Shown: in pieces, positions 1-64,000 of the stretch | How the letters are laid out: each line of letters starts with the position of its first letter | How positions within the stretch are numbered: the stretch's first letter is position 1 | From: Sclerodactyla briareus | Lineage: Eukaryota; Echinodermata; Holothuroidea; Dendrochirotida; Sclerodactylidae | Length of the DNA: 64,000 nucleotides | Direction of reading: 5' to 3' | NCBI GenBank assembly: GCA_026419785.1 | Contig: JAODTK010005809.1 | Coordinates: 186,001-250,000, forward strand | The notes under the pieces: model-generated | What the model was told of the DNA's origin: nothing | What the model saw: the letters and a program-made list of their open reading frames with translations, nothing else | The model's database searches: none | Translations under genes and position numbers: made by a program

Positions 1-249
1 CTTTATATTTTACTGAATGGCTTACTAACTCCACACAAGTCAAGTGTATGCTTCTGTAAGCAGTGTTGCAAAGAGTGTTCTCTGTTACCTACTGAGTGTT
101 CATAACATACTATATTTACTCTGAAGGATTGCATGTTTGGATAACAGAAAACTGAGTATCAGAATAGTTACAGCAATGATGCAGGCACTGTCATGTGTGG
201 GTGTCTGTTATGCCACTTGTACACATATAACTGAACTTCCAGTTTCAAA

Positions 250-540
250 GATGTGGAGGGCTGATACATGGTAGTCAAGCGTCCCCCTTTTACCTGGGGG
301 GATCAGGGTTGAATCCTGGTCAGGTCATACCTGAAGAAAGTGGGGACACGCTGAAATGACCACTGAATGGTGCCTCAGGAGAGAACAAGCAAGAGGTGCT
401 GCATGTATAGTAGGCCGGGTCTGACGGGTCACTAATGCAGGGGTAATAGTACGGGTTTGACTGGTCACTAATGATCAGGGGTAATTTCTTTGATATTGAG
501 GAGGCCATATAAGAACAGAATAATTATTCTTATTAATTCT
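250..540 (+). mobile_element. tRNA-derived SINE, copy 1
   Basis: A B-box-like promoter element, GGTTGAATCC, lies at about 307-316 and is followed by CAGGTCATACC. The body (GGGGACACGCTGAAATG...) and the end (CTAATGATCAGGGGTAAT, then a CATATAAGAACAGAATAATTATT tail) match the element at 56.9-57.3 kb, so this is one dispersed family. The A box is degraded. A segment of about 40-50 bp (CTGACGGGTCACTAATG...CAGGGGTAAT) occurs twice, at about 416-446 and 455-487, so the copy carries an internal tandem duplication. It sits in the intron upstream of the myosin exon at 634. Confidence 0.65.
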
Positions 541-633
541 GTGTAGGGGATGCCTGCCTTTAGGGTTGGATTTTCTTAACAATAATGAAAAAGCGGTGAG
601 TGAAGTCAATATGTCAATGCAATTCAGGGTTAG

Positions 634-809
634 AACCTAAGAGAACCCATTTCGGTCTATTCTCCTAGTGACTGGGGTGAGTATCACTCCAGACAAGGAT
701 CAGCTGTTGTGATCCATCTCTCTAGCGATAATGACATCGCTGGCTGTCTCACCAACGCCAAGAATGAAGACCAGGTTCCAGAGCTGGTTGGGGTTCTTGC
801 CAAGCTATG
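634..809 (+). CDS. MYO1D: Class I unconventional myosin, penultimate coding exon (TH1 tail)
   Basis: This exon encodes part of the C-terminal TH1 (membrane-binding) tail of a short-tailed myosin I, an actin-based motor that links membranes to the cortex. The reading frame is open for 58 codons plus two bases. It contains AVVIHLSSDNDIAGCL followed by NEDQVPELVGVLAKLW, which corresponds to the VVFH...CL...ELVGVL block near the end of MYO1D-type tails (recognised from memory of the family). The exon is taken to start after the AG at 632-633, because an in-frame TAG precedes it. The donor GT is at 810-811. Phase agrees with the next exon: TG at 808-809 plus G at 1589 makes Trp. The motor and neck lie upstream of the window. 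MYO1G or another MYO1D-clade member is possible. Confidence 0.8.
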
Positions 810-1588
810 GTCAGAGTGATATCTGTCAGTGGTCCTTCTCTGCATGCCTATGAACAATTGTATTTAGACTTCCAGTCTACCATGTTAACCCTCCGCCCCC
901 CAATGGAGGACAGGACCCCCCCACCCCCCACCCCCCTTGTATCCCTCAAATTGATTGTTTACACATTGGCTTCCAAGGCTCCTGCAGTCCAGTTGAATGC
1001 TACCGGCTTTGCCATCCTCATACTGAATTCACATTTCCTGCAAATTGGGGGACCCTATTGGTGAAACTTTGTCAGTGCACTTTGAACAATGAATCCCCCC
1101 CCCCCCTCCCTGGCATAAACCCTGGCGAAGACACTGAAAGGATGTTTGGATGTTACAAAAATTTAGTTCTGGCTGCATTTGAACACTACTGTCACCATTC
1201 CAGAACAATATTTGTGCCCACAATTTACTAGAAGGTATGTTCGTAAGAAGAAACTTCCAGTTTTAGTGGAACTTTGCTGGAATTTATTCAATCACGAATT
1301 AACACATCCATGAAGTAGTGTGCGTATATAATCATACCAATTCCATCAGAGGAATGTTCGAACAGTTTATAATTGATAAGATTTCCAGTTGAGAGGTCAA
1401 AAAATGGGTTCACAAATTAAAAGACCCATTGAAGATTTCACAGAGAATCTCGTATTCATTGGTTTGTGTACTTTCAACTTCCATATCATTTCAATGAATT
1501 GGCTGGAGTAAGTTTACCCTGCCTTAATAGCCGGATTACACTGTAAGTTACCAGGCAATCTGCATTTCCCAATCTTTGTTTCTTCTAG
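810..1588 (+). other. Intron of the myosin I gene
   Basis: It begins GTCAGA, a weak but valid donor, and ends in a pyrimidine-rich acceptor (TTTGTTTCTTCTAG). It holds C-rich tracts around 917-944 and 1086-1098. I recognise no mobile element in it. Confidence 0.65.
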
Positions 1589-1740
1589 GAAGGGAAAAGA
1601 GACTGAGGTCAACGTTCGGTCCCAAATCCAGTGTCAGTGGGCAAGAAGCCGAAAAACTTCCAGATTCAGCAGGGAAACTCTTGAAAAACCTGCCTTTCGT
1701 GAAGGATAATCAGGGCCTCCTCCCGTACCCTGTACACTAG
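1589..1740 (+). CDS. MYO1D: Class I unconventional myosin, terminal coding exon (apparently frameshifted)
   Basis: This exon follows a strong acceptor (TTCTTCTAG) and joins the previous one in phase. It reads KGKETEVNVRSQIQC, which corresponds to the ...QVNVTNPVQC stretch that follows ELVGVL in MYO1D tails. After about base 1634 the homologous frame moves by one base (VGKKPKNFQIQQGNS), and near 1680 it moves again (FVKDNQGLLPYPVH, stop TAG at 1738-1740). The final block resembles the PDF.K...G..L..P ending of the family. The two shifts are more likely sequencing or assembly indels than a pseudogene, because exon 634-809 is intact. The first is explained by one missing T in TGT(T)CA. Confidence 0.72.
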
Positions 1741-2760
1741 AGTGTGGAGTTGGCCAGTATGACCACCTGCTTGATGACACAATCTGCTATAATCATGCTA
1801 ACAATAACTGAAGACTGTGAAGTGAAGAGTGTTAACTGAACTTAAATGCCGCTTTGAAAAAGGTTTTCAAAAATAATGCAGGGACTCATCCTGAAGTTCC
1901 CAATTGTGAGCTAAAAACAAGGGATTTTTTCTAGGTCCAGGGCTTGTCATAAAATGATGCCTTGAGGATTAGTTCTTTGTTGGAGTCCACTAATGACCTG
2001 TTACTAACAAATCTCTTCCTTCCTTTTTTTAATCCTCAGATTCTATTTGAATTTGACCACTCACTGTTCCTTCCTATGAATTTCCCTTCTTCCCCCTACT
2101 GTGGGGGGGGGGGGAGGCATTTTTTTCGGAGTCATGACGTGGAGTCAAAGTTCATGGAGAATTTAGATAATCACAGATGTACAATTTTGAATGGATGGGT
2201 ATATTGTGCTCCGAAAGACTCCAGGAAGGAGTCTATACTGCCATGATTCATTTGTTTTGCTTTGTATAAGCATAGAATTGACCCGTAACTGGTAGTCCAG
2301 AAAGGGAGCAATTGTACTAAGATTGGATCGGAGTATTGCATGTCAAACTGTCGAGAAAAATGAAGCTCTGTCAATTTTGAGGTGGTTTGTGGAAGTTGCT
2401 TCTATAAAATATTCCAGATGGAAGCATCCATCCATGGTGGTGTCAAAAGTTATTTGAATTAGTGGGAGCAATTTGTTCCTTTAAAACTTAGTACCTCCCA
2501 GAATACTTCCTAAGCTAACCGTTTCTTTTCTTTCACATTTCCTGTCTGGGTTGAGAGTCTTTCCGCTAACTGTCGCTATTACCCTTACTATTATCCATCA
2601 TTTTATATTTAGGGTTGGTCATATTATTGTCGCCTTTTAGAAGTCTCATGTAGCATACTTCCATTCTTCGTATAATTGGGTGTGTTCAATACTTTCAAAT
2701 AACGGGGTGCTAGATCAACTCTCAAACTCAAATAAATACTCATCTCTTGTTCCAATTTAG
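1741..2760 (+). other. Probable 3'UTR of the myosin gene
   Basis: No coding similarity is seen after the stop at 1740. The first good poly(A) signal in a plausible context is AATAAA at 2731-2736. A further AATAAA-like signal at about 4865 could allow a longer UTR. The UTR extent is inferred. Confidence 0.35.
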
Positions 2761-3890
2761 CATTGTGATGCTTTTTCCCTACAACAACAAATTGCTGGGT
2801 GCTGACCGCTCAGTGTTTTATACAATTAGAGTGATAGAAGATCACCCCCCCGCCACATCCTTCCCTCCTGAACACAGCCAACCACTGTGGAAATTTTTCT
2901 GTGAAACATAAACGGCCTCGCAGTTCCCCTCTTAAGCCCAGCTCGAGATACAATGTAATTATTGAAGCATCCCAGCCTTCCTTGATAGGATAATCCGAGC
3001 TTGAACACACCCAAAGTACTAAGATTTATCTTGACCGCCTAGTTGCTTGTTTTTTCATGTTGTAATTTTGTGTAGACTGCTCTGATTTCGGCCCATTTCT
3101 GTTTCTCCTTCTGCCACTGATAAATATTATTTAAAGTGCTTTATATATTGATTTGTCTAACCTTGTGAATAGTATCAACAATATTTTTGATCGTAACTGT
3201 TATATCATGCCCTTTCTAAATGAATACAAGATTTTCAACAGGCTGTATTTTAATGAAGAAAATAGCCAGGGCAGGTGTTTTCATGGCGCTCAAAACCCCT
3301 TAAAAAGGTACAAAAATGCTAAATTGTTTATTTTCGTACAAAGTGTGCCATTACACAAGATTTTTTTTCCTTCCTGATATTTTTGTTATATGTGTAAAGT
3401 AGAAATGGACCAGTACTTATTGTATTTCTTAGTTGTGGTATTTTGGCTGTAGCAGGGGTACAATCAGATGGAAGTGGTGATGACTTTTTGTTTCAAATAT
3501 TCTGTTATTCTTGGATGCTAGGGGGTTGTAAATAGCTTTATGTAATGGCAACTTGTATATTCTTCCCACATTGGCAAAAATGAAAATGCTAGTTACTGTG
3601 AAGAAAAAAATTAATCCTGAAAACTTCTATCACATCCAGGAGTACAATTGGCCACTGAAGCATCAGTGTGGGTATATGTTGATTAGCTAAGTCTTTGCCC
3701 TTTTCTAGGAAGGTAATGCATTATTTTTGCAGCTCATTTCTTGGATTGTATAACCTCTCTTTGATAGGGTTACATTAAGTTGGTGTTGGTGATGGTAGGA
3801 ACATAGAAGGGTTACTCACATTGCCCACAGAGAACGACTCATGAGGTATCAATTTGAACTGTTGAGATACTTGCCAAAATAGAACACTCC
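2761..3890. other. No recognised feature
   Basis: AT-rich DNA with short frames on both strands and no supported gene or repeat. It could be further 3'UTR or intergenic sequence. Confidence 0.4.
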
Positions 3891-3893
3891 GCA

Positions 3894-4250
3894 ATGTTCT
3901 CCTCGACATCCGATAGACCAATAGCAATTGGTCACCAAATGATGAACTCTATGATGTACCAACCAAATCCCTTGGTCTCCATAGTGCCACCTAGGACATT
4001 GAGATTTTTCAGTCACTTTGCAAGACTCCAAGAAGAAGCTCCAGCGAAGATCGCTCTGAGAGAAGCATTGAGACACTGCTACGCCAGTTGGGAGACCCAT
4101 GACTCCCTTGCCTGGAAAAAATCAAATCGCAATTCAGGGACTTCAACATTAATAGTTTTGGGGAAGCATAAGCTTACAAAATATCTATACGTGCAGAGGT
4201 TGATCACTGAGCCATGTTGGATAGACGAGACTCAACCTACCGCTAGTTAA
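3894..4250 (+). pseudogene. Decayed LINE ORF2 C-terminal remnant
   Basis: The open frame contains RTLRFFSHFARLQEEAPAK followed by IALREAL, the pattern (FGH.AR...PA..AL) typical of the region after the reverse transcriptase in invertebrate non-LTR elements. In neighbouring frames the expected continuation appears: PVGRPMT (family GRPK/RTTW), then EKIKSQFRDFNI, then AMLDRR. The domain is therefore spread over three frames by indels. No reverse transcriptase core is seen upstream. The clade cannot be fixed from this fragment. Confidence 0.55.
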
Positions 4251-4259
4251 AATTGAATA

Positions 4260-6930
4260 CTGTGCGATGGCCATCATTTCCTCTCATGATATAGTCCAGA
4301 CACTGGATTGTGACAGTTTGAACTAGTGGAATGTTCTGGATAACTCACCATGTTGTAACTGACACATGTAACATGTGGTACTTACAAACCATTGCTGTAT
4401 TCCAAGCAATGACGTAGAAGTACTCAACTTTGGATCCCATCTAGCCTATCGGTCTTTTCTACAGTCAACGGGTACTGTTTTGACTGTTTCATTGTGTTGT
4501 TAGTACATCTTATATCACTGCACCATTGTACAATCACCTGCAGCGGGTGCTAGAATGCTTCTTGCTCATCACGGTTCGATTTAGGAACAAACAAAATGCA
4601 ACGTGAACCAAATATTGAAAATTAGTACTGCTGAAAATGGAGCACGATATGAACACCGATTGACTATTTTGTCTACCTGGTAGTGGATTATTACCAAAAG
4701 CTGCTGATTATTTCTTCGTAATATTCTATTATTCGTGCCTTTGTGGAGCTTTTTCCTTTTGTGATTTTTATTAATTTATAAGACAGAAATATGCTATATT
4801 CTTTTGAAATATCAACTAACACTTTTGTATGTATTTTGGGCTGCCATGCCTTGAATTGGCTAATAATAAATTCTTAATAATGTGATATACATTTGAAGAA
4901 GAAGTATTGTTGTCTCTGATTGATTGACCTCAGAAGAACTAGATAACTTCCAATTCAATGCTCAATGAATTTGAGGAAATACCAGTCTTGAGGTCCGTGA
5001 GGTGTTCTATTTCACAAAAAAACCATACAGTACAGCTCCTCCCCAGCATGTCTGCTGGGCAGTTATTATCTACTGCCATATTTCTGTGGCTACGGAGTCA
5101 ATCCATTCAAACTAACACTAAGCAATTCCCACTTTCAGGGTTGTCGTAGTAGCAATGGGATTAATGCCAGTTAATGAATGCTGACTTGTTGTGTCTTGAT
5201 TTGTGTTACACAACAGTCAGAAAAAATGCTCAGGAAAGTAAATGTCATTTTATCAAGACGTTGTCCCATTCAACCCTCTGAGGGACGCTACATATACACA
5301 TCTATGGAGGACATGTGTTGTTGAATCCACTGAACAACATCCACATTTATATTTATTGAGATGTGTTAGGTATCTGTGAGATCATATGCTGTTGCATGTC
5401 AAGAAGCCAGTAGCTGCATGCCTTTTTGTCATTTTCAAAGAACCCTTTTGAGATTTATTTCTTCATTAATGCTGAATAAGTTCTGTTCCCACCTAGCGAA
5501 TATGTTAATCGTATCACGTTTCAATAATATTTTCTGACATTCAGTTGTTTGGGGATCGCTCGTTTAGGCGACTTTGGCTGAACAGCCACCTTACCAGTGG
5601 CCTCTGTACGGGTGTAATGGGTTGTGAAGTATGGGTTTGAGTAACATGAAATGCTTGAATTCTGCCTCTCTGAAATGTATATTAACGAAACTGCCTTATG
5701 TGTCAGAAAAATATCCCGTTTTCATATATGGTAATTGCTCACGGTGTGGGGGGTGTGTTTGGGTACTGTTTTCTAATCACGGCATTTATTAAAATGCAAA
5801 TAAAAAAGATAACAAAAGCAACAGTTTTCTACATTTCTCTGTATGGCGTATAGTTCAAGGTCAGTATAATATTATATTATGCCAGTATTTATATCCTCGC
5901 GCCTGGATCACGAAATGTGTTCAAAAGCGCCCAGTAAAACGTAGGATAAAAAAAAAGAAAAATAAAAAAAAAGAAAAAAAAAAAAGAGAGGAATGTACCG
6001 CACAACAATGAAAAGCACAGTGAAAAAAGGTGAGTCAAGTATGAGTACAAACAGGTAGTAGATGATTACGTATCCTTCGCTAAGCCTGCCCATATCCCCC
6101 GTTAGCTTTTTTTTTTTGCAATGAAGGTCGATCACCCATAACACATGGGCTGCAGGAAAATTGCAACAGTCCTTGCTCGAAATTGGAACAATGTGTACGT
6201 AAAACACACATTCAAAATACCCGCACAGGTTGAAGGAAAACAATGTGTGCTACTATTTCCATCATGCAGTGCGTTCCCCACCACCACAACACGCCCTCCC
6301 CATGAATATAAATCACAATAACGATCGTTCATTCAGCGTGACCATAACTAGGTTATATGCTTGCCGCAGCCGCGCTGTACGTCAGTACAAGTGCATACAT
6401 GACACCCTCGGACGCTTTGATTATTGAAAAAAAAAAAAAAGTTAACTCTCGTAAAGCCCATCCTGAAACTTGGCAAGCCCCTGGGGGCGCTCAGCGTAAG
6501 AAATACGGTATATCATACTAGTACTTTTATGTCACTGCTCCACGTCGAAGTGGTTACAGACTTACAGACATTACTGCCGATTATTAGTGACTTGCCTCAC
6601 ATTGTATCGCCTAGGTGTGCCCCTCCCCCCGGCCTGATCCTCCACTAATTCCTTGTGCAAAGTTTTACCCCAGGGATTCCCCCATAGGGCGCTGCCATGA
6701 ATAGCATCAACACAATTCACAAGTCACTTCAGCCAGGGCCCCGCCCACCTTCACACTAGGTGCAGCATTGAACTCTCCTGGCGACATGCCTGGTCCAACA
6801 CTACGGCCCTATTACTGGGTTTCATAGACCCAGCTGCATCCAATGGTTTTGCAGTCAGTGGGGGGTGAACAAAATGGGCCATATCGACAACTGCTGCAAT
6901 CGGAAGAAAAAATGAAAATTATTTGAGTTT
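4260..6930. other. No recognised gene; A-rich low-complexity tract inside
   Basis: An A-rich run lies at about 5946-5990 and a T run near 6107-6118. Otherwise there are only short frames without recognisable similarity. The stretch before the minisatellite (about 6600-6850) is more C-rich. Confidence 0.4.
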
Positions 6931-6954
6931 TGGCAATCCCTGTTTTGACGGATG

Positions 6955-7330
6955 CAATGGTTAAAGAGCCAGGTGACCAATGGCGACTTTATTCTTTGAA
7001 TAGCCCGTTGGCGGGTGCTCTGATAAGGAGGCAACGTATTCACCAACGTATGGCTTCTTTTTGTTCATATGCGTTGGCTCAAATGCTCTGGCAAGGAGGC
7101 CACGGTCATTAGGCTTGATATCGCGCTATCTGCTGTTGGCTGGGGTGCTCTGGTAAGGTGACACTTTGTTTTGCCATGCTATCCGGCCGTTGTTGGGGTT
7201 TGTCCGGTAGGGAGCTACGTGGTTGACCAATGAAGGCTTTATGTCGTGCCATCTTCTGTGGGTGGGGGAGGTGTTTAGGTTGAAGTTGCTACACGTTGTT
7301 GCCCAATGAACAGTGGTGGCGCCAGGATAT
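6955..7330 (+). repeat. Diverged minisatellite, about 62-68 bp units
   Basis: Repeated themes are GTTGGCTGGGGTGCTCTGGTAAG and TTGACCAATGAAGGCTTTAT, recurring about every 62-68 bp for five to six units. The same motif forms the minisatellite inside the 2.4-kb units at 12.2, 13.7 and 16 kb, but the copies here are more diverged. A run of 20 G follows at 7362-7381. Confidence 0.6.
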
Positions 7331-7949
7331 CCCCGACGGCGCGTCCGAGTTACCACGCCGAGGGGGGGGGGGGGGGGGGGGTCAAGTTCCCCGAAGAGCC
7401 TCATCCCACCCCCTAGGTAAAACCTGAATTATGATGTTGCAAGTTGAAACTTTGTTCTCGGAGAAAAGAAGAAGAATGAAAACCCACACATTTGTGGAGG
7501 ATGGTTTACTCAGTCTCTCAGTGGGCATTCCATCGATTCAGGCGCTTCAAGTGAAATACCTGGAGAAAATGCCTGAGAAACTGAGAAGGAATTTGAGTGC
7601 GAGGAGCACACAATAACACAAAGGCAAATCAGTGGTAGACAGCAGGACGACCATTCTCCCCAACAGAATTGCAAACTACTTCCTGAAGTGAAATATCGTC
7701 GATATTAAACGACGTGGTTGCCACGCTTGTATGGTCGTAGGATAGCGATACGCTGATCTTTAAAACTTCCGCGAGGAACCTGCCAAATGAGACAAAATAT
7801 ATGACGCGCGCGAACTGCGGCGAAAATTTTTAGCTTTATATAGGATTTTTGATTCCTCTGCGAAGGCAAAAAGCAATTATGCAGTCACGCACCGATGCGT
7901 AGGTGGTGTGTGGGCGGTCTGTGTGTGGTGTGTGTGGACACCACCTCGA

Positions 7950-8345
7950 TAGCACGATATCTAAAGAACGCAGCATTGTTATGAAGTTCAAAATTAAGTA
8001 TGTGGGTTGGACATTAGAGAGGATGACCCTTGTTGTTTTTGGTGCCAGTTCAAGGTCATCAGGTCACGAGAGTGCAAACTTCAAAAGCTTTCAGCACGAT
8101 ATCCAACGAACGCACGATGGTCAATGTTCAAAATTAGGTAGGGGGTTGCACGTATGGTGAGGGTGAACCCTATTTTGTTTTGGTTGTAAGGTCAAGGTCT
8201 TTTTTAAGGTCACTATAGAGACATCCTTATATTATCTTCCAAACGAAACATTTTAAGGGATGTTGTGTAATGGAAGTTTCGTTCGTCTGGGCGAGGTACA
8301 TCTGGTGACCTATTTTGACCTATTTTGACCTCATTATTTTACCTT
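7950..8345 (+). repeat. Tandem repeat with ~142-bp units
   Basis: GCACGATATCTAAAGAACGCA at 7952 recurs as GCACGATATCCAACGAACGCA at 8094. Each is followed by TTCAAAATTA(A/G)GTA, a GGGTTG block and GTCAAGGTC. A third, more diverged unit with TTTTGACC repeats follows to about 8345. A GT-rich stretch (7912-7937) precedes the array. Confidence 0.6.
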
Positions 8346-8349
8346 CTGA

Positions 8350-9440
8350 CCTGGTGACATTGAGTGCATTTTTTGATGACCAAATTCGTATTGTTGAGAC
8401 AAACCATAAAGTGAATAGGCTAATGTAATACAACCACCCCTATCACAAGCTTATCTCAGTATGCACATGTGGGAAAGGTCAAGGACAGCCTAAAACACCG
8501 AAGGTGACGTTTGAATTGACATTGACATCTCAGCAACAACACATTTTAGAAAGATGTTTTAATGGAAGATTTGGTGGTCCATGCGAACTGCATGCGTTTT
8601 CGTAATGCATGGGGGCCCAATTTTGTTTAAACTTCAAATATTTCGGTGGCCACCTGCCATGAGCAATTTTAGGGTGCTGTGGTCAGGATACAAAATATTT
8701 GACATAATTGTGCCCAGTGCCCCGAATATATATCCCTCAGGCATGAGTATGTATACCCAATTTGAGAAAACCTCCACCTTCAGATGCCCCCAAGTAATAA
8801 TGTGTCGGTTTTACTGTAATACACCTGTATGACTCCCAATAGTGCAACCTTTTCATCAAACACACAATTCCCCTGGAAAGACTGATATTGTCTTGTGGCA
8901 CTGCCGTTATGAGCATATATCCTTCACCCAGTGCTTCCTATGTCAACATAGTTTTTGTGTTATCACTGGTCCCTTCTCAGGACACAACTATACACTTGCA
9001 ATGCTTTACTTGGTGTATTAAGCTCTCAGTGTAGGTCCAATAAGACAATATCCCTAACTCTCAGTGGCCTCTGACAAATTTTGACTGATTTATTTATGGG
9101 CATTCTAAACAAGTAGGCTAATCGACAGTCAATTTCAGAAGGTCCCACCAATAGTGATAGTGTTATATGCCAGTGGGTGGGGGTTGGAGTTCCCAGCATA
9201 CAGGTTTTCACGGACTAAACCTGAAAATAACGGGATGTCGTGCAGGCAAAACATCCCGTTTGATACACTGTTTCCAACCAATTCGGTACATGTAAGGCCC
9301 CTCCTACCCCCCCCCCCTCAGCCCTCTCCATCCCGACAGGTTACCGTACGCAATTGCAAACAGTTTGACTGAGATGAAGAACTTTCCTAAAGGTCAGTGA
9401 ATTTAGCACTTCTATATCCTCCCAAAAACCTGTTTCTGTT
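8350..9440. other. No recognised feature
   Basis: Short frames only. There is a C-rich run at about 9308-9317. Nothing in it resembles the neighbouring arrays. Confidence 0.4.
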
Positions 9441-9924
9441 TAAAGAAATATCAAGTTAATATACACGAACAGATATTTTTAAAACTGGGTCAATGACAGA
9501 ATGACCCGTATTTTCCTAGCCCTGCTCGAGACGAATACGGATGTCATCGTGGACACCTCTAATCAGACCATACTGGCATAACTGGCTATACCTAAAACTG
9601 CCGACTCCTCTACTCGTTGCCTCCCCCCTCCCCCCTCTGATGCTGTGTGGTCATGTCAAAGCTTATCTGAGGTCAACAGAGTGAAAAGGCATGGGTCATT
9701 GGATTCTCGGTGCAATTTGGCAATATCCATTGGTTACCCTATGACTTTGTATCTACTGCTACATCCCACTAATTTGCCTAGTTTACGCAAAAATTTTAAG
9801 TTTGGTCTTATGTGAACGAACTGCCGGATGGATACTTCATTAGTCCCTTGACAAAATTCGGGTCATTTTAAGTCACCGGGTCAAATTTGCTTATTTTTTG
9901 TGATTTTCAAACTTCGTCAGAATT

Positions 9925-11803
9925 AAATTGTGAATTACTTTTCTTACATTAGAGATTGCGATGATTCCCAGTTTCTTCCGTACTTTTTAATCAATCTGTA
10001 ACACTAAATCTGAAAGGAGTTTGCCTGCTCATACTTGTTCTAGGGTCCTTGATAACCAATTTGCGGAATTCTCTCTGAGAAGGTCGATAAAATTCGTGAA
10101 GATCTCGACAAAACACAGGTAGATAATCAGCCTTCAGAAGTCTCACTTTCTCCCATACCATTCGTAGAATTCCAAGAAATGTCTACGGATGATGTGCATC
10201 GTATTGTCATGAACTCTCCTAAGAAAACCTGTTCCTCGGACCCCATACCGACATCTCTGTTCATCACTTGCATTGATGCATTACTCGGTGTAGAAACTGT
10301 TAATATGTCACTTGCTTCAGGATCAATGCCCATAAGTATGAAAAATGCTCACGTGTGCCATCCTAAAGAAGCATAATTTGGAAGTTGACATCTTAAGACT
10401 ATCGGCCAGTCAGTCTTCTGTCTTTTCTCTCTAAGGTCATTGCGAGATGCGGCCTGCGTTCAACTACAAACCTTCTTCGATCATTCAATTTGCACTCACC
10501 ATTCCAGTCCGCTTATCGCCCACTCCACAGCATGAGACTGCAGCTTCTAAAAGTGCAGAGACCTTTCTAGGGCCTCCGACAATCTTCAGAATCGGGTCGT
10601 CATTCTGTTGGATATGACCGCTGCGTTTGACGCCATTGATCACAGCATTTTGCTGTTCCGCATGCAATCCAGGTTCGGAATCGGTGGTACTGTCATTAAG
10701 TGGTTTCTGTCATACTTAAATGAAAGAACTCAACATGTTGTGATTAAAGGCGGTGAGTCTCGCTCTCAGTGCCTGCGTTATGGTGTCATCAGGATCAGTC
10801 CTCGGTCCTCCGTATACTTATACACCAGCCTATTGCAGTGACATCACCGTTCCACACCATGTTGACCACCTGATCTATGCTGATGATACGCAGTTGTACC
10901 TCTTTTCTATTCAATCATATGATCGATAACTGCTATCAGTAGATTGAAGAATGGCGTAGCAGCGGTCATGCACTGGGCCCTCTGTAAATAAGCTTAAATT
11001 GAATGACTCCAAGACCCAAGTCATTCATATCACCCTAGACACCGTGAGTACCAACCACTTTCGCCACTGCGCGTTGGAATTCACTCATTCGGCCCTGTCA
11101 ATTCTGCCAGAAACCTTGGAGTTACAGTTGATCATCACCTTGAGCTCAAATCACATATCCGCAACATGTGCCAATCCGGCTGATATGGTATCCACAAAAT
11201 TGGACATGGCTGAAATATTGACCGGAGGCATTCGGGGCGGGATAGAAAGCTAGCTCATGCTTTTGTATCATCCCGTTTAGACTTCTGTAATAGCTTACTC
11301 GCTGGTCTCCCTTTGTCCGAACTGGGTAAACTCCAGCATATTCAGAATGCAGCCGCCATAATTGTCACCTGTACTAAGCCCAGACAGCATATCACTCCAG
11401 TCCTGCGCAATCTTCATTGGCTCCCAGTTGGCGCTCGAGTTTCCTTCAAGGTTCTGCTTGTCATGTTTAAGATTCACAAAGGTGATTCACCAGCTTATCT
11501 ACAAAATCTTGTAAGGCCCTATGTTCCTGTTCGCAATCTTCGTTCTTCCACGCAGAACCTGTTCTCACAACCCAGAATTCGCACTAAAAACCTCGGTGAA
11601 CGTGCTTTCTCCTGGTTGGGGGCCTTCTCTCTGGAATGCCCTTCCCGAGGATGTTCGCAACTCCCCTAGTATCAGCTCCTTCAAGAGAAAGCTGAAACTC
11701 ATCTGTTCATGCGTCACCTGTGATTTTCTTCTCTTCTCCATTGTAAAGCGCTTCGAGGCATTGCATTAAGCGCTATATAAGCACTACTTTATTATATTAT
11801 TAT
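9925..11803 (+). mobile_element. 5'-truncated L2/CR1-type LINE inserted in array unit 1
   Basis: Units 2 and 3 read CAGAATTGAATAAC or CAGAATGAATAAC at the D-A junction. Unit 1 has CAGAATT at 9918-9924, then 1.88 kb of LINE, then GAATAAC at 11804, so the paralogous units serve as empty sites. The element starts inside the reverse-transcriptase region and ends with a 3' tail containing AAAGCGCTTCGAGGC, GCGCTATATAAGCAC and a (TTAT)n-like end. No clear target-site duplication is seen. Confidence 0.88.
10030..11769 (+). pseudogene. Reverse transcriptase of L2-type LINE, frameshifted
   Basis: This is the ORF2 reverse transcriptase that would copy LINE RNA at the chromosomal nick. In order it shows AEF.SEKVDKIREDL near 10070-10110, the SSDPIPTSL block at about 10240, SPFQSAYRPLHS at about 10500, the catalytic LLDMTAAFDAIDHSILL near 10600-10655, YADDTQLYL with the YADD box at 10876-10887, then SRLDFCNSLLAGLP and HITPVLRNLHWLPV (about 11275-11440). 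A final SLWNALPEDVR block lies near 11630-11660. These blocks sit in at least three frames, so several single-base indels break the gene. The endonuclease domain is missing. The L2 branch of the CR1 group fits the motifs best; the exact clade needs a tree. Confidence 0.88.
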
Positions 11804-12228
11804 GAATAACACTTCAGTTGGTGGATGGGGAGGTCATTTGTTCTTTCTCTACAAAAGTAGTAGAAGGGAGGGAAGGGCAGGGAAAGGCAGTGAAGGAAAA
11901 GGATTATATTTGGAATCCCAAGTGTGCGACTATATAGAATTTTAAGTAAACCAACAAGATCTAATAAGGGGTAATACAATTTTTCTGGTTTGGCCATATT
12001 AGATAAAGCCTGCCAGCTATGGCAAGGAATCACGACACAGTTGGTCTGTTTGTTATAAAGAAGTGGGAAAATCATACGTCGGGGCAATAGGCCCTCGTCG
12101 GGGTGTGTCAATTTTAACGTACCCACTAGGCGCCCCGGAACGAACGAATGGAAAAAGTCACCAAACGGGGGGCCAGGCTTCTCCGACGGGGAGGGCCATG
12201 CCCCCTTCCCCCCCCCCCCCCTGGGGCC

Positions 12229-12394
12229 ACCCTTGCCAATGAAAGCTGTATTTCGTGCCCTCTTCTGTTGGCTGTGGTGCTCTCGTGAAGAGCCACGATG
12301 TTGCCCAATGGAGGCTTTATTTCGTGTCATCTTCTGTTGGATTAGAATGTTTAGATGAAGAGCCACGATGTTGCCCAATGGAGGCTTTATTTCG
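12229..12394 (+). repeat. 68-bp minisatellite, array unit 1 (about 2.4 units)
   Basis: Units follow TTGCCCAATGGAGGCTTTAT, then TTCGTGTCATCTTCTGTTGG, then TTTAGATGAAGAGCCACGATG. The third unit breaks off at TTTATTTCGT and passes directly into block C (AATGGGCGCTG). Block E, present in units 2 and 3, is missing here. Confidence 0.8.
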
Positions 12395-13660
12395 TAATGG
12401 GCGCTGCCTGGAAAATATTTGCTTTCCTTCATACGCCTTCTGATTTATAACATAGGCTACTTATTTTTTTTTCACATGTTCCCGGCAAAACGCAGTATTA
12501 CTTTCAGCAAGAGTTTTTATTTTCGCATGTCTCCCTCAAAAACATGTTTACCTATTTGTTATGCCTATATTAAATATAGCCGAGATCTTCGAATTTCAAA
12601 ATTAGAAATACATTCCAAATAAATCATCCACAATGCACTCGTGCAAAAAATCACACTCTTCACATAGGCTGTCTCGACATAGCGGCGGAACTCGAAGGGT
12701 CGGTATTGGTTGAAGAAAATCAACGTTAATTAGGACAAGCGAACAGATATCTTTCAACATCTGGGTCAATGACAGAATGACCCGTATTTACCTAGCCCTG
12801 CTCAAGAAGAATACGGCTGTCATCGTGTAAACCTCTAATCAGACCAGCTGGCTATACTTGAAACTAGTTAACTGCCGACTCCTCTACTTGTTGCCTCCCC
12901 CCCCAAAATTAAAAAAAAACCGCCCCCCCCCCCCCCCTCCGATCCTGTGTGGTCAGGTCAAAGCTTATCTGAGGTTAACAGAGTGAGAAGCAGGGGGCAT
13001 TGGATTCAACGGTGCAATTTGGCAATATCCATTGGTTGACGCCAATGACTTGTATCTACTGCTACATCCCACTAATTTGCATAGCTTACGCAAAAATTTA
13101 AGGTTTGTCTTATGTGAACGAAACTTGCCGGATGAAGACTTCATTTGTCCCTGACAAAGTCAGGGTATTTTAATGTCACCGGAGGTCAAATTTGCTTATT
13201 TACTGTGATTTTTCAAACTTTGTCAGAATTGAATAACACTTCATTGGTGGATGGGGAGGTCATTTGTTCTTTCTCTACAAAAGTAGTAGAAGGAGGGAAG
13301 GGCAGGGAAAGGCAGTGAAGGAAAAGGATTATATTTGGAATTCCAAGTGTGCGACTATATAGAAATTTAAGTAAACCAACAATATCTAATAAGGGGTAAT
13401 ACAAGTTTTCCGGTTTGGGCCTTATTAGATATACCTGCCAGCTTGGCAAGGAATCACGACACAGTTTTGTGTCTTGTTGATATGAAGAAGGTTGGGAGAA
13501 TTCATACTGAGTCGGCCGGCATAGGCCCGCGTCGGGAAGTTCACTTTTAGCGTACCGCTCAGGTCCCGACAAATGGGGGGGAAAAACTTCCCAAGGGGGC
13601 AAGGCTTCTCCGACGGGGAGAGCTTCCCCCTGCCCACACCCCCCCCGCCCCTGTCGCCAC

Positions 13661-13990
13661 CTTGCCACTGAAAGTGTATTTCGTGCTCCTTTCTGTTGGC
13701 TGTGGTAACTCTCGTGAAGAGCCACGATGTGCCCAATTGGGCTTTAGTTCGTGTCATCTCTGTTTGCTATGGGGGGGGGGGGGGGGGGTGTTTGCTATGG
13801 GTTTTAGATGAGACCACGATGTTGCCCATGGAGGCTTTATTTCGTGTCATCTTCTTTTGGTAGGTGTTTATATGAAGAGCCACGATGTTGCCCAATGGAG
13901 GCTTTTATTTTGTGTCCTCTTCCTTGCTAGGGTGTTTAGATGAAGATCCACGATGTTGACCAATGAAGGCGTATTTCCGTGCTATCCGCT
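13661..13990 (+). repeat. 68-bp minisatellite, array unit 2 (about 4.5 units)
   Basis: Same unit as in array unit 1. The second repeat carries an inserted run of about 17 G at 13772-13788. The last repeat (TTGACCAATGAAGGCGTAT) passes into block E. Confidence 0.8.
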
Positions 13991-15984
13991 ATTGTGGGGT
14001 TTGTTATCCGTAGAAACTGCCGCCTATAGTGGGAGGTGGCTAAAGAGGATGACCTAACATAACAATAGATCGAATTCAGGGCCCTCTTACTTCTCGAAGT
14101 GAGGGGGGCATCATATCGAACCCCCCCCCCCCACACCACAACTTTTTTTTAATCTCGAAGACTTACCTACCTATCTCGTTTACACACGTAGTGGGGTGAA
14201 AAATGTTGAGAAAACAGGCCCGCCCCTCCTCGCAAAGACCACAGTGGCCTTTATTCGAAACCTGATTTTCAAAAATGTTCGCGCGCTTGCCCGCGCTACG
14301 CTCGCAAACGATCTCTTGTTTCTTTTGTGTCGTGCACAATGCATTTTGAAGGCATTTCTGGCGTATATGAAACTTCTCTGCAATTTTCCCACTCAGGACA
14401 TACGTGAGACTATCTAAAGATTTTTCTTCGAAAACAAGGTAGATTCACATTTCCAATAAAATGAAAATTGATTATACAGGAAAGCGGCGTTGGCATATCG
14501 AGGCCGGATGAAAAAAGGAGTCCAGACTGTCCAACACATCAGGGCGTTTAAACAAGTTTACAGATCCCCAAACCGAGGACAACCGCTTTGGTCAAATAAT
14601 AGGCACAATTCAGGCAGGCGAACCTGCAAAGTGATAATTCCCGAGTGCACCAGATTGCCGATTTCAATCTTGTCGAAAGCCCGTAAAAGGTTTGTCAATC
14701 TTGTCAATTTTGGAAGTTGTGGTTTCATTCCAATTGTCAAGGCCCAATATTACTAATTGTAATGGGCGCTGCCTGAAAATACTTTGCCCTTTCCTTATAC
14801 GCCCTTCTGATTTATAACTGGCTCTTATTTTTTTTTCACATGTTCCCTGCAAAACGCCCGTTTACTTTCAGCAAGAGTTATAATTTCGCATGTCTCCCTC
14901 AAAACATGTTTTTAACTATTTGTTATGCCTATATTAAATATAGCCGCCAATTCGAATTTCCAAAATTAGAAATCATTCCACATAAATTATCCACAATGGC
15001 ACCGTGCCAAATCACACTCTTCACTCCAAGCGTCTCGACATAGCGGCGGAATCGAAGGGTCGGTATTGGTTGAGAAAATCAAACGTTAATTAGACAAGCG
15101 AACCGATATCTTTACATCTGGGGTCAATGACAGAATGACCCGTAATTTATCTAGCCCTGCTCAAGAAGAACACGGTTGTCATCGTGGACACCTCTGATAA
15201 GACCACCTGCAAACCTGGCTATACTTGAAACTGCCGACTACTCTACTTTTTGCCCTCTCCAAACCCCCCCCCCCGACCTGTGTGGCGGTCAAAGCTCATC
15301 TGAGTAGTTAACCGAGTGAGAAGCAGGGGTCATTGGATTCTACGGGCAATTTGGCAATAGCCATTGGTTGACTCCTGTTGACTTTGTATCACTGCGACAT
15401 CCCACTATTTGCATAGGCTACGCAAAATTTAAAGTTGTCTATGGTGAACGAAACTTGCGGATGAGCTTCATTGTCCCTGACCAATTCAGGTTATTTTGAA
15501 ATCACCGGAGGTCAAATTTGCTTATTTTTGTGATTTTCAAACCTTTGTCAGAATGAATAACACTTCAGTTGGTGATGGGGAGGTCCATTTGTTTCTTTCT
15601 CTACAAAGTAGTTTGAAGGGAGGGAAGGGCATGGAAAGGCATTGAAGGAAAAGGTATATTACGGAATTCCGAGTGTGCGACTATATAGAAATTCAAGTAA
15701 ACCAACCAATATCTAATCAGGGGTAATACAAGTTTTCTGGTTTGGCCATTACTTAGATATAGCCCTCCAGATATGGCAAGGAGTCACTACACAGTTTTGT
15801 GTCTTGTTTGTTATCAAGAAGGTTGGAAAATTTATACTGTCGGGGCATAGGCCCTCGTCGGGGTGTGTCAATTTTAGTCTGTACCCACTCAGGCTCCCCG
15901 ACGAAATGGGAAAATTCACAAACGGTCCAGGCTTCTCCGACGGGGAGTGCCTTCCCCATGCCCCCACCCCCCGCGCCACCCTGC

Positions 15985-16440
15985 CAATGAAAGCTGTATT
16001 TCGGTGCCCTCTTCTGTTGGCTGGGTGCTCTCGTGAAGACCACGAGTTGCCCAGGAGCTGTTAATTTCGTGTCATCTTCTGTTGGCTAGGGTGTTTAGAT
16101 GAAGAGCCACTAGTTTGCCCCGATGGAAGCACTATTTCGTGTCATCTTCTGTTGAGCTAGGTGTTTAGATGAAGAGCCACGAGGTTGGCCCCCTGAGGCT
16201 TTATTTCGTCCATCTCTGTTGGCTTACGGGGGTTTAGATGAAGAGCCACGATGTTGCCCAATGTAGGGTTATTTCGTGTCATCCTCTGTTTGGGCTAGGG
16301 TGTTTAGATGAAAGATCCACGATGTTGCCCAATGGAGGCTTTATTTCGTGTCATCTTCTGTGGCTAGGGTTTAGATGAGAGAAACGATGTTGACCAATGA
16401 AGGCTTCATTTCGTTGCTATCCGCGATTGGTGTGGTTGTT
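15985..16440 (+). repeat. 68-bp minisatellite, array unit 3 (about 6.5 units)
   Basis: Seven successive GAAGAGCCACGATG/TTGCCC-type units of 65-71 bp can be aligned by eye. The terminal TTGACCAATGAAGG variant is shared with array unit 2. The unit length is not a multiple of three and frames are not kept, so it is not coding. Confidence 0.8.
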
Positions 16441-17744
16441 ATCCGTCGAAACTGCCCGCCTATATAAGTGGGATGGTGACTCTAAAGAGGATGACATTAA
16501 CCATAACAATAGACCGAAATTCAGGGCCTCTACTTTGCGAAGTGAGGGGACATCATATCAAATGCCCCCCCCACCCCCCAACTTTTGATCTTCGATTGAA
16601 GACAGGAATTACCGTACGTTTACACACGTATGGGTGGGATGAAAATATTGAGAAAAAAGCTCGCAAGACCAACACGTGGCCTTTATTCGAAACCTGATTT
16701 TCAAAAATGTTCGCGCGCTGCCGCGTCTACACTCGCCAAAGATCTCTTGTTTCTTTTGTGTCGTGAACAATGCATTTTGAAGGCATGTTCTGCGATATGA
16801 AGCTTCTATGCAAGTTTCCCACTCAGAAACCTAAGTGAGACTATTCTAAAAGAGTTTTCTTCGAAAACAAAGGTCGATTCACATTTCCAATAAAATGTCA
16901 CTTGATTATAACAGGAAGCGCGTCGTTGAGCATACGAGGCCGGATGAGGAGTCAGACTGTTCAAACACATCATGGGAGTTAAAGCAAGTTTACAGATCGA
17001 GGAACAACCGCTTGGGCAAATAATAGGCAGAATTCAGGCAGGCGCGAACTTTGCCAAAGTTGCCAGGCAGTCGTCACCAGTTGCCAATTTCTCTTGTCGA
17101 AAGCCCGATAAAAGCTTGTCAATCTTGTCAAGTTTGGACTTTGTGGTCCAGTCCAAATTGTAGAGGCCAATACGAACATAATTGTAATGGGCGCTGCCTG
17201 GAAAATATTTGCTTCCTTCATACGCCTTCTGATTTATAACATAGGCTACTTATTTTTCACATGTTCCCGGCAAAACGTCGTATCACTTTCAGCAAGAGTT
17301 TTATTTCGCATGTCTCCCTCAACAACATGTTTACCTATCGTGTTTATGCCATTTACATATAGCCAGATTTTCGAAATTTTCAAAATTGGAAATACATTCC
17401 AAATAAATTATCCACAATGAACCGTGGCAAAATCACACTCTTCACTCAAGCTGTCTCGACATAGCTGCGGAACTCGGAGGTCGGTCATTGGGTTCTAGAG
17501 TCCTCCAACTCGCGAAAATGTGACTTTGCCAGGGCGAAAACCTATTTTGCAACAGCACTCTCAGAACTAATACAAATGGTTGTTATTACTATTGAGCTAT
17601 ATTAATTACTACTCACATTTTTCGAGAGTTTGAACATATTTTTGCACTGATATAAGACACAACATATTAAGAAACAATGTAGGGGGCCGTATCAGGGCCG
17701 GAAATATACGACCCTTCCCGTCTCCCCGAACCCTCTCCTTTTTT

Positions 17745-18430
17745 TGTCTCGCCTGAATGCAATTCAGGAGGAGACTTAGTGGTCACTATTGCGTGTGTGT
17801 GTGTGGTGTGTGTGTGGTCCACAGTCCGGCACAGGATTATCTTTTTTTAAATCTTTTCGTTAAGGTGCAATTGTGACAAAATTCTCAGGGTAACATCGGG
17901 GTTGGGTGAACACGTCTCTTAGTTTAGGGCACAACGTCACTATTAAGTAAGGTAATTAGCCTATTTTATGTCAATTTATTGCTTAGGCTCGTTAGAGAGC
18001 GGATGAACCGTAGTGCTATGGTGACTTGGTTTGGCAATAATGCGGGATTAGGTAGATGAACTGATTAGATTTTCAGCGTAAAATATGGTGATTAAGTCGT
18101 CTAATTTGCAAATTTAGCGAAATTTCAAAAGTTTGCTACCCCGGATTTCACGAAACTTGGTGAATATGGTCTACCTTCAGTCCCCAAAACTTTTAGCCAA
18201 AAAATTCGGGGTCAATAGAGATCATTCGACGTACCTAATTTGCATAATTTATACGAATCTTCAAGTTGCTTGTTTTATGAACCTGGTGGTATGGTTCACC
18301 TAGTTCCAAATTTTATCATGGATTCTGGGTCATTGGAGGTCCTTTAACGTGTCTAATTTGCATTATTTTGCGCAATTTTAAAGTTTGCCGGATTTTTGTA
18401 AAACTTGGTAAATTGCCTCAATCTGCATAA
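17745..18430 (+). repeat. Dispersed repeat with a hairpin, GT tract and ~120-135-bp tandem units
   Basis: It opens with CTCGCCTGAATGCAATTCAGG, which contains an imperfect inverted repeat (CCTGAAT/ATTCAGG). A (GT)n-rich stretch follows at about 17791-17818. From about 18095 units starting CTAATTTGCA recur at about 18100, 18236 and 18354, each with a CAATTTCAAAGT-like phrase and a GGTCAT/GGTCAATAG phrase. Similar CTAATTTGC phrases are found inside the Helitrons at 32.1-32.7 and 45.8-46.2 kb. Confidence 0.5.
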
Positions 18431-18853
18431 TTCGTCATTTTTAGTCCCATTTCCACTAGAATTTTTACTCCTTTAGTAACATTGTCAATATCAGTCCCGT
18501 CCGATTTGAAATTGGGCCCTGATTATAGGCCTGTTTCTGTTAAATGCTAATAACCGAACTCTTTTTAAGCGATACATGAATGCCTTGTATTTTTTGCATG
18601 GTGACTAATAGTAGGAAACACTGATCGCGCAACCAGGTGAGACACTGGGGGCGATTGCCTTGTTATCGATTGTCCAAGAAATATGCAGAAATTCCGTCCG
18701 TTTCGGCATCCTGTTAGTGTTTCTCTGTCAGTATTGTAGACAACGTGCACAAAAGCTATAAGATTCCGTGCAATTTTCAGTGCGATTTTGTAATTCCTGT
18801 TACCGAATTTTTACAAATAAGCTTCCTAGGCGTGGCATTTCTAGCCAGCTGCC

Positions 18854-19423
18854 GTGAAGGAATCGATATACGATGCACTCCTATTCGAACAATACATATC
18901 TTGCACTTCAATTTCACGAAAACACTCATGGCCCATAGTCCGACACGAGACAGCCAAAAAATTGTGGATCGTATCGAGATATTTCCTACATTGTAATGCG
19001 CTTATAGGAAGACTATGTATGTTAACAAAATCCAGGCAAGAATTGTGTAATTCTAAACGCAACATTTTTAACTCTAGGCCCATACCAGGAAACCGTGCGG
19101 AACCAGCATCTCTCGACTTTTGTGTGTTCTACCTTCACGGATTGCAACAAAATTCGAACAACTTTGTGATATTCAGTCAATTTCCGTCGAAAGAAACAGG
19201 TACGAGGCAAAACAGGATTTATAAACCTGGTTCTCTAGAATGGGCTTACGGGCATGACGGGTTCGCTGTCAGGGCCTGTCCCCTGGCCCCCCAACTGAGG
19301 GCATTCGGTGGTCCCATGGAAGGTAGGATTCAGACCAATAACCAAAAGAAGAGAACTGGTGGTCAGCACATTTTAGAGCAGGGATTTGCACCTAAAGCCA
19401 AACTTTCGAAGGAGCCCCTCTAA
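18854..19423 (+). CDS. Open frame of 189 codons, function unknown
   Basis: This is one of the longest frames in the window that lies outside recognised repeats. I recognise no domain, signal peptide or membrane segment. The middle is Asn/Arg-rich and the C-terminus is basic (QKKRTGGQ...KLSKEPL). No clear splice sites or poly(A) signal frame it. Overlapping open frames on the other strand show that the region is generally stop-poor. It may be chance. Confidence 0.2.
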   Translation: MKESIYDALLFEQYISCTSISRKHSWPIVRHETAKKLWIVSRYFLHCNALIGRLCMLTKSRQELCNSKRNIFNSRPIPGNRAEPASLDFCVFYLHGLQQNSNNFVIFSQFPSKETGTRQNRIYKPGSLEWAYGHDGFAVRACPLAPQLRAFGGPMEGRIQTNNQKKRTGGQHILEQGFAPKAKLSKEPL

Positions 19424-19439
19424 CAAGGCCTTATAATGT

Positions 19440-21055
19440 TAGCCCCTCTCCTAGTCATAAATGTTTTACGTCACTGCCGCCGACAGAATGAAACATAAAA
19501 TTATAAATCTAACTCATTTGACCGATTTAGTTTTACTTTTTTACTTTTTTGCAACATGAAATCACATGGCACTTCCTAATACCGCAGGGCAAAAGTACCT
19601 TCACCCAATCATTTTGAGTTACGCCCTAGTCTGGACAGAGTACTAGGCTAGATAGTTTGTTCACAATTTACTAATTGTAAATCCAAACTGCTTTGACCTC
19701 TGGCTCAAACTTACCAATTCGCGTAGCCCTTTAAAGTTTTTCTGAGATGAGAAATTTGGGCAGAAAATGAAAATATTTCAGGTAAAAATTTTGGACCGAA
19801 GAAAGCAAAAGTGGAGGAAATGCCCAAATGTCTGCTGACTGGCCTGAATTCTCAATCAAACGCCCGGAACTTGAAACATGCAAATTTCTGTCGTTCTATT
19901 TTCAAGATTTCAGCAAAACATTTTCTGACCAAAATTAGAAGGGTCCCGTACGCCTATGCCAGTTCATCAGCATTTCTTCCTTTCGAATAAATTATTCTAA
20001 AGTCGCCTATGATTGCATGAGGACCAAATTGCTCACTGATGTGTTCAAACCAAGCTTGCACTGGCATCACAATTGGCTTTGCGTAATAATCAAGGGCGCA
20101 ACTTTCTCCTGGCTGAAAGTTAAGGGTCCAAGGAGGTCTTGAGTGAAAATACATATGTACGGACCCCCCCCCCCCCCACATAGACTGCGCCCTTGGAAAC
20201 AGTCCTAGCAGACACATCGCATATCGTTAATTGGGAAAAATTTACACAAGTCGGGCATGAGAGAAATTTTCAATCCCAAGTTAGGTGACAATGTGACTAT
20301 GCCCAAGATGGTAATGTATATCACGGATGCGTCAGGAAACCATCATGGGGCAAATCAGTCATGATATCCGAGACTAGGTCGGGGGTTGCAGGAAAATTTG
20401 AGAGTGAAAATACGAACGAAAATACCCAAATTCGGAGAAATAATGGAAGAAATGTGAGCAATGTAAAATGGTGGCCGAATTTGCTAATTAAATATTCCAA
20501 AACACACAAAAATTCGCGCGCATCATACTGATTTAAGTCAGTGTTGTGCATATAAACTGCAATGAAATCCCCTAACATTCTTTGAGTCTGGGTAAGTTGT
20601 TTTGCCCCAATCTACGAACCAGTGAACGTGTACCGTGTGCCTAGTTATTTTATTATAGCGGGTATGCAGTGATTCACAGTGTGATAATCATAATTGAGCG
20701 TCGTTTAAAACTGATTCAATTTTTGTCTAACAAAACAATAATCAAGTTGAAAATCGTCTCAGTTCACTAATTCGAAGATTACCCATGTTCACTACAGAGT
20801 TCCCGAATTTTAAATCCGACAGCCAAAGTTGCCTAATTTTCAAGTGTTTCGCTCGCGATGGCGTTTCCCCCTTAGGCGTGTAAATTGCGACTGAATGCTT
20901 CGGATAATTTTGTTTACTCAGATAATTTCAGAAGCCTTGTGGGAAGACTGTCCCCCCCCCCCCCCCCCTCCCACCCATTCTCAGAGATGATCAATTCGGG
21001 CAAAAGTTCATGGAAAAAAGGCAAAGTCAGAAAATGCCTGAATTTTCAAAAATAA
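19440..21055. other. Anonymous sequence with scattered repeat ends
   Basis: The phrase AGAAGGGTCCCGTACGCCTAT near 19937-19957 resembles phrases at about 21085-21110 and, reversed, about 23420-23440. This suggests ends of one dispersed family. A poly-C run is at 20163-20177 and another at about 20952-20968. No gene is supported. Confidence 0.35.
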
Positions 21056-21059
21056 ATCA

Positions 21060-21450
21060 CCGCGGACTTCTTCTTACCCCCAATTGGAAGGGTTCCGTAC
21101 GCCTGTTGCTTTTCCCTTTTCCTTTCGATCCCACCAGGGACCGTTCGGTAAACCCCCGGATCCCACGCGACAAAGCCAGAGTAGAAAGGTAATAAAAAGA
21201 TACTATGTGTGATATGCGATAAATCATCTCAGTATGCACAATGATAACCTTTTTGTTTGTCTTTCACTCAAATCACACATGCATATGGGCGCTATCGAGC
21301 CTGGCAAGTACCGTTTCCGGCGATCTATATGTTGAAAAGCTTAAACATTTTCCAATTGGGCGCTCGCGCAAACCTAGGTGGCGCTCTTCTCAGATCGTAA
21401 ATTGCATTCGATGTGTCCCCCACGCCCACTTTTCAGAGCGGGATCACATA
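21060..21450 (+). repeat. Dispersed repeat, left arm of an inverted pair
   Basis: Shared phrases, in order, are CCGTACGCCT, CCCTTTTCCTTTCGATC, GACCGTTCGGTA, ATAAATCATCTCAGTATGCACA and GCATTCGATGTGTCCCCCAC. The same series occurs in reverse complement at about 23065-23460, with differences and indels. Confidence 0.65.
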
Positions 21451-22111
21451 CATATTCCCAGACATGTTTTCATTTTGTGTTTGGCATATTCTCACCAAGT
21501 GCATTGCTTATGCGGACGCCACAGGCGTCCGGCTAACACTTTGATGGGCACAGCAGCACCGCGTTATTTATGTTATTTTGCGTTATTTTCCCCTTGTTCG
21601 TCAGCCAGCCCCGCAGATGGACCTCCTTTCTGACCCAATTCACGAAACGTTAGAATACATCACACAGACCCTGCGCTGCGTGCTTTTCCTTGGCGTTCAC
21701 TGAGCAAATAAAGGATTATTATGAAAGGATTATTTAGGTCCTGCCTTTATAATGGGACTGTTTTCCTTAGGTGCCTTCGACCCGATTCCAAAGCGTCAAG
21801 GATCATCTACACAATTATGCGAGTATGAACTCTTTACATAATTTCGTTGCACAGTGTGTTTGTGTTCACACTCTCCAGCCTTTGACCCTTTACCTTCGTA
21901 TACTGAACCTGACCCCAAAACATAGGGAAGATCTACTTCACATACAACCTTCCTCAAGTAGGAGCCCTCTACCATTATTTCGTTGCACAGTCCTCATATT
22001 AAAATTGTTTTCGGACTTCGTCTCTGTTGACTTTGGTAACATTGGACGTGACCCCCAAAACCAGCTGGGATCATCTACTCCAAAAATGACGACCCCCTCG
22101 TACCAAGTACC

Positions 22112-22265
22112 ACTAACTGTCCCACACGCACACGACACACATACCCACATACACATAACTCATACATACATCACGCACCCGCACCCACACACATACACGC
22201 ACACACACCCAACACACCCACACACACACACACACACGCACACACCACACACACACGCATACATA
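22112..22265 (+). repeat. CA-rich microsatellite
   Basis: An impure (CA)n tract with CACACG, CATACA and CCCACA variants. It produces an artificial His/Thr-rich frame that should not be read as a gene. Confidence 0.85.
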
Positions 22266-23064
22266 AATTTTGCATGACTGCCTAATTCCTTCTGCCTCCA
22301 TCTGCCAGTAAGGACAAAAAATGTCTCTAGTAGAACGGACTGACAGACGGCTACTGCACGGGCGTACTGTTCCTTACGATTCAGCGATTAGAATTCGGGC
22401 ATAAACATGCAACATTCAGCCATTGCTGAATTGTAAGTCGAACACTAGAAAATAATTGCTTGCCAGTTGAGTGCCCGTTTCTTCTCTTCTCAAAGCCCAA
22501 AAGTTTACAATATTCGGAAGGCTTCGTGTGGAGAGAGCTTTCCAATAAATTGTAGATACATGAGCTGCGATAGAATTCCGGCCAAATTTCAGACTTGGAA
22601 TAAAACTGACTCCTCAGCCCACCCTTCCCTCAATAAGGAAGATTGCTGTGCCGTGCGCTTGTATTAATGACATGAGATGCCCTGCATAATCCCAGGATTA
22701 CAGCCATCCCGATAGCCCTAGATTTTTAGTGAAATGTCGGGACATTTGCATCAATGACCGACGCCAGTAAATAACACATACATAGACTGCAACGAAAAAA
22801 ACCTCAATCCGGAAAAACTCGGGACATTTGACCATGCGCGGTTTTTCTAGGGAAATAGTTTGGGGGGGCGAATAGTTTTGTAACTATATAAGCGGAGCGT
22901 CCACCATAGGTTGCGCGTGCGTACAAAATTTTTTTGAAAATCTCGGAACTGCCAGATCACCGGAAACGGCCTCTCTCCGCTTCCATTCTGGGTGTTGGAT
23001 AATCCTCCCATTTAGAGCAATTATCGGTTCTGGTTGTGACAAAAAGTTTTTAAAGTGTCGACAT

Positions 23065-23465
23065 TATTGAAGGGAATCAGGGGCTGTCGGAGTGTTTCGA
23101 CAAGTGTGGTGGGGGACACATCGAATGCAAATGACCAACTCAGCGGAGCGCCACCATTGGTTGGCGCGAGTGCAATAGAAATTTTCATATTCTATACCTC
23201 TTGTCGACGGACGGCACTTGCCAAGCTCACTACCCCACTACATGTGGATTTGAGTAAAAGACAAAAAAGTCGTCATTGTGCATACTAAGATGATTTACAG
23301 AGTATCACAAATGTTTTTTTTTTTTATTTTTTTTTTATTAACTTTTAACTCTGGCTTTGTTTGCGTTTGGATCCAGGGGTCTACCGAACGGTTCTTGGTG
23401 AGATCGAAGGGAAAAGGCAATAGGCGTACGGACCACTCAAAATTGGGAGAAGAAAATTTGTACCC
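23065..23465 (-). repeat. Dispersed repeat, right arm of an inverted pair
   Basis: On the minus strand it repeats the phrase order of 21060-21450: CCGTACGCCTATTGCC, CCCTTCGATCTCACC, AACCGTTCGGTAGACC, AATCATCTTAGTATGCACAATG and GCATTCGATGTGTCCCCCAC. An A/T-rich run at about 23311-23338 is inserted relative to the left arm. The arms are about 1.6 kb apart. Confidence 0.65.
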
Positions 23466-23499
23466 TAAGTTTACAAGGCGGTAATGGACATACCGGCGC

Positions 23500-24640
23500 G
23501 CGGAGCGCGCGAAAAAATGCAGTTTTCCGGGGCATTTATCGAAAAGACTGCGAAAAATTCAGGAAATTTTCCACATATTGCTCTTTTACTTCCATATTTT
23601 CCCAACGAATTTCCACCACGAATTTTTCATCTCGAAGATGGGGAGGGGGGGGGGGGCAGTAAAGTATGCATCAAGGCTTTCTGAATGAATCGGGTGAACG
23701 AAAGTGATCGAAGCATTACATCGCATATTTTAGTAGCCTACAACGCCTGGAAGAAAAACGCCATGCGCCGCGAAACACTTGAACAATGATGCACTTTTGC
23801 CTATTCGATTAAAAATTCGAGAATCGGTAGAAGCAGTGGGTAAACTTCAGTCCGCCCAAGTCGGGTCCAGAATCTCCAACTGGGGTCCGCAATCAGTGGA
23901 CTTTAGACGATTCCAACGCATTATTGTTTGGGTTAGACAAAAATGAATCAGTGGTTCCCCAACTTTCTTCTCCCCATTTCCCTCTTTGCCTTTCGGTGAA
24001 GCCGTTCTCCTTATGAAATTCATTATAGTGAGCGTGATAGATGGGGAGATGTGGGAAAGGGTTTCAACTTGCTATGTAAGTGCGCTGGTAAACTAGAAGA
24101 ATTCACAACTTGAAAACTCCTGCAAAATGATTACCTTTGTATACATTTTTCTCTCCCATGAAATCTTGAATGAAATTTCCCCCGGTTGGGAACCACTAGT
24201 TTAGTGAACAAAATCGGGCATGTTGCCTATTACTTTTTATCACGGTCCGGACAAAGTGGGGGGGGGGGACAACGATATGATTCCCTCCCCCACACTTTTG
24301 AAAGGGGGGGGGGGGGGACAGATCCCCCCCGTCCCCCACCTGTTGACGCCATGAAGGGAATCCATGATTGTGGGACTTGCTGTCTGGCCTGTGGTCAAGC
24401 CGAGGAGGAAGTTCCTTGAAGTCTTAGGGTTGCTTGGCTTATAAATAGTGTTTTTCTGTAGCATGAATTGATGTTGTCAGTTGTCATTCTGCTTACGATT
24501 CAATTTTTGGTTGAACGTATTTTACTTTAGATCAAATCGAGGAATTTTGGGGGGTGGGAGGTAATTTTGGGGGGCTTAAAGCCCCCTAGACCCCGTAAGA
24601 ACCGCGCTGCATTGACCAACTGTAGTTATGGCAATACTGC
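23500..24640. other. No recognised gene; G/C runs
   Basis: It contains ACCGGCGCGCGGAGCGCGCG (about 23490), G runs at about 23645-23656 and 24259-24268, and a G run with C runs at about 24305-24335. These runs generate Gly/Pro frames without coding meaning. Confidence 0.4.
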
Positions 24641-24694
24641 CAATAATAATAATAATAAATAATAATAATATAATAATAATAATAATAATAATAA
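24641..24694 (+). repeat. (AAT)n microsatellite
   Basis: About 54 bp of AAT units with two interruptions. Confidence 0.9.
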
Positions 24695-24699
24695 CGAAA

Positions 24700-27600
24700 T
24701 CCGGAAATCCGGCGATAAGGATAAGAAAGAGAGGACTAAATTAAATCCGCTACCACTAGGGAGTATCAACCCATGTTTGAAACTTGGAAATTGCATATTA
24801 GCCCTACATGATAGCGACCATAGAGAGTCGTCATTCTAACATTAGGTCATCAAAAACTTGAAAAGCGACATACAAAGCGCGGTGCAAAAAAACATGTAAG
24901 GGGATACCCGGGGGGGACGACTACTTCCCTTAAACTTTTAGAATTATGCCTGGATTTATGCCGTCTGGTCGCGTGTTATTTACGTCAATGTGCTCCGTCA
25001 AAACTGTTGAGTTGCGTCAGTTCTTCAGGAAAATCAGTATTACATACAGGATCCTAGCAACAAGATTCCAGCAGAGATTCACCCAACGGCGCCCGTGTTT
25101 TCACACATTCAATACGCCGCTGATGGCGTGACTGTGAAAAATCGTCAGCATCAGCCGACGAGATATTTAGCATAAGTTGTTGAATCAAATAGAAGGTTCT
25201 ATCGCAATGTTTCATTTGGAGTGTTTAGAGTAAATCTCATCATAACCGTATTCAATGGCGTCACCGTGGGGGGAAGGGGATCCAGCCAATGACTCGAGTG
25301 AGAGATGGAATGACCAACAATATGTTTGAACCCTTGACAATTCAATGTGCAGCGAACATTTTCCTGCTGTCTTTGCTTTTTCTTCAAGTTAGTGGATTTG
25401 ACCTCTCCCGGGCTTCTCATCTCTTAGGACACTACCCCATAAACAAAATACTCGAAATGAGTTTCTCGCACTATGTGATGACCGGTGGTTGTTTAGCAAG
25501 CTGAAAAAACGGTCAGGGATCTTGGTCTTTTTTAATTTAACGGAATTCTTATTAATTTTTATGTTTTTTAGAGCTATGCATAGAATACGGGAACGGTGAC
25601 CCGGCTTTCTAATGGCATGGGTGGTATGTAGGTGAGAAGTTAAAGTAAGACACCATTGTTGAATAAGTAAAATAAATTTTGGGAAAGGTAATGTGGGAAC
25701 GCACCAAATGCGGGTGATGTTGTGGTAAGTAGGGGTGGGACGATAGGGCGCGAACTTGTGTACCTTGTGCTAGCTTCTTATACGGTTTATACGTTAATAC
25801 AATGGGTTGGAGCGTATAGTGTTTTCCTATGCTGGAGGACAAGAGCCAATCATATAGGCTGATATTGTACTACTCCAGGTGGGTGATGTGATTTTTTTTG
25901 TTTTTTGATAAATCAACCTCCTTTCCCATCATTAGATTGGTTGCTCCTGAACCCTACGAGGACAGCTCGTTTCATTACATATTGGGGAATTCCGTCTGTG
26001 TGAACACAATAGCCTGAACAGAGGACTTAATACGGATATCGCTCTTGGGAGTTCCTCCATTTAATACTTTGATAGGACAAATTCATTCTAGCAGAAAACT
26101 CCCTGAATGAAATTTATTAGCCATGCCTTAGTCGCCGAAGCACTAATAACTTTTTTTCCGGTAGATTCTTGTTTAGTTCAGAAGGAAATACCCTAACCTG
26201 GCGGACGAACCATGACATATTGTGAACATTCAAATGGCAGATTGCTTAATCGAGGGTGAGAATAAAATTGAGCGAATCGATCCCACCCGTACGTTTTTTA
26301 TTCCCACATCGATACGGCCATATTAAAAATGTCTCATTTTTCAGTCGATAGGATTCCGAAATTAGTAGGTTTTGTCCATGCATCGTCATTTATCCTGTGT
26401 CAGAATGAGTGAAATAACATTTTGTGTTTTCCAGCAATAGGTGTGTTCAATCTACAGACTTTTGGGATTGCCGATTGGGGTGAATGGCCCATATCGAGGT
26501 GTGGAAAAAATGGGAGCGGTCTGTTCATGGTGGTTACCTCCCTCCCTATTTTCGCCATCATTTTGTAAACTCATCGGCCCCCGATGACTGGATGAGATAT
26601 CCACTTTGTATCCACTTTGCCGTTTCAACCCATTCACTGTTGCTTGTTTGTCATAGCAACCAGTTTTATAGTACAATTGTGGTGTATTAAGAAACCTATC
26701 CCCTTGAGGTACCCTATGTGGGTGTTCATGGGTGCCGGGTGGGTCAGCAGTGAGGTACACTAGCAAAGTGTCCGTTGGTTTTTTTGTGCGTGTGTGTGTG
26801 GTATTACAATGGTTCATTTTCGCATGAGTCCAAATATTTACAGAACATACGTTTTTCTCTTGAAATGGCACCCGAACCTTCGCCATTTTGGGAGTTTTTT
26901 TTTCTTTCTCTGGGCGATTTTTTCCACTATTACTGAAGATATAATTACGAAACATACTGGATTAACATTTTCAAATTTTCCTAACAATAAAATGTTCTGG
27001 CAAGTAAACAAATGCAGGTTGGCAATCAGGCACAAAATGTCAAGGGCGGAAAACCCACTTTGGGCCAAAATTTTGGTTTTAATTAAAATGTGCAAGACAG
27101 GTCTCAGAATTAATTCGAATTCTAGTTACGAAGTAAGTTTTTATAATTATAATACTGATTTGAGAGAAAAAAACCATAACTAACTCCCTTCATTTCCCCA
27201 CTGCACTGACCGGGACATGAGTGGGAGGGGCAAGAATCTTCAAGTGATATCTGATTGATTATTACCACAGAATAAAATAAAGAAGTTCCCGGAATGTGAA
27301 CATCACCGTGTTACGACCACCCGATTCTAGTTCATCCTATCTTAGGCACAACGTTAAACTCTGACAGTGTTCTAACAACAACACACTAAGTTCCAGACCC
27401 ATCTATTTTTTCTAAAAATGGAAGTGAAATCGAGAATTTCTTTTCAACTAGCAGGAAGCCTGAATAGATGACGAATTTTACCTAACTGTCAACTGAATCG
27501 AAGCAATTGAACCACAGTGAAGCATGAAATATGCCATTTTAGGAATAAAATCTGCTTCCGAATATTCATTTTGAGCGGGAGGTTTAACCAAACAGTGAAA

Positions 27601-27850
27601 CTCAATCGAGATCAGCCCATAATTACAATATAGGCCGTATTTTTGTGGAAGAGAGAGTTGAGAGAGATTGAGAGTTTAGAGTGGCCGGTTGGTCGTCCCC
27701 AGCTCACAACGGACCATACATCCACGATAGGAGTGCCGAATCTAAGTGACACTCAGTGTCGCAGGAACGTCAGTCTGAGCGGGGGGGACTGAAGTCTGAG
27801 ACCGATCTGGGGGACGGGTCTAACAAGGGGAGGGGGTGTCCTTCCCGCCT
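24700..27850. other. No recognised feature
   Basis: Both strands were read without finding a domain, LINE motif or repeat boundary. The 167-codon minus frame at 26452-26955 and the overlapping plus frame at 26794-27183 have no recognisable similarity. Confidence 0.4.
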
Positions 27851-28400
27851 CCCCTTTGTAAAAGTTTGGCATTTTTTCCGGGGCCTTGTATTTAGTGCAT
27901 TTTCCACTCCATCAATTTAGCTTCACGTCATCATTCCAGAAATAATTTCGCCTTTCCAACAATTCCTAGTTGTGGCACTCGCGGTATTTGGGAATTGAGG
28001 GTATTGTTCCGTTGTTCGTCCCCGAACTCAACTACTGACACATAGCAGTTGCAAAATTTTGCATTTTCCGGGGCCTTAGATCAATTTTGGTGCAATGGTG
28101 GCATCCAAAACACTCCTTCACTTCAGTCCCAGAAATATTTCACGCCATTTTCACATGTCCCTAGATGCGATTTTCTGCTCTGAATCTTTGTGCTTTTTTC
28201 CTCTGCCAAATCGCATCCGAGGGCAGCAAGAAGCTAATAAGGGTTAAATCTCACTTTTCAGAGGAACCCCCTCCTCCCACTCTAGAATTTTTTTGCATTT
28301 CAGGTGGCCACAGATGCAATCTGATGCATTAGCACTCTAAACATTCATTTCGTTCCAGAAATAATTTTGCATTTTCCCATCCTTAGGTGCAACTACTTGC
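27850..28400 (+). repeat. Diverged ~200-bp tandem repeat, about three units
   Basis: TTTGCATTTTCCGGGGCCTT (or its variant) near 27866, 28058 and 28290 is followed each time by a CATTCCAGAAATAATTT(C/T)GC-like phrase and a CCTAG/CTTAGGTGCAA phrase. Units are roughly 190-230 bp. Confidence 0.5.
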
Positions 28401-29219
28401 TACTCAGATTTGTGTTTTTTGTCCGAGCTTCCATCTGTCCATGGACCGTATTAGGCTCTTTTTTTGGAGTGGTGAAATTCTATTAACACAGCGCCCGCCC
28501 AACATAGGCATACGGACATTCCAATTTTGGGGCCGACAAATTTTGCTCGAAATTTTTTTTGAGTGTGGTCACCGACGTATGGTACGCGCGCGCAAAAATT
28601 TCGTTCGCATGTTTTTCTGGCATTCTACAAATTTGGGCCGTTAAGCAGAAGTTGGCCGAAGGTTACGTAGGCCAATTTTTTTCACTTTTGCCTTCTCGCT
28701 GCCCAACTTTTAACGAATTGTCTGTCACTTTTCCTCCTCGCATTTCGCATCTTCAGAATAAAATGGATCGGCAGTACGCCTATGACGCCTATAGTTCCAA
28801 ATTTTGATCAATTTCCTGCCTGATATTATCTATCAAGCTTTTCTTATAAAATCATTTCGGCTGTCTCCCAGTTGACATGGTAACCTTCTCTTGTCCGAAT
28901 TGGAGGGCTAAGAAGGGGACGGTGCTTCCTCTCATTGTCCCACGCCTTCAGCTGCTATCCAGGACGCCATTTGTATATTTTAATCTCATGCAGAATTCAA
29001 AATTGCAACTAGCCTGAGGTAAAACCGGAAAGCCAAAGGCTTAGTGGATTTCCTTGCTCTTTCTTTTCTGAAACTATAGCAGCTAGCACACAAGGACAGA
29101 TGGAGATTGCACCACTCATTATGGGCAAACATAACCGTCTGACAAATTTTCCCATTTATCCAACAACCGATAGTGTTCACGATACTCCTTGATAAAGAAA
29201 GCTCCTTACACACTGAATT

Positions 29220-30140
29220 TCCAAGATTTTAGAACGTTTGACCTATGTTGACCCTCAGATACAATTTTCCTGACCCCACACAATAGGGTTTCAGGTACCT
29301 CCATTGTTGGGAACATACATACCAAGTATGGGCCTCAATCCATCCAGGTTGAAGTTGGTTATCATGTTTACAAGCCAAAATTGGGCAGAAATATTTACTA
29401 TTCCCAACTTTTCAATTTTGACCTAACTGTCGCCCCGCCCTAAACCAAAACAATATGTGGTCCTGGTACTCCTCCATAAGATAGCTATACACCACATTTC
29501 TACCTGATCATACCGGAACCAACATTCGGTACTCATCATGTTTACAAGGTGTTCACACTTTTACCCTCTGTTACCACAGACTACCTCTGACCTGAGACCG
29601 AAACGATAGGATCCCTATACCTCGGGATGGAACATCGACATACCAAGTATGACCTTGACCTCCAAGTTGGGGTCATTATGTGTTAACAGTCTAAATTTGA
29701 TTAACAATTTTTTCCAACGAATTTCTCATCTCATCCCCTCGAATTTTAACCCCCCGATTCACACCAAACACACAAAAGTTTCCTGACTCCTCATAAGAAG
29801 GCATACCGCTTTTTTCAACCTGATCGGACCAGTATTCTGGACTCATCGGTTTAAAAAATTTCTGACTTTTGACCGTTCTAGACTCAATGACCTTTGACCT
29901 ACCCCAAAACATAGGATCTTACTCATTACGGGAACCCCTATACAAGTATGAAACTCGATCCTCCAGTGTTGCGAGCTCTCGTGTTACGAGCTAAAATCGA
30001 CCAAATTGCAATTTTTCACAATTTTCCCAAGTTTTCTTGCCGAGTCTGACCCCCGAATTACAACCAAAACGATAGGGTTCCTGTACTCCTCATAAGAACG
30101 CGGCATACGGATTTCCACCTGAGGGTTCATTCGCAGATTT
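29220..30140 (+). repeat. Tandem repeat, ~300-320-bp units, three copies
   Basis: Landmarks recur at constant spacing. AATAGGGTTTC/GATAGGATCCC/CATAGGATCTT are near 29283, 29605 and 29909. CCAAAACAATATG/CCAAACACACAAAAG/CCAAAACGATAGG are near 29443, 29764 and 30062, each followed by a CCTGGTACTCCT/CTGACTCCTCATAAG phrase. The array ends about 150 bp before the 3' end of the Helitron at 30285. Confidence 0.65.
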
Positions 30141-30284
30141 TTACAAGCTAGGCCCATTTCTGTAGCGGTGTACGCGAATATATCCCTACCCAATATCTAA
30201 CATGACAATCTACACAATTGAATGCTATGACCGACAGCCAATCACGTCGGTCGTTTGTAAATATCGTGTTAATGGAAAGAAGAA

Positions 30285-32916
30285 CTAGAACATGGCGGGC
30301 GGGTAAGCCGCCATACGTATATATCTCCCCGCATCTCTTCTTCCAGAAATTTGGGTGAACATGAACACGTACACTTTCGTGGAAAGAAGACATTTATAGA
30401 CTTGTGAAGCGACACGTGTACTGGTACATGGTCAGTCCATAATGCACTTGTTAATTGTATGGGCACCCCTACAGCCGCCCCGGACCAAGGTGCGTCCCTA
30501 AATAATCCATTTATTCAAGATTCGACCTTAACCCACCTGCCACCCGACAGAGGTCAAATTCATCTCAGAGGTCACACACATGCAGGTCAACATTCTATCA
30601 CAATGGTGAAACCTCCATCCTTCGCAGATCTTCATTCTCCGTTTAGCCAGAAAACAGTTTTTTGACCCCTAGTGACCTCGAATGACCTTAATGATATGGC
30701 ATTTTTTATGAAAATTGTTACTCTCCATGTTATTACATCCCTCCTCGTCAGCATTTTTGATTCTGATTGAACACACCCAAGGGCTATTGCCGACAAAGTA
30801 CTAAAATCAGTTTTTTTACCCTAGTGACCTTTAATGACCTCCACTGACATGGCGGTTTTTATGAAAATTGTTACCTCCATGTGATGCACCACTCCTATAG
30901 ATATTGCATTCCAATGAACATGTCACATGTTATTGCGAAAAAGGCAAAAAATTGACTTTGACCCCTTGTAACTACCCAATAGTGTCCATCGAAGCGTAGT
31001 TGTTTTCCCACCATAAAGAACACAAAGCGCAATCACATATCCAAAATAACCATTTTCTATTTTTTTTGCCGTACTTCCTTAATAAGCACATTTATTCCAG
31101 ATTCGACCTTCACCCACATGACCACCCGACAGAGGTCAAATTCAGGTCAGAGGTCACACACATTGCAGGTCAACAATTATATCACAATGGTGAACCATCC
31201 GCCTTCGAATATCAATGCTCGCGATTAATCCACAAAACGTTTTTGACCCTAAGTGACCCCAAATGACCTTTCATTGATATGACATTTTTTAGAGATGTTA
31301 CTACTCCTCCATGTGATACATCCACTCCTAGCCTAGGAGCATTTTGCATTCTGATGAAACACCCGGCGCTATTGCGAAAATGTACTATAATCAGTTTTTT
31401 GACCCCTAAGTGACCTCACATGACCTTCAAGACATGGCGGTTTTTATCGAAAATTGTACACTCCAATGTGATGCATCCACTCCTAGTCGCATATTGCATT
31501 CCAATGAACATGTCCCAGTTATTGCGACAAAGGTTAAAAGTGAACTTTGACCCCTGGAACTAACAAGTACGTTCCGATCGAGCGGGAGTTGTTTCCCTCC
31601 ATAAAGCACACAAAGCTCTACGCCATACCAAAAATACCATTTTCTATTTTTTCTGCCCGTTAACTCCTAAATAAGCACATTTATTCAAGAGTCGACCGAC
31701 CTTTCACCCATGACCACCCGCATAGGTCAATTCAGGTCTAGGTCACACCCTGAAGGTCAACAATTTATCACAATGGGACCAATCAGCCTTCGCAGATATT
31801 CAATTCTCCGCTTTATAGTCCAAAAAACAGTTTTTGGACCCTTAGTGACCCCCGGAAGACCTTTAATGATATACAGTTTTATGAAGAAATTGTTTACCTC
31901 CTGTGCTACATTCCCTCCTAGGATCATTTTGCATTCTGATGAACACACCCAGTGCTATTGCCGACAAGGACAAAATCATTTTTGACCCCCTAATTGACTT
32001 TAATGACCTTCAATGACATGGCGGCTCTTATGAAAGTGTTACACACTCATGTGATGCATCCACTCCGAGAAGCATATGGCATTCCAACGAACATGCCCAA
32101 TGTTATTGCGTAAAAAGTATTAAACTTATCTTTTGACTGATCTGACAACTAATATGCAATTAGTCCCCAATTTACCTCAGTGATCTTGATGCCATTGAAT
32201 AACTTTATCAGGACTGGAAGTAGTTCCTATTCACAAAGTTTCGCTCAAATCCTAAAAGTTTTGATAAAATATGCATTAATTATCTAATTATGCTAACGAA
32301 TATGTAAATTAACACACATATGATCTTCAGTGATTTCAATCATTCATAAAATTATCGGGACTGGGGGGGGGTTATAAGGTCCTACTCACCAAGTTTCTGA
32401 GAATCCAACGAAGTTTCTAAATTTGCCTAATTTTCTAATTGGGCAACTATAGCAAATAAGTCCTGCAAGATGACCTCGGGTGACCTCGGCACATTAGGAA
32501 AATTCAATCGGCACTGATAGTTGCCCTAGTCACCAAGTTTCCTTACAATCCAATGAAGTTTGAATATCACAACATTCTGGCTATCAATTAGGCTAATGCC
32601 AAAAAAAAATGCAAACTTGACCTCGTATCCCTGAAATTTCACCAGTTTTTTCGCTCCAACAACTACCCACAACCACAACGTTTCGGTGAAATCGCACGGA
32701 ACTTGAAACCTGCACAATAAGGCACACATATATGTATAGCCCATTTCGAACTTATTTCCGATATTTTACGCATACGACATTGTACCAAGTTTTGGGTCAA
32801 TCGGATAAAGTGTAAAGAATGAGAGCGCTAACGCCTAAGTTTTCCGGGGCGGCGGAGACGGCGGGCAACACGTCCCAAAACCATAATATCCCGAACACTG
32901 TACCGTGTTGCGGGGA
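30285..32916 (-). mobile_element. Non-autonomous Helitron, copy 1
   Basis: Read on the minus strand it starts A|TCCCCG at 32916 with an imperfect palindrome (TCCCCGCAACAC...GTGTTCGGGA), followed by a CCG-rich block and TTAGGCGTTAGCGCT. It ends with a hairpin (GGCGG...CCGCC) 8-9 nt before CTAG at 30288-30285, followed by T. A|T flanks, 5' TC and a 3' hairpin plus CTRR are the accepted Helitron hallmarks. The body holds CTAATTTGC-type repeats and three ~585-bp tandem units. No Rep/helicase frame is present, so it would depend on an autonomous relative. It matches the copy at 45412-48955 over most of its length. Confidence 0.78.
30500..32120 (-). repeat. ~585-bp tandem units inside Helitron copy 1 (about 2.8 units)
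   Basis: On the plus strand the anchor A(A)TAA(G/T)C(A/C)CATTTATTC occurs near 30502, 31082 and 31671, giving periods of about 580 and 589 bp. Each unit carries GACAGAGGTCAAATTCA(G/T), GGTCACACAC, the CTCCTAGGAGC-like palindrome region and TGACATGGCGGTTTTTATGA. Confidence 0.8.
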
Positions 32917-33065
32917 TAATTACTGTTGTTGCGCGCGAAGCGCTCGAATTTTTGCACATTATCCGATATTGATAAGAAAAAAAGTATATTCACAATTCTT
33001 TGTTGTTTTGTATTTCACCGTTTTTCACATTAAAAAAAATATTCCTTTTGGCTGAATTGAAATTT

Positions 33066-33107
33066 ACCGCCCACCCCCCCCCCCCCACCCCCACCCCCTC
33101 CCCCCGC
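33066..33107 (+). repeat. C-rich low-complexity tract
   Basis: Poly-C broken by A and T (CCACCCCCACCCCCTCCCC). The complement has several runs of three or more G, which could fold as a quadruplex. Confidence 0.7.
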
Positions 33108-33350
33108 TTCGCAACGTCCTGCCTACAGCCCTACATTGATATTGCCTCATTGCCTTACACACTACACATTAACACTGCGCCGTAGCCCAAGCAAATTTTC
33201 AACAGGTATACACAACTCACTCGTTTTGGAGCCAACAAACAAACCCATCATGGCATCTCCAATCCATAATCTGACCTGTGATGTTTCGAGCTGACAACGG
33301 CGTGAAGTTAGTAAGATGTACACAAGTTACACAGTCGAATGCGTACTTAC

Positions 33351-33393
33351 AGATTAGGGCGGAAACGATCCAGCGAAGGAGGCTAAACCCCAT
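33351..33393 (-). CDS. Possible first exon with start of a signal peptide
   Basis: On the minus strand ATG at 33393 opens MGFSLLRWIVSALI, a basic residue followed by a hydrophobic stretch as in a signal peptide. At 33350 it meets a consensus donor, GTAAGTA. Many secreted proteins have a short first exon broken inside the signal peptide. No promoter or downstream exon was identified, so this rests on one start, one hydrophobic run and one donor only. Confidence 0.15.
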
Positions 33394-34184
33394 AATCAAT
33401 TCATAAAGGAAAAACAAGGGTCTATTTCCTAGGGGGACATACATGGCAGCATGTTGGAGGTACAACATGTGTGAAGAGGTGGTGTGCAACTGTATCGAGT
33501 GTTATTTCCGGAGATCACCTAAACCGCGTGGTACTCCATAGGCTCCAAAGTCTTATAATGTGATTATGTTATAGCCATCAGTTCTCTGCGGGGACAGGGT
33601 CGGCAATGCAAGGAACTTATTCCGGATCCATCAATCAGTCAATTAGACATACGTATTCCTCGGTATGCTCTCATGACATACCAGTTTACTTCACGAGCCA
33701 TTGACGTACAAACGAAATGTCCTTGTACGTAGCAAGATTAACCTCAAGCAATGATGTGCTGAGAAAGGAGCATGGGCCTGAAACTGGGATCTTGTCCCGA
33801 GAAAGCAGGTGAATGGTCGGACGTAGAGGAGGGGAGTGAGGTGATACGATAACGACTCGAAGTCCGATTGATTGCGACCACTTGATGATGCTATGTTGTG
33901 CCTGATATGATGTCAGAGTTTGTGGTCCATAATCCATATTTTTCTATGGAATTTTATCTCGGGAAATGATCATTCTTTTTGGTGAGGGGGGGGGGGAATG
34001 GGTTAACCCTCCCCTACGACACCGCTGTGAATACTTTTATACCAGTCTCCGTGACAGTTTTCGAAGTTCATACCTGATTTCTTGAGGCGATGTCATTTGT
34101 AGAACTCGGGATTGCAACGTTAACATGACTTCACGATACAATAGGGGTAATTTCAACTATGATGAACATTCAAAGAGAGAGAAG

Positions 34185-34735
34185 GAAATTTCTGATCCTG
34201 TCCAAGCTTCAGTCAGAACGCACCTGGATTGTGCTAATGCAATTTGGAACTCATACAAAGTTGAGAATATCACATTACTAGCAAACGTTCAGAGGAGAGC
34301 AGCAAAGATGTTACCTGGTTTACAAGACATTAGCCACGTAGACCGTCTGCGAAAAACAGAAGCTGCCAACATTGGCATATAGACGCCTAAGAGGGGGCAT
34401 GATTGAAGTATTCAAACTGACATCAGGAGTTTATGACTCAACACTACCACCATTGCTTCAAACACGTAGTCATAGGCCACAGCAAAAGCAAAAAACAACA
34501 ACAAAGAGTACTGTAACAGGGCAAACAAAAATTTATGGCAACTGAAACAGCTCGCCCGAGGAAGTTGTTAATTCTGCAAATGTGAATATTTTTGAACGAA
34601 GGCTGGACAGACATTGGAGAGATCAAAATATCGTTCGCAACTTTCAATTTCTGGCAGCAGCACAGACCCAATGAGGATCAGAGTATAGTGACAGACAGCC
34701 CGCGCTCAGAAGGCGACCTGTATGTACTTGTAAGT
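34185..34735 (+). pseudogene. LINE 3' fragment, Jockey/CR1-like, frameshifted
   Basis: The first frame reads RTHLDCANAIWNSYKV, then ENITLLANVQRRAAKMLPGL and ISHVDRLRK. It then shifts to give RRLRGGMIEVFKLTSGVYD, and shifts again to EEVVNSANVNIFERRLDRHWRDQ near 34560-34630. This is the order found after the reverse-transcriptase core in Jockey/CR1-like elements (L(D/E)YAN..W.P, VQRRATK, RR.RGDMIE, FE.RLD.HW). The core is absent, so it is a 5'-truncated copy. It differs from the L2-type ends at 11.8 and 50.3 kb. Confidence 0.82.
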
Positions 34736-34820
34736 ATGATATACAGTAATAATTTGACGTCATACAAATTCAATTTTTGCTGACTCGTTAATACGTCTTT
34801 CGAAACGCAAAGTTTGACAT

Positions 34821-34852
34821 CCCCCCCCCCCCCCCAAAAAAAAAAAAAAAAA
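34821..34852 (+). repeat. C15A17 homopolymer junction
   Basis: Fifteen C followed directly by seventeen A. The exact length is unreliable in long-read data. Confidence 0.8.
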
Positions 34853-34859
34853 CCAAAAA

Positions 34860-37480
34860 CCAATTGATTATCAGTGAAAACGCCCAATTTGTCTTCCACT
34901 CCCCTCAGTTTATTGTTTAGAGATGAAAATCGACATGAGCTGACATAACGTATGCGACTTGCGTCTGATCGGACAATACTATAAACAACTTCAATTGTAA
35001 CATGCAAACATTCAGGCAAGAGGAAGTCGTTTATAACGACGAACATCTTCAAACCCAAAATGACGTACATACACTGCTTCGTTCGACTAGAAACAATTAT
35101 GGCTGCTGAGATTACCGGTATACAACAACATCGCAAAGAGATTTTTTTTTCATTCATTTTAGCCTACCCGACATAGCCTAGAAGATAAGAACGTTCCACG
35201 TGAGCTGTGCATTGATTGTGAATTCCATAGAACTGATGGGAATACCAGGGAGGATCTGTTATCAGAGTGCATCACTTTTTCTTCTCCACATTGCAGAAAA
35301 GCCCACCTGGAGCACTTCATTCTCGAAGGCTAACCGGCTAGCTCTAGCATGACGGGCGAAGGAAAAAACACAAAAATTTATTTTAAAACAGAAAGAATGA
35401 ACATGGCAATTCGGTGGCTGCATGCTTCAATTTGAAATTAGCGTGACGAACAGGATAAAAACCACTTAATTTTCTGAAGAGTAAGAATCTCTGAAAGCTA
35501 TTTTTTTCAATTGATTTTGGTCCCTTTAAAAACATTGTGCAAAGTACCTATTGGTGTATGAAAAATCATTGAAATAGAAATAACCTGCATAGAGCTTACC
35601 CAACTGCCCAAGGAAAACTGGGCTGGATATCCAAATCGTACAGACGGGACGTGATGGACGCGGCTTTTTGAAATCTTTACATCGTACCTTGATCATAAGT
35701 TCATACTGTCAACATAACGCGAACGTTTGTTATATGCATTTCACCCCACAAGATATAGCGAACCAATAGCCCACCACTAAATAAGAAAAAAAACTTGTCT
35801 AACCAGGACAAATCGGAAGATTATTAGAAAATATGACGGACGGGACCGGACGGACGGACATTTTAGTTCAATTTTTCTCAGTCTGTTGGCCTGGTGTACT
35901 TTTAAATAGTGAAAAGTTGCAAGTAAATGTTGCCAACATTGAGGGATATCCGATCGAAGATGTGAACCTGACAGAGAGTCTTTATTCTGTATACAGAGTG
36001 TAATCTCTTACAAGGTCCTCCTGGGCCTCCGTAGGCCTGGAATTTTTGAATGGTGGAGGGGTGTATTCCGGGGAAATTATCCGAGGAGAGAAATGTGAAG
36101 TATTGTGAGGTGGAGTGAGTTGCAGTATATTTAGTTGAATCGCATTAGGGCCCGAGACAATTTGTTAAACGACTTTCCATCCAAGAATCATGCTCCATCC
36201 AATTACCGCCACCCCACATTTTTTTTTTTTGGGGGGGGGGGGGGTGGGGGGGGGTTGATGTATTTGTAGGCATACAAGGTTAGTCAAATCAGTGTCTGTC
36301 AATGAGGAGGGGGAATATTTATATTAGGAGGGCGATTATTAACATATACAAGGCATAACATTTCAATGACTCCAGCATTTAGAACGCAATGTATTTGTTA
36401 CAAAAACAGTCACATGTAAATTGCTAATCAACCAGTGTACCAAAAGCACAGCTATATATTTATAGTATACCAACACCAAGCAATTGTTCACGGAAACCTG
36501 AAATACCCACTTTGCAGAGAATATAATTTGATAATATAGCATCCACAAAATTGTTGTGGAGCGAGCCGAACGTTTTCCTGTGTGAAGTGAAGTCCCACGA
36601 CCCGTTCGGTTCGCGTATTCAACAGTTCAATCCTTCAGCACTCAACCGGGCGCCAATCTCACAAACTTACCTGGATCCTGAGTACTGGGCCGAATCCAGT
36701 TGACAGTTTGGTCATGATAATGGTACTGATTGACTAATCGAATTATAATCATTCGGTAATAATTATTCATTACAGCAGTATATTCATCTGATTAGGTCCA
36801 TTTGATAAAGCAGGTTCAATGCGGATGTTTCTTGTTTTGGGGAAGGAGGGATCGTCTCGCTATTAAGGATGGGATGCACCTTAATGGTGCTGGTGCTTTT
36901 TTCGAGGGGCTGTTGTTAAACTGGATGCGGGGTAAAGGTTTCGAGTGTCACAACTGACAGGGTTCTTAATAGTCGTCTTTCCAGCGGTCGGCCAGATGTC
37001 AGCAATATAAACGATATTTCATACACGCTCAATAAAAGTTGTCTTTTCCCACGTGTTTTCCTTGATTAAGTGTGTAGGTATTGAGAGTGTACATGCATTG
37101 GGAAAAAAGCCGTATAAGAGCAATAAGCCTTGTTTGATGACAGGATCGAATTGTTCATCTGGCAATGAAAAGGAAGCGAAATTTGTGTCGTGTTGATCGG
37201 TCGTCGGGCTCCTTGTCATATCCGGATCAGTTCCAAGCTTAACAAAAGTTAGTCAAGCATTCAGGTTATGGTGTCAAACTCGACTTTTGGAGGAACATCG
37301 CTGCTAGTATTGGATAAGCAGGAAGTCAAATACCACATTGAGCCATTTGTTCGATCCATTGACGAGGGAGGGGGGGGGGGGGGGGGGGGGGGGGTGGGGG
37401 GAGGGTACGAGCAGCCTTGGTGGTCTCCGATAGGATTCGTTCTTGTTTGTACCACCTGTATACGGTTGAGGAGAAACTGA
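34860..37480. other. No recognised gene; G-rich tract inside
   Basis: A T-run then G-runs (with one T) occupy about 36220-36255. The rest is AT-rich with short frames and no recognised similarity. Confidence 0.4.
37370..37405 (+). repeat. Poly-G tract
   Basis: About 25 consecutive G, then T, six G, A and three G. It could form a G-quadruplex and is also a likely place for assembly length errors. It lies about 80 bp before the LINE fragment. Confidence 0.8.
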
Positions 37481-37484
37481 AGAC

Positions 37485-37885
37485 ACTTGTAAAGCTCCTA
37501 GTCCGGACGGAGTTTACCCATTCCTCCTAGAGTTTCTTGCTGACCAATTTTCCGTTCGTCAGCTATTTATGCCATGAAACTTAAGAAGTTGTTCCTGAGG
37601 ATTGGAGAAAGGCAAAGAGTTAAGCTCATTAAAAAGAAGGTAACTGTTTAATTCTTGTAACTACAGGCCAGTGAGTCCTGTAGGTTTGTAAGGTGATGAA
37701 ATCTATGACCAGTAATTATATGGTTAATTATTTCAATGATTGTAGAGTTCTAGAGTCTCAACATGGCTTCCAGACAGTGTTGAGTTATTTTACTAGGGCT
37801 TCAGAAAGCTTTGACAAGGTGCCGCACAAACGTCCCCTGTTCAAATTGGAGAGTTTAGGTATCAGCGCTATATAATGATGTTGCA
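37485..37885 (+). pseudogene. LINE reverse-transcriptase fragment, Jockey/CR1-like
   Basis: The family order of the N-terminal and central reverse-transcriptase region is visible in several frames: KAPSPDGVYPFLLEFLAD near 37493-37547, EVVPEDWRKAK near 37590-37622, NYRPVS near 37662-37679, SQHGFQ near 37756-37775, and ESFDKVPHKRPLFKLESLGI near 37803-37865, which holds the first catalytic Asp region. The alignment is lost after about 37885, before the YADD box. Indels and stops show that it is dead. It is not contiguous with the C-terminal piece at 34.2-34.7 kb, which lies upstream on the same strand. Confidence 0.8.
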
Positions 37886-38555
37886 ATTGTTCGAACAGTC
37901 GAAGGGATTTAGACCGAATCACAAAATGGTCTTCCGATTGGCAGATTGGAGAATGTTTTGTAATGCCGCTGTGAATATTTGTCTTAGCGTGTGATGAAGT
38001 GTTTTCACGCGAGCAGAAATACATTTCATCACCGAAATCTACTTTATATGAAGACATATAGGACAATGGAATTAGAAAGTATGGAGGACACTAGTTTAGT
38101 CTCTTCAGTTTAGGAGCATACTGGCATTACAATAGCGGTTGCCCCAAAAACATCAGTATATACGCTATACGCTATTTTCATGTTGACATACTCGTCGCTC
38201 ATGTCATCTTCATGTATACGCACTTGGTTTAGGCACAGTTTGGCATATTAAAGGTCATCCCGGATGGGAATCTCATCACCAGCCGGCCGCAGGAATTTGT
38301 TCCGGCCTCACCCTATCCATATAACTTTAACTGGAGGTTGTGGCCTTCTTTTCATGAAATTTGAATTACCTTTTTCACGTTGTCAAGTAAGTGTCAGGCC
38401 TACCCAGACGGCTAGAATAGGTTAATCAAGAGAGGTTCAGAAAACATTAAGCCCGATATTTGTTTTCTCCAAAAAGGACCGAGGAACAATATTGTACATC
38501 TAATGCATCGGATAACCGTTGCTAACATACGACCTGGAAATGCTAGGCTAGCATG

Positions 38556-38612
38556 TATTGGCAGCGTGTACGTGTCATTCAATGTTTGCGCTATATAAAT
38601 TCATTCATTATC
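38556..38612 (+). mobile_element. Possible L2/SINE-type 3' tail
   Basis: CAATGTTTGCGCTATATAAATTCATTCATTAT resembles in its parts the GCGCTATATAAGCAC plus short-repeat tail of the LINE at 11.8 kb. The body upstream (38.2-38.5 kb) shows no recognisable coding. Only the tail supports the call. Confidence 0.35.
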
Positions 38613-38614
38613 AA

Positions 38615-40650
38615 TGTTTTGTTTCCTCTGCTGACAAAATCTGCCTGCCGTCTGCAACATTTATTACACCCAGCTGAATACGACGCCCCTACGTCCTACG
38701 TGAGCATGTAATTCCCCAGACCTGCAGACTCGGCGAAAATCATAATAAATTCACCTGAAATGCCAACTGCAGCGTCTCCTCCGGGTTTCAAACGACGGAT
38801 CGGATTAGGTCCCGCCATTTGTTGAGCAGAATCAATAACAGAATTTCGCGTACCTGGATAATCCGCTCATTGCTTGACATTTAGTGCTCGTAGAACGGTA
38901 CAGAAATGAAAAACAAGACGGTGCTTCTCGAATTGTCGACAGTTGATGTCGAAGCAGAGTCTCTTCAGAGCCTCATATAACTAGCCAGATCTTACAGTAG
39001 GATATTTTCACACTGGCATGTGTAAAGATTAAGCAGCTTAGGCATTTCTTTCTTGAACGAGCCATGCCATTGATGGCGTGGCAACTTTTTCTAGATATAT
39101 GTTACAGCCAGAAAATAAAAGAATATCAATAGTGCAAAAGGAAATATACTAGCATCAAATTAACTGATAAGACAAATAGTGATACCAGCGCCAGATAGGT
39201 ATGTACAGTTCCAACTGATTTTACAACGCCGGTTGTGACTGTGATTGGCTGTTGTATTGAATAATCAGCTGTTAACATTTAAATTACTGGTGCTTTACTG
39301 AATATACTATAGTCCAATTCGAACAAGGAAGATATAAACTCATCCGCTCGCCGCGAAGTACGTGAGATAGTGAGTATCAACTTTCGATGCCACATCCATT
39401 GTTTCCTTCGACGGATTGCGTAACATAATAGAGCTGACTGTAACTGAACTGTCAGCCCTATTTATTCATATTCTCTCTGTGGAATAGTCAGGTTCCGTGA
39501 CTCCTGTCTATACGATGTTGGTACATTGCCCAAAGAAAGAGGGCATTTTTTCACAGTAGTCATAGAATAGGACTACTCACTCTCCGTCTATGCCAATTCC
39601 AAAAAAATGGAACGACTCCTAATCTTGTAAAGCTAGAGTGGCGTTTTTCTCCATGAAATTGGACCTCCAAAACAACCTAATGCACGACGAGGTGCCAAAG
39701 AATGGAAGTGTGACTCTTTACCAGAATTGCGGCTACATGATCCTTAAATCAGCCTTTTCATCTACATGTTCGCGTTTCCAAGGTATTTGTGGCGTAGCTG
39801 GAGATGATGCAGGATATTCTGCAGTTGACAATTGGTGCTCATTGCAGTCATTAAGATATACTTCATTATTGGGACATGTGGACCATTCATTGATGCCGAT
39901 AAATATGGCAATTGATGAAAAGAGTTGAGGTAAGTAAAAGTACAGTCATCAGAAGAGGTTGGGGAGTGGGTGGCAGTCGTGACTCTCGACTTTTATTAGG
40001 GCCTCCATACACGAAGCATTCAGCTCACAGAGGAATTGTTAATTACTGCTTTGGACCCCAACCTGCTCAGGGCCGCAACTGGTTGCGTCCTTACACCCGA
40101 CCCTATACCTCCCAGGCGCGACACTACGAACTAACACTAGGCGATCGAAAACCATACCAATGAAACTCTGAAATAATCTGGAATGGTTCAGGGGATACTG
40201 TCTAAGCGACCCTTTCACGAGAAAGAGAGGGAATCTGGAAAACATACTGCTAACTCATGGTAGTAATGCGGATATCGATATGAGTGTTCTTAGCACCCCT
40301 CCCCACACAAGGTAGGTACAGCTTTATTAGTTTCCCACCATTCAGTATATAGAACTCATCCAAACACAACGGGTTTGGAATCTGTGAACTTCGAATTCTC
40401 ACCCCTAATCGACCATGCACCACCCCTAAGCTACCGAGTATCCGGCAACTACCACAAAGTCACAAAGTACTCCATCGTCCTTCACTTTTCCCAGGCTAGG
40501 CCGCCATACACAAGGGGCTTTGTCACCGTTTCCGAATACAGAGACTCCCGGCCCGTGAAGGCCCGTGAGACGTGGGAAGGGTAACTATATTCGTGGTTCA
40601 CGGATTTACTTGCCCGTTTTTTTTTTGATGAATCTATTTCACGTACCTTA
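38615..40650. other. No recognised gene
   Basis: Frames at 39638-39928, 39912-40163 and 40375-40584 are open but show no family motif, splice framing or poly(A) context that I can support. Confidence 0.35.
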
Positions 40651-40651
40651 C

Positions 40652-41069
40652 TCATCGACGAAGGCCTTTCAGTTCGTATCGAACATACAGCAACCTTCCA
40701 TGACGTCTTCCACCGACACCGCAGAACCAGTCTGGAGTCTTCGCAAGACCCCTGATATAATGGGCCAACACCAACTCGGGCGGCCATGCGGCCGGATCAA
40801 ACTCCGGGTCCAGCGCGAGATGGAATCCTTGAATGCTGGCATGTGATGCTTGGACAGGAGAAAAATTGATCATGTAGCCGTATAGAGGGCATCCTCTCGA
40901 CATACCAAATCGAGGCTCTGGCGGGGCGTCAGCGCTTGTCTTCGGGAGTGTCAGAAACCCGATCGCGGGTAGATATATCTGCGGCGTGGAAGCCACTGAC
41001 TTGTTCTTTGTCTTGCAAGCTTTTTGACGAATTTCAACTTTTGAAACACTTGATATGCAGACGTTTAGT
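40652..41069 (-). CDS. Candidate 3' exon, 138-codon open frame, unknown protein
   Basis: On the minus strand a pyrimidine-rich acceptor (TTTCTCTTTTTGTAG) ends at 41070. From there one frame stays open for about 138 codons to TGA at 40654-40652. Local GC content and CpG are higher than in the neighbourhood. The product includes LPAIGFLTLPKTSADAPPEP, CPLYGYMINFSPVQ and FDPAAWPPELVLAHYI. I recognise no domain. It is basic at the C-terminus (GGRRHGRLLYVRYELKGLRR). If real it is a last exon, with upstream exons at higher coordinates. Overlapping open frames on the other strand weaken the case. Confidence 0.28.
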
Positions 41070-41609
41070 CTACAAAAAGAGAAAGGGGTGAGGAGGTGGC
41101 AAGTTCAGCACTTTGTGTAATTGGAAGATTCTAGATAGCATATTGGGGTAGAACATGGTCAATAAGAGATGAGCAGAGTACGTGAAATAGACTGTGAATT
41201 CTGTTAGTGATAGTTATCATACGTACGGGTGATTACGGGTTATTTCGCACGACGACTTAAGACGCATTTTATTTCGTAAGTCGTTCGATGAACTTTTAGG
41301 TACAGCAGTACGTTGTACTAAGATCGAGAGAACATATCAACAGTGCTGGTTATTATCAATTAACCATTGCACGTTGAACGGTGTTCAGTGTGCAAAATGA
41401 TAAACAGCGGCGATTCGTGTAATGTTCAAGTAATCAATTAGGTCCTAGGTACAGCAGCATTAGTAGTAGTAGTAGGTTGAGTCTCGTCTATCCGACATGC
41501 TCACTGATCAACATCCGCCACGTATCACGATCTTGCGCAAGGTTTATTGCTTACTCGAAACTGTTAATGTTGATGCATTGCTGCTCTGTATTAGTAGGGC
41601 TAGTCATAA

Positions 41610-41800
41610 CAAGTTACCTATGTCACCGAGTGGTTGGCACCATTGATAGAGCGTCAGCCATCCACCAGCGAAGAATCCCGGGCAGGTCATACCAAAGACT
41701 TCAAAAATGGTACATCAGCACAAGGGATTGGAGCAGGGACGAACGAGGGCTAGGCATTTGTAAGTTACCGTCTTACGTGTGATTACCCCTACTCCCAAAT
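41610..41800 (+). mobile_element. tRNA-derived SINE fragment, copy 2
   Basis: A tRNA-like head (GTCACCGAGTGGTTGGCACC) is followed by GAAGAATCCCGGGCAGGTCATACC. The last part matches the B-box region and the CAGGTCATACC continuation of the SINE at 250-540. The downstream part (GGGACGAACGAGGGCTAGGC) is only loosely like the family body, so the copy is truncated or diverged. Confidence 0.5.
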
Positions 41801-41809
41801 TAAGGTACG

Positions 41810-43635
41810 GCCAGAGAGGCATTGCCTTGACCCGTGTTCCTGGTGTGGATTCGCAGCTGAGAATGAGATGCGCTTTCAAGGTCTGTACCCTTGCTGGGCT
41901 TTGAATAGGCTCGGCGAGTATATCATGAAGAATTATTTTTTTTAAGTCGACTCAGCTGTGCTTACAAGCCGCACTTGTCGTATACTGACATAGTCACGCG
42001 AACTTAGATCTGTAGATTCCTAGAGTAACATTCGTTCGATGATAACATTTCGTGACTGACGTAATCACCTTCGTCCTGCTTTAATCATGGGCTAATGATG
42101 ACGAGGGGCTTAACATTCACTACCCTCTGCATTCGAAAACAACTGATCCCGCAACATATATACCTGGCCCCAAGTGTCTCGATCTTCTAATAAGATCAAT
42201 TCGACGCAGGACTTCGACTGACAGTGGATTAATGATGTTGTTTGTCCTCGGTGAATCGATTGCTCATAATCATTTGCGCCGAACCGTCCGCAATTTATTT
42301 CCAAAACAAACGAGCAATTGACGTGAATCAGTAGCGATGGAGTATGGCCATTAAACAATGGGGCCATTATGGGTGCTTGTAGTTTTGAAGAGTATCAGCG
42401 CAAGCCAGTAACTACTGATGAACGTGAGAAGACTGAAATGGAAGCGGGTATTATCTCATCGGCCCCCCCCCCCCCAAAAAAAAAGGCCCGGATGCGTTTT
42501 TGTTAGCTGTTTGCATTTCACCAAACTTCTTACCTGCAATGTCGAGATGTTAATTTGGCTCTGGTAACAATCATATCAGTGCAATAATTTTAACAGTTAG
42601 GGCATCACTCCATAAGTATCTGTTGTGTGTGTGCTTGCGTGTACGTGATGACAGGGGGGGTATTCTGGATAATAAATAATTGAGAATAAATTTTTCGGCA
42701 ATTTGTCACTTTTGCTCATCAGCGACTAGTATCACCCTGATGTGCAGTTTGTTCACGAGGGCGGACCTGGTAGAAATAACACAATATTAGGCCTAGTGAC
42801 ACAGTCACATTGCCGACCAGCTTTAGCACATCATTATGCTACACATGCGGCAACATGCACATTCACGCAGTCTAGCCAGACTCATTGTAACAAAGCTGCT
42901 GTGTTTTGTTCAAGGGGGAGGAGCCACTGTCTGAAAGTTGGGGGCAAGAGCATTTTTTTGGGGAGGGGGGGGAGCGGGAGGGGGGGGGCCGAAGCAGTGA
43001 TTGGGAAACATTTTGTGTGTGAAACCAAATCATTATGGATGGAGGCCTTCCCAAAAGTTGGGATGGTCATGACCCCGGATCCCCTAGTGGTGCGGCCCTT
43101 GGCTTGGTTGTGGGTTCTCAACCGATTAGGCAAACTGACTGTTATTGAAGAGAGGAAACTACGGATGCTAAGAGTTCACCAATCAAACAATCGAAAGAGT
43201 AGTAACAATTGAGTTATTGCAATAACAGGACAGGAGGCGCTATAGTTCCGTTATTAGGTCTGGGGCATTAGGGACGCAACCACTACAAAGACCACGGAAG
43301 ATACATGATGATAACCACAGTTTATCAACTACGATATTCAGTGGTGTCATACCAAGATTGGGACAAATCAAACTCTGAACAGGTGAGTAACCACACACAG
43401 AGGGGTTAATGGAGGTCACACACGCTACAACGTTTGAAACAGTTGTCTTCGAATATATAGTTGAACACTGTCTGTCACCATTGATGAATGACTTGATCGC
43501 TATTCGCCAACACATACAGATGTGGAATAGCCCTACTCCAAGTTTTGATAGTCACACGCTTTCTATTTATCGTTGAGCCGAACAGTTTTTTGTAGGCCGG
43601 CTTTTTTTCCTTCCTATCGTTTTCTCGCGCATGAC
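41810..43635. other. No recognised gene; G/C runs
   Basis: It has a C run then A run at about 42463-42484 and G-rich stretches at about 42959-42990. The 156-codon plus frame at 42742-43212 spans those G runs and has no recognisable motif. Confidence 0.35.
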
Positions 43636-43640
43636 GCCAA

Positions 43641-44309
43641 TTAGGAAATGACAGGCAGGCGGGTGACCCGACGACGGTATATACCCGCAGGGAATGGCCT
43701 TTGTAGACTTAATTGAAGAAAGACCCCTTACTAATTTATATCATTTGATCGCTGGGACTTTTGAAAGAACTATGTGTTGTCAAGACCAACTGTAGTCCAC
43801 ATCCCCAAAGTTTCGTTCAAATTCGAAAAAGTCAGAAAAAAATCTCAATAAAACAACCCAAATGTGACCTCTGGTGACCTTGAAATTTCGTCATGTTTTT
43901 CGGGACCATCTTTTGAGTTCGAGTTTCATGCAAATCGGTCTAACTCTGTATTTTCAAAAAAAAAAAAAAAAAAACGACCAATTTGACCTCCGGTGAACTT
44001 GAAATCATTGTCATGTTTTTCGGGACCATCTTTTGTCCCCACCATTCAGTTCATGTAAACGGGACAAAATCTTCTTTTTTTCGTTTTGAAAACCTTGCAA
44101 AATAGAGGGAAGCAGACGTGCAGTGACGCCCAATTTCGAAACTCATCTGATATTTTGCTAGAACGGACATGTGTCTCAAGTTTCAGATCGATCGGATAAT
44201 GCGTTAAAGAGTTATTGCGCTAACGCCTAAAGTTTCCGGAGGCGGCGACGGAGACGGCGGTACACCCCCAAGACTATAAATCCCCGAACACTTAAAAGTG
44301 TGGCGGGGA
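43641..44309 (-). mobile_element. Short non-autonomous Helitron, copy 3
   Basis: On the minus strand it begins A|TCCCCG at 44309 with the family palindrome (TCCCCGCCACACTT / AAGTGTTCGGGGA), the CCGCCGTCTCCG block and TTAGGCGTTAGCGC. It ends CTAA at 43644-43641, followed by T, with a short CGGGT.ACCCG inverted repeat upstream. The body is only about 0.67 kb and holds two ~110-bp direct repeats (GATGGTCCCGAAAAACATGA twice). It lacks the 585-bp units. The 3' hairpin is weaker than in the long copies, so that end is less certain. Confidence 0.6.
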
Positions 44310-44311
44310 TA

Positions 44312-45410
44312 TAATGACGTTTGTTCAAACACTTTCGATTTTGAAAGCAGGTTTATATTGGTAAAAAGGGGGTCCGATCCAGTAACCTTCTTCATGTTCG
44401 TGAACCCTCGTGTAATAATTACAGTGGAATGTACTATTAAGGAATTAGTCCTTGTTATATTCAATCTGTTGTCTTCAGCCTGCACCCCCGCGAAATTCAG
44501 GTTACCAGCTTACCGCTTGCAACTGTTCAAGCATTCTTAACACCGCATAATGGTGAAAATGAGGGCGCTATTTTCCTTCCATGCTCCATATTCCTACTAA
44601 AATCATCTGAGTTTATCCACAGATCTGTTCAACTCCTCTCCACTATCCACCTGTTCGTGCTTTTCAAAATCGTGGTAATTCTTTCCGAATTTAATTCTAT
44701 TTTATTATATATATAGTAAAAGAAGAGAGTCCAATTTATTCTTTTTCCTCAGAGTTTTTAGTCCATCTGACTTCCTTTGAGTCATTGTCATGGTTTCATG
44801 CGTGTTTTTTCAGCGTATCTTAAAGGACAACAACAGGCTTGGATACAACATTGTAATATCGTGGAGAATGGAAAACTCTATCTATAGGTCCAAATCCCAT
44901 TTCAATCCGATGTTCTTATGTGGATTATTTGCCTTGAAAGTTTGTTCCATTATGCTGAGAAATTTGGAGAATCTCACTGCGCAATATGCATGACGTCACA
45001 CCTGGACACTGAGAATGTTATCTTATGTATTTGATCGTTTTCATTTCGTAGATTAATTCAACATCTACCAGAGGTTCTGTCAACATCACCAGAGTTCTGT
45101 TGTCTTTCTGCCACCAAAGAACCAAGACACCTACACCACCACTAACAGCTGTCCCTCTCCCATATACTTATGCCTATTCGAAGTGAGAAGAATGTGTGAA
45201 TTTCAATAGAAACACGAATGTTTCGCAGGGTTGTGCAAGTTTCGACCATTTATTTCTTGGGCATGATGGGGTGTTTTTTTATCTTGCGCAATACACATGC
45301 ATCACATTTCGAGACTGTAAATCCGTAACGGAAAGTCGTATGAACTTCGGATTTGGACTGACTCATTAAGTTTGTTTTCTTGATCACTAATTGTTCATCC
45401 ATAATTATAA
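44312..45410. other. Spacer between two head-to-head Helitrons
   Basis: About 1.1 kb of AT-rich sequence with short frames and no recognised gene. Confidence 0.4.
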
Positions 45411-45411
45411 A

Positions 45412-48400
45412 TCCCCGACACACTGATAAGTGTTCGGGGATCTTACGGTTTTGACCCTGTGCCCGCCGTCTCCGCCGCCGCAGCCGCCGGAACCTTTTAG
45501 CGTTAGCGCTTCCTCATTCTTTTAACACTTATCGATTGACCCAAACTGGTACAACTGTCCGTATGAGTAAAATCTTGTATAAGTTCGAAAATGTGCTCTA
45601 TCGTATATTTGCTGCCCCTATTTTGCAGGTTTTCCGCAAAATTTTCAAGTTTGTGCGATTTACCACGACGTTGTGTTTGGGGTAGTTGTTTGGAGCCGAA
45701 AAATGGCGACAATTTCAAGGTCATCCGAGTCAAGTTTGCCATTTCTTTTGGCCATAGCTATTTTTTATTATAGTATAATGGATGTGATATTTCAAACTTT
45801 CTTGGATTTCCATGAACTTGGTGAATAGGGCCAACTATCAGCTGCCGAGAATTTTCCTAATGTGGCCGAGGTCACTGGAGGTCATCTTGCATCTATTATT
45901 GGCATAATAGTTGGCCCAATTACATAGCAATTTATAAAACTTTGTCGGAGCTTCACGAAACGTGGTGAGTAACCTTCTAACAGTCCCGATAAATTATTCA
46001 TGGCATTGAAATCACTGTAGGTCATTACGTGTGTTTATTTTACATATTCGTTAGCATAATGAGAATAATTAATGCAATTATTTCTCAAACTTTTTACGGA
46101 TTTGACGAAACTTTGTGAATAGGAACTACTACTAGTCCTGATAAACTTATTCAATAGCATCAAGACACGGAGGTAAATTTGTGGACTAATTTTGTCTATT
46201 AGTTATCCGATCAGTCAAATGTATGAATTAATACTTTTTTTCGCACAATAACCTTGGACATGTTATTGGAATCACTTAGCTAATTCTATGAGTGGATGCA
46301 TCAAATGGAGTGTAACATTTTATAAAAACCGCCATGTCATTGAAGGTCATTAAGTCACTTAGGGGTCAACAACTGATTTATGTACTTTTTCGGGCACATA
46401 GCACTGGGTGTGGTGTGTTCATCAGAATCAAATGCTCCTAGGAGTGGACTGTATCACATGGAGATAACAATTTTCATAAGAACTGTCATATCATTAAAGT
46501 TCATTCGAGTCACTTAGGGGTCAAAAACTGTTTTTTTGGCTTATCGAAGAATTATATCTGCGAAGGCTGGATGGTTCACCATTGCTATATGATTGTGTGA
46601 CCTGCATGTGTATGACCTCTGCCTGAAATTTTGACCTCTGTCGGGTGGTCATGTGGTTACAAGTCGAATCTTGAATAAAGTGGTTTTTGAGGGTTGAAGG
46701 ATTTACGGGCAAAAAAAATAGAAACTGGTTATTTTTTGATATGTGATTGGACTTTGTGTGCTTTATGGAGAGAAACAACTCCCCGCTTCGATCGACACTT
46801 ACTTTGGTAGTTACAAGGGGTCAAGTTCAATTTATACCTTCTTCGCAATAACATTGGACATGTTTCATTGGAATGGCAATATGCTTTCTAGTAGTGGATG
46901 CAATCACATGGAGTGTAACAATTTTCATAAAAACGTCCATGTCATTGAAGGTCATTCAAGGTCACTTAGGGGTTCAAAAACTGATTTTGTACGTTTTTTT
47001 TCGGAATACCCTGGGGTGTTTCATCAGAATGCAAAATGCTCCTAGGAGTGGGATGTATCACATGGAGAGTAAACATTTCAATAAAAAACTGTCATAAAAA
47101 CATATATTAAAAAATTCATTCGAAGTCACTTAGGGGGCAAAAATGTTTTTTGGCTATAACATCGCAGACTTGAATACTATATCTTCGAAGGCTGGATGGT
47201 TCACCTTGTGATATAAATTGTTGACCTGCATGTGTGTGACCTCTGACCTGAATTTGACCTCTGTCGGGTGGGCATGTGGTTAAAGGTCGAATCTTTAATA
47301 AATGTGCTTTTTGAGGCCACGCAACCTTTCCGGGGCTGTATGGGTGTGCCATATAATTAACAAGTGGATTATAGGCCTATTGTTGAGTCCACTATTTAGT
47401 ACTATGGTCGTTTTCATTACCATTAGTCACACTCCTGTTCCATCATCAGAGTTGGAATATCAATTTCTGTCCTAACAATATCAAGGATATTCTCAGAATC
47501 TACTACTTCGTTAAAATTGTGCACACCCTCCATCACTTGGCAACATGTAAGACGCATCCCCATACCCCCGGACAGGGCGTGTCAAATGTTGTCAATCGTC
47601 AAAGTCAAAGTGACTCACATATGACACTTTCAATAAATCGTAAGTCACAAAACTGACCGGGGGGTGCGTCATTTTGTTCTGATTATGTAGAAAATAATAG
47701 ACAAGCTGCCTACTGTGGGTTCTTTCAAGATTGTAAGCAGTAAGTAACTGAGGGGTGTGTCATGTTAAAAAATTGCAATGACTCCACCTTTGACAATTGG
47801 AACTCACACCCTGGTCCTGGGTATAGGAGTTTGATGCGTCATACAATCGACAAGTACATTAGAACTCTCTTGAGTTCTATACATTCCCTTCTCTTTTTCT
47901 GTCATCTCTATGCTGTATTTAATAATTGACCTGAAGTAAACTTCCCAGCTCTCCCTAAGTAGGTAATAAAACCAAGTTAATTGGCATCACAAAATCATGA
48001 AACCACGATTATTGTCCTTATGTAATTTTGGGTCCCCCCCAAGGCTTACATAGAAACCCCTTTATATTAGTGTAAGCGGACCGGAAAAGTGAAATTCTGT
48101 TTGTTAGTCTTTCTCATTTTCCGGAGACCATGTGCAATACAAATGATAGCAAACGTTTTGAAGCAACCAAATCAAATGTAAGATGGTAAAAAAATAGATT
48201 TTTAAAATAGTGACAGTTGGACTTTGGTGTCCTCCCTTAACTTGAATTTTTGACATTCAAAGTCCACAAACTACCCTTCTTCAAAAGATTTTGTTTAAAC
48301 GTTTCCTGAAATTATTCTGTAGTCTGATTTATTATTACACACCACACGATTTTGGGTTAACTAACTCCTAATTTTCCGAAATCTAGCAACAAAAAATCAC

Positions 48401-48955
48401 TTGGTGTCCCACCCCCTTCACTATGAACCAGGAAAAATATGCGTCTTATGGCCCTAAAACTGAAACTACCATTAAATGAAGAATTGTTTAATATCCCTGT
48501 CAGAAATATACAAAAATCAGATCATTTCATAAACAAATTAAAGCTGGGTGGGGTTGATTTACTTTTAATACTTTGGTGTCCCCTTTAACTAATGAAACCC
48601 TGTATTATCCACTTTATGAGACCTTTGGATGTTTTATATAATATTTTTCAATGCCAAATAGTGTTTGATCAGTAGAAATGACGAATGACACAAGGAAGTC
48701 CTTCTTGAGTAGACATTGATTGAGTCAATGGCTGAAAAACTGATTTTGGGCCTGAAATATCCATGTCCATAAGGTTCCCCTTCTGTTTCAATTTATGAAT
48801 GACCCATTTACCTGTACATGTTGTCGCTTCACAAGTCTATAAATCTTCTTTCATTCTACGAATATTGTCCGGTTTCATTTCCAACCCAATTTCTTTCTTG
48901 AATAAGAGTGCGGGGATATAACGTCTGGGCGGTTTACCCGCCCGACACTTTCTAG
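45412..48955 (+). mobile_element. Non-autonomous Helitron, copy 2
   Basis: It starts A|TCCCCG at 45412 with the family palindrome (TCCCCGACACACT...AAGTGTTCGGGGA), then GCCGTCTCCGCCGCCGCAG and TTTTAGCGTTAGCGCT. It ends with a strong hairpin (GGGCGG-loop-CCGCCC), an 8-nt spacer and CTAG at 48952-48955, followed by T. The core matches the inverted copy at 30285-32916, including the ~585-bp repeats (about 1.7 units here). It has about 1.43 kb (47378-48812) that copy 1 lacks. No Rep/helicase frame is seen. Confidence 0.78.
47378..48812 (+). other. Extra segment in Helitron copy 2, absent from copy 1
   Basis: Copy 1 passes from ATTAACAAGTGCATTATGG to the terminal GTCGCTTCACAAGTCTATAAAT within about 35 bp, while copy 2 has 1.43 kb between these landmarks. 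The segment has three spaced TTGGTGTCC phrases (about 48223, 48401 and 48572) and no recognised gene. It may be captured sequence, a nested insertion, or ancestral sequence lost from copy 1. Confidence 0.5.
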
Positions 48956-49189
48956 TTTGATCCTGCATTTGTCCCGGTGTTACAAATACACGCATGTAGA
49001 ACGCGTAGTTGCGCTATACTGGCGGGTTACGAGTCTGGGGTAGCACGGAATGTAGACCTTCACTTTTGTTCAACATTCATTCCAAACCACACGGGCCTTC
49101 TCATGCGCCAAACCGGCCAACATGTGCAGCATGAAAAAAACGATCTGCAGCAGAACAAGAAAACATCGTTTCTATTTCGGAAAATGCCC

Positions 49190-49816
49190 GTGGTCATCGA
49201 CATCTACGCCCAACTACACCGAGGGAAGTAATATAATTAACATGTTTGTTTATCGGACATGTGCCTGATTACACCTGCACCACTGGGGGAGAAAGACTAT
49301 CAACTCGAGGTTTATCGAACATTCGCCCAACATAACCATATAAGATGATTAGGCAATTTTATGCTGGTTTTTGGACCATACGGCAATCATACGCGGTTTG
49401 CTAACACACGCCTACAACGCTAAAGGGACGGGGGAGGCAATATAGGCGTGGTTTATCGAACATACGCCTAACTATACAAGGGAGGAGCGAGGCAATATAC
49501 GCGGGTTTGTCTACATACGCCTACCTTAACCAGAGGAGGAAGGCAACATAAGCGTGGTTTATCGAATACGCTTAACTATGTCCAAGAGGAGGGAGGCAAC
49601 ATAGGCGTTGCTTATCGAACATACGCTATCTCTGACAGAGGGAGGAAGCAACATCGGCGTAGTTTATCGACATCACGCCCTGGCTATTCAGATAGGAGGA
49701 GCCACATAGGCGTGGTTTGTCTAACATACGCCCTACCTTTAACCAGAGAGGAGGAAGGCAACATAGGCGTGTTGTCTAACATCGTCCTACTATAACCAGA
49801 GAAAGAGGAAGCATAA
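49190..49816 (+). repeat. Minisatellite, ~50-60-bp units
   Basis: Units follow AGGCAACATAGGCGTGGTTTA, then TCGAACATACGCCTAACTAT, then AACCAGAGGAGGA, about eleven times. Early units are diverged and later ones clearer. It begins about 235 bp after the Helitron 3' end at 48955. Confidence 0.75.
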
Positions 49817-50337
49817 AGCTTTTTAAGATCCTTCTACTCATTTTTAAAGCAATCAATTTGCGCTCCTAGTTTCCATCATTTCAGACGCTGTAATTCCACT
49901 GCACTGTTCCTTCCTGAATCTCTAAGGTCATCTTCCAAGCACAGCTTAAAGTCATGGTTCGCTCCTCCACCATCCTACGGTGCCCGTTCATTCGCCTCGG
50001 CTGCTCCTCACTTGTGGAATAGCCTTACTGACTCTCCCCCCCCCCCAACCCCCCCTGTCCGAAGAGCCGCCGCTACACGGTAAACTATTTCAAGTCACTT
50101 CTTAAAACATTGCGTCTTCACTCAGCACTTTTGTAGGACTGATTTCCTGTGATGGCTTTGGTGTGGTGTATCTCTTGTCTTTAGTCATATGCTTATTCTT
50201 TTCCTCGGCCTATTCTTTTCTGCTAGGGTTGTTTTTTTCTTTCCGGCCTGTAAAGCGCATTGAAGGAGACTTTTGCATTAGGCGCACCGGCCTGCGTATG
50301 GATAAAGCGTCCTCAGTATTTTATAAATTATTGTTAT
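49817..50337 (+). mobile_element. L2/CR1-type LINE 3' end inserted in the minisatellite
   Basis: It encodes LFKILLLIFKA at its start, then YGARSFASAAPHLWNSLTDS near 49975-50035 (the conserved G.R.F..AAP.LWNSL block of L2-type ORF2 C-termini), then a TVNYFKSLLKTLRLHS-like helix, with frame breaks and a poly-C run at about 50036-50046. The 3' UTR has TGTAAAGCGCATTGAAGG and GCATTAGGCGC, and ends TAAATTATTGTTAT, after which minisatellite units resume. It is heavily 5'-truncated. Confidence 0.82.
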
Positions 50338-50500
50338 ATACGCGTAGTTATCGAAAGACGACTAACTTAATGTCAGATGGAGAGAGGACCTGGGGAGTGG
50401 GCAACAGTACGCGTAGTTTATAGAAACATACGCCTAACCTAAACCATAGAGGAGGAAGGCAGTATACCCGGGGTTTATGGAACAACGCTTCACTTAACAG
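50338..50500 (+). repeat. Minisatellite, continuation after the LINE
   Basis: About three units (TACGCGTAGTTTATAGAAACA, CATACGCCTAACCTAAACCA, GAGGAGGAAGGCAGTATAC) of the array at 49190-49816. Further degraded units may lie at about 51765-51870 (ATACGCGTGTTCGTCGAACA). Confidence 0.7.
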
Positions 50501-51138
50501 TAGTTATAGTGACATGTGTGATTTGTTGGCGACATCATCGCATTTTGTCAGGAATATGGAAATGTTCGTTGGACACCACTCTTCTAGTCAAGCTTCACAT
50601 TCATTAGTCTAGTTCGCTCGGTAATTTTATACTCACGCCTAGTTGGTGTTCCTGCCAGACGTAATCAATTTGTATTTTCGAATCATGTAGGGTTTTTTCT
50701 GTGCTGCCGTAATGGATCAGCTTTCGAGTTATTAGCCGGAGACGTATTAGGAAACAGGGAGGACACTCACCGGAAGATGTTCCAGATGCTTGCACTGTGA
50801 CTACTCATTAATAGGAAGCAGCAAAGGATGGTCGGTGCGGGGCATAGAATGGTGGAGGAAATCGCAGATAGAGAGTTAACAAACTCGAAGTGTTTACGAT
50901 TGGGAACACACTAATGCGCCTCCTCATTTAAGGGATAAACTGCAACGGGGAGACTTTTTACTGGTGAATATAACAGTCGAGACTCTGAAATTAGGTGAAA
51001 TACACCACGGGACGAGGCGCAGCCGAGTTCGTTAATTAAGCTTAAATTCAGGAGGCGAGACTGTTTATGAACCAGTAAAAGTCGCCTGCATAGTTTATTC
51101 CTACTCGACAACCCGCAAATCAAGAATATCCAAATGAT

Positions 51139-51158
51139 TAGAGATATCGATATCTCTA
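51139..51158. repeat. Perfect 20-bp palindrome
   Basis: TAGAGATATCGATATCTCTA reads the same on both strands. AGATCTATATAG and TTATCTCTAA follow immediately. Function unknown. Confidence 0.85.
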
Positions 51159-51927
51159 GATCTATATAGTTATCTCTAACCAGTAAATAAGCAGCTAGGG
51201 TAACTTATTGCGTTAGTTCGATTCGAAGTAAATTGCATTGGTTACCATACACAAAAGATTGGCAGTGCGTGTTGTGCGGACTTCTACGGAGACGCAATAC
51301 AACCACGCGTCCAACCCGGAGGGTTCTGCGCGTGTGAACATGGCGTTCTCCATGCACCGAGCGACGCGTCGTTTCGGTCGTTTGTATTCCGTTGAGGCAG
51401 AGCGCCCTTTGAAGCGCGCCTATACTGGAAGCCTGCAATCGGCGCGTGTAAACATAAACTTCCAAAGGCTCACGAAACCTTACATTAGCGTTTCAAAAAG
51501 TAATGCGTTTACTTTAAAACGCAGCAAATCCGAGCAAAGTATTAAGTGGTTGTTGTTACTAGCTGACAGCTGACGGTTATTGCAAACAAAAATAATAGTC
51601 CGCACGTGATGGGATAGCATCAGAATCAGTATTTGCAATAACGTATGGCTTGGGATTGTAGAATTTGAGTTAGTAGTCTCTCCTTCGAACTTTGAACGGA
51701 TCCCATCAACGCAGTTTAATATCCTCTGTTGTATAATATACTATACTAGCTCATGGTCATAAGCTACGCGTTGTTAAATGAAACACTCGCCCAACGACAT
51801 CACAGAAGGCCGGGGGAGGCAATGGACAGCATACGCGTGTTCGTCGAACAACATATACGCGTGACTACACTACAACTACTCATTGTTTGTCAATATTGTG
51901 GAGAATGTGCATTAGGGGATAAATACG

Positions 51928-52073
51928 AGTGTGCCGAGGTCTCTTGTTGCATTTCAAACCGATGATGACGTCATCGGGAGGTTTGAACCCCAGCCGAAGG
52001 CGAAGGGTTTTGCCTTCACGATGACTTCATCAGAGGTTCTTAAATGCAACAAGAGACCGAAGCACCCCGTTTT
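51928..52073. mobile_element. Fold-back element (~145 bp)
   Basis: The left arm (CGAGGTCTCTTGTTGCATTT, then CGATGATGACGTCATCGGGAG) is nearly repeated in reverse complement by the right arm (ending AAATGCAACAAGAGACCGAAG). The centre holds a smaller inverted repeat (CGAAGGCGAAGG...TTTTGCCTTCACG). The arms of about 55 bp would form a long hairpin. No clear target-site duplication is visible. It may be a fold-back-type MITE. Confidence 0.65.
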
Positions 52074-52079
52074 TCATCC

Positions 52080-54480
52080 CCCTTCATAGATAAAATCCAG
52101 AGAGAACCTTCCAAGAGGAATTTAGAACCATTTTCCGCAATCTTTAATTGTTCAACACAAATTCTCTTTAACACTCCAAGGGACGTCACAATCGGCAAAT
52201 TACAAGTTTGGAAAACATTTGCAACTGTTTTTTAGCGACGACCCACTTGCGCACAAATCGTTGACGAATTTGGAGCTCTTTACGAGGACATTTTATAAAC
52301 ACTCAAATTAACTTTAAAAATTCAGCTGATCCTGAATCATATTTTTTCCAATAATAGAAATGAAGCCAGTGAAGATCATTGCATTTTGATCGCATTTCGT
52401 AGCAGTTCTGACACCTGAATTGACACAATTTTTAATTCAAACGTGAAGCCGATACTTATGTAACTCTTGGGCTACATTAGATTGTTGTGTGCAAAGATCG
52501 TATTTCTCAGCAAGTTTTCTAGTGTGCATGCGATTTCGAGCTTGATTTTTCTCCATGTAAATTTTGACCTTTTCGCTGAAACGAGCAATTCCGAGAAGAT
52601 GCTCTGACGCCCAGGCATGCATATGTTGGTGGTTTCGAAGACTGCTCGCCTTATCTCCACTCGAGAAGATTGAAGCATCCCGTGCTGCGTAATTGATCAG
52701 TGGGTTCCCTACGATCGGCCTAAGTTCGGAGTGGAGCCTGATGGTAGGCTTAGCCTAGATTGTTGTTGCTAGACGTTATTATTGTTTTTTGAGTTCCCCC
52801 CCCAAGCACCATCCGGACAGGGTGGCAGACATGCTTCTCTTCTGACGCTTGACGAATCCGTGCAGTAGCCCGAAATGCTGGCTTCAGTTCGGTGGCCACA
52901 CTATGTTGATATTTTGCGCTGTCGAACCCGCGTGCTGTTCCGTTCGGTAATTACCGTTGCGCGGATGCAGTGGTTGGTGTATTCTGAGAGAAAACCCAGA
53001 GAAGATGACATGATCTTCTCATGGTCCAATGTGTTTCCTTCCCTTGGTCCGTTGATCGACCAGACTCCTTGCCTTCGATGGAACCAGATGACGGCCGCTG
53101 GATCATGCCTCACACTTGGGGTTGCGGTGGCTCAAATATGCTTTGAGCGTTGCAACAGGGCCACAGGGCCCCCTGTGTGCGTACATCCTCTTTCGGGGCT
53201 CCTTTTCATTTCGTAGATATCCCCGGGAATGGTTTTTCGTTGCCTCGTTGCGTGTCATTGAGCAGTATTCCTTGCCCAATCGGCGGTTACAAACTGGAAT
53301 CCTTTCCACCCAGCTGCCCTCACCCCCTCTCGTCCCCGTCTGCAGAAATAGTATTCACGGTAGAACCGGTAAGCGCGAGCCTGCCCACGAGGGTTGCTGG
53401 TGGTTGATGTCGCTAATTTTCTTCAAATCACCTGGGCAATGGGGGATTTGGTTTTCTTTGGTCCAACCAGCCTTCTTCACTGCTTCAACGCCACAAACAC
53501 ATGTTCGCACTGGCTGAATCCTCTGTCGGACATAACGTTGATTTTCTCAGGAGTGGCTCGCTTGTTTAGTGGCCGGTGAAATAGCCCACGCAATCCTACA
53601 AATGCTTTAGCGTATGTCACCCCTTTCTTGTACGGCGCTTCTGCATTGAATTCGCAGCAATCATTCAACGCTTCCGGCTCTAGCATCTCAAATCGAGCTC
53701 ATGACCTCTTGTTCCACCCATTCTGAAATGGAAATTTAGAATGGCATGCTCCAATTGTTGCTGTAGTTTTTCCTGACATTGGGGATGCAAAGTGAGAGGG
53801 TTCGTAACAGCGATTCGAAACTGGCTCGAATGAACTTTTCACCAGTCCGAGTTTTGTATTTCGTCGAAATATGATTTTATTTGTATCAATGTCCATGGAG
53901 TATAAAATAGGCCTTGGCTAATACATAAGGTTGTTCTTGTTCCTTCTTACCTTTGATCTTTACCCCCCCGCCGTGTTGTATACAGTTGCTGGCTCATTAC
54001 GTTCTGCAGCGATTCGGGTGACTTCCTCCAAGGTAAGTTCTTTAAACCGATGTGGTGATCTTCCCTCATCCAGATATACAGTTTGAAATGAGGTTTAAAT
54101 AAACTATTGAGCTCACTCATTTGTGGTGGCTGTGTTTTGCATGTGGATGAATGTTCAGTACGTGTTGCTGTCGCTCGAACTATGGATGTTTTCGTATTTT
54201 TATTTTAGTAAGCAAGCATTTCCATTGTTTTAGAAAACCCAATCAACCCGGTCCTGCTTCACAACCCACAATACTATGCATTGTCCTCTCATTGTTGCTA
54301 TGGAACCACATTACCACAACAATGACACGTGGTTAGTTTGGCATTCTGCCAATATTCACTATGGGTCACAAAGTACGAGGTTTCGAATTGCGATTCGCAA
54401 CATGGTCTCGAATGAACTTTTTAGCCAATCAGAATGCAGGAAACCATAAAGGTTTTATGAATGAACTCACATGCGATTCC
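52080..54480. other. No confidently recognised gene
   Basis: Several overlapping open frames occur at 52.87-53.9 kb on both strands. Minus-strand stretches such as CVCGVEAVKKAGWTKEN near 53500 look protein-like but match no family I can name. GC content is higher than in the AT-rich flanks. Confidence 0.3.
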
Positions 54481-54483
54481 TGC

Positions 54484-55765
54484 TCCTAGGCACGCGAATG
54501 TGCGAATTTGCGAATAACGCGACAAAGACTATTTTAGCTCCTGTGTTATTATATGGTTCTATTCCCATTGGGCCCGAATCCGCGATTTGCGCTATGTGTC
54601 GCTGTCGCGACAAAAACCGAATTGTCGGGTTACATTTAAATCGCCGTGTCGCGCGCGACCGCTCGCGATTTATGACCAATATGGAACACCGATGGGACAC
54701 CGTATCTGAAATTTCGTCTTTTGCTGCAAATAGCTAATCGGGTCACATGCATCGTGCAATTCCCTTATTTCGCTGTTAAGTAGTCTACATGTCCTATTGC
54801 ATTTATTCTCACTGTGCCATTGTTCTGAATAGACTGCATAGGGATTGTTGAGCGTTACCTTTTATAACCTGATCGGTGGGATTCCGCCCCCAGGTCTCGG
54901 GAACCTTCCGCAATCGGGTTGGATAGATCTACTCGGGGAATCGACCAGCCCAGGGAATGTATAGTTCTAGCCTTCTTCTGGCCCACCCATGGCATGAAAT
55001 AACCAAAACTACCGGTACTGAACAACGTCATCCCGGAAAATTCATGCCATTGTCTAGTAGAAACCATGTTACTCATGCATGCTCTCTAAAAGCAAAAGAG
55101 TGAAATCACTCTAATGAAGTAGCACTCAGCAAACCTCGAATGTAGAGTGGAAATTCACTCTAATAGACTGAAGTATCACTCTATAATGGGCGAAGACCCG
55201 CTACTCGTGCCTCGCTATGGAAACATTGGAGTGGTTAGTCAGCACATCTCGAGTTCCACTCTAGGAGAGTGAAGTATGCTCCATAATGGGCAAAGATTTT
55301 TCTCCAATGGAGTGAAATGGAGCGATGATAACACCGACACACTTCATGGATTGTAACTTCAGTATTTTGTTTTTTATTAAGAGGTTGTCGCCCATTCGTT
55401 TGAAATTTCGAAGGGACGACAGGCCCATGCCCTATAGGCCTATAGGCCATAGCCTACAGTCGTTGTAGTCAATTGGGTGACTGCCTCCCTCGGATTTCTC
55501 CAATGAGGAGGTATATCAGTGTGGCTAGACATATTGTAATTGATTGTGCTTTACGAGCGCCATGATTCTTGTCCGTGTTCGCGATAAATTGCGCTAAATA
55601 GCCGCTCATCTAGTTTTTGTTGTTCCCCTGCAATTTCCATTCGCGAGTCGCGATTCGCGTGCTAGTAAATACCGCGCCACACGCGGAACGCGATTTGCCT
55701 TTTTGGGAAATCGCTGTCGTTTCGCTATTCGAAGTATTCGCGCATTCGCGTGCTAGTGGGGTGAA
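54484..55765. mobile_element. Possible DNA transposon/MITE with terminal inverted repeats
   Basis: The left end reads CTAGGCACGCGAATGTGCGAAT. The right end in reverse complement reads CTAGCACGCGAATGCGCGAAT. CTAG stands at both borders and could be a 4-bp target duplication. A second copy of the right-end motif (GCGATTCGCGTGCTAGTAAA) lies at about 55655-55672. Between them are CG-rich palindromic phrases (GTCGCTGTCGCGAC), a GAGTG-rich tandem repeat and no transposase. The ends could instead belong to separate repeats. Confidence 0.4.
55095..55325 (+). repeat. GAGTG/CACTC-rich short tandem repeat
   Basis: GTATCACTCTATAATGGGCGAAGA near 55172 and GTATGCTCCATAATGGGCAAAGA near 55273 are 100 bp apart. 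Each is surrounded by inverted CACTCTA/TAGAGTG phrases. Confidence 0.5.
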
Positions 55766-56426
55766 ACTTGAAAAGCAGCAGCTTTAGATACTAGCTGTTG
55801 TCATTGGTTGAAGAAAAAACAATGGTTCAGCTTCCTATCATCATAAATAAAAGGACTTAATTGAATCAATTGGTTTTTACAGCGCGCGATTGCCCCAGCG
55901 ACAGACAACCCCATTACCCACCGATAATCAACCAGTTCATCATGCAGTCATGCCATCTCAATAGGGAAAGATGAGACCCGAATATTCTGTTGGGAAAACA
56001 ACATGTTTGGAGTGCGTTTTGTAGGTATTTAAATCTCGTCATTATTAGGCCACTAATTGGGTTGTACCAGAATATAGGTTAGGGGATTCAAAAGATATCT
56101 TTGATTCATTGTTCTTATTCGAGAAGTCTATGCAGATGGGCCCTTAAGATTCAAATGTCTGTTTCGTAGGCCAGTAAGATTCAATATACTTTGTACAAGT
56201 GTATTGTGCCTGCACCAATGTACTATGTTAGTAATATAAAAAATAGAAAAATGCCACTCTACACAGTAATGATGCAACGGTGCATCTCGATAGGAGTAAG
56301 AGGGAGAAAAGTACTCACACTTCATGATTTCTCCCATATTTTCGCACAATTCCGTAGGTTCTTCCTAAATCGCGATTTTTAAAAGGCCTACGTTTGTATT
56401 AATAAGTGTTATGTTTGCACTGGCTG

Positions 56427-56548
56427 TATATAAAGGACACTCCACACTGCTCGCTTCCCCCCATCACACATGCAGACACACATTGTAATTTGTCATCTTC
56501 ACAATGTGGCCACTGCTACCACGCTATGGCTGAAACACTTACTGGAAG
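56427..56548 (+). promoter_or_regulatory. TATA-type promoter with possible short first exon
   Basis: A consensus TATA box (TATATAAAG, 56427-56435) is followed at the usual distance by CACTGCTCGCTTCCCCCC, where transcription could start. About 90 bp downstream, ATGGCTGAAACACTTACTGG opens at 56526 and meets AG|GTGAAT, a good donor, at 56548/56549. That would give a 23-nt coding start. No downstream exon was identified. All parts are short and common, so the assembly is suggestive only. Confidence 0.25.
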
Positions 56549-56907
56549 GTGAATGAATACAAAAGATAAAACGTTATTATTGTAACAGGAAAACACTCAG
56601 GGGAAATAGTTCCATTTGAATATGTAGACGGACGGGGAGAGGCACGTATACAGCTCTGCTACATGTTACTATAGGATAAGAAGTTAGGCGATTAAAACGA
56701 AAACAGACCCTCTTTCCATTCAGCAACTGTACATAGCTACCCATGTTCATCTAATTTGATATTAGTATGCACGGTATCACTACTCTCGTGCTAGCGGTTG
56801 TTGCAGCTTTTACCAATTGTTTAATAAATCCCAATCAGTGAAGTTATTTCGGGATAAAGTTGAAAAGGTAATCTATTAATAGATTTCTACTGATTCGTCG
56901 GGATCAG

Positions 56908-57340
56908 GAGGCGGATTAGCTCAGTCGGTATAGATTAGCTCAGTCGGTACGAGCTCCAGCTGATTGCAAACAATTGATTGCGGTTGGGAGCCCAGTGGAA
57001 GCCCGAGGACTTTTCCGCAGTGCTGTTGGCAAGGCATGTCTCCTGAAAATGTCCCATGCCACCCGTTAAAGTGGTTACCTTGTGAGTGACTTGTGAAGAG
57101 TATCGGCGCCGGTTATGTTTTCTGATGCTTGATATTGGGAAGTCCCGGGGGACACGATGAAGTGACGTACTGAAATGGTGCGTAGGGATCGATGAACAAG
57201 CGAGTAGGTGCGTACGGTTATGGTACGTGTCTGACAAGTCCACTAATGATCAGGGGGGGGTAATATTTGTAAAAGCGCTTTGAGCAAGTCTTCGACATGG
57301 AAAAAGGGCTATATAAGAACGAGATATTCATATTATCAGA
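56908..57340 (+). mobile_element. tRNA-derived SINE, copy 3, with duplicated A box
   Basis: The tRNA-like head GGATTAGCTCAGTCGGTA contains a canonical pol III A box, and GATTAGCTCAGTCGGTA occurs twice, at 56914 and 56933. The body shares GGGACACGATGAAGTGACG and CTAATGATCAGGGG with the SINE at 250-540. The tail (AAAGCGCTTTGAGC ... GGGCTATATAAGAACG) resembles the 3' end of the L2-type LINEs. The B box is degenerate (GGTTGGGAGCCC). Confidence 0.78.
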
Positions 57341-57344
57341 TGTA

Positions 57345-58285
57345 TAATCTCAACTGAAATGACTGCACTCCGTAGATATAAGGGCCAATCCGTGTTAGCC
57401 TGGACTGAGATAACATATTTATTAACAGCTCCAGTCGTTGAACTCTCCTCTTCACTCAAAAGTACCCAGACAATGTTGCTATTATACAGTGGGATTCTTC
57501 ATATGTCGGTTGAATCATGGTTTACTCACCCCGGTTATTAAATGACGATTGGTAGCATAGTCGGAAGCGGCTGGAATCCATTACAAGGCAGGTAATATTT
57601 TCTACTATCAGTCGGAATTCCTATTATTGAGAGTCTGTGTTCTGATGTTCTTGAAATAAAGGACCAGGAAGTGGTTCTCAGGGGTCAAGTGGACTCATGG
57701 GTCAATTGGTCGAAATTTCATGACCATTCCAGCCCTACACTGACTGACCGTTGGTAAGGCACGGGGCGCTCGATGATCAGGCGTGGGTCCAAGTGGGCTT
57801 CTCCGGCGTCAGCCCCCCTTTTTCAGCAGAATGCAATTTTTACGTGTCCATCCTCCCCTTCTTTTTGTAAATTCAGTCCGGTGAATATCGGTCGACTTGA
57901 TCATACCATCTACTTTTCACCTGTTTAGATTATGCATTTCGGGATTCTTTGCAATACGACGGGCGGGTAGACATGTGCTGATGTCAACCTTCATAGACGT
58001 CTGGGCTATGATGTACAGATATATGAATCGTCTTGATAATTCTCCACAATCTTGTCAACCAAAATCACAAAATGTTCACAAGTGAGACTCAGATTGCGCA
58101 AGAACGCATCTAGAATTTTTCAGCTTCCACGGCCCTTCCACGGCCCTGGACCCACGCCGTAGGAACTTCGGGCAACGCGCTCGGGATGCGCTTCGGTAGC
58201 GATTGGTCTGTCTGCACTCGATACACAGCACGAATACCAGCCCCCCCCCCTTTCCACATTGGAGGACACCTGAATCCGCACCTGC
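57345..58285. other. No recognised feature
   Basis: Short frames and unique-looking sequence only. Confidence 0.4.
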
Positions 58286-58289
58286 TATT

Positions 58290-58955
58290 GTGCAAACCAT
58301 AGACAGCCTAGTCAGCAACTGTTGGAAGCATACCACGAACGTTATACTGAGCAAGTCATAATACAGACAGCACAGTCCTCCACGAGCGCTTCGTTGTTAC
58401 AAACCATAGACAGCCATGCAGTCCTCCACTGTTGGAAACGAACAACACGATCACTACACTAAAAACAGCTTAGTCTTCCACTGCTATAAATGGAGCACGA
58501 ACGTTTTACTGTATAAACCATAGGCAACAAAATCTTCCACTGTATCCTGGTGAACGGACCACGAGCCCTATACTGTACAGACCAAATTAGGCTACCCAGT
58601 ATATCACAGTATGCTGGGAACGGACCACAGGAGCTTTCTGTACGGACCATGGGCAGCATAGTCTTCCACTGCTGGGAAAGGACGACGAGCGCTCCATTGT
58701 TCAAACAAGGACAGTTCAGTCCTCCACTTCTGTAAACGGACCATCACGAAGGGTAATACTGTGCAGACTCAGGACAGTTCAGTCCTCCGCTGTTCCTGCT
58801 GTTGGGAACGGACCTCGAGCGCTCCATTGTTCAAACCATAAAAAAGTTCAGCCCTCCACGGCGCTATACCTACGGATCATAGATGCACCCCCAGGACGTC
58901 ACTATATTGTTGGGAATGGACCACAAACGCTATAATGTACAAACAAATTTAGGAT
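58290..58955 (+). repeat. Minisatellite, ~70-80-bp units
   Basis: The theme AAACCATAGACAGC, CAGTCCTCCACTGTTGGGAAC, GGACCACGAGCGCT recurs about nine times with many indels. The units are diverged, so the boundaries are approximate. Confidence 0.75.
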
Positions 58956-58959
58956 TTCT

Positions 58960-61725
58960 AACACTATTTGGGCATCTTTGTGTCCATCAAACGTGTTCCT
59001 CCAGTTACTATGGTTCGGAAGCGTTTGGAAAGTTCATTTATTTTTATTCTTGAACTGCACATGGTTTTTGGAGCGTTCTAGTTAAATTATTAGTGAGAAT
59101 GAAACCAAAAGTTTTTAATATGTCAAAGGTTGAAGCGACCTTTGTAGCTATAAAAAAACCCACCATGCCACGGAAAACTATGTACCTAAGATGATATTAA
59201 TAAATCCTAGAACATGAGGTGACTGCGCCTTAAGAATGATTGATTATCTCTTCCCTGCGACACGGTATCATATTCATGAAAACCCTAATAATCAAGTGTG
59301 TTGGTAAACTCTACCTTTCTGCTGTCTTTCCGCCGGAGATGACCGTAGATGAAAAATGGGAATTCCCCTCGAAGTGACGGTTTTTCGTTTGATTCCCTAA
59401 GAGAAAAAACAACGATTTGGCCTTTAACTGGAGATTATGTGGTTAATTTTCTTAATTGCGCTCCAAGTGGATAGAGCCATGGTATTACTATTCTTATCCT
59501 TAAGGGTGATGCCTTAAGAGGTGATGGACATTCTTTACTTCTGGACAGCCGTTGGCCAATTTCCTTGATTAATAAAGATTATAAGATGGCTGCCAAACGC
59601 GGTTGAGCGGCTTAATTAGACTATCGTGTGATATACTATTTACGACACTCAGGGTTTCTAAAGAAACGTTTCATAGAAAGAGAAGAAACAAGAGCGTGTT
59701 TTAGATCTTGTTCACTTGGCAGAATAAAATAGAGTCACTAGTCTATTTCATGGGGATATAATCAAATGATTCTGCAGCATAAAGATATAAAGATACGGAA
59801 AATATAATAAAATTCCTCATCTAGAGTTTCGAACTCCTCAGTAAAAATGAACGTGAGAAAAACTCTGTAAGCACACGAGGTAGGTTATACAACCTACTTG
59901 CAATTGAATCATATGAATGAGAGGATGGTCAGGATCAGTCAAAGACTCAGTAAATGAAATGGACATTCGTTCAGTGTATTGGTCTTCTAACAAGAGATCC
60001 TTACTAAAGTGTCCATTAATTGAATTGAGTTGTGTTTAGAACAGGAAGAGAGCCACACGGGAGCACAGAGACCACGAGGAGGGTCAAGCACACGTGATTG
60101 AGAAGGCAAAAGCTGTTTCTCATATTCCAAACCAAATCCTCCAAGCTTAAATACAAATAGCTCTGATTTGCTTCAGCGGGAACGAAGTCTACATGAGAGT
60201 CTCAAGTGAAATTTTGAATGAATATGAGTCATAAATACTTGAATTCTGACAACAACTCAATCTGACTATTATTGTGTATGAGGGGATTGATGCATATGTA
60301 CAGAACGGAAATCAACAATCATTTCTTCGGTTTGGAACTTAATGAACAGAAAGGTCGGTATATGACCACCTCACAGTCCTTCAGCAATTGCAGAGATAAC
60401 TGGCAATACCCTGTCGGTCTATAGATATTCATTATAACTGCACAAACCAACAATAGCCGTGTGTTATATGAATATTTTTATAATATAAACATTTTCATAA
60501 CGTGTGGAAAGGACAGAGGATCAGTATACTTGGGCCGAAACAACAACGGAGATGAACAACACCCTGTAGAACACCAGTATGGTCACAAACGCATTCACTT
60601 TCCGCCACCATTACATTATACATATGGAGTATATACATATACGGAGCAGGTTCGAATTGCTGACTTATTTTGTAGACCTACTTAACGCAGTGGAAAGCAA
60701 GATCTAGTATGGCATTGGGTTAGTGCTCAGACCCTACTCATGAACAGGGACGAAGTAAAATGCTGTACTGTTCTCAGATGACACCTAATAAAGTCACACT
60801 TATAACTCACGTTTTCGTGATCTTGGGTTCTCGCCCTATCTGGTAGGGAATAAAGTTGGACCACCAGGGCTTGGTAGCATTGTGGTGCAAAAACTTGTGG
60901 GCAAATTATAAGGGACTGATTCTACTGTGGCTACATGAACGTCAAACCGCCTGAATAGATGAAATATTGTACCACTTTTTTGCTGACTCAAACGATTGAG
61001 CAGCAAGTCGAAAAGAAACAGTGATGAAAAAGCAATCGACCTCAGCCCATAATTACATTATTCACAAAATAAACCGTATGCCAGCGATGGTCATATCATT
61101 TTCTCTTGAAAGGAAGGCTTTTGAAGAGCATACAGACCCTACAACTTGGAGTGGCACCAACTGTTATACCACCCCATAGAAAAACCTCACACCCAATGAA
61201 CAGGCTCACTTCACTCTGCTATTTTGAGGATGCATTACCCATCTTTTGCGACAAAAAAGCCAACCCTTCAAGGCATATCCAAATTACATACACTGACCAC
61301 TGAAGTGTCGAAGCTAAGGCAGCTTGAGGGTAGCTTCACTTTTTTTTAACATCCCGGAGAGGAAGAAAGAAAGGAAAGCCCATTTCACCAACAGACAGGG
61401 AGAATTCTGAAGAGTGGAAAATCCGCCAGTTCAATTAAATTGAAACAAGTCGCGCTTGTCGAATGTGCAAGGCTGTAAGGCCCGGATATCAACCAGCTAG
61501 AAGGATAAACCCACAATCTGACCAGGGATTCGGCATTAAACAGGAACGATAAGTATGTGATGACGGGGAACAATTGGCGGACGCACAACAGTGGGAGAGA
61601 CGGTTGTTGCCGACACAATATGAAAAAGCTATGAAAATTGTAACGCGAACCAAGCACAACAGTGGATAACACCATAGGGCTCAAAATGTTTATATATAAT
61701 GGATAATATACACATTAAATTCTCT
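58960..61725. other. No recognised gene
   Basis: AT-rich sequence. Frames at 60461-60685, 61106-61303 and the minus frame at 61385-61684 lack recognisable motifs. Confidence 0.4.
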
Positions 61726-61727
61726 AG

Positions 61728-61963
61728 TCACAAAGACCGAAATCATGCGCATTCAGCAGGGCAAAGATAGCAGATCCCTCATACAGTCAATGCATCGTAC
61801 TTTCAAGATGGACCGTTTACTTCGTGGGCCCATTGACATAAAGTGCATTGAGCAGTACAGACAAAACGATGACTTCACAAACAATAGCGAGAGTAACCTC
61901 GGCAATGAGGCTGAGAAAGGAATGGCCCGATCCCTGGATACCGAGAGTAGTGTCATGAGAGAG
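61728..61963 (+). CDS. Candidate internal exon, unknown protein
   Basis: An acceptor (AAATTCTCTAG, ending 61727) and a donor (GAG|GTGAATGG at 61963/61964) bracket 236 nt with one frame open throughout. The product includes MRIQQGKDSRSLIQSMHRTF, KCIEQYRQNDDFTNN and MARSLDTESSVMRE. It is hydrophilic and mildly acidic toward the end, with no domain I recognise. Other frames are also open here, which weakens the call. Confidence 0.22.
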
Positions 61964-61989
61964 GTGAATGGAGTTTGAAGTCGGGGTTA

Positions 61990-63400
61990 AAGGAGAGGTA
62001 TGATACCGACACAAGGCCTGAATGGTTGTGAACACTTAGAAAACTAACGTCGCAGGCGGCTGTTGTATCTGATATGGTATCAGGTCTGTGCTCCCATGAT
62101 TTATATTTCAATATTCAATTTTATTTTGCGACACGATACACCACGTCGATTTTCATGCCTCACCGCTCAATACCGTGAACTACTCGAAATGGATCAGTGC
62201 GGGTTTTTCGTACCGCAGTGATATGAGCAAAATAATTGTGAAATATTTATATGGCTCATAGGTTTGATCTAACTAATCTTCAGAAGAACACCATAACGAT
62301 CAGTATGAGTTGTGATGTGATTCACGAATCACTGAGCAGTCAATGCCTGCGTGCCAGTGCTCGCTGGACAATTTTTGAGGCAAATTTGGGACGTCATATC
62401 TCGCGTATCGTGCGAATAAAATCAACAAAAAACTACGTCCATACGAACTCACCGGCCGTCTTCTTCTTTTACACATCCTGTGTCGGCTGCACGGAGCCGT
62501 CGTCTCCATCTAATTGCTCTGTTTCTGACATCCTCATCGGTAGTTAGTGTTGTAGTTATTTCAGCCTCAACCTCAATGTCCTCCTATATGCGATCTCTCC
62601 GCTGTCTACATCTGCTACTCTGCCGTCCTCCGCGGTCTTGGTATCCTCCTCACTTCACTCCCATCCTCATTCTCTGGACATACCCGAACAACGCAGTCTT
62701 GCTTCTTTTTCATTTTCTCGATAGTGCACTCTAAAGCGTTCAGTCTTCTCGTGTTCTTAGTCTGGTCTTAGACAAAATCCAAATCCACTCAAAATCCTCA
62801 AACGGTTTTCAAACATTAGATCTGTCAGACTTGCCAACTTTTAAATCATTCATACAATATGACTGGGGGAGGGAACCACTGACTTGTATAGCGTTTTTAT
62901 CAGTTTTCTTGGCATGTTCTTCTTAGTATAGCCCAGACACTGCTCACCATTTCATCCAAGCCACTTCAACTCACTGCCTGGCTGCTTCCAACCCCCCCCA
63001 ACCCACCCCCTGTTTCAAAACATCGTCCCCAGGTACTAGAACGCCCCCACCTATTATGTGCCATTCCCCTAGCAGCCCAAATCTCACCGAGAACTGCAAT
63101 AGCGAAAAGGGGGTCGATTGGTGTACCCTGCTGCACGCTACACGCGTGTTCACAGGCAGTAAGCTCGAAGGAAGGAATTGTTGGCTATGCGGCATGTGTG
63201 GTGTTTGGCGGAGAAGCAGCGCGGGGAATATCTTTGCGGATCTGTGGGAGTGGAACTTGAACTAAGACAAATGGATGGTAGGTAGCACGGAGCAATACGG
63301 TGAAGGCAGTGTAGAAAAGAGGCATAGTACTTTGCAAGTGTGGTATCTTGTACACGGGTATTCGGGTTATAGGATATATGAGTAATGAGGAATGTAAACT
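61990..63400. other. No recognised gene
   Basis: It has a near-palindrome GTGATTCACGAATCAC at about 62319-62334. Frames at 62251-62547 and 63056-63265 and the minus frame at 63150-63509 have no motif I can name. Confidence 0.35.
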
Positions 63401-63404
63401 GTAG

Positions 63405-63674
63405 GACAGCATGTCTAACGTGCCATGGAAGGTGGACAGGGTGGATTGGGCGTCGGCTTTTCAAGCAACTATAGGAGAGAACTTCTTTCACACGTGTCTT
63501 ACCTATCACGCCTTGCGTTCATTTGGACGTAGAACATTTGACCTGAGCGATCGGAAACGTTCGTCGATCGTTATAGCCTACGACTTGCCCTTGAAAAACA
63601 AAAATCCACGCATCAGTGAATTATTGCGTGATTATAGACTGGACCTCTGCCACCATGATATTTTTAACATTTAA
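63405..63674 (+). CDS. Candidate terminal exon with adjacent poly(A) signal, unknown protein
   Basis: After a possible acceptor (TGTAAACTGTAG, ending 63404) a frame of 89 codons plus stop runs to TAA at 63672-63674. It includes MSNVPWKVDRVDWASAFQAT, GRRTFDLSDRKRSSIVIAYD and NPRISELLRDYRLDLCHHD. An AATAAA follows immediately at 63675-63680. The composition looks protein-like and the stop plus poly(A) signal are well placed, but the acceptor is weak and no domain is recognised. Confidence 0.28.
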   Translation, partial: DSMSNVPWKVDRVDWASAFQATIGENFFHTCLTYHALRSFGRRTFDLSDRKRSSIVIAYDLPLKNKNPRISELLRDYRLDLCHHDIFNI

Positions 63675-63688
63675 AATAAAACAGTGAA

Positions 63689-63722
63689 ATGGCTCAGTAG
63701 GCGAGCGCCGGTGCTGCAGGTT
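63689..63722 (+). mobile_element. tRNA-like head (A box), possible SINE start
   Basis: TGGCTCAGTAGGCGAGCGCCGG matches the D-stem/A-box pattern of a tRNA-derived promoter. No B box is found at the normal distance and no SINE body follows, so only a head fragment is supported. Confidence 0.3.
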
Positions 63723-63724
63723 AA

Positions 63725-64000
63725 GTTACACAAGTGTTTCTTTTTAGCTAAATATATCCAAGTCTCACAAATAACTCGACATTCGTTATGCTTTAACGAC
63801 GTTTCTTTTCTACGTATACACTGTCAAATGTCCGAATGAATCTTTTGATCTCGTTACGCCCTATTTCCTTCCCCCCCCGATCCTGCGGTCTCCCTCGTTT
63901 ATTAAGATACAATAACCTCAGGGGTTCAAACACTGTACTTTGTCAATTTGAATTAACAGAGGTGCAAGTTTTACGCGCCAAAATAATGGGATGTATTCCA
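63725..64000. other. No recognised feature
   Basis: Nothing recognised apart from a C run at about 63872-63879. Confidence 0.4.

Follow-up and report, generated by a model that had tools for sequence, protein, structure and literature searches.

A non-autonomous rolling-circle transposon family in Sclerodactyla briareus, probably of the HLE2 branch, with hairpins at both ends and insertion at TNAT|T

Introduction

In the account of Bao and Jurka (2013, PMC3627910), Helitron2 elements carry asymmetric terminal inverted repeats 8-15 bp long, the 5' copy of which lies 0-2 bp from the end within a 5' hairpin and the 3' copy a short way ahead of the 3' hairpin; their 5' end starts with T. Neither such repeats nor a hairpin at the 5' end count, in the same account, among the features of Helitron1 (PMC3627910). 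The oyster Cg_HINE elements, which are described as non-autonomous Helentrons related to pearl, have a left part made of an 11-12 bp subterminal repeat, a complementary repeat at a distance of 1-12 bp and also a microsatellite, followed by central tandem repeats and a right part of about 60 bp with the subterminal repeat and a palindrome (PMC7492417). For the Fusarium elements FoHeli1 and FoHeli2 the target is given as TNAT|T in a figure legend and as TNAT and A in the text (PMC5148889). Here we describe a family from Sclerodactyla briareus whose layout, once its 5' border has been corrected, reads TNAT|TATATCCCCGCA...CTAGT|T.

Results

A multi-copy family in the window and in the assembly

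Three copies of the family lie inside the window, by which we mean the whole 64,000-nt stretch of DNA that was analysed. Their corrected coordinates were set by analogy with the three insertions tested below, and should be read as follows:

45406..48956, + strand: copy A, whole element with corrected borders, TAAT|TATAAATCCCCG...CTTTCTAGT|TTG; borders probable, from the empty sites of other copies, with a 1-nt T ambiguity
43640..44313, - strand: copy B, 674 nt, a member of a short subfamily, TCAT|TATATCCCCG...CCTAAT|TGG; 3' end read by eye
30284..32918, - strand: copy C, about 2.7 central repeat units, TAAT|TATCCCCG...TTCTAGT|TCT

Copies A and C are 78% identical across 1980 nt, and B matches A at 72% over 234 nt and C at 74% over 187 nt. 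All three share a TCCCCG...CGGG(G)A palindrome, a CCG block and a TTAG(G)CGTTAGCGC motif, as the original prediction had noticed; the border that it drew at A|TC was contradicted by similarity among copies and by empty sites.

The genome searched was the 319-Mb assembly (3171 contigs) that holds the window. When the first 121 nt of A were used as a query, 715 first-look candidates were returned, of which the best 40, A among them, were scored; given the 715 candidates, the count of at least 40 family 5' ends is a lower bound. The resulting set comprised 42 copies, that is, the 3 window copies and 39 loci from the rest of the assembly, the latter taken with about 400 nt upstream and at most 6.5 kb downstream. 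The 3' end was not located in the examined stretch of 9 of the 42 copies, and the end and hairpin of B were then read by eye. The set of 33 copies with both ends includes one locus with a doubtful end (L034), which was excluded from alignment A3. With the last 86 nt of A as the query, the best 40 places of 385 candidates were scored, and 18 of these 40 right ends matched the final 57-62 nt of the query alone, which suggests that the right end is common to families with different bodies.

Rfam and tRNA scans of the window gave no matches, and neither did searches of viral_contigs and genome_contigs with the exact end patterns. At least one of five terminal strings occurs in 101 papers, and the 15 of these that were listed are unrelated, as judged by title. 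Two other repeats were seen in the window. One, at 9437-17491, is a unit of about 2.4 kb in some three direct repeats, 80-85% alike, with arrays of a repeat of about 70 bp and a short stretch similar to the left part of copy A. The other is a 53-bp minisatellite of 6.4 copies (49432-49771), which starts about 480 nt past the 3' end of A and whose degenerate copies span 49286 to 50489.

The element begins outside the TC dinucleotide

Reading the copies by eye had placed their 5' border at TC (A from 45412, with its 3' end at 48955, B from 44309 and C from 32916). This would make the family a canonical Helitron1 that lies between an A and a T, starts with TC, ends with CTAG and has an unusual 5' palindrome, and such a reading is favoured by the CTAG at the 3' end of 27/33 copies and by the A that precedes TC in 37/42. 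In the 42-copy set, however, similarity runs outward past TC, and the four bases outside TCCCCG are conserved like the element itself (A at -1 in 37/42, T at -2 in 34/42, A at -3 in 33/42 and T at -4 in 37/42). An exact TATA precedes TCCCCG in 28/42, and a weaker TNAT follows still further out, standing exactly at -8..-5 in 23/42 copies as compared with 2.2% per position in flanks. Since alignment does not distinguish a TATA that is a target preference from one that is part of the element, empty sites were used to decide between the two.

Of the 33 copies in which both flanks are present, 8 contributed their joined flanks to this search, in which the best 40 of 493 candidates were scored. This yielded paralogous empty sites for three of the eight insertions, and 20 of the 24 listed junction-spanning places were examined (11 for L036, 8 for L033 and 1 for L041; C3155, C3099:510469, C2804 and C2018 were excluded). 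All 20 favour an element TATATCCCCG...CTAGT lying between TNAT and T, with score sums of 2511 for this junction and 2373 for A|T, and the four outer bases form an alignment gap in each of them. These bases read TATA in L033 and L041 and GAGA in L036, which accounts for 11 of the 20 sites and whose GAGA we take as a mutated TATA. Where the first reading led one to expect A|T empty sites, the TNAT|T junction scored higher at every site examined, and a canonical Helitron1 border is ruled out at these three insertions. The cleanest case is that of L041, in which the filled site reads CATCAT|TATA...CTAGT|TTCCCC and the empty site CATCATTTACCC.

The comparison has its rougher edges. The eight empty sites of L033 carry C or A in place of the T of TNAT seen in the filled site, so that only 8/20 empty sites read AT|T at the junction (7/11 for L036, 0/8 for L033 and 1/1 for L041). 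Against three relatives among the examined loci, L033 scored 101/93, 84/84 and 95/88 for TNAT|T/A|T. Poor alignments gave 64/70 for L031, 60/62 for L030 and 21/19 for L044, and the junctions of L031 and L030 thereby lean slightly towards A|T, on weak alignments. At L033, L036 and L041 there is no target-site duplication and the filled flanks join as T^T, with the placement of the junction ambiguous by one T. Judged from these three insertions, TATATCCCC is the start of the element and TNAT|T its target, which is entered without target-site duplication. The border therefore moves by 4 bases in the family and by 6 in copy A; in A and L022 the TNAT is found two bases further out than in other copies because six bases, not four, separate it from TCCCC.

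Some of these insertions share their surroundings. A, L022 and L033 are inserted in one host repeat family, A and L022 about 90 nt beyond the site of L033, and part of the 3' flank of L036 resembles the same repeat family, which is perhaps a preferred landing place for the first three.

Asymmetric inverted repeats and a hairpin at each end

With the border in its new place, the ends of copy A can be described as follows:

45406..45418, + strand: 5' asymmetric terminal inverted repeat, TATATCCCCGCA in the family and TATAAATCCCCGA in A (from the sequence of A and the consensus)
45411..45441, + strand: 5' terminal hairpin of A, 13 pairs (from the fold)
48909..48920, + strand: 3' asymmetric inverted repeat TGCGGGGATATA (from the sequence of A and the consensus)
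48923..48946, + strand: 3' hairpin GTC-GGGCGG-TTTAC-CCGCCC-GAC (from the fold)
48952..48956, + strand: 3' terminus CTAGT (from the sequence, with the end placed from empty sites of other copies)

In the consensus, the 5' repeat TATATCCCCGCA is the reverse complement of TGCGGGGATATA at 12/12 positions and the next outer base is mismatched, so that the inverted-repeat match stops at the inferred border. In single copies the match is ragged: among the 21 of 33 copies in which the anchor was located and enough sequence followed, it holds at -1 in 12, at -2 in 13, at -3 in 8, at -4 in 13 and at -5 in 8. The 5' repeat supplies the outer part of the stem of a 5' hairpin that in the consensus, ATATCCCCGCAACACT-GTA-AGTGTTCGGGGATAT, has 15 pairs and one bulged C. 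Both the inverted repeat and the palindrome thus reach into the four bases outside TC, and both an asymmetric inverted repeat and a 5' hairpin are foreign to Helitron1 as that branch is described in PMC3627910. Together with the empty sites, this makes a Helitron1 between A and T highly improbable.

The palindrome itself is certain. Its 5' fold has z < -2 in 37/42 ends, with a mean z of -5.2 (200 letter shuffles each), and its 34-nt extended form ATATCCCCGCAACACTGTAAGTGTTCGGGGATAT occurs with at most 2 substitutions at 109 places in the assembly, the reversed control at 0. The near-perfect palindrome that had been predicted at the 5' terminus is in this sense far beyond chance; it is imperfect in the three window copies, which have 13 (A), 12 (B) and 9 (C) pairs. 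We also asked whether its pairing covaries. Across the 42 copies, 2 double-change pairs were found, a number matched in 110/500 shuffles, and the covariation score was matched in 41/500. Among 40 genomic copies with two mismatches, both changes fell on one pair in 3 and restored pairing in 2, these two being the same A-T to G-C change (0.36 expected if independent); the count was drawn from the listed places, with 9 of the 109 outside the listing. Covariation is not clearly above shuffles, and selection on the pairing of the 5' hairpin is not clearly indicated.

At the other end, TGCGGGGATATA is found 36 nt from the 3' terminus, a short way ahead of a hairpin that in the family reads GTC.GGCGG(TTTAC)CCGCC.GAC and is followed by ATTTTCTAGT. 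This 3' hairpin has z < -2 in 20/33 copies, which, with the 5' folds, upholds the expectation of hairpins at both ends. The predicted order of a hairpin before CTRR|T was likewise borne out: A and C end in CTAG|T and B, by eye, in CTAA|T, and across the 33 copies the base after the terminal 4-mer is T in 32 and TT in 29. A CTRR end after a hairpin is found in Helitron1 and is also compatible with other branches.

Inverted repeats and a palindromic end might also suggest a cut-and-paste transposon, in the form of a foldback or a miniature inverted-repeat derivative. The repeats, however, are asymmetric, at distances of 0 nt (5') and 36 nt (3') from the respective ends, the empty and filled sites of three insertions show no target-site duplication, and a 3' hairpin with a CTAG end suits rolling-circle elements, all of which leaves a cut-and-paste origin with hardly any probability.

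Multiple ends were seen at a few loci. At C2398:105665-107052, three 5' palindromes on the same strand lie within 1.4 kb and are possibly tandem or nested left ends. Locus L026 has one left end and two right ends 348 nt apart, possibly the result of a nested insertion, or of read-through as far as a second terminator. At 3388-4157 of the oriented copy, L047 contains head-to-tail units of about 250 nt, each closing with the same 3' inverted repeat, hairpin and CTAGTT, and the sequence upstream of these tandem right ends is other sequence.

A body of microsatellite and tandem array

Between these ends, copy A contains the following parts:

45462..45490, + strand: CCG-rich microsatellite, varying among copies (from the sequence of A and copy comparison)
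45497..45509, + strand: TTAGCGTTAGCGC motif, TTTAGGCGTTAGCGC in the family (from sequence comparison)
46226..47316, + strand: central array, about 1.8 units of about 590-600 nt (from repeat comparison)
47372..48793, + strand: extra sequence of about 1.4 kb ahead of the right end, absent from C and covered on average by about 6-12 of 32 other copies

The same order is found in the family, in which a left part of about 800 nt with the CCG microsatellite and TTTAGGCGTTAGCGC is followed by the array of repeats of about 590 nt and a right part of about 170 nt. Full length ranges from 1.47 to 4.39 kb across the 33 copies with both ends. Array occupancy lies within 0.1 of 0.75, 1.75, 2.72 or 3.71 units in 23/33 copies and is intermediate in 10/33, and in L037 sub-repeats of about 148 nt are found within the unit. 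The extra 1.4 kb before the right part is present in copy A and a minority of other copies.

Coding capacity and the source of the enzyme

Copies A and C, the two measured, have longest stop-to-stop open reading frames of 101 and 104 aa, respectively, which makes both non-autonomous. No frame in the window exceeds 214 aa, and a Pfam search with six frames from the window gave no matches. A frame remnant, SFDKVPHKR..., at 37790-37860 of the window is similar to sequence beside L030 and is, from its motif, presumably reverse transcriptase-like.

The original prediction also advised looking for an autonomous Rep/helicase relative with the same ends, and none was found in the 319-Mb assembly by PF14214 (Helitron Rep) and two protein searches. 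The profile search gave 3 matches at 2 loci among 4 candidates. One of these (C2413:103101-103575) is in two pieces in different frames and the other (C2926:127103-127219) has one internal TGA, breaks that may stem from decay, introns or sequencing indels; the fragmentary Rep regions to which they belong, C2413:102597-103668 and C2926:127043-127225, hold the only PF14214 matches in the assembly. Protein searches with the C2413 locus returned itself alone, or itself and the C2926 locus at 48% identity. Of the end motifs searched for, none was found around the two loci (C2413 101601-105075 and C2926 125603-128719). The only listed family 5' end on C2413, L038 (C2413:91864), was considered as the start of an autonomous element containing the Rep at C2413:103101 and was rejected, as L038 ends after 2.7 kb and the Rep lies outside it.

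Within the HLE2 reading, the enzyme might come from a Helitron2 in the narrow sense, without an endonuclease, rather than from a Helentron, which would make this a Helitron2-N family and not a HINE. Such a source has in its favour the 5' repeat at 0 nt from the 5' end within the 5' hairpin (PMC3627910) and the TNAT|T target shared with FoHeli1/2 (PMC5148889). The microsatellite and tandem-repeat body, however, has the layout of a HINE (PMC7492417), and a T^T junction also suits the TT target described for Helentrons (PMC4067079). We regard a narrow-sense Helitron2 source as a serious possibility with slightly less than even chances.

Discussion

We conclude, with a probability of roughly 0.9, that the family is a rolling-circle transposon of the HLE2 branch (Helitron2/Helentron; HINE-type), present in many copies and non-autonomous. 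The original assignment to the Helitron superfamily of rolling-circle elements stands, but not that to the canonical A|TC...CTRR|T class, for the element starts TATATCCCC and its target is TNAT|T; it was the misplaced 5' border that made a Helitron1-type element of one that is HLE2-type. In place of insertion between A and TC, which was seen at none of the 20 empty sites (these belong to three insertions), the consensus has the asymmetric terminal inverted repeats of HLE2, the 5' one at the terminus and the 3' one upstream of the hairpin, and a 5' terminal hairpin of 15 pairs containing the 5' repeat. The layout of a repeat and complementary repeat, microsatellite, tandem array and right part is that of a HINE, with open reading frames taken from A and C only, and insertion at TT without duplication is seen in the filled flanks of L033, L036 and L041, with AT|T in 8/20 empty sites. 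The family is a new one of an already known kind and not a new kind of system. The strong 5' palindrome, which had been thought unusual, is together with an asymmetric inverted repeat a published mark of Helitron2 (PMC3627910), and what is mildly unusual, for an element that is HLE2-type in other respects, is its TNAT|T target and its Helitron1-like CTAG 3' end.

The placement of the repeats, the 5' T and the two hairpins described for Helitron2 are all present here, with the 3' repeat 36 nt from the end as compared with about 20-30 nt there, and the target of the Chlamydomonas Helitron-1N1 is given as TTTT|T/C as opposed to TNAT|T (PMC3627910). This likeness is structural: since no autonomous partner with these ends was found, membership of HLE2 is judged by the termini. 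With Cg_HINE it shares the microsatellite left part, the tandem array and the short right end, the last being the 57-62 nt matched alone by 18/40 right ends; it differs in its 590-nt units with sub-repeats of about 148 nt, its left part of about 800 nt and its CCG microsatellite, those of Cg_HINE being mostly of 4 nt (PMC7492417). FoHeli1 and FoHeli2 have a 12-bp inverted repeat, hairpins at both termini and the same TNAT|T target, but are autonomous fungal elements of about 5-6 kb with a 3' end of ATTTT and not CTAGT (PMC5148889). DINE-1 and HINE-Mo resemble the family in their subterminal repeats (palindromic in HINE-Mo), 3' palindrome and non-coding nature, in the microsatellites or tandem repeats of some copies and in a TT or T-rich target; unlike here, the repeats of HINE-Mo are described as lying 2-4 nt inside the 5' end, and an autonomous Helentron is known for it (PMC4067079). 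The lepidopteran Hel-2 likewise has a 5' inverted repeat, subterminal inverted repeats, a 3' stem-loop and a CTAG 3' end, and is reported with a 5' TC and flanking A/T (PMC4344730), whereas empty sites put the border of the present family 4 nt further outward.

The steps by which such an element would move can be suggested from the biology of Helraiser (PMC4778049) and Helitron2 (PMC3627910), as far as these sources describe it. A Rep/helicase acting in trans would nick T^T at the 5' end, after which one strand would be unwound and displaced until the 3' inverted repeat and its hairpin were reached; the resulting circle, joined at T^T, would then insert at T^T within TNATT. Bao and Jurka propose for Helitron2 that the 5' hairpin is opened when the two repeats pair, and that the end point is fixed in this way (PMC3627910). 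The anatomy of the family appears to fit this proposal, and its two inverted repeats, by pairing at the expense of the 5' hairpin, may signal where replication ends.

In IS608, the target is recognised by guide-like base pairing. A comparable role for the TATA before TC, as a host target read by pairing with sequence after the 5' hairpin, was considered and dropped because the TATA turned out to lie within the element. The TNAT outside it might form weak pairs with an internal ATGG; this pairing is not claimed, since FoHeli, which has a different terminus, also targets TNAT (PMC5148889).

It is conceivable, though we think it unlikely, that the termini are hybrid, the 5' end being HLE2-type (T, inverted repeat and hairpin, with T^T in TNATT) and the CTAG 3' end Helitron1-type. 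If that were true, some published A|TC...CTAG|T Helitrons that have an inverted repeat at the 5' end, Hel-2 for example, may be bounded too short by a few bases and may be members of this branch, and the two branches would be able to exchange ends. More generally, a TC...CTAG reading made by eye can conceal an HLE2-type element, and empty sites can decide. As a HINE-like family with a satellite-like array of 590-nt units that varies mostly by whole units, these elements would be useful for the study of how tandem repeats are spread by rolling-circle transposons.
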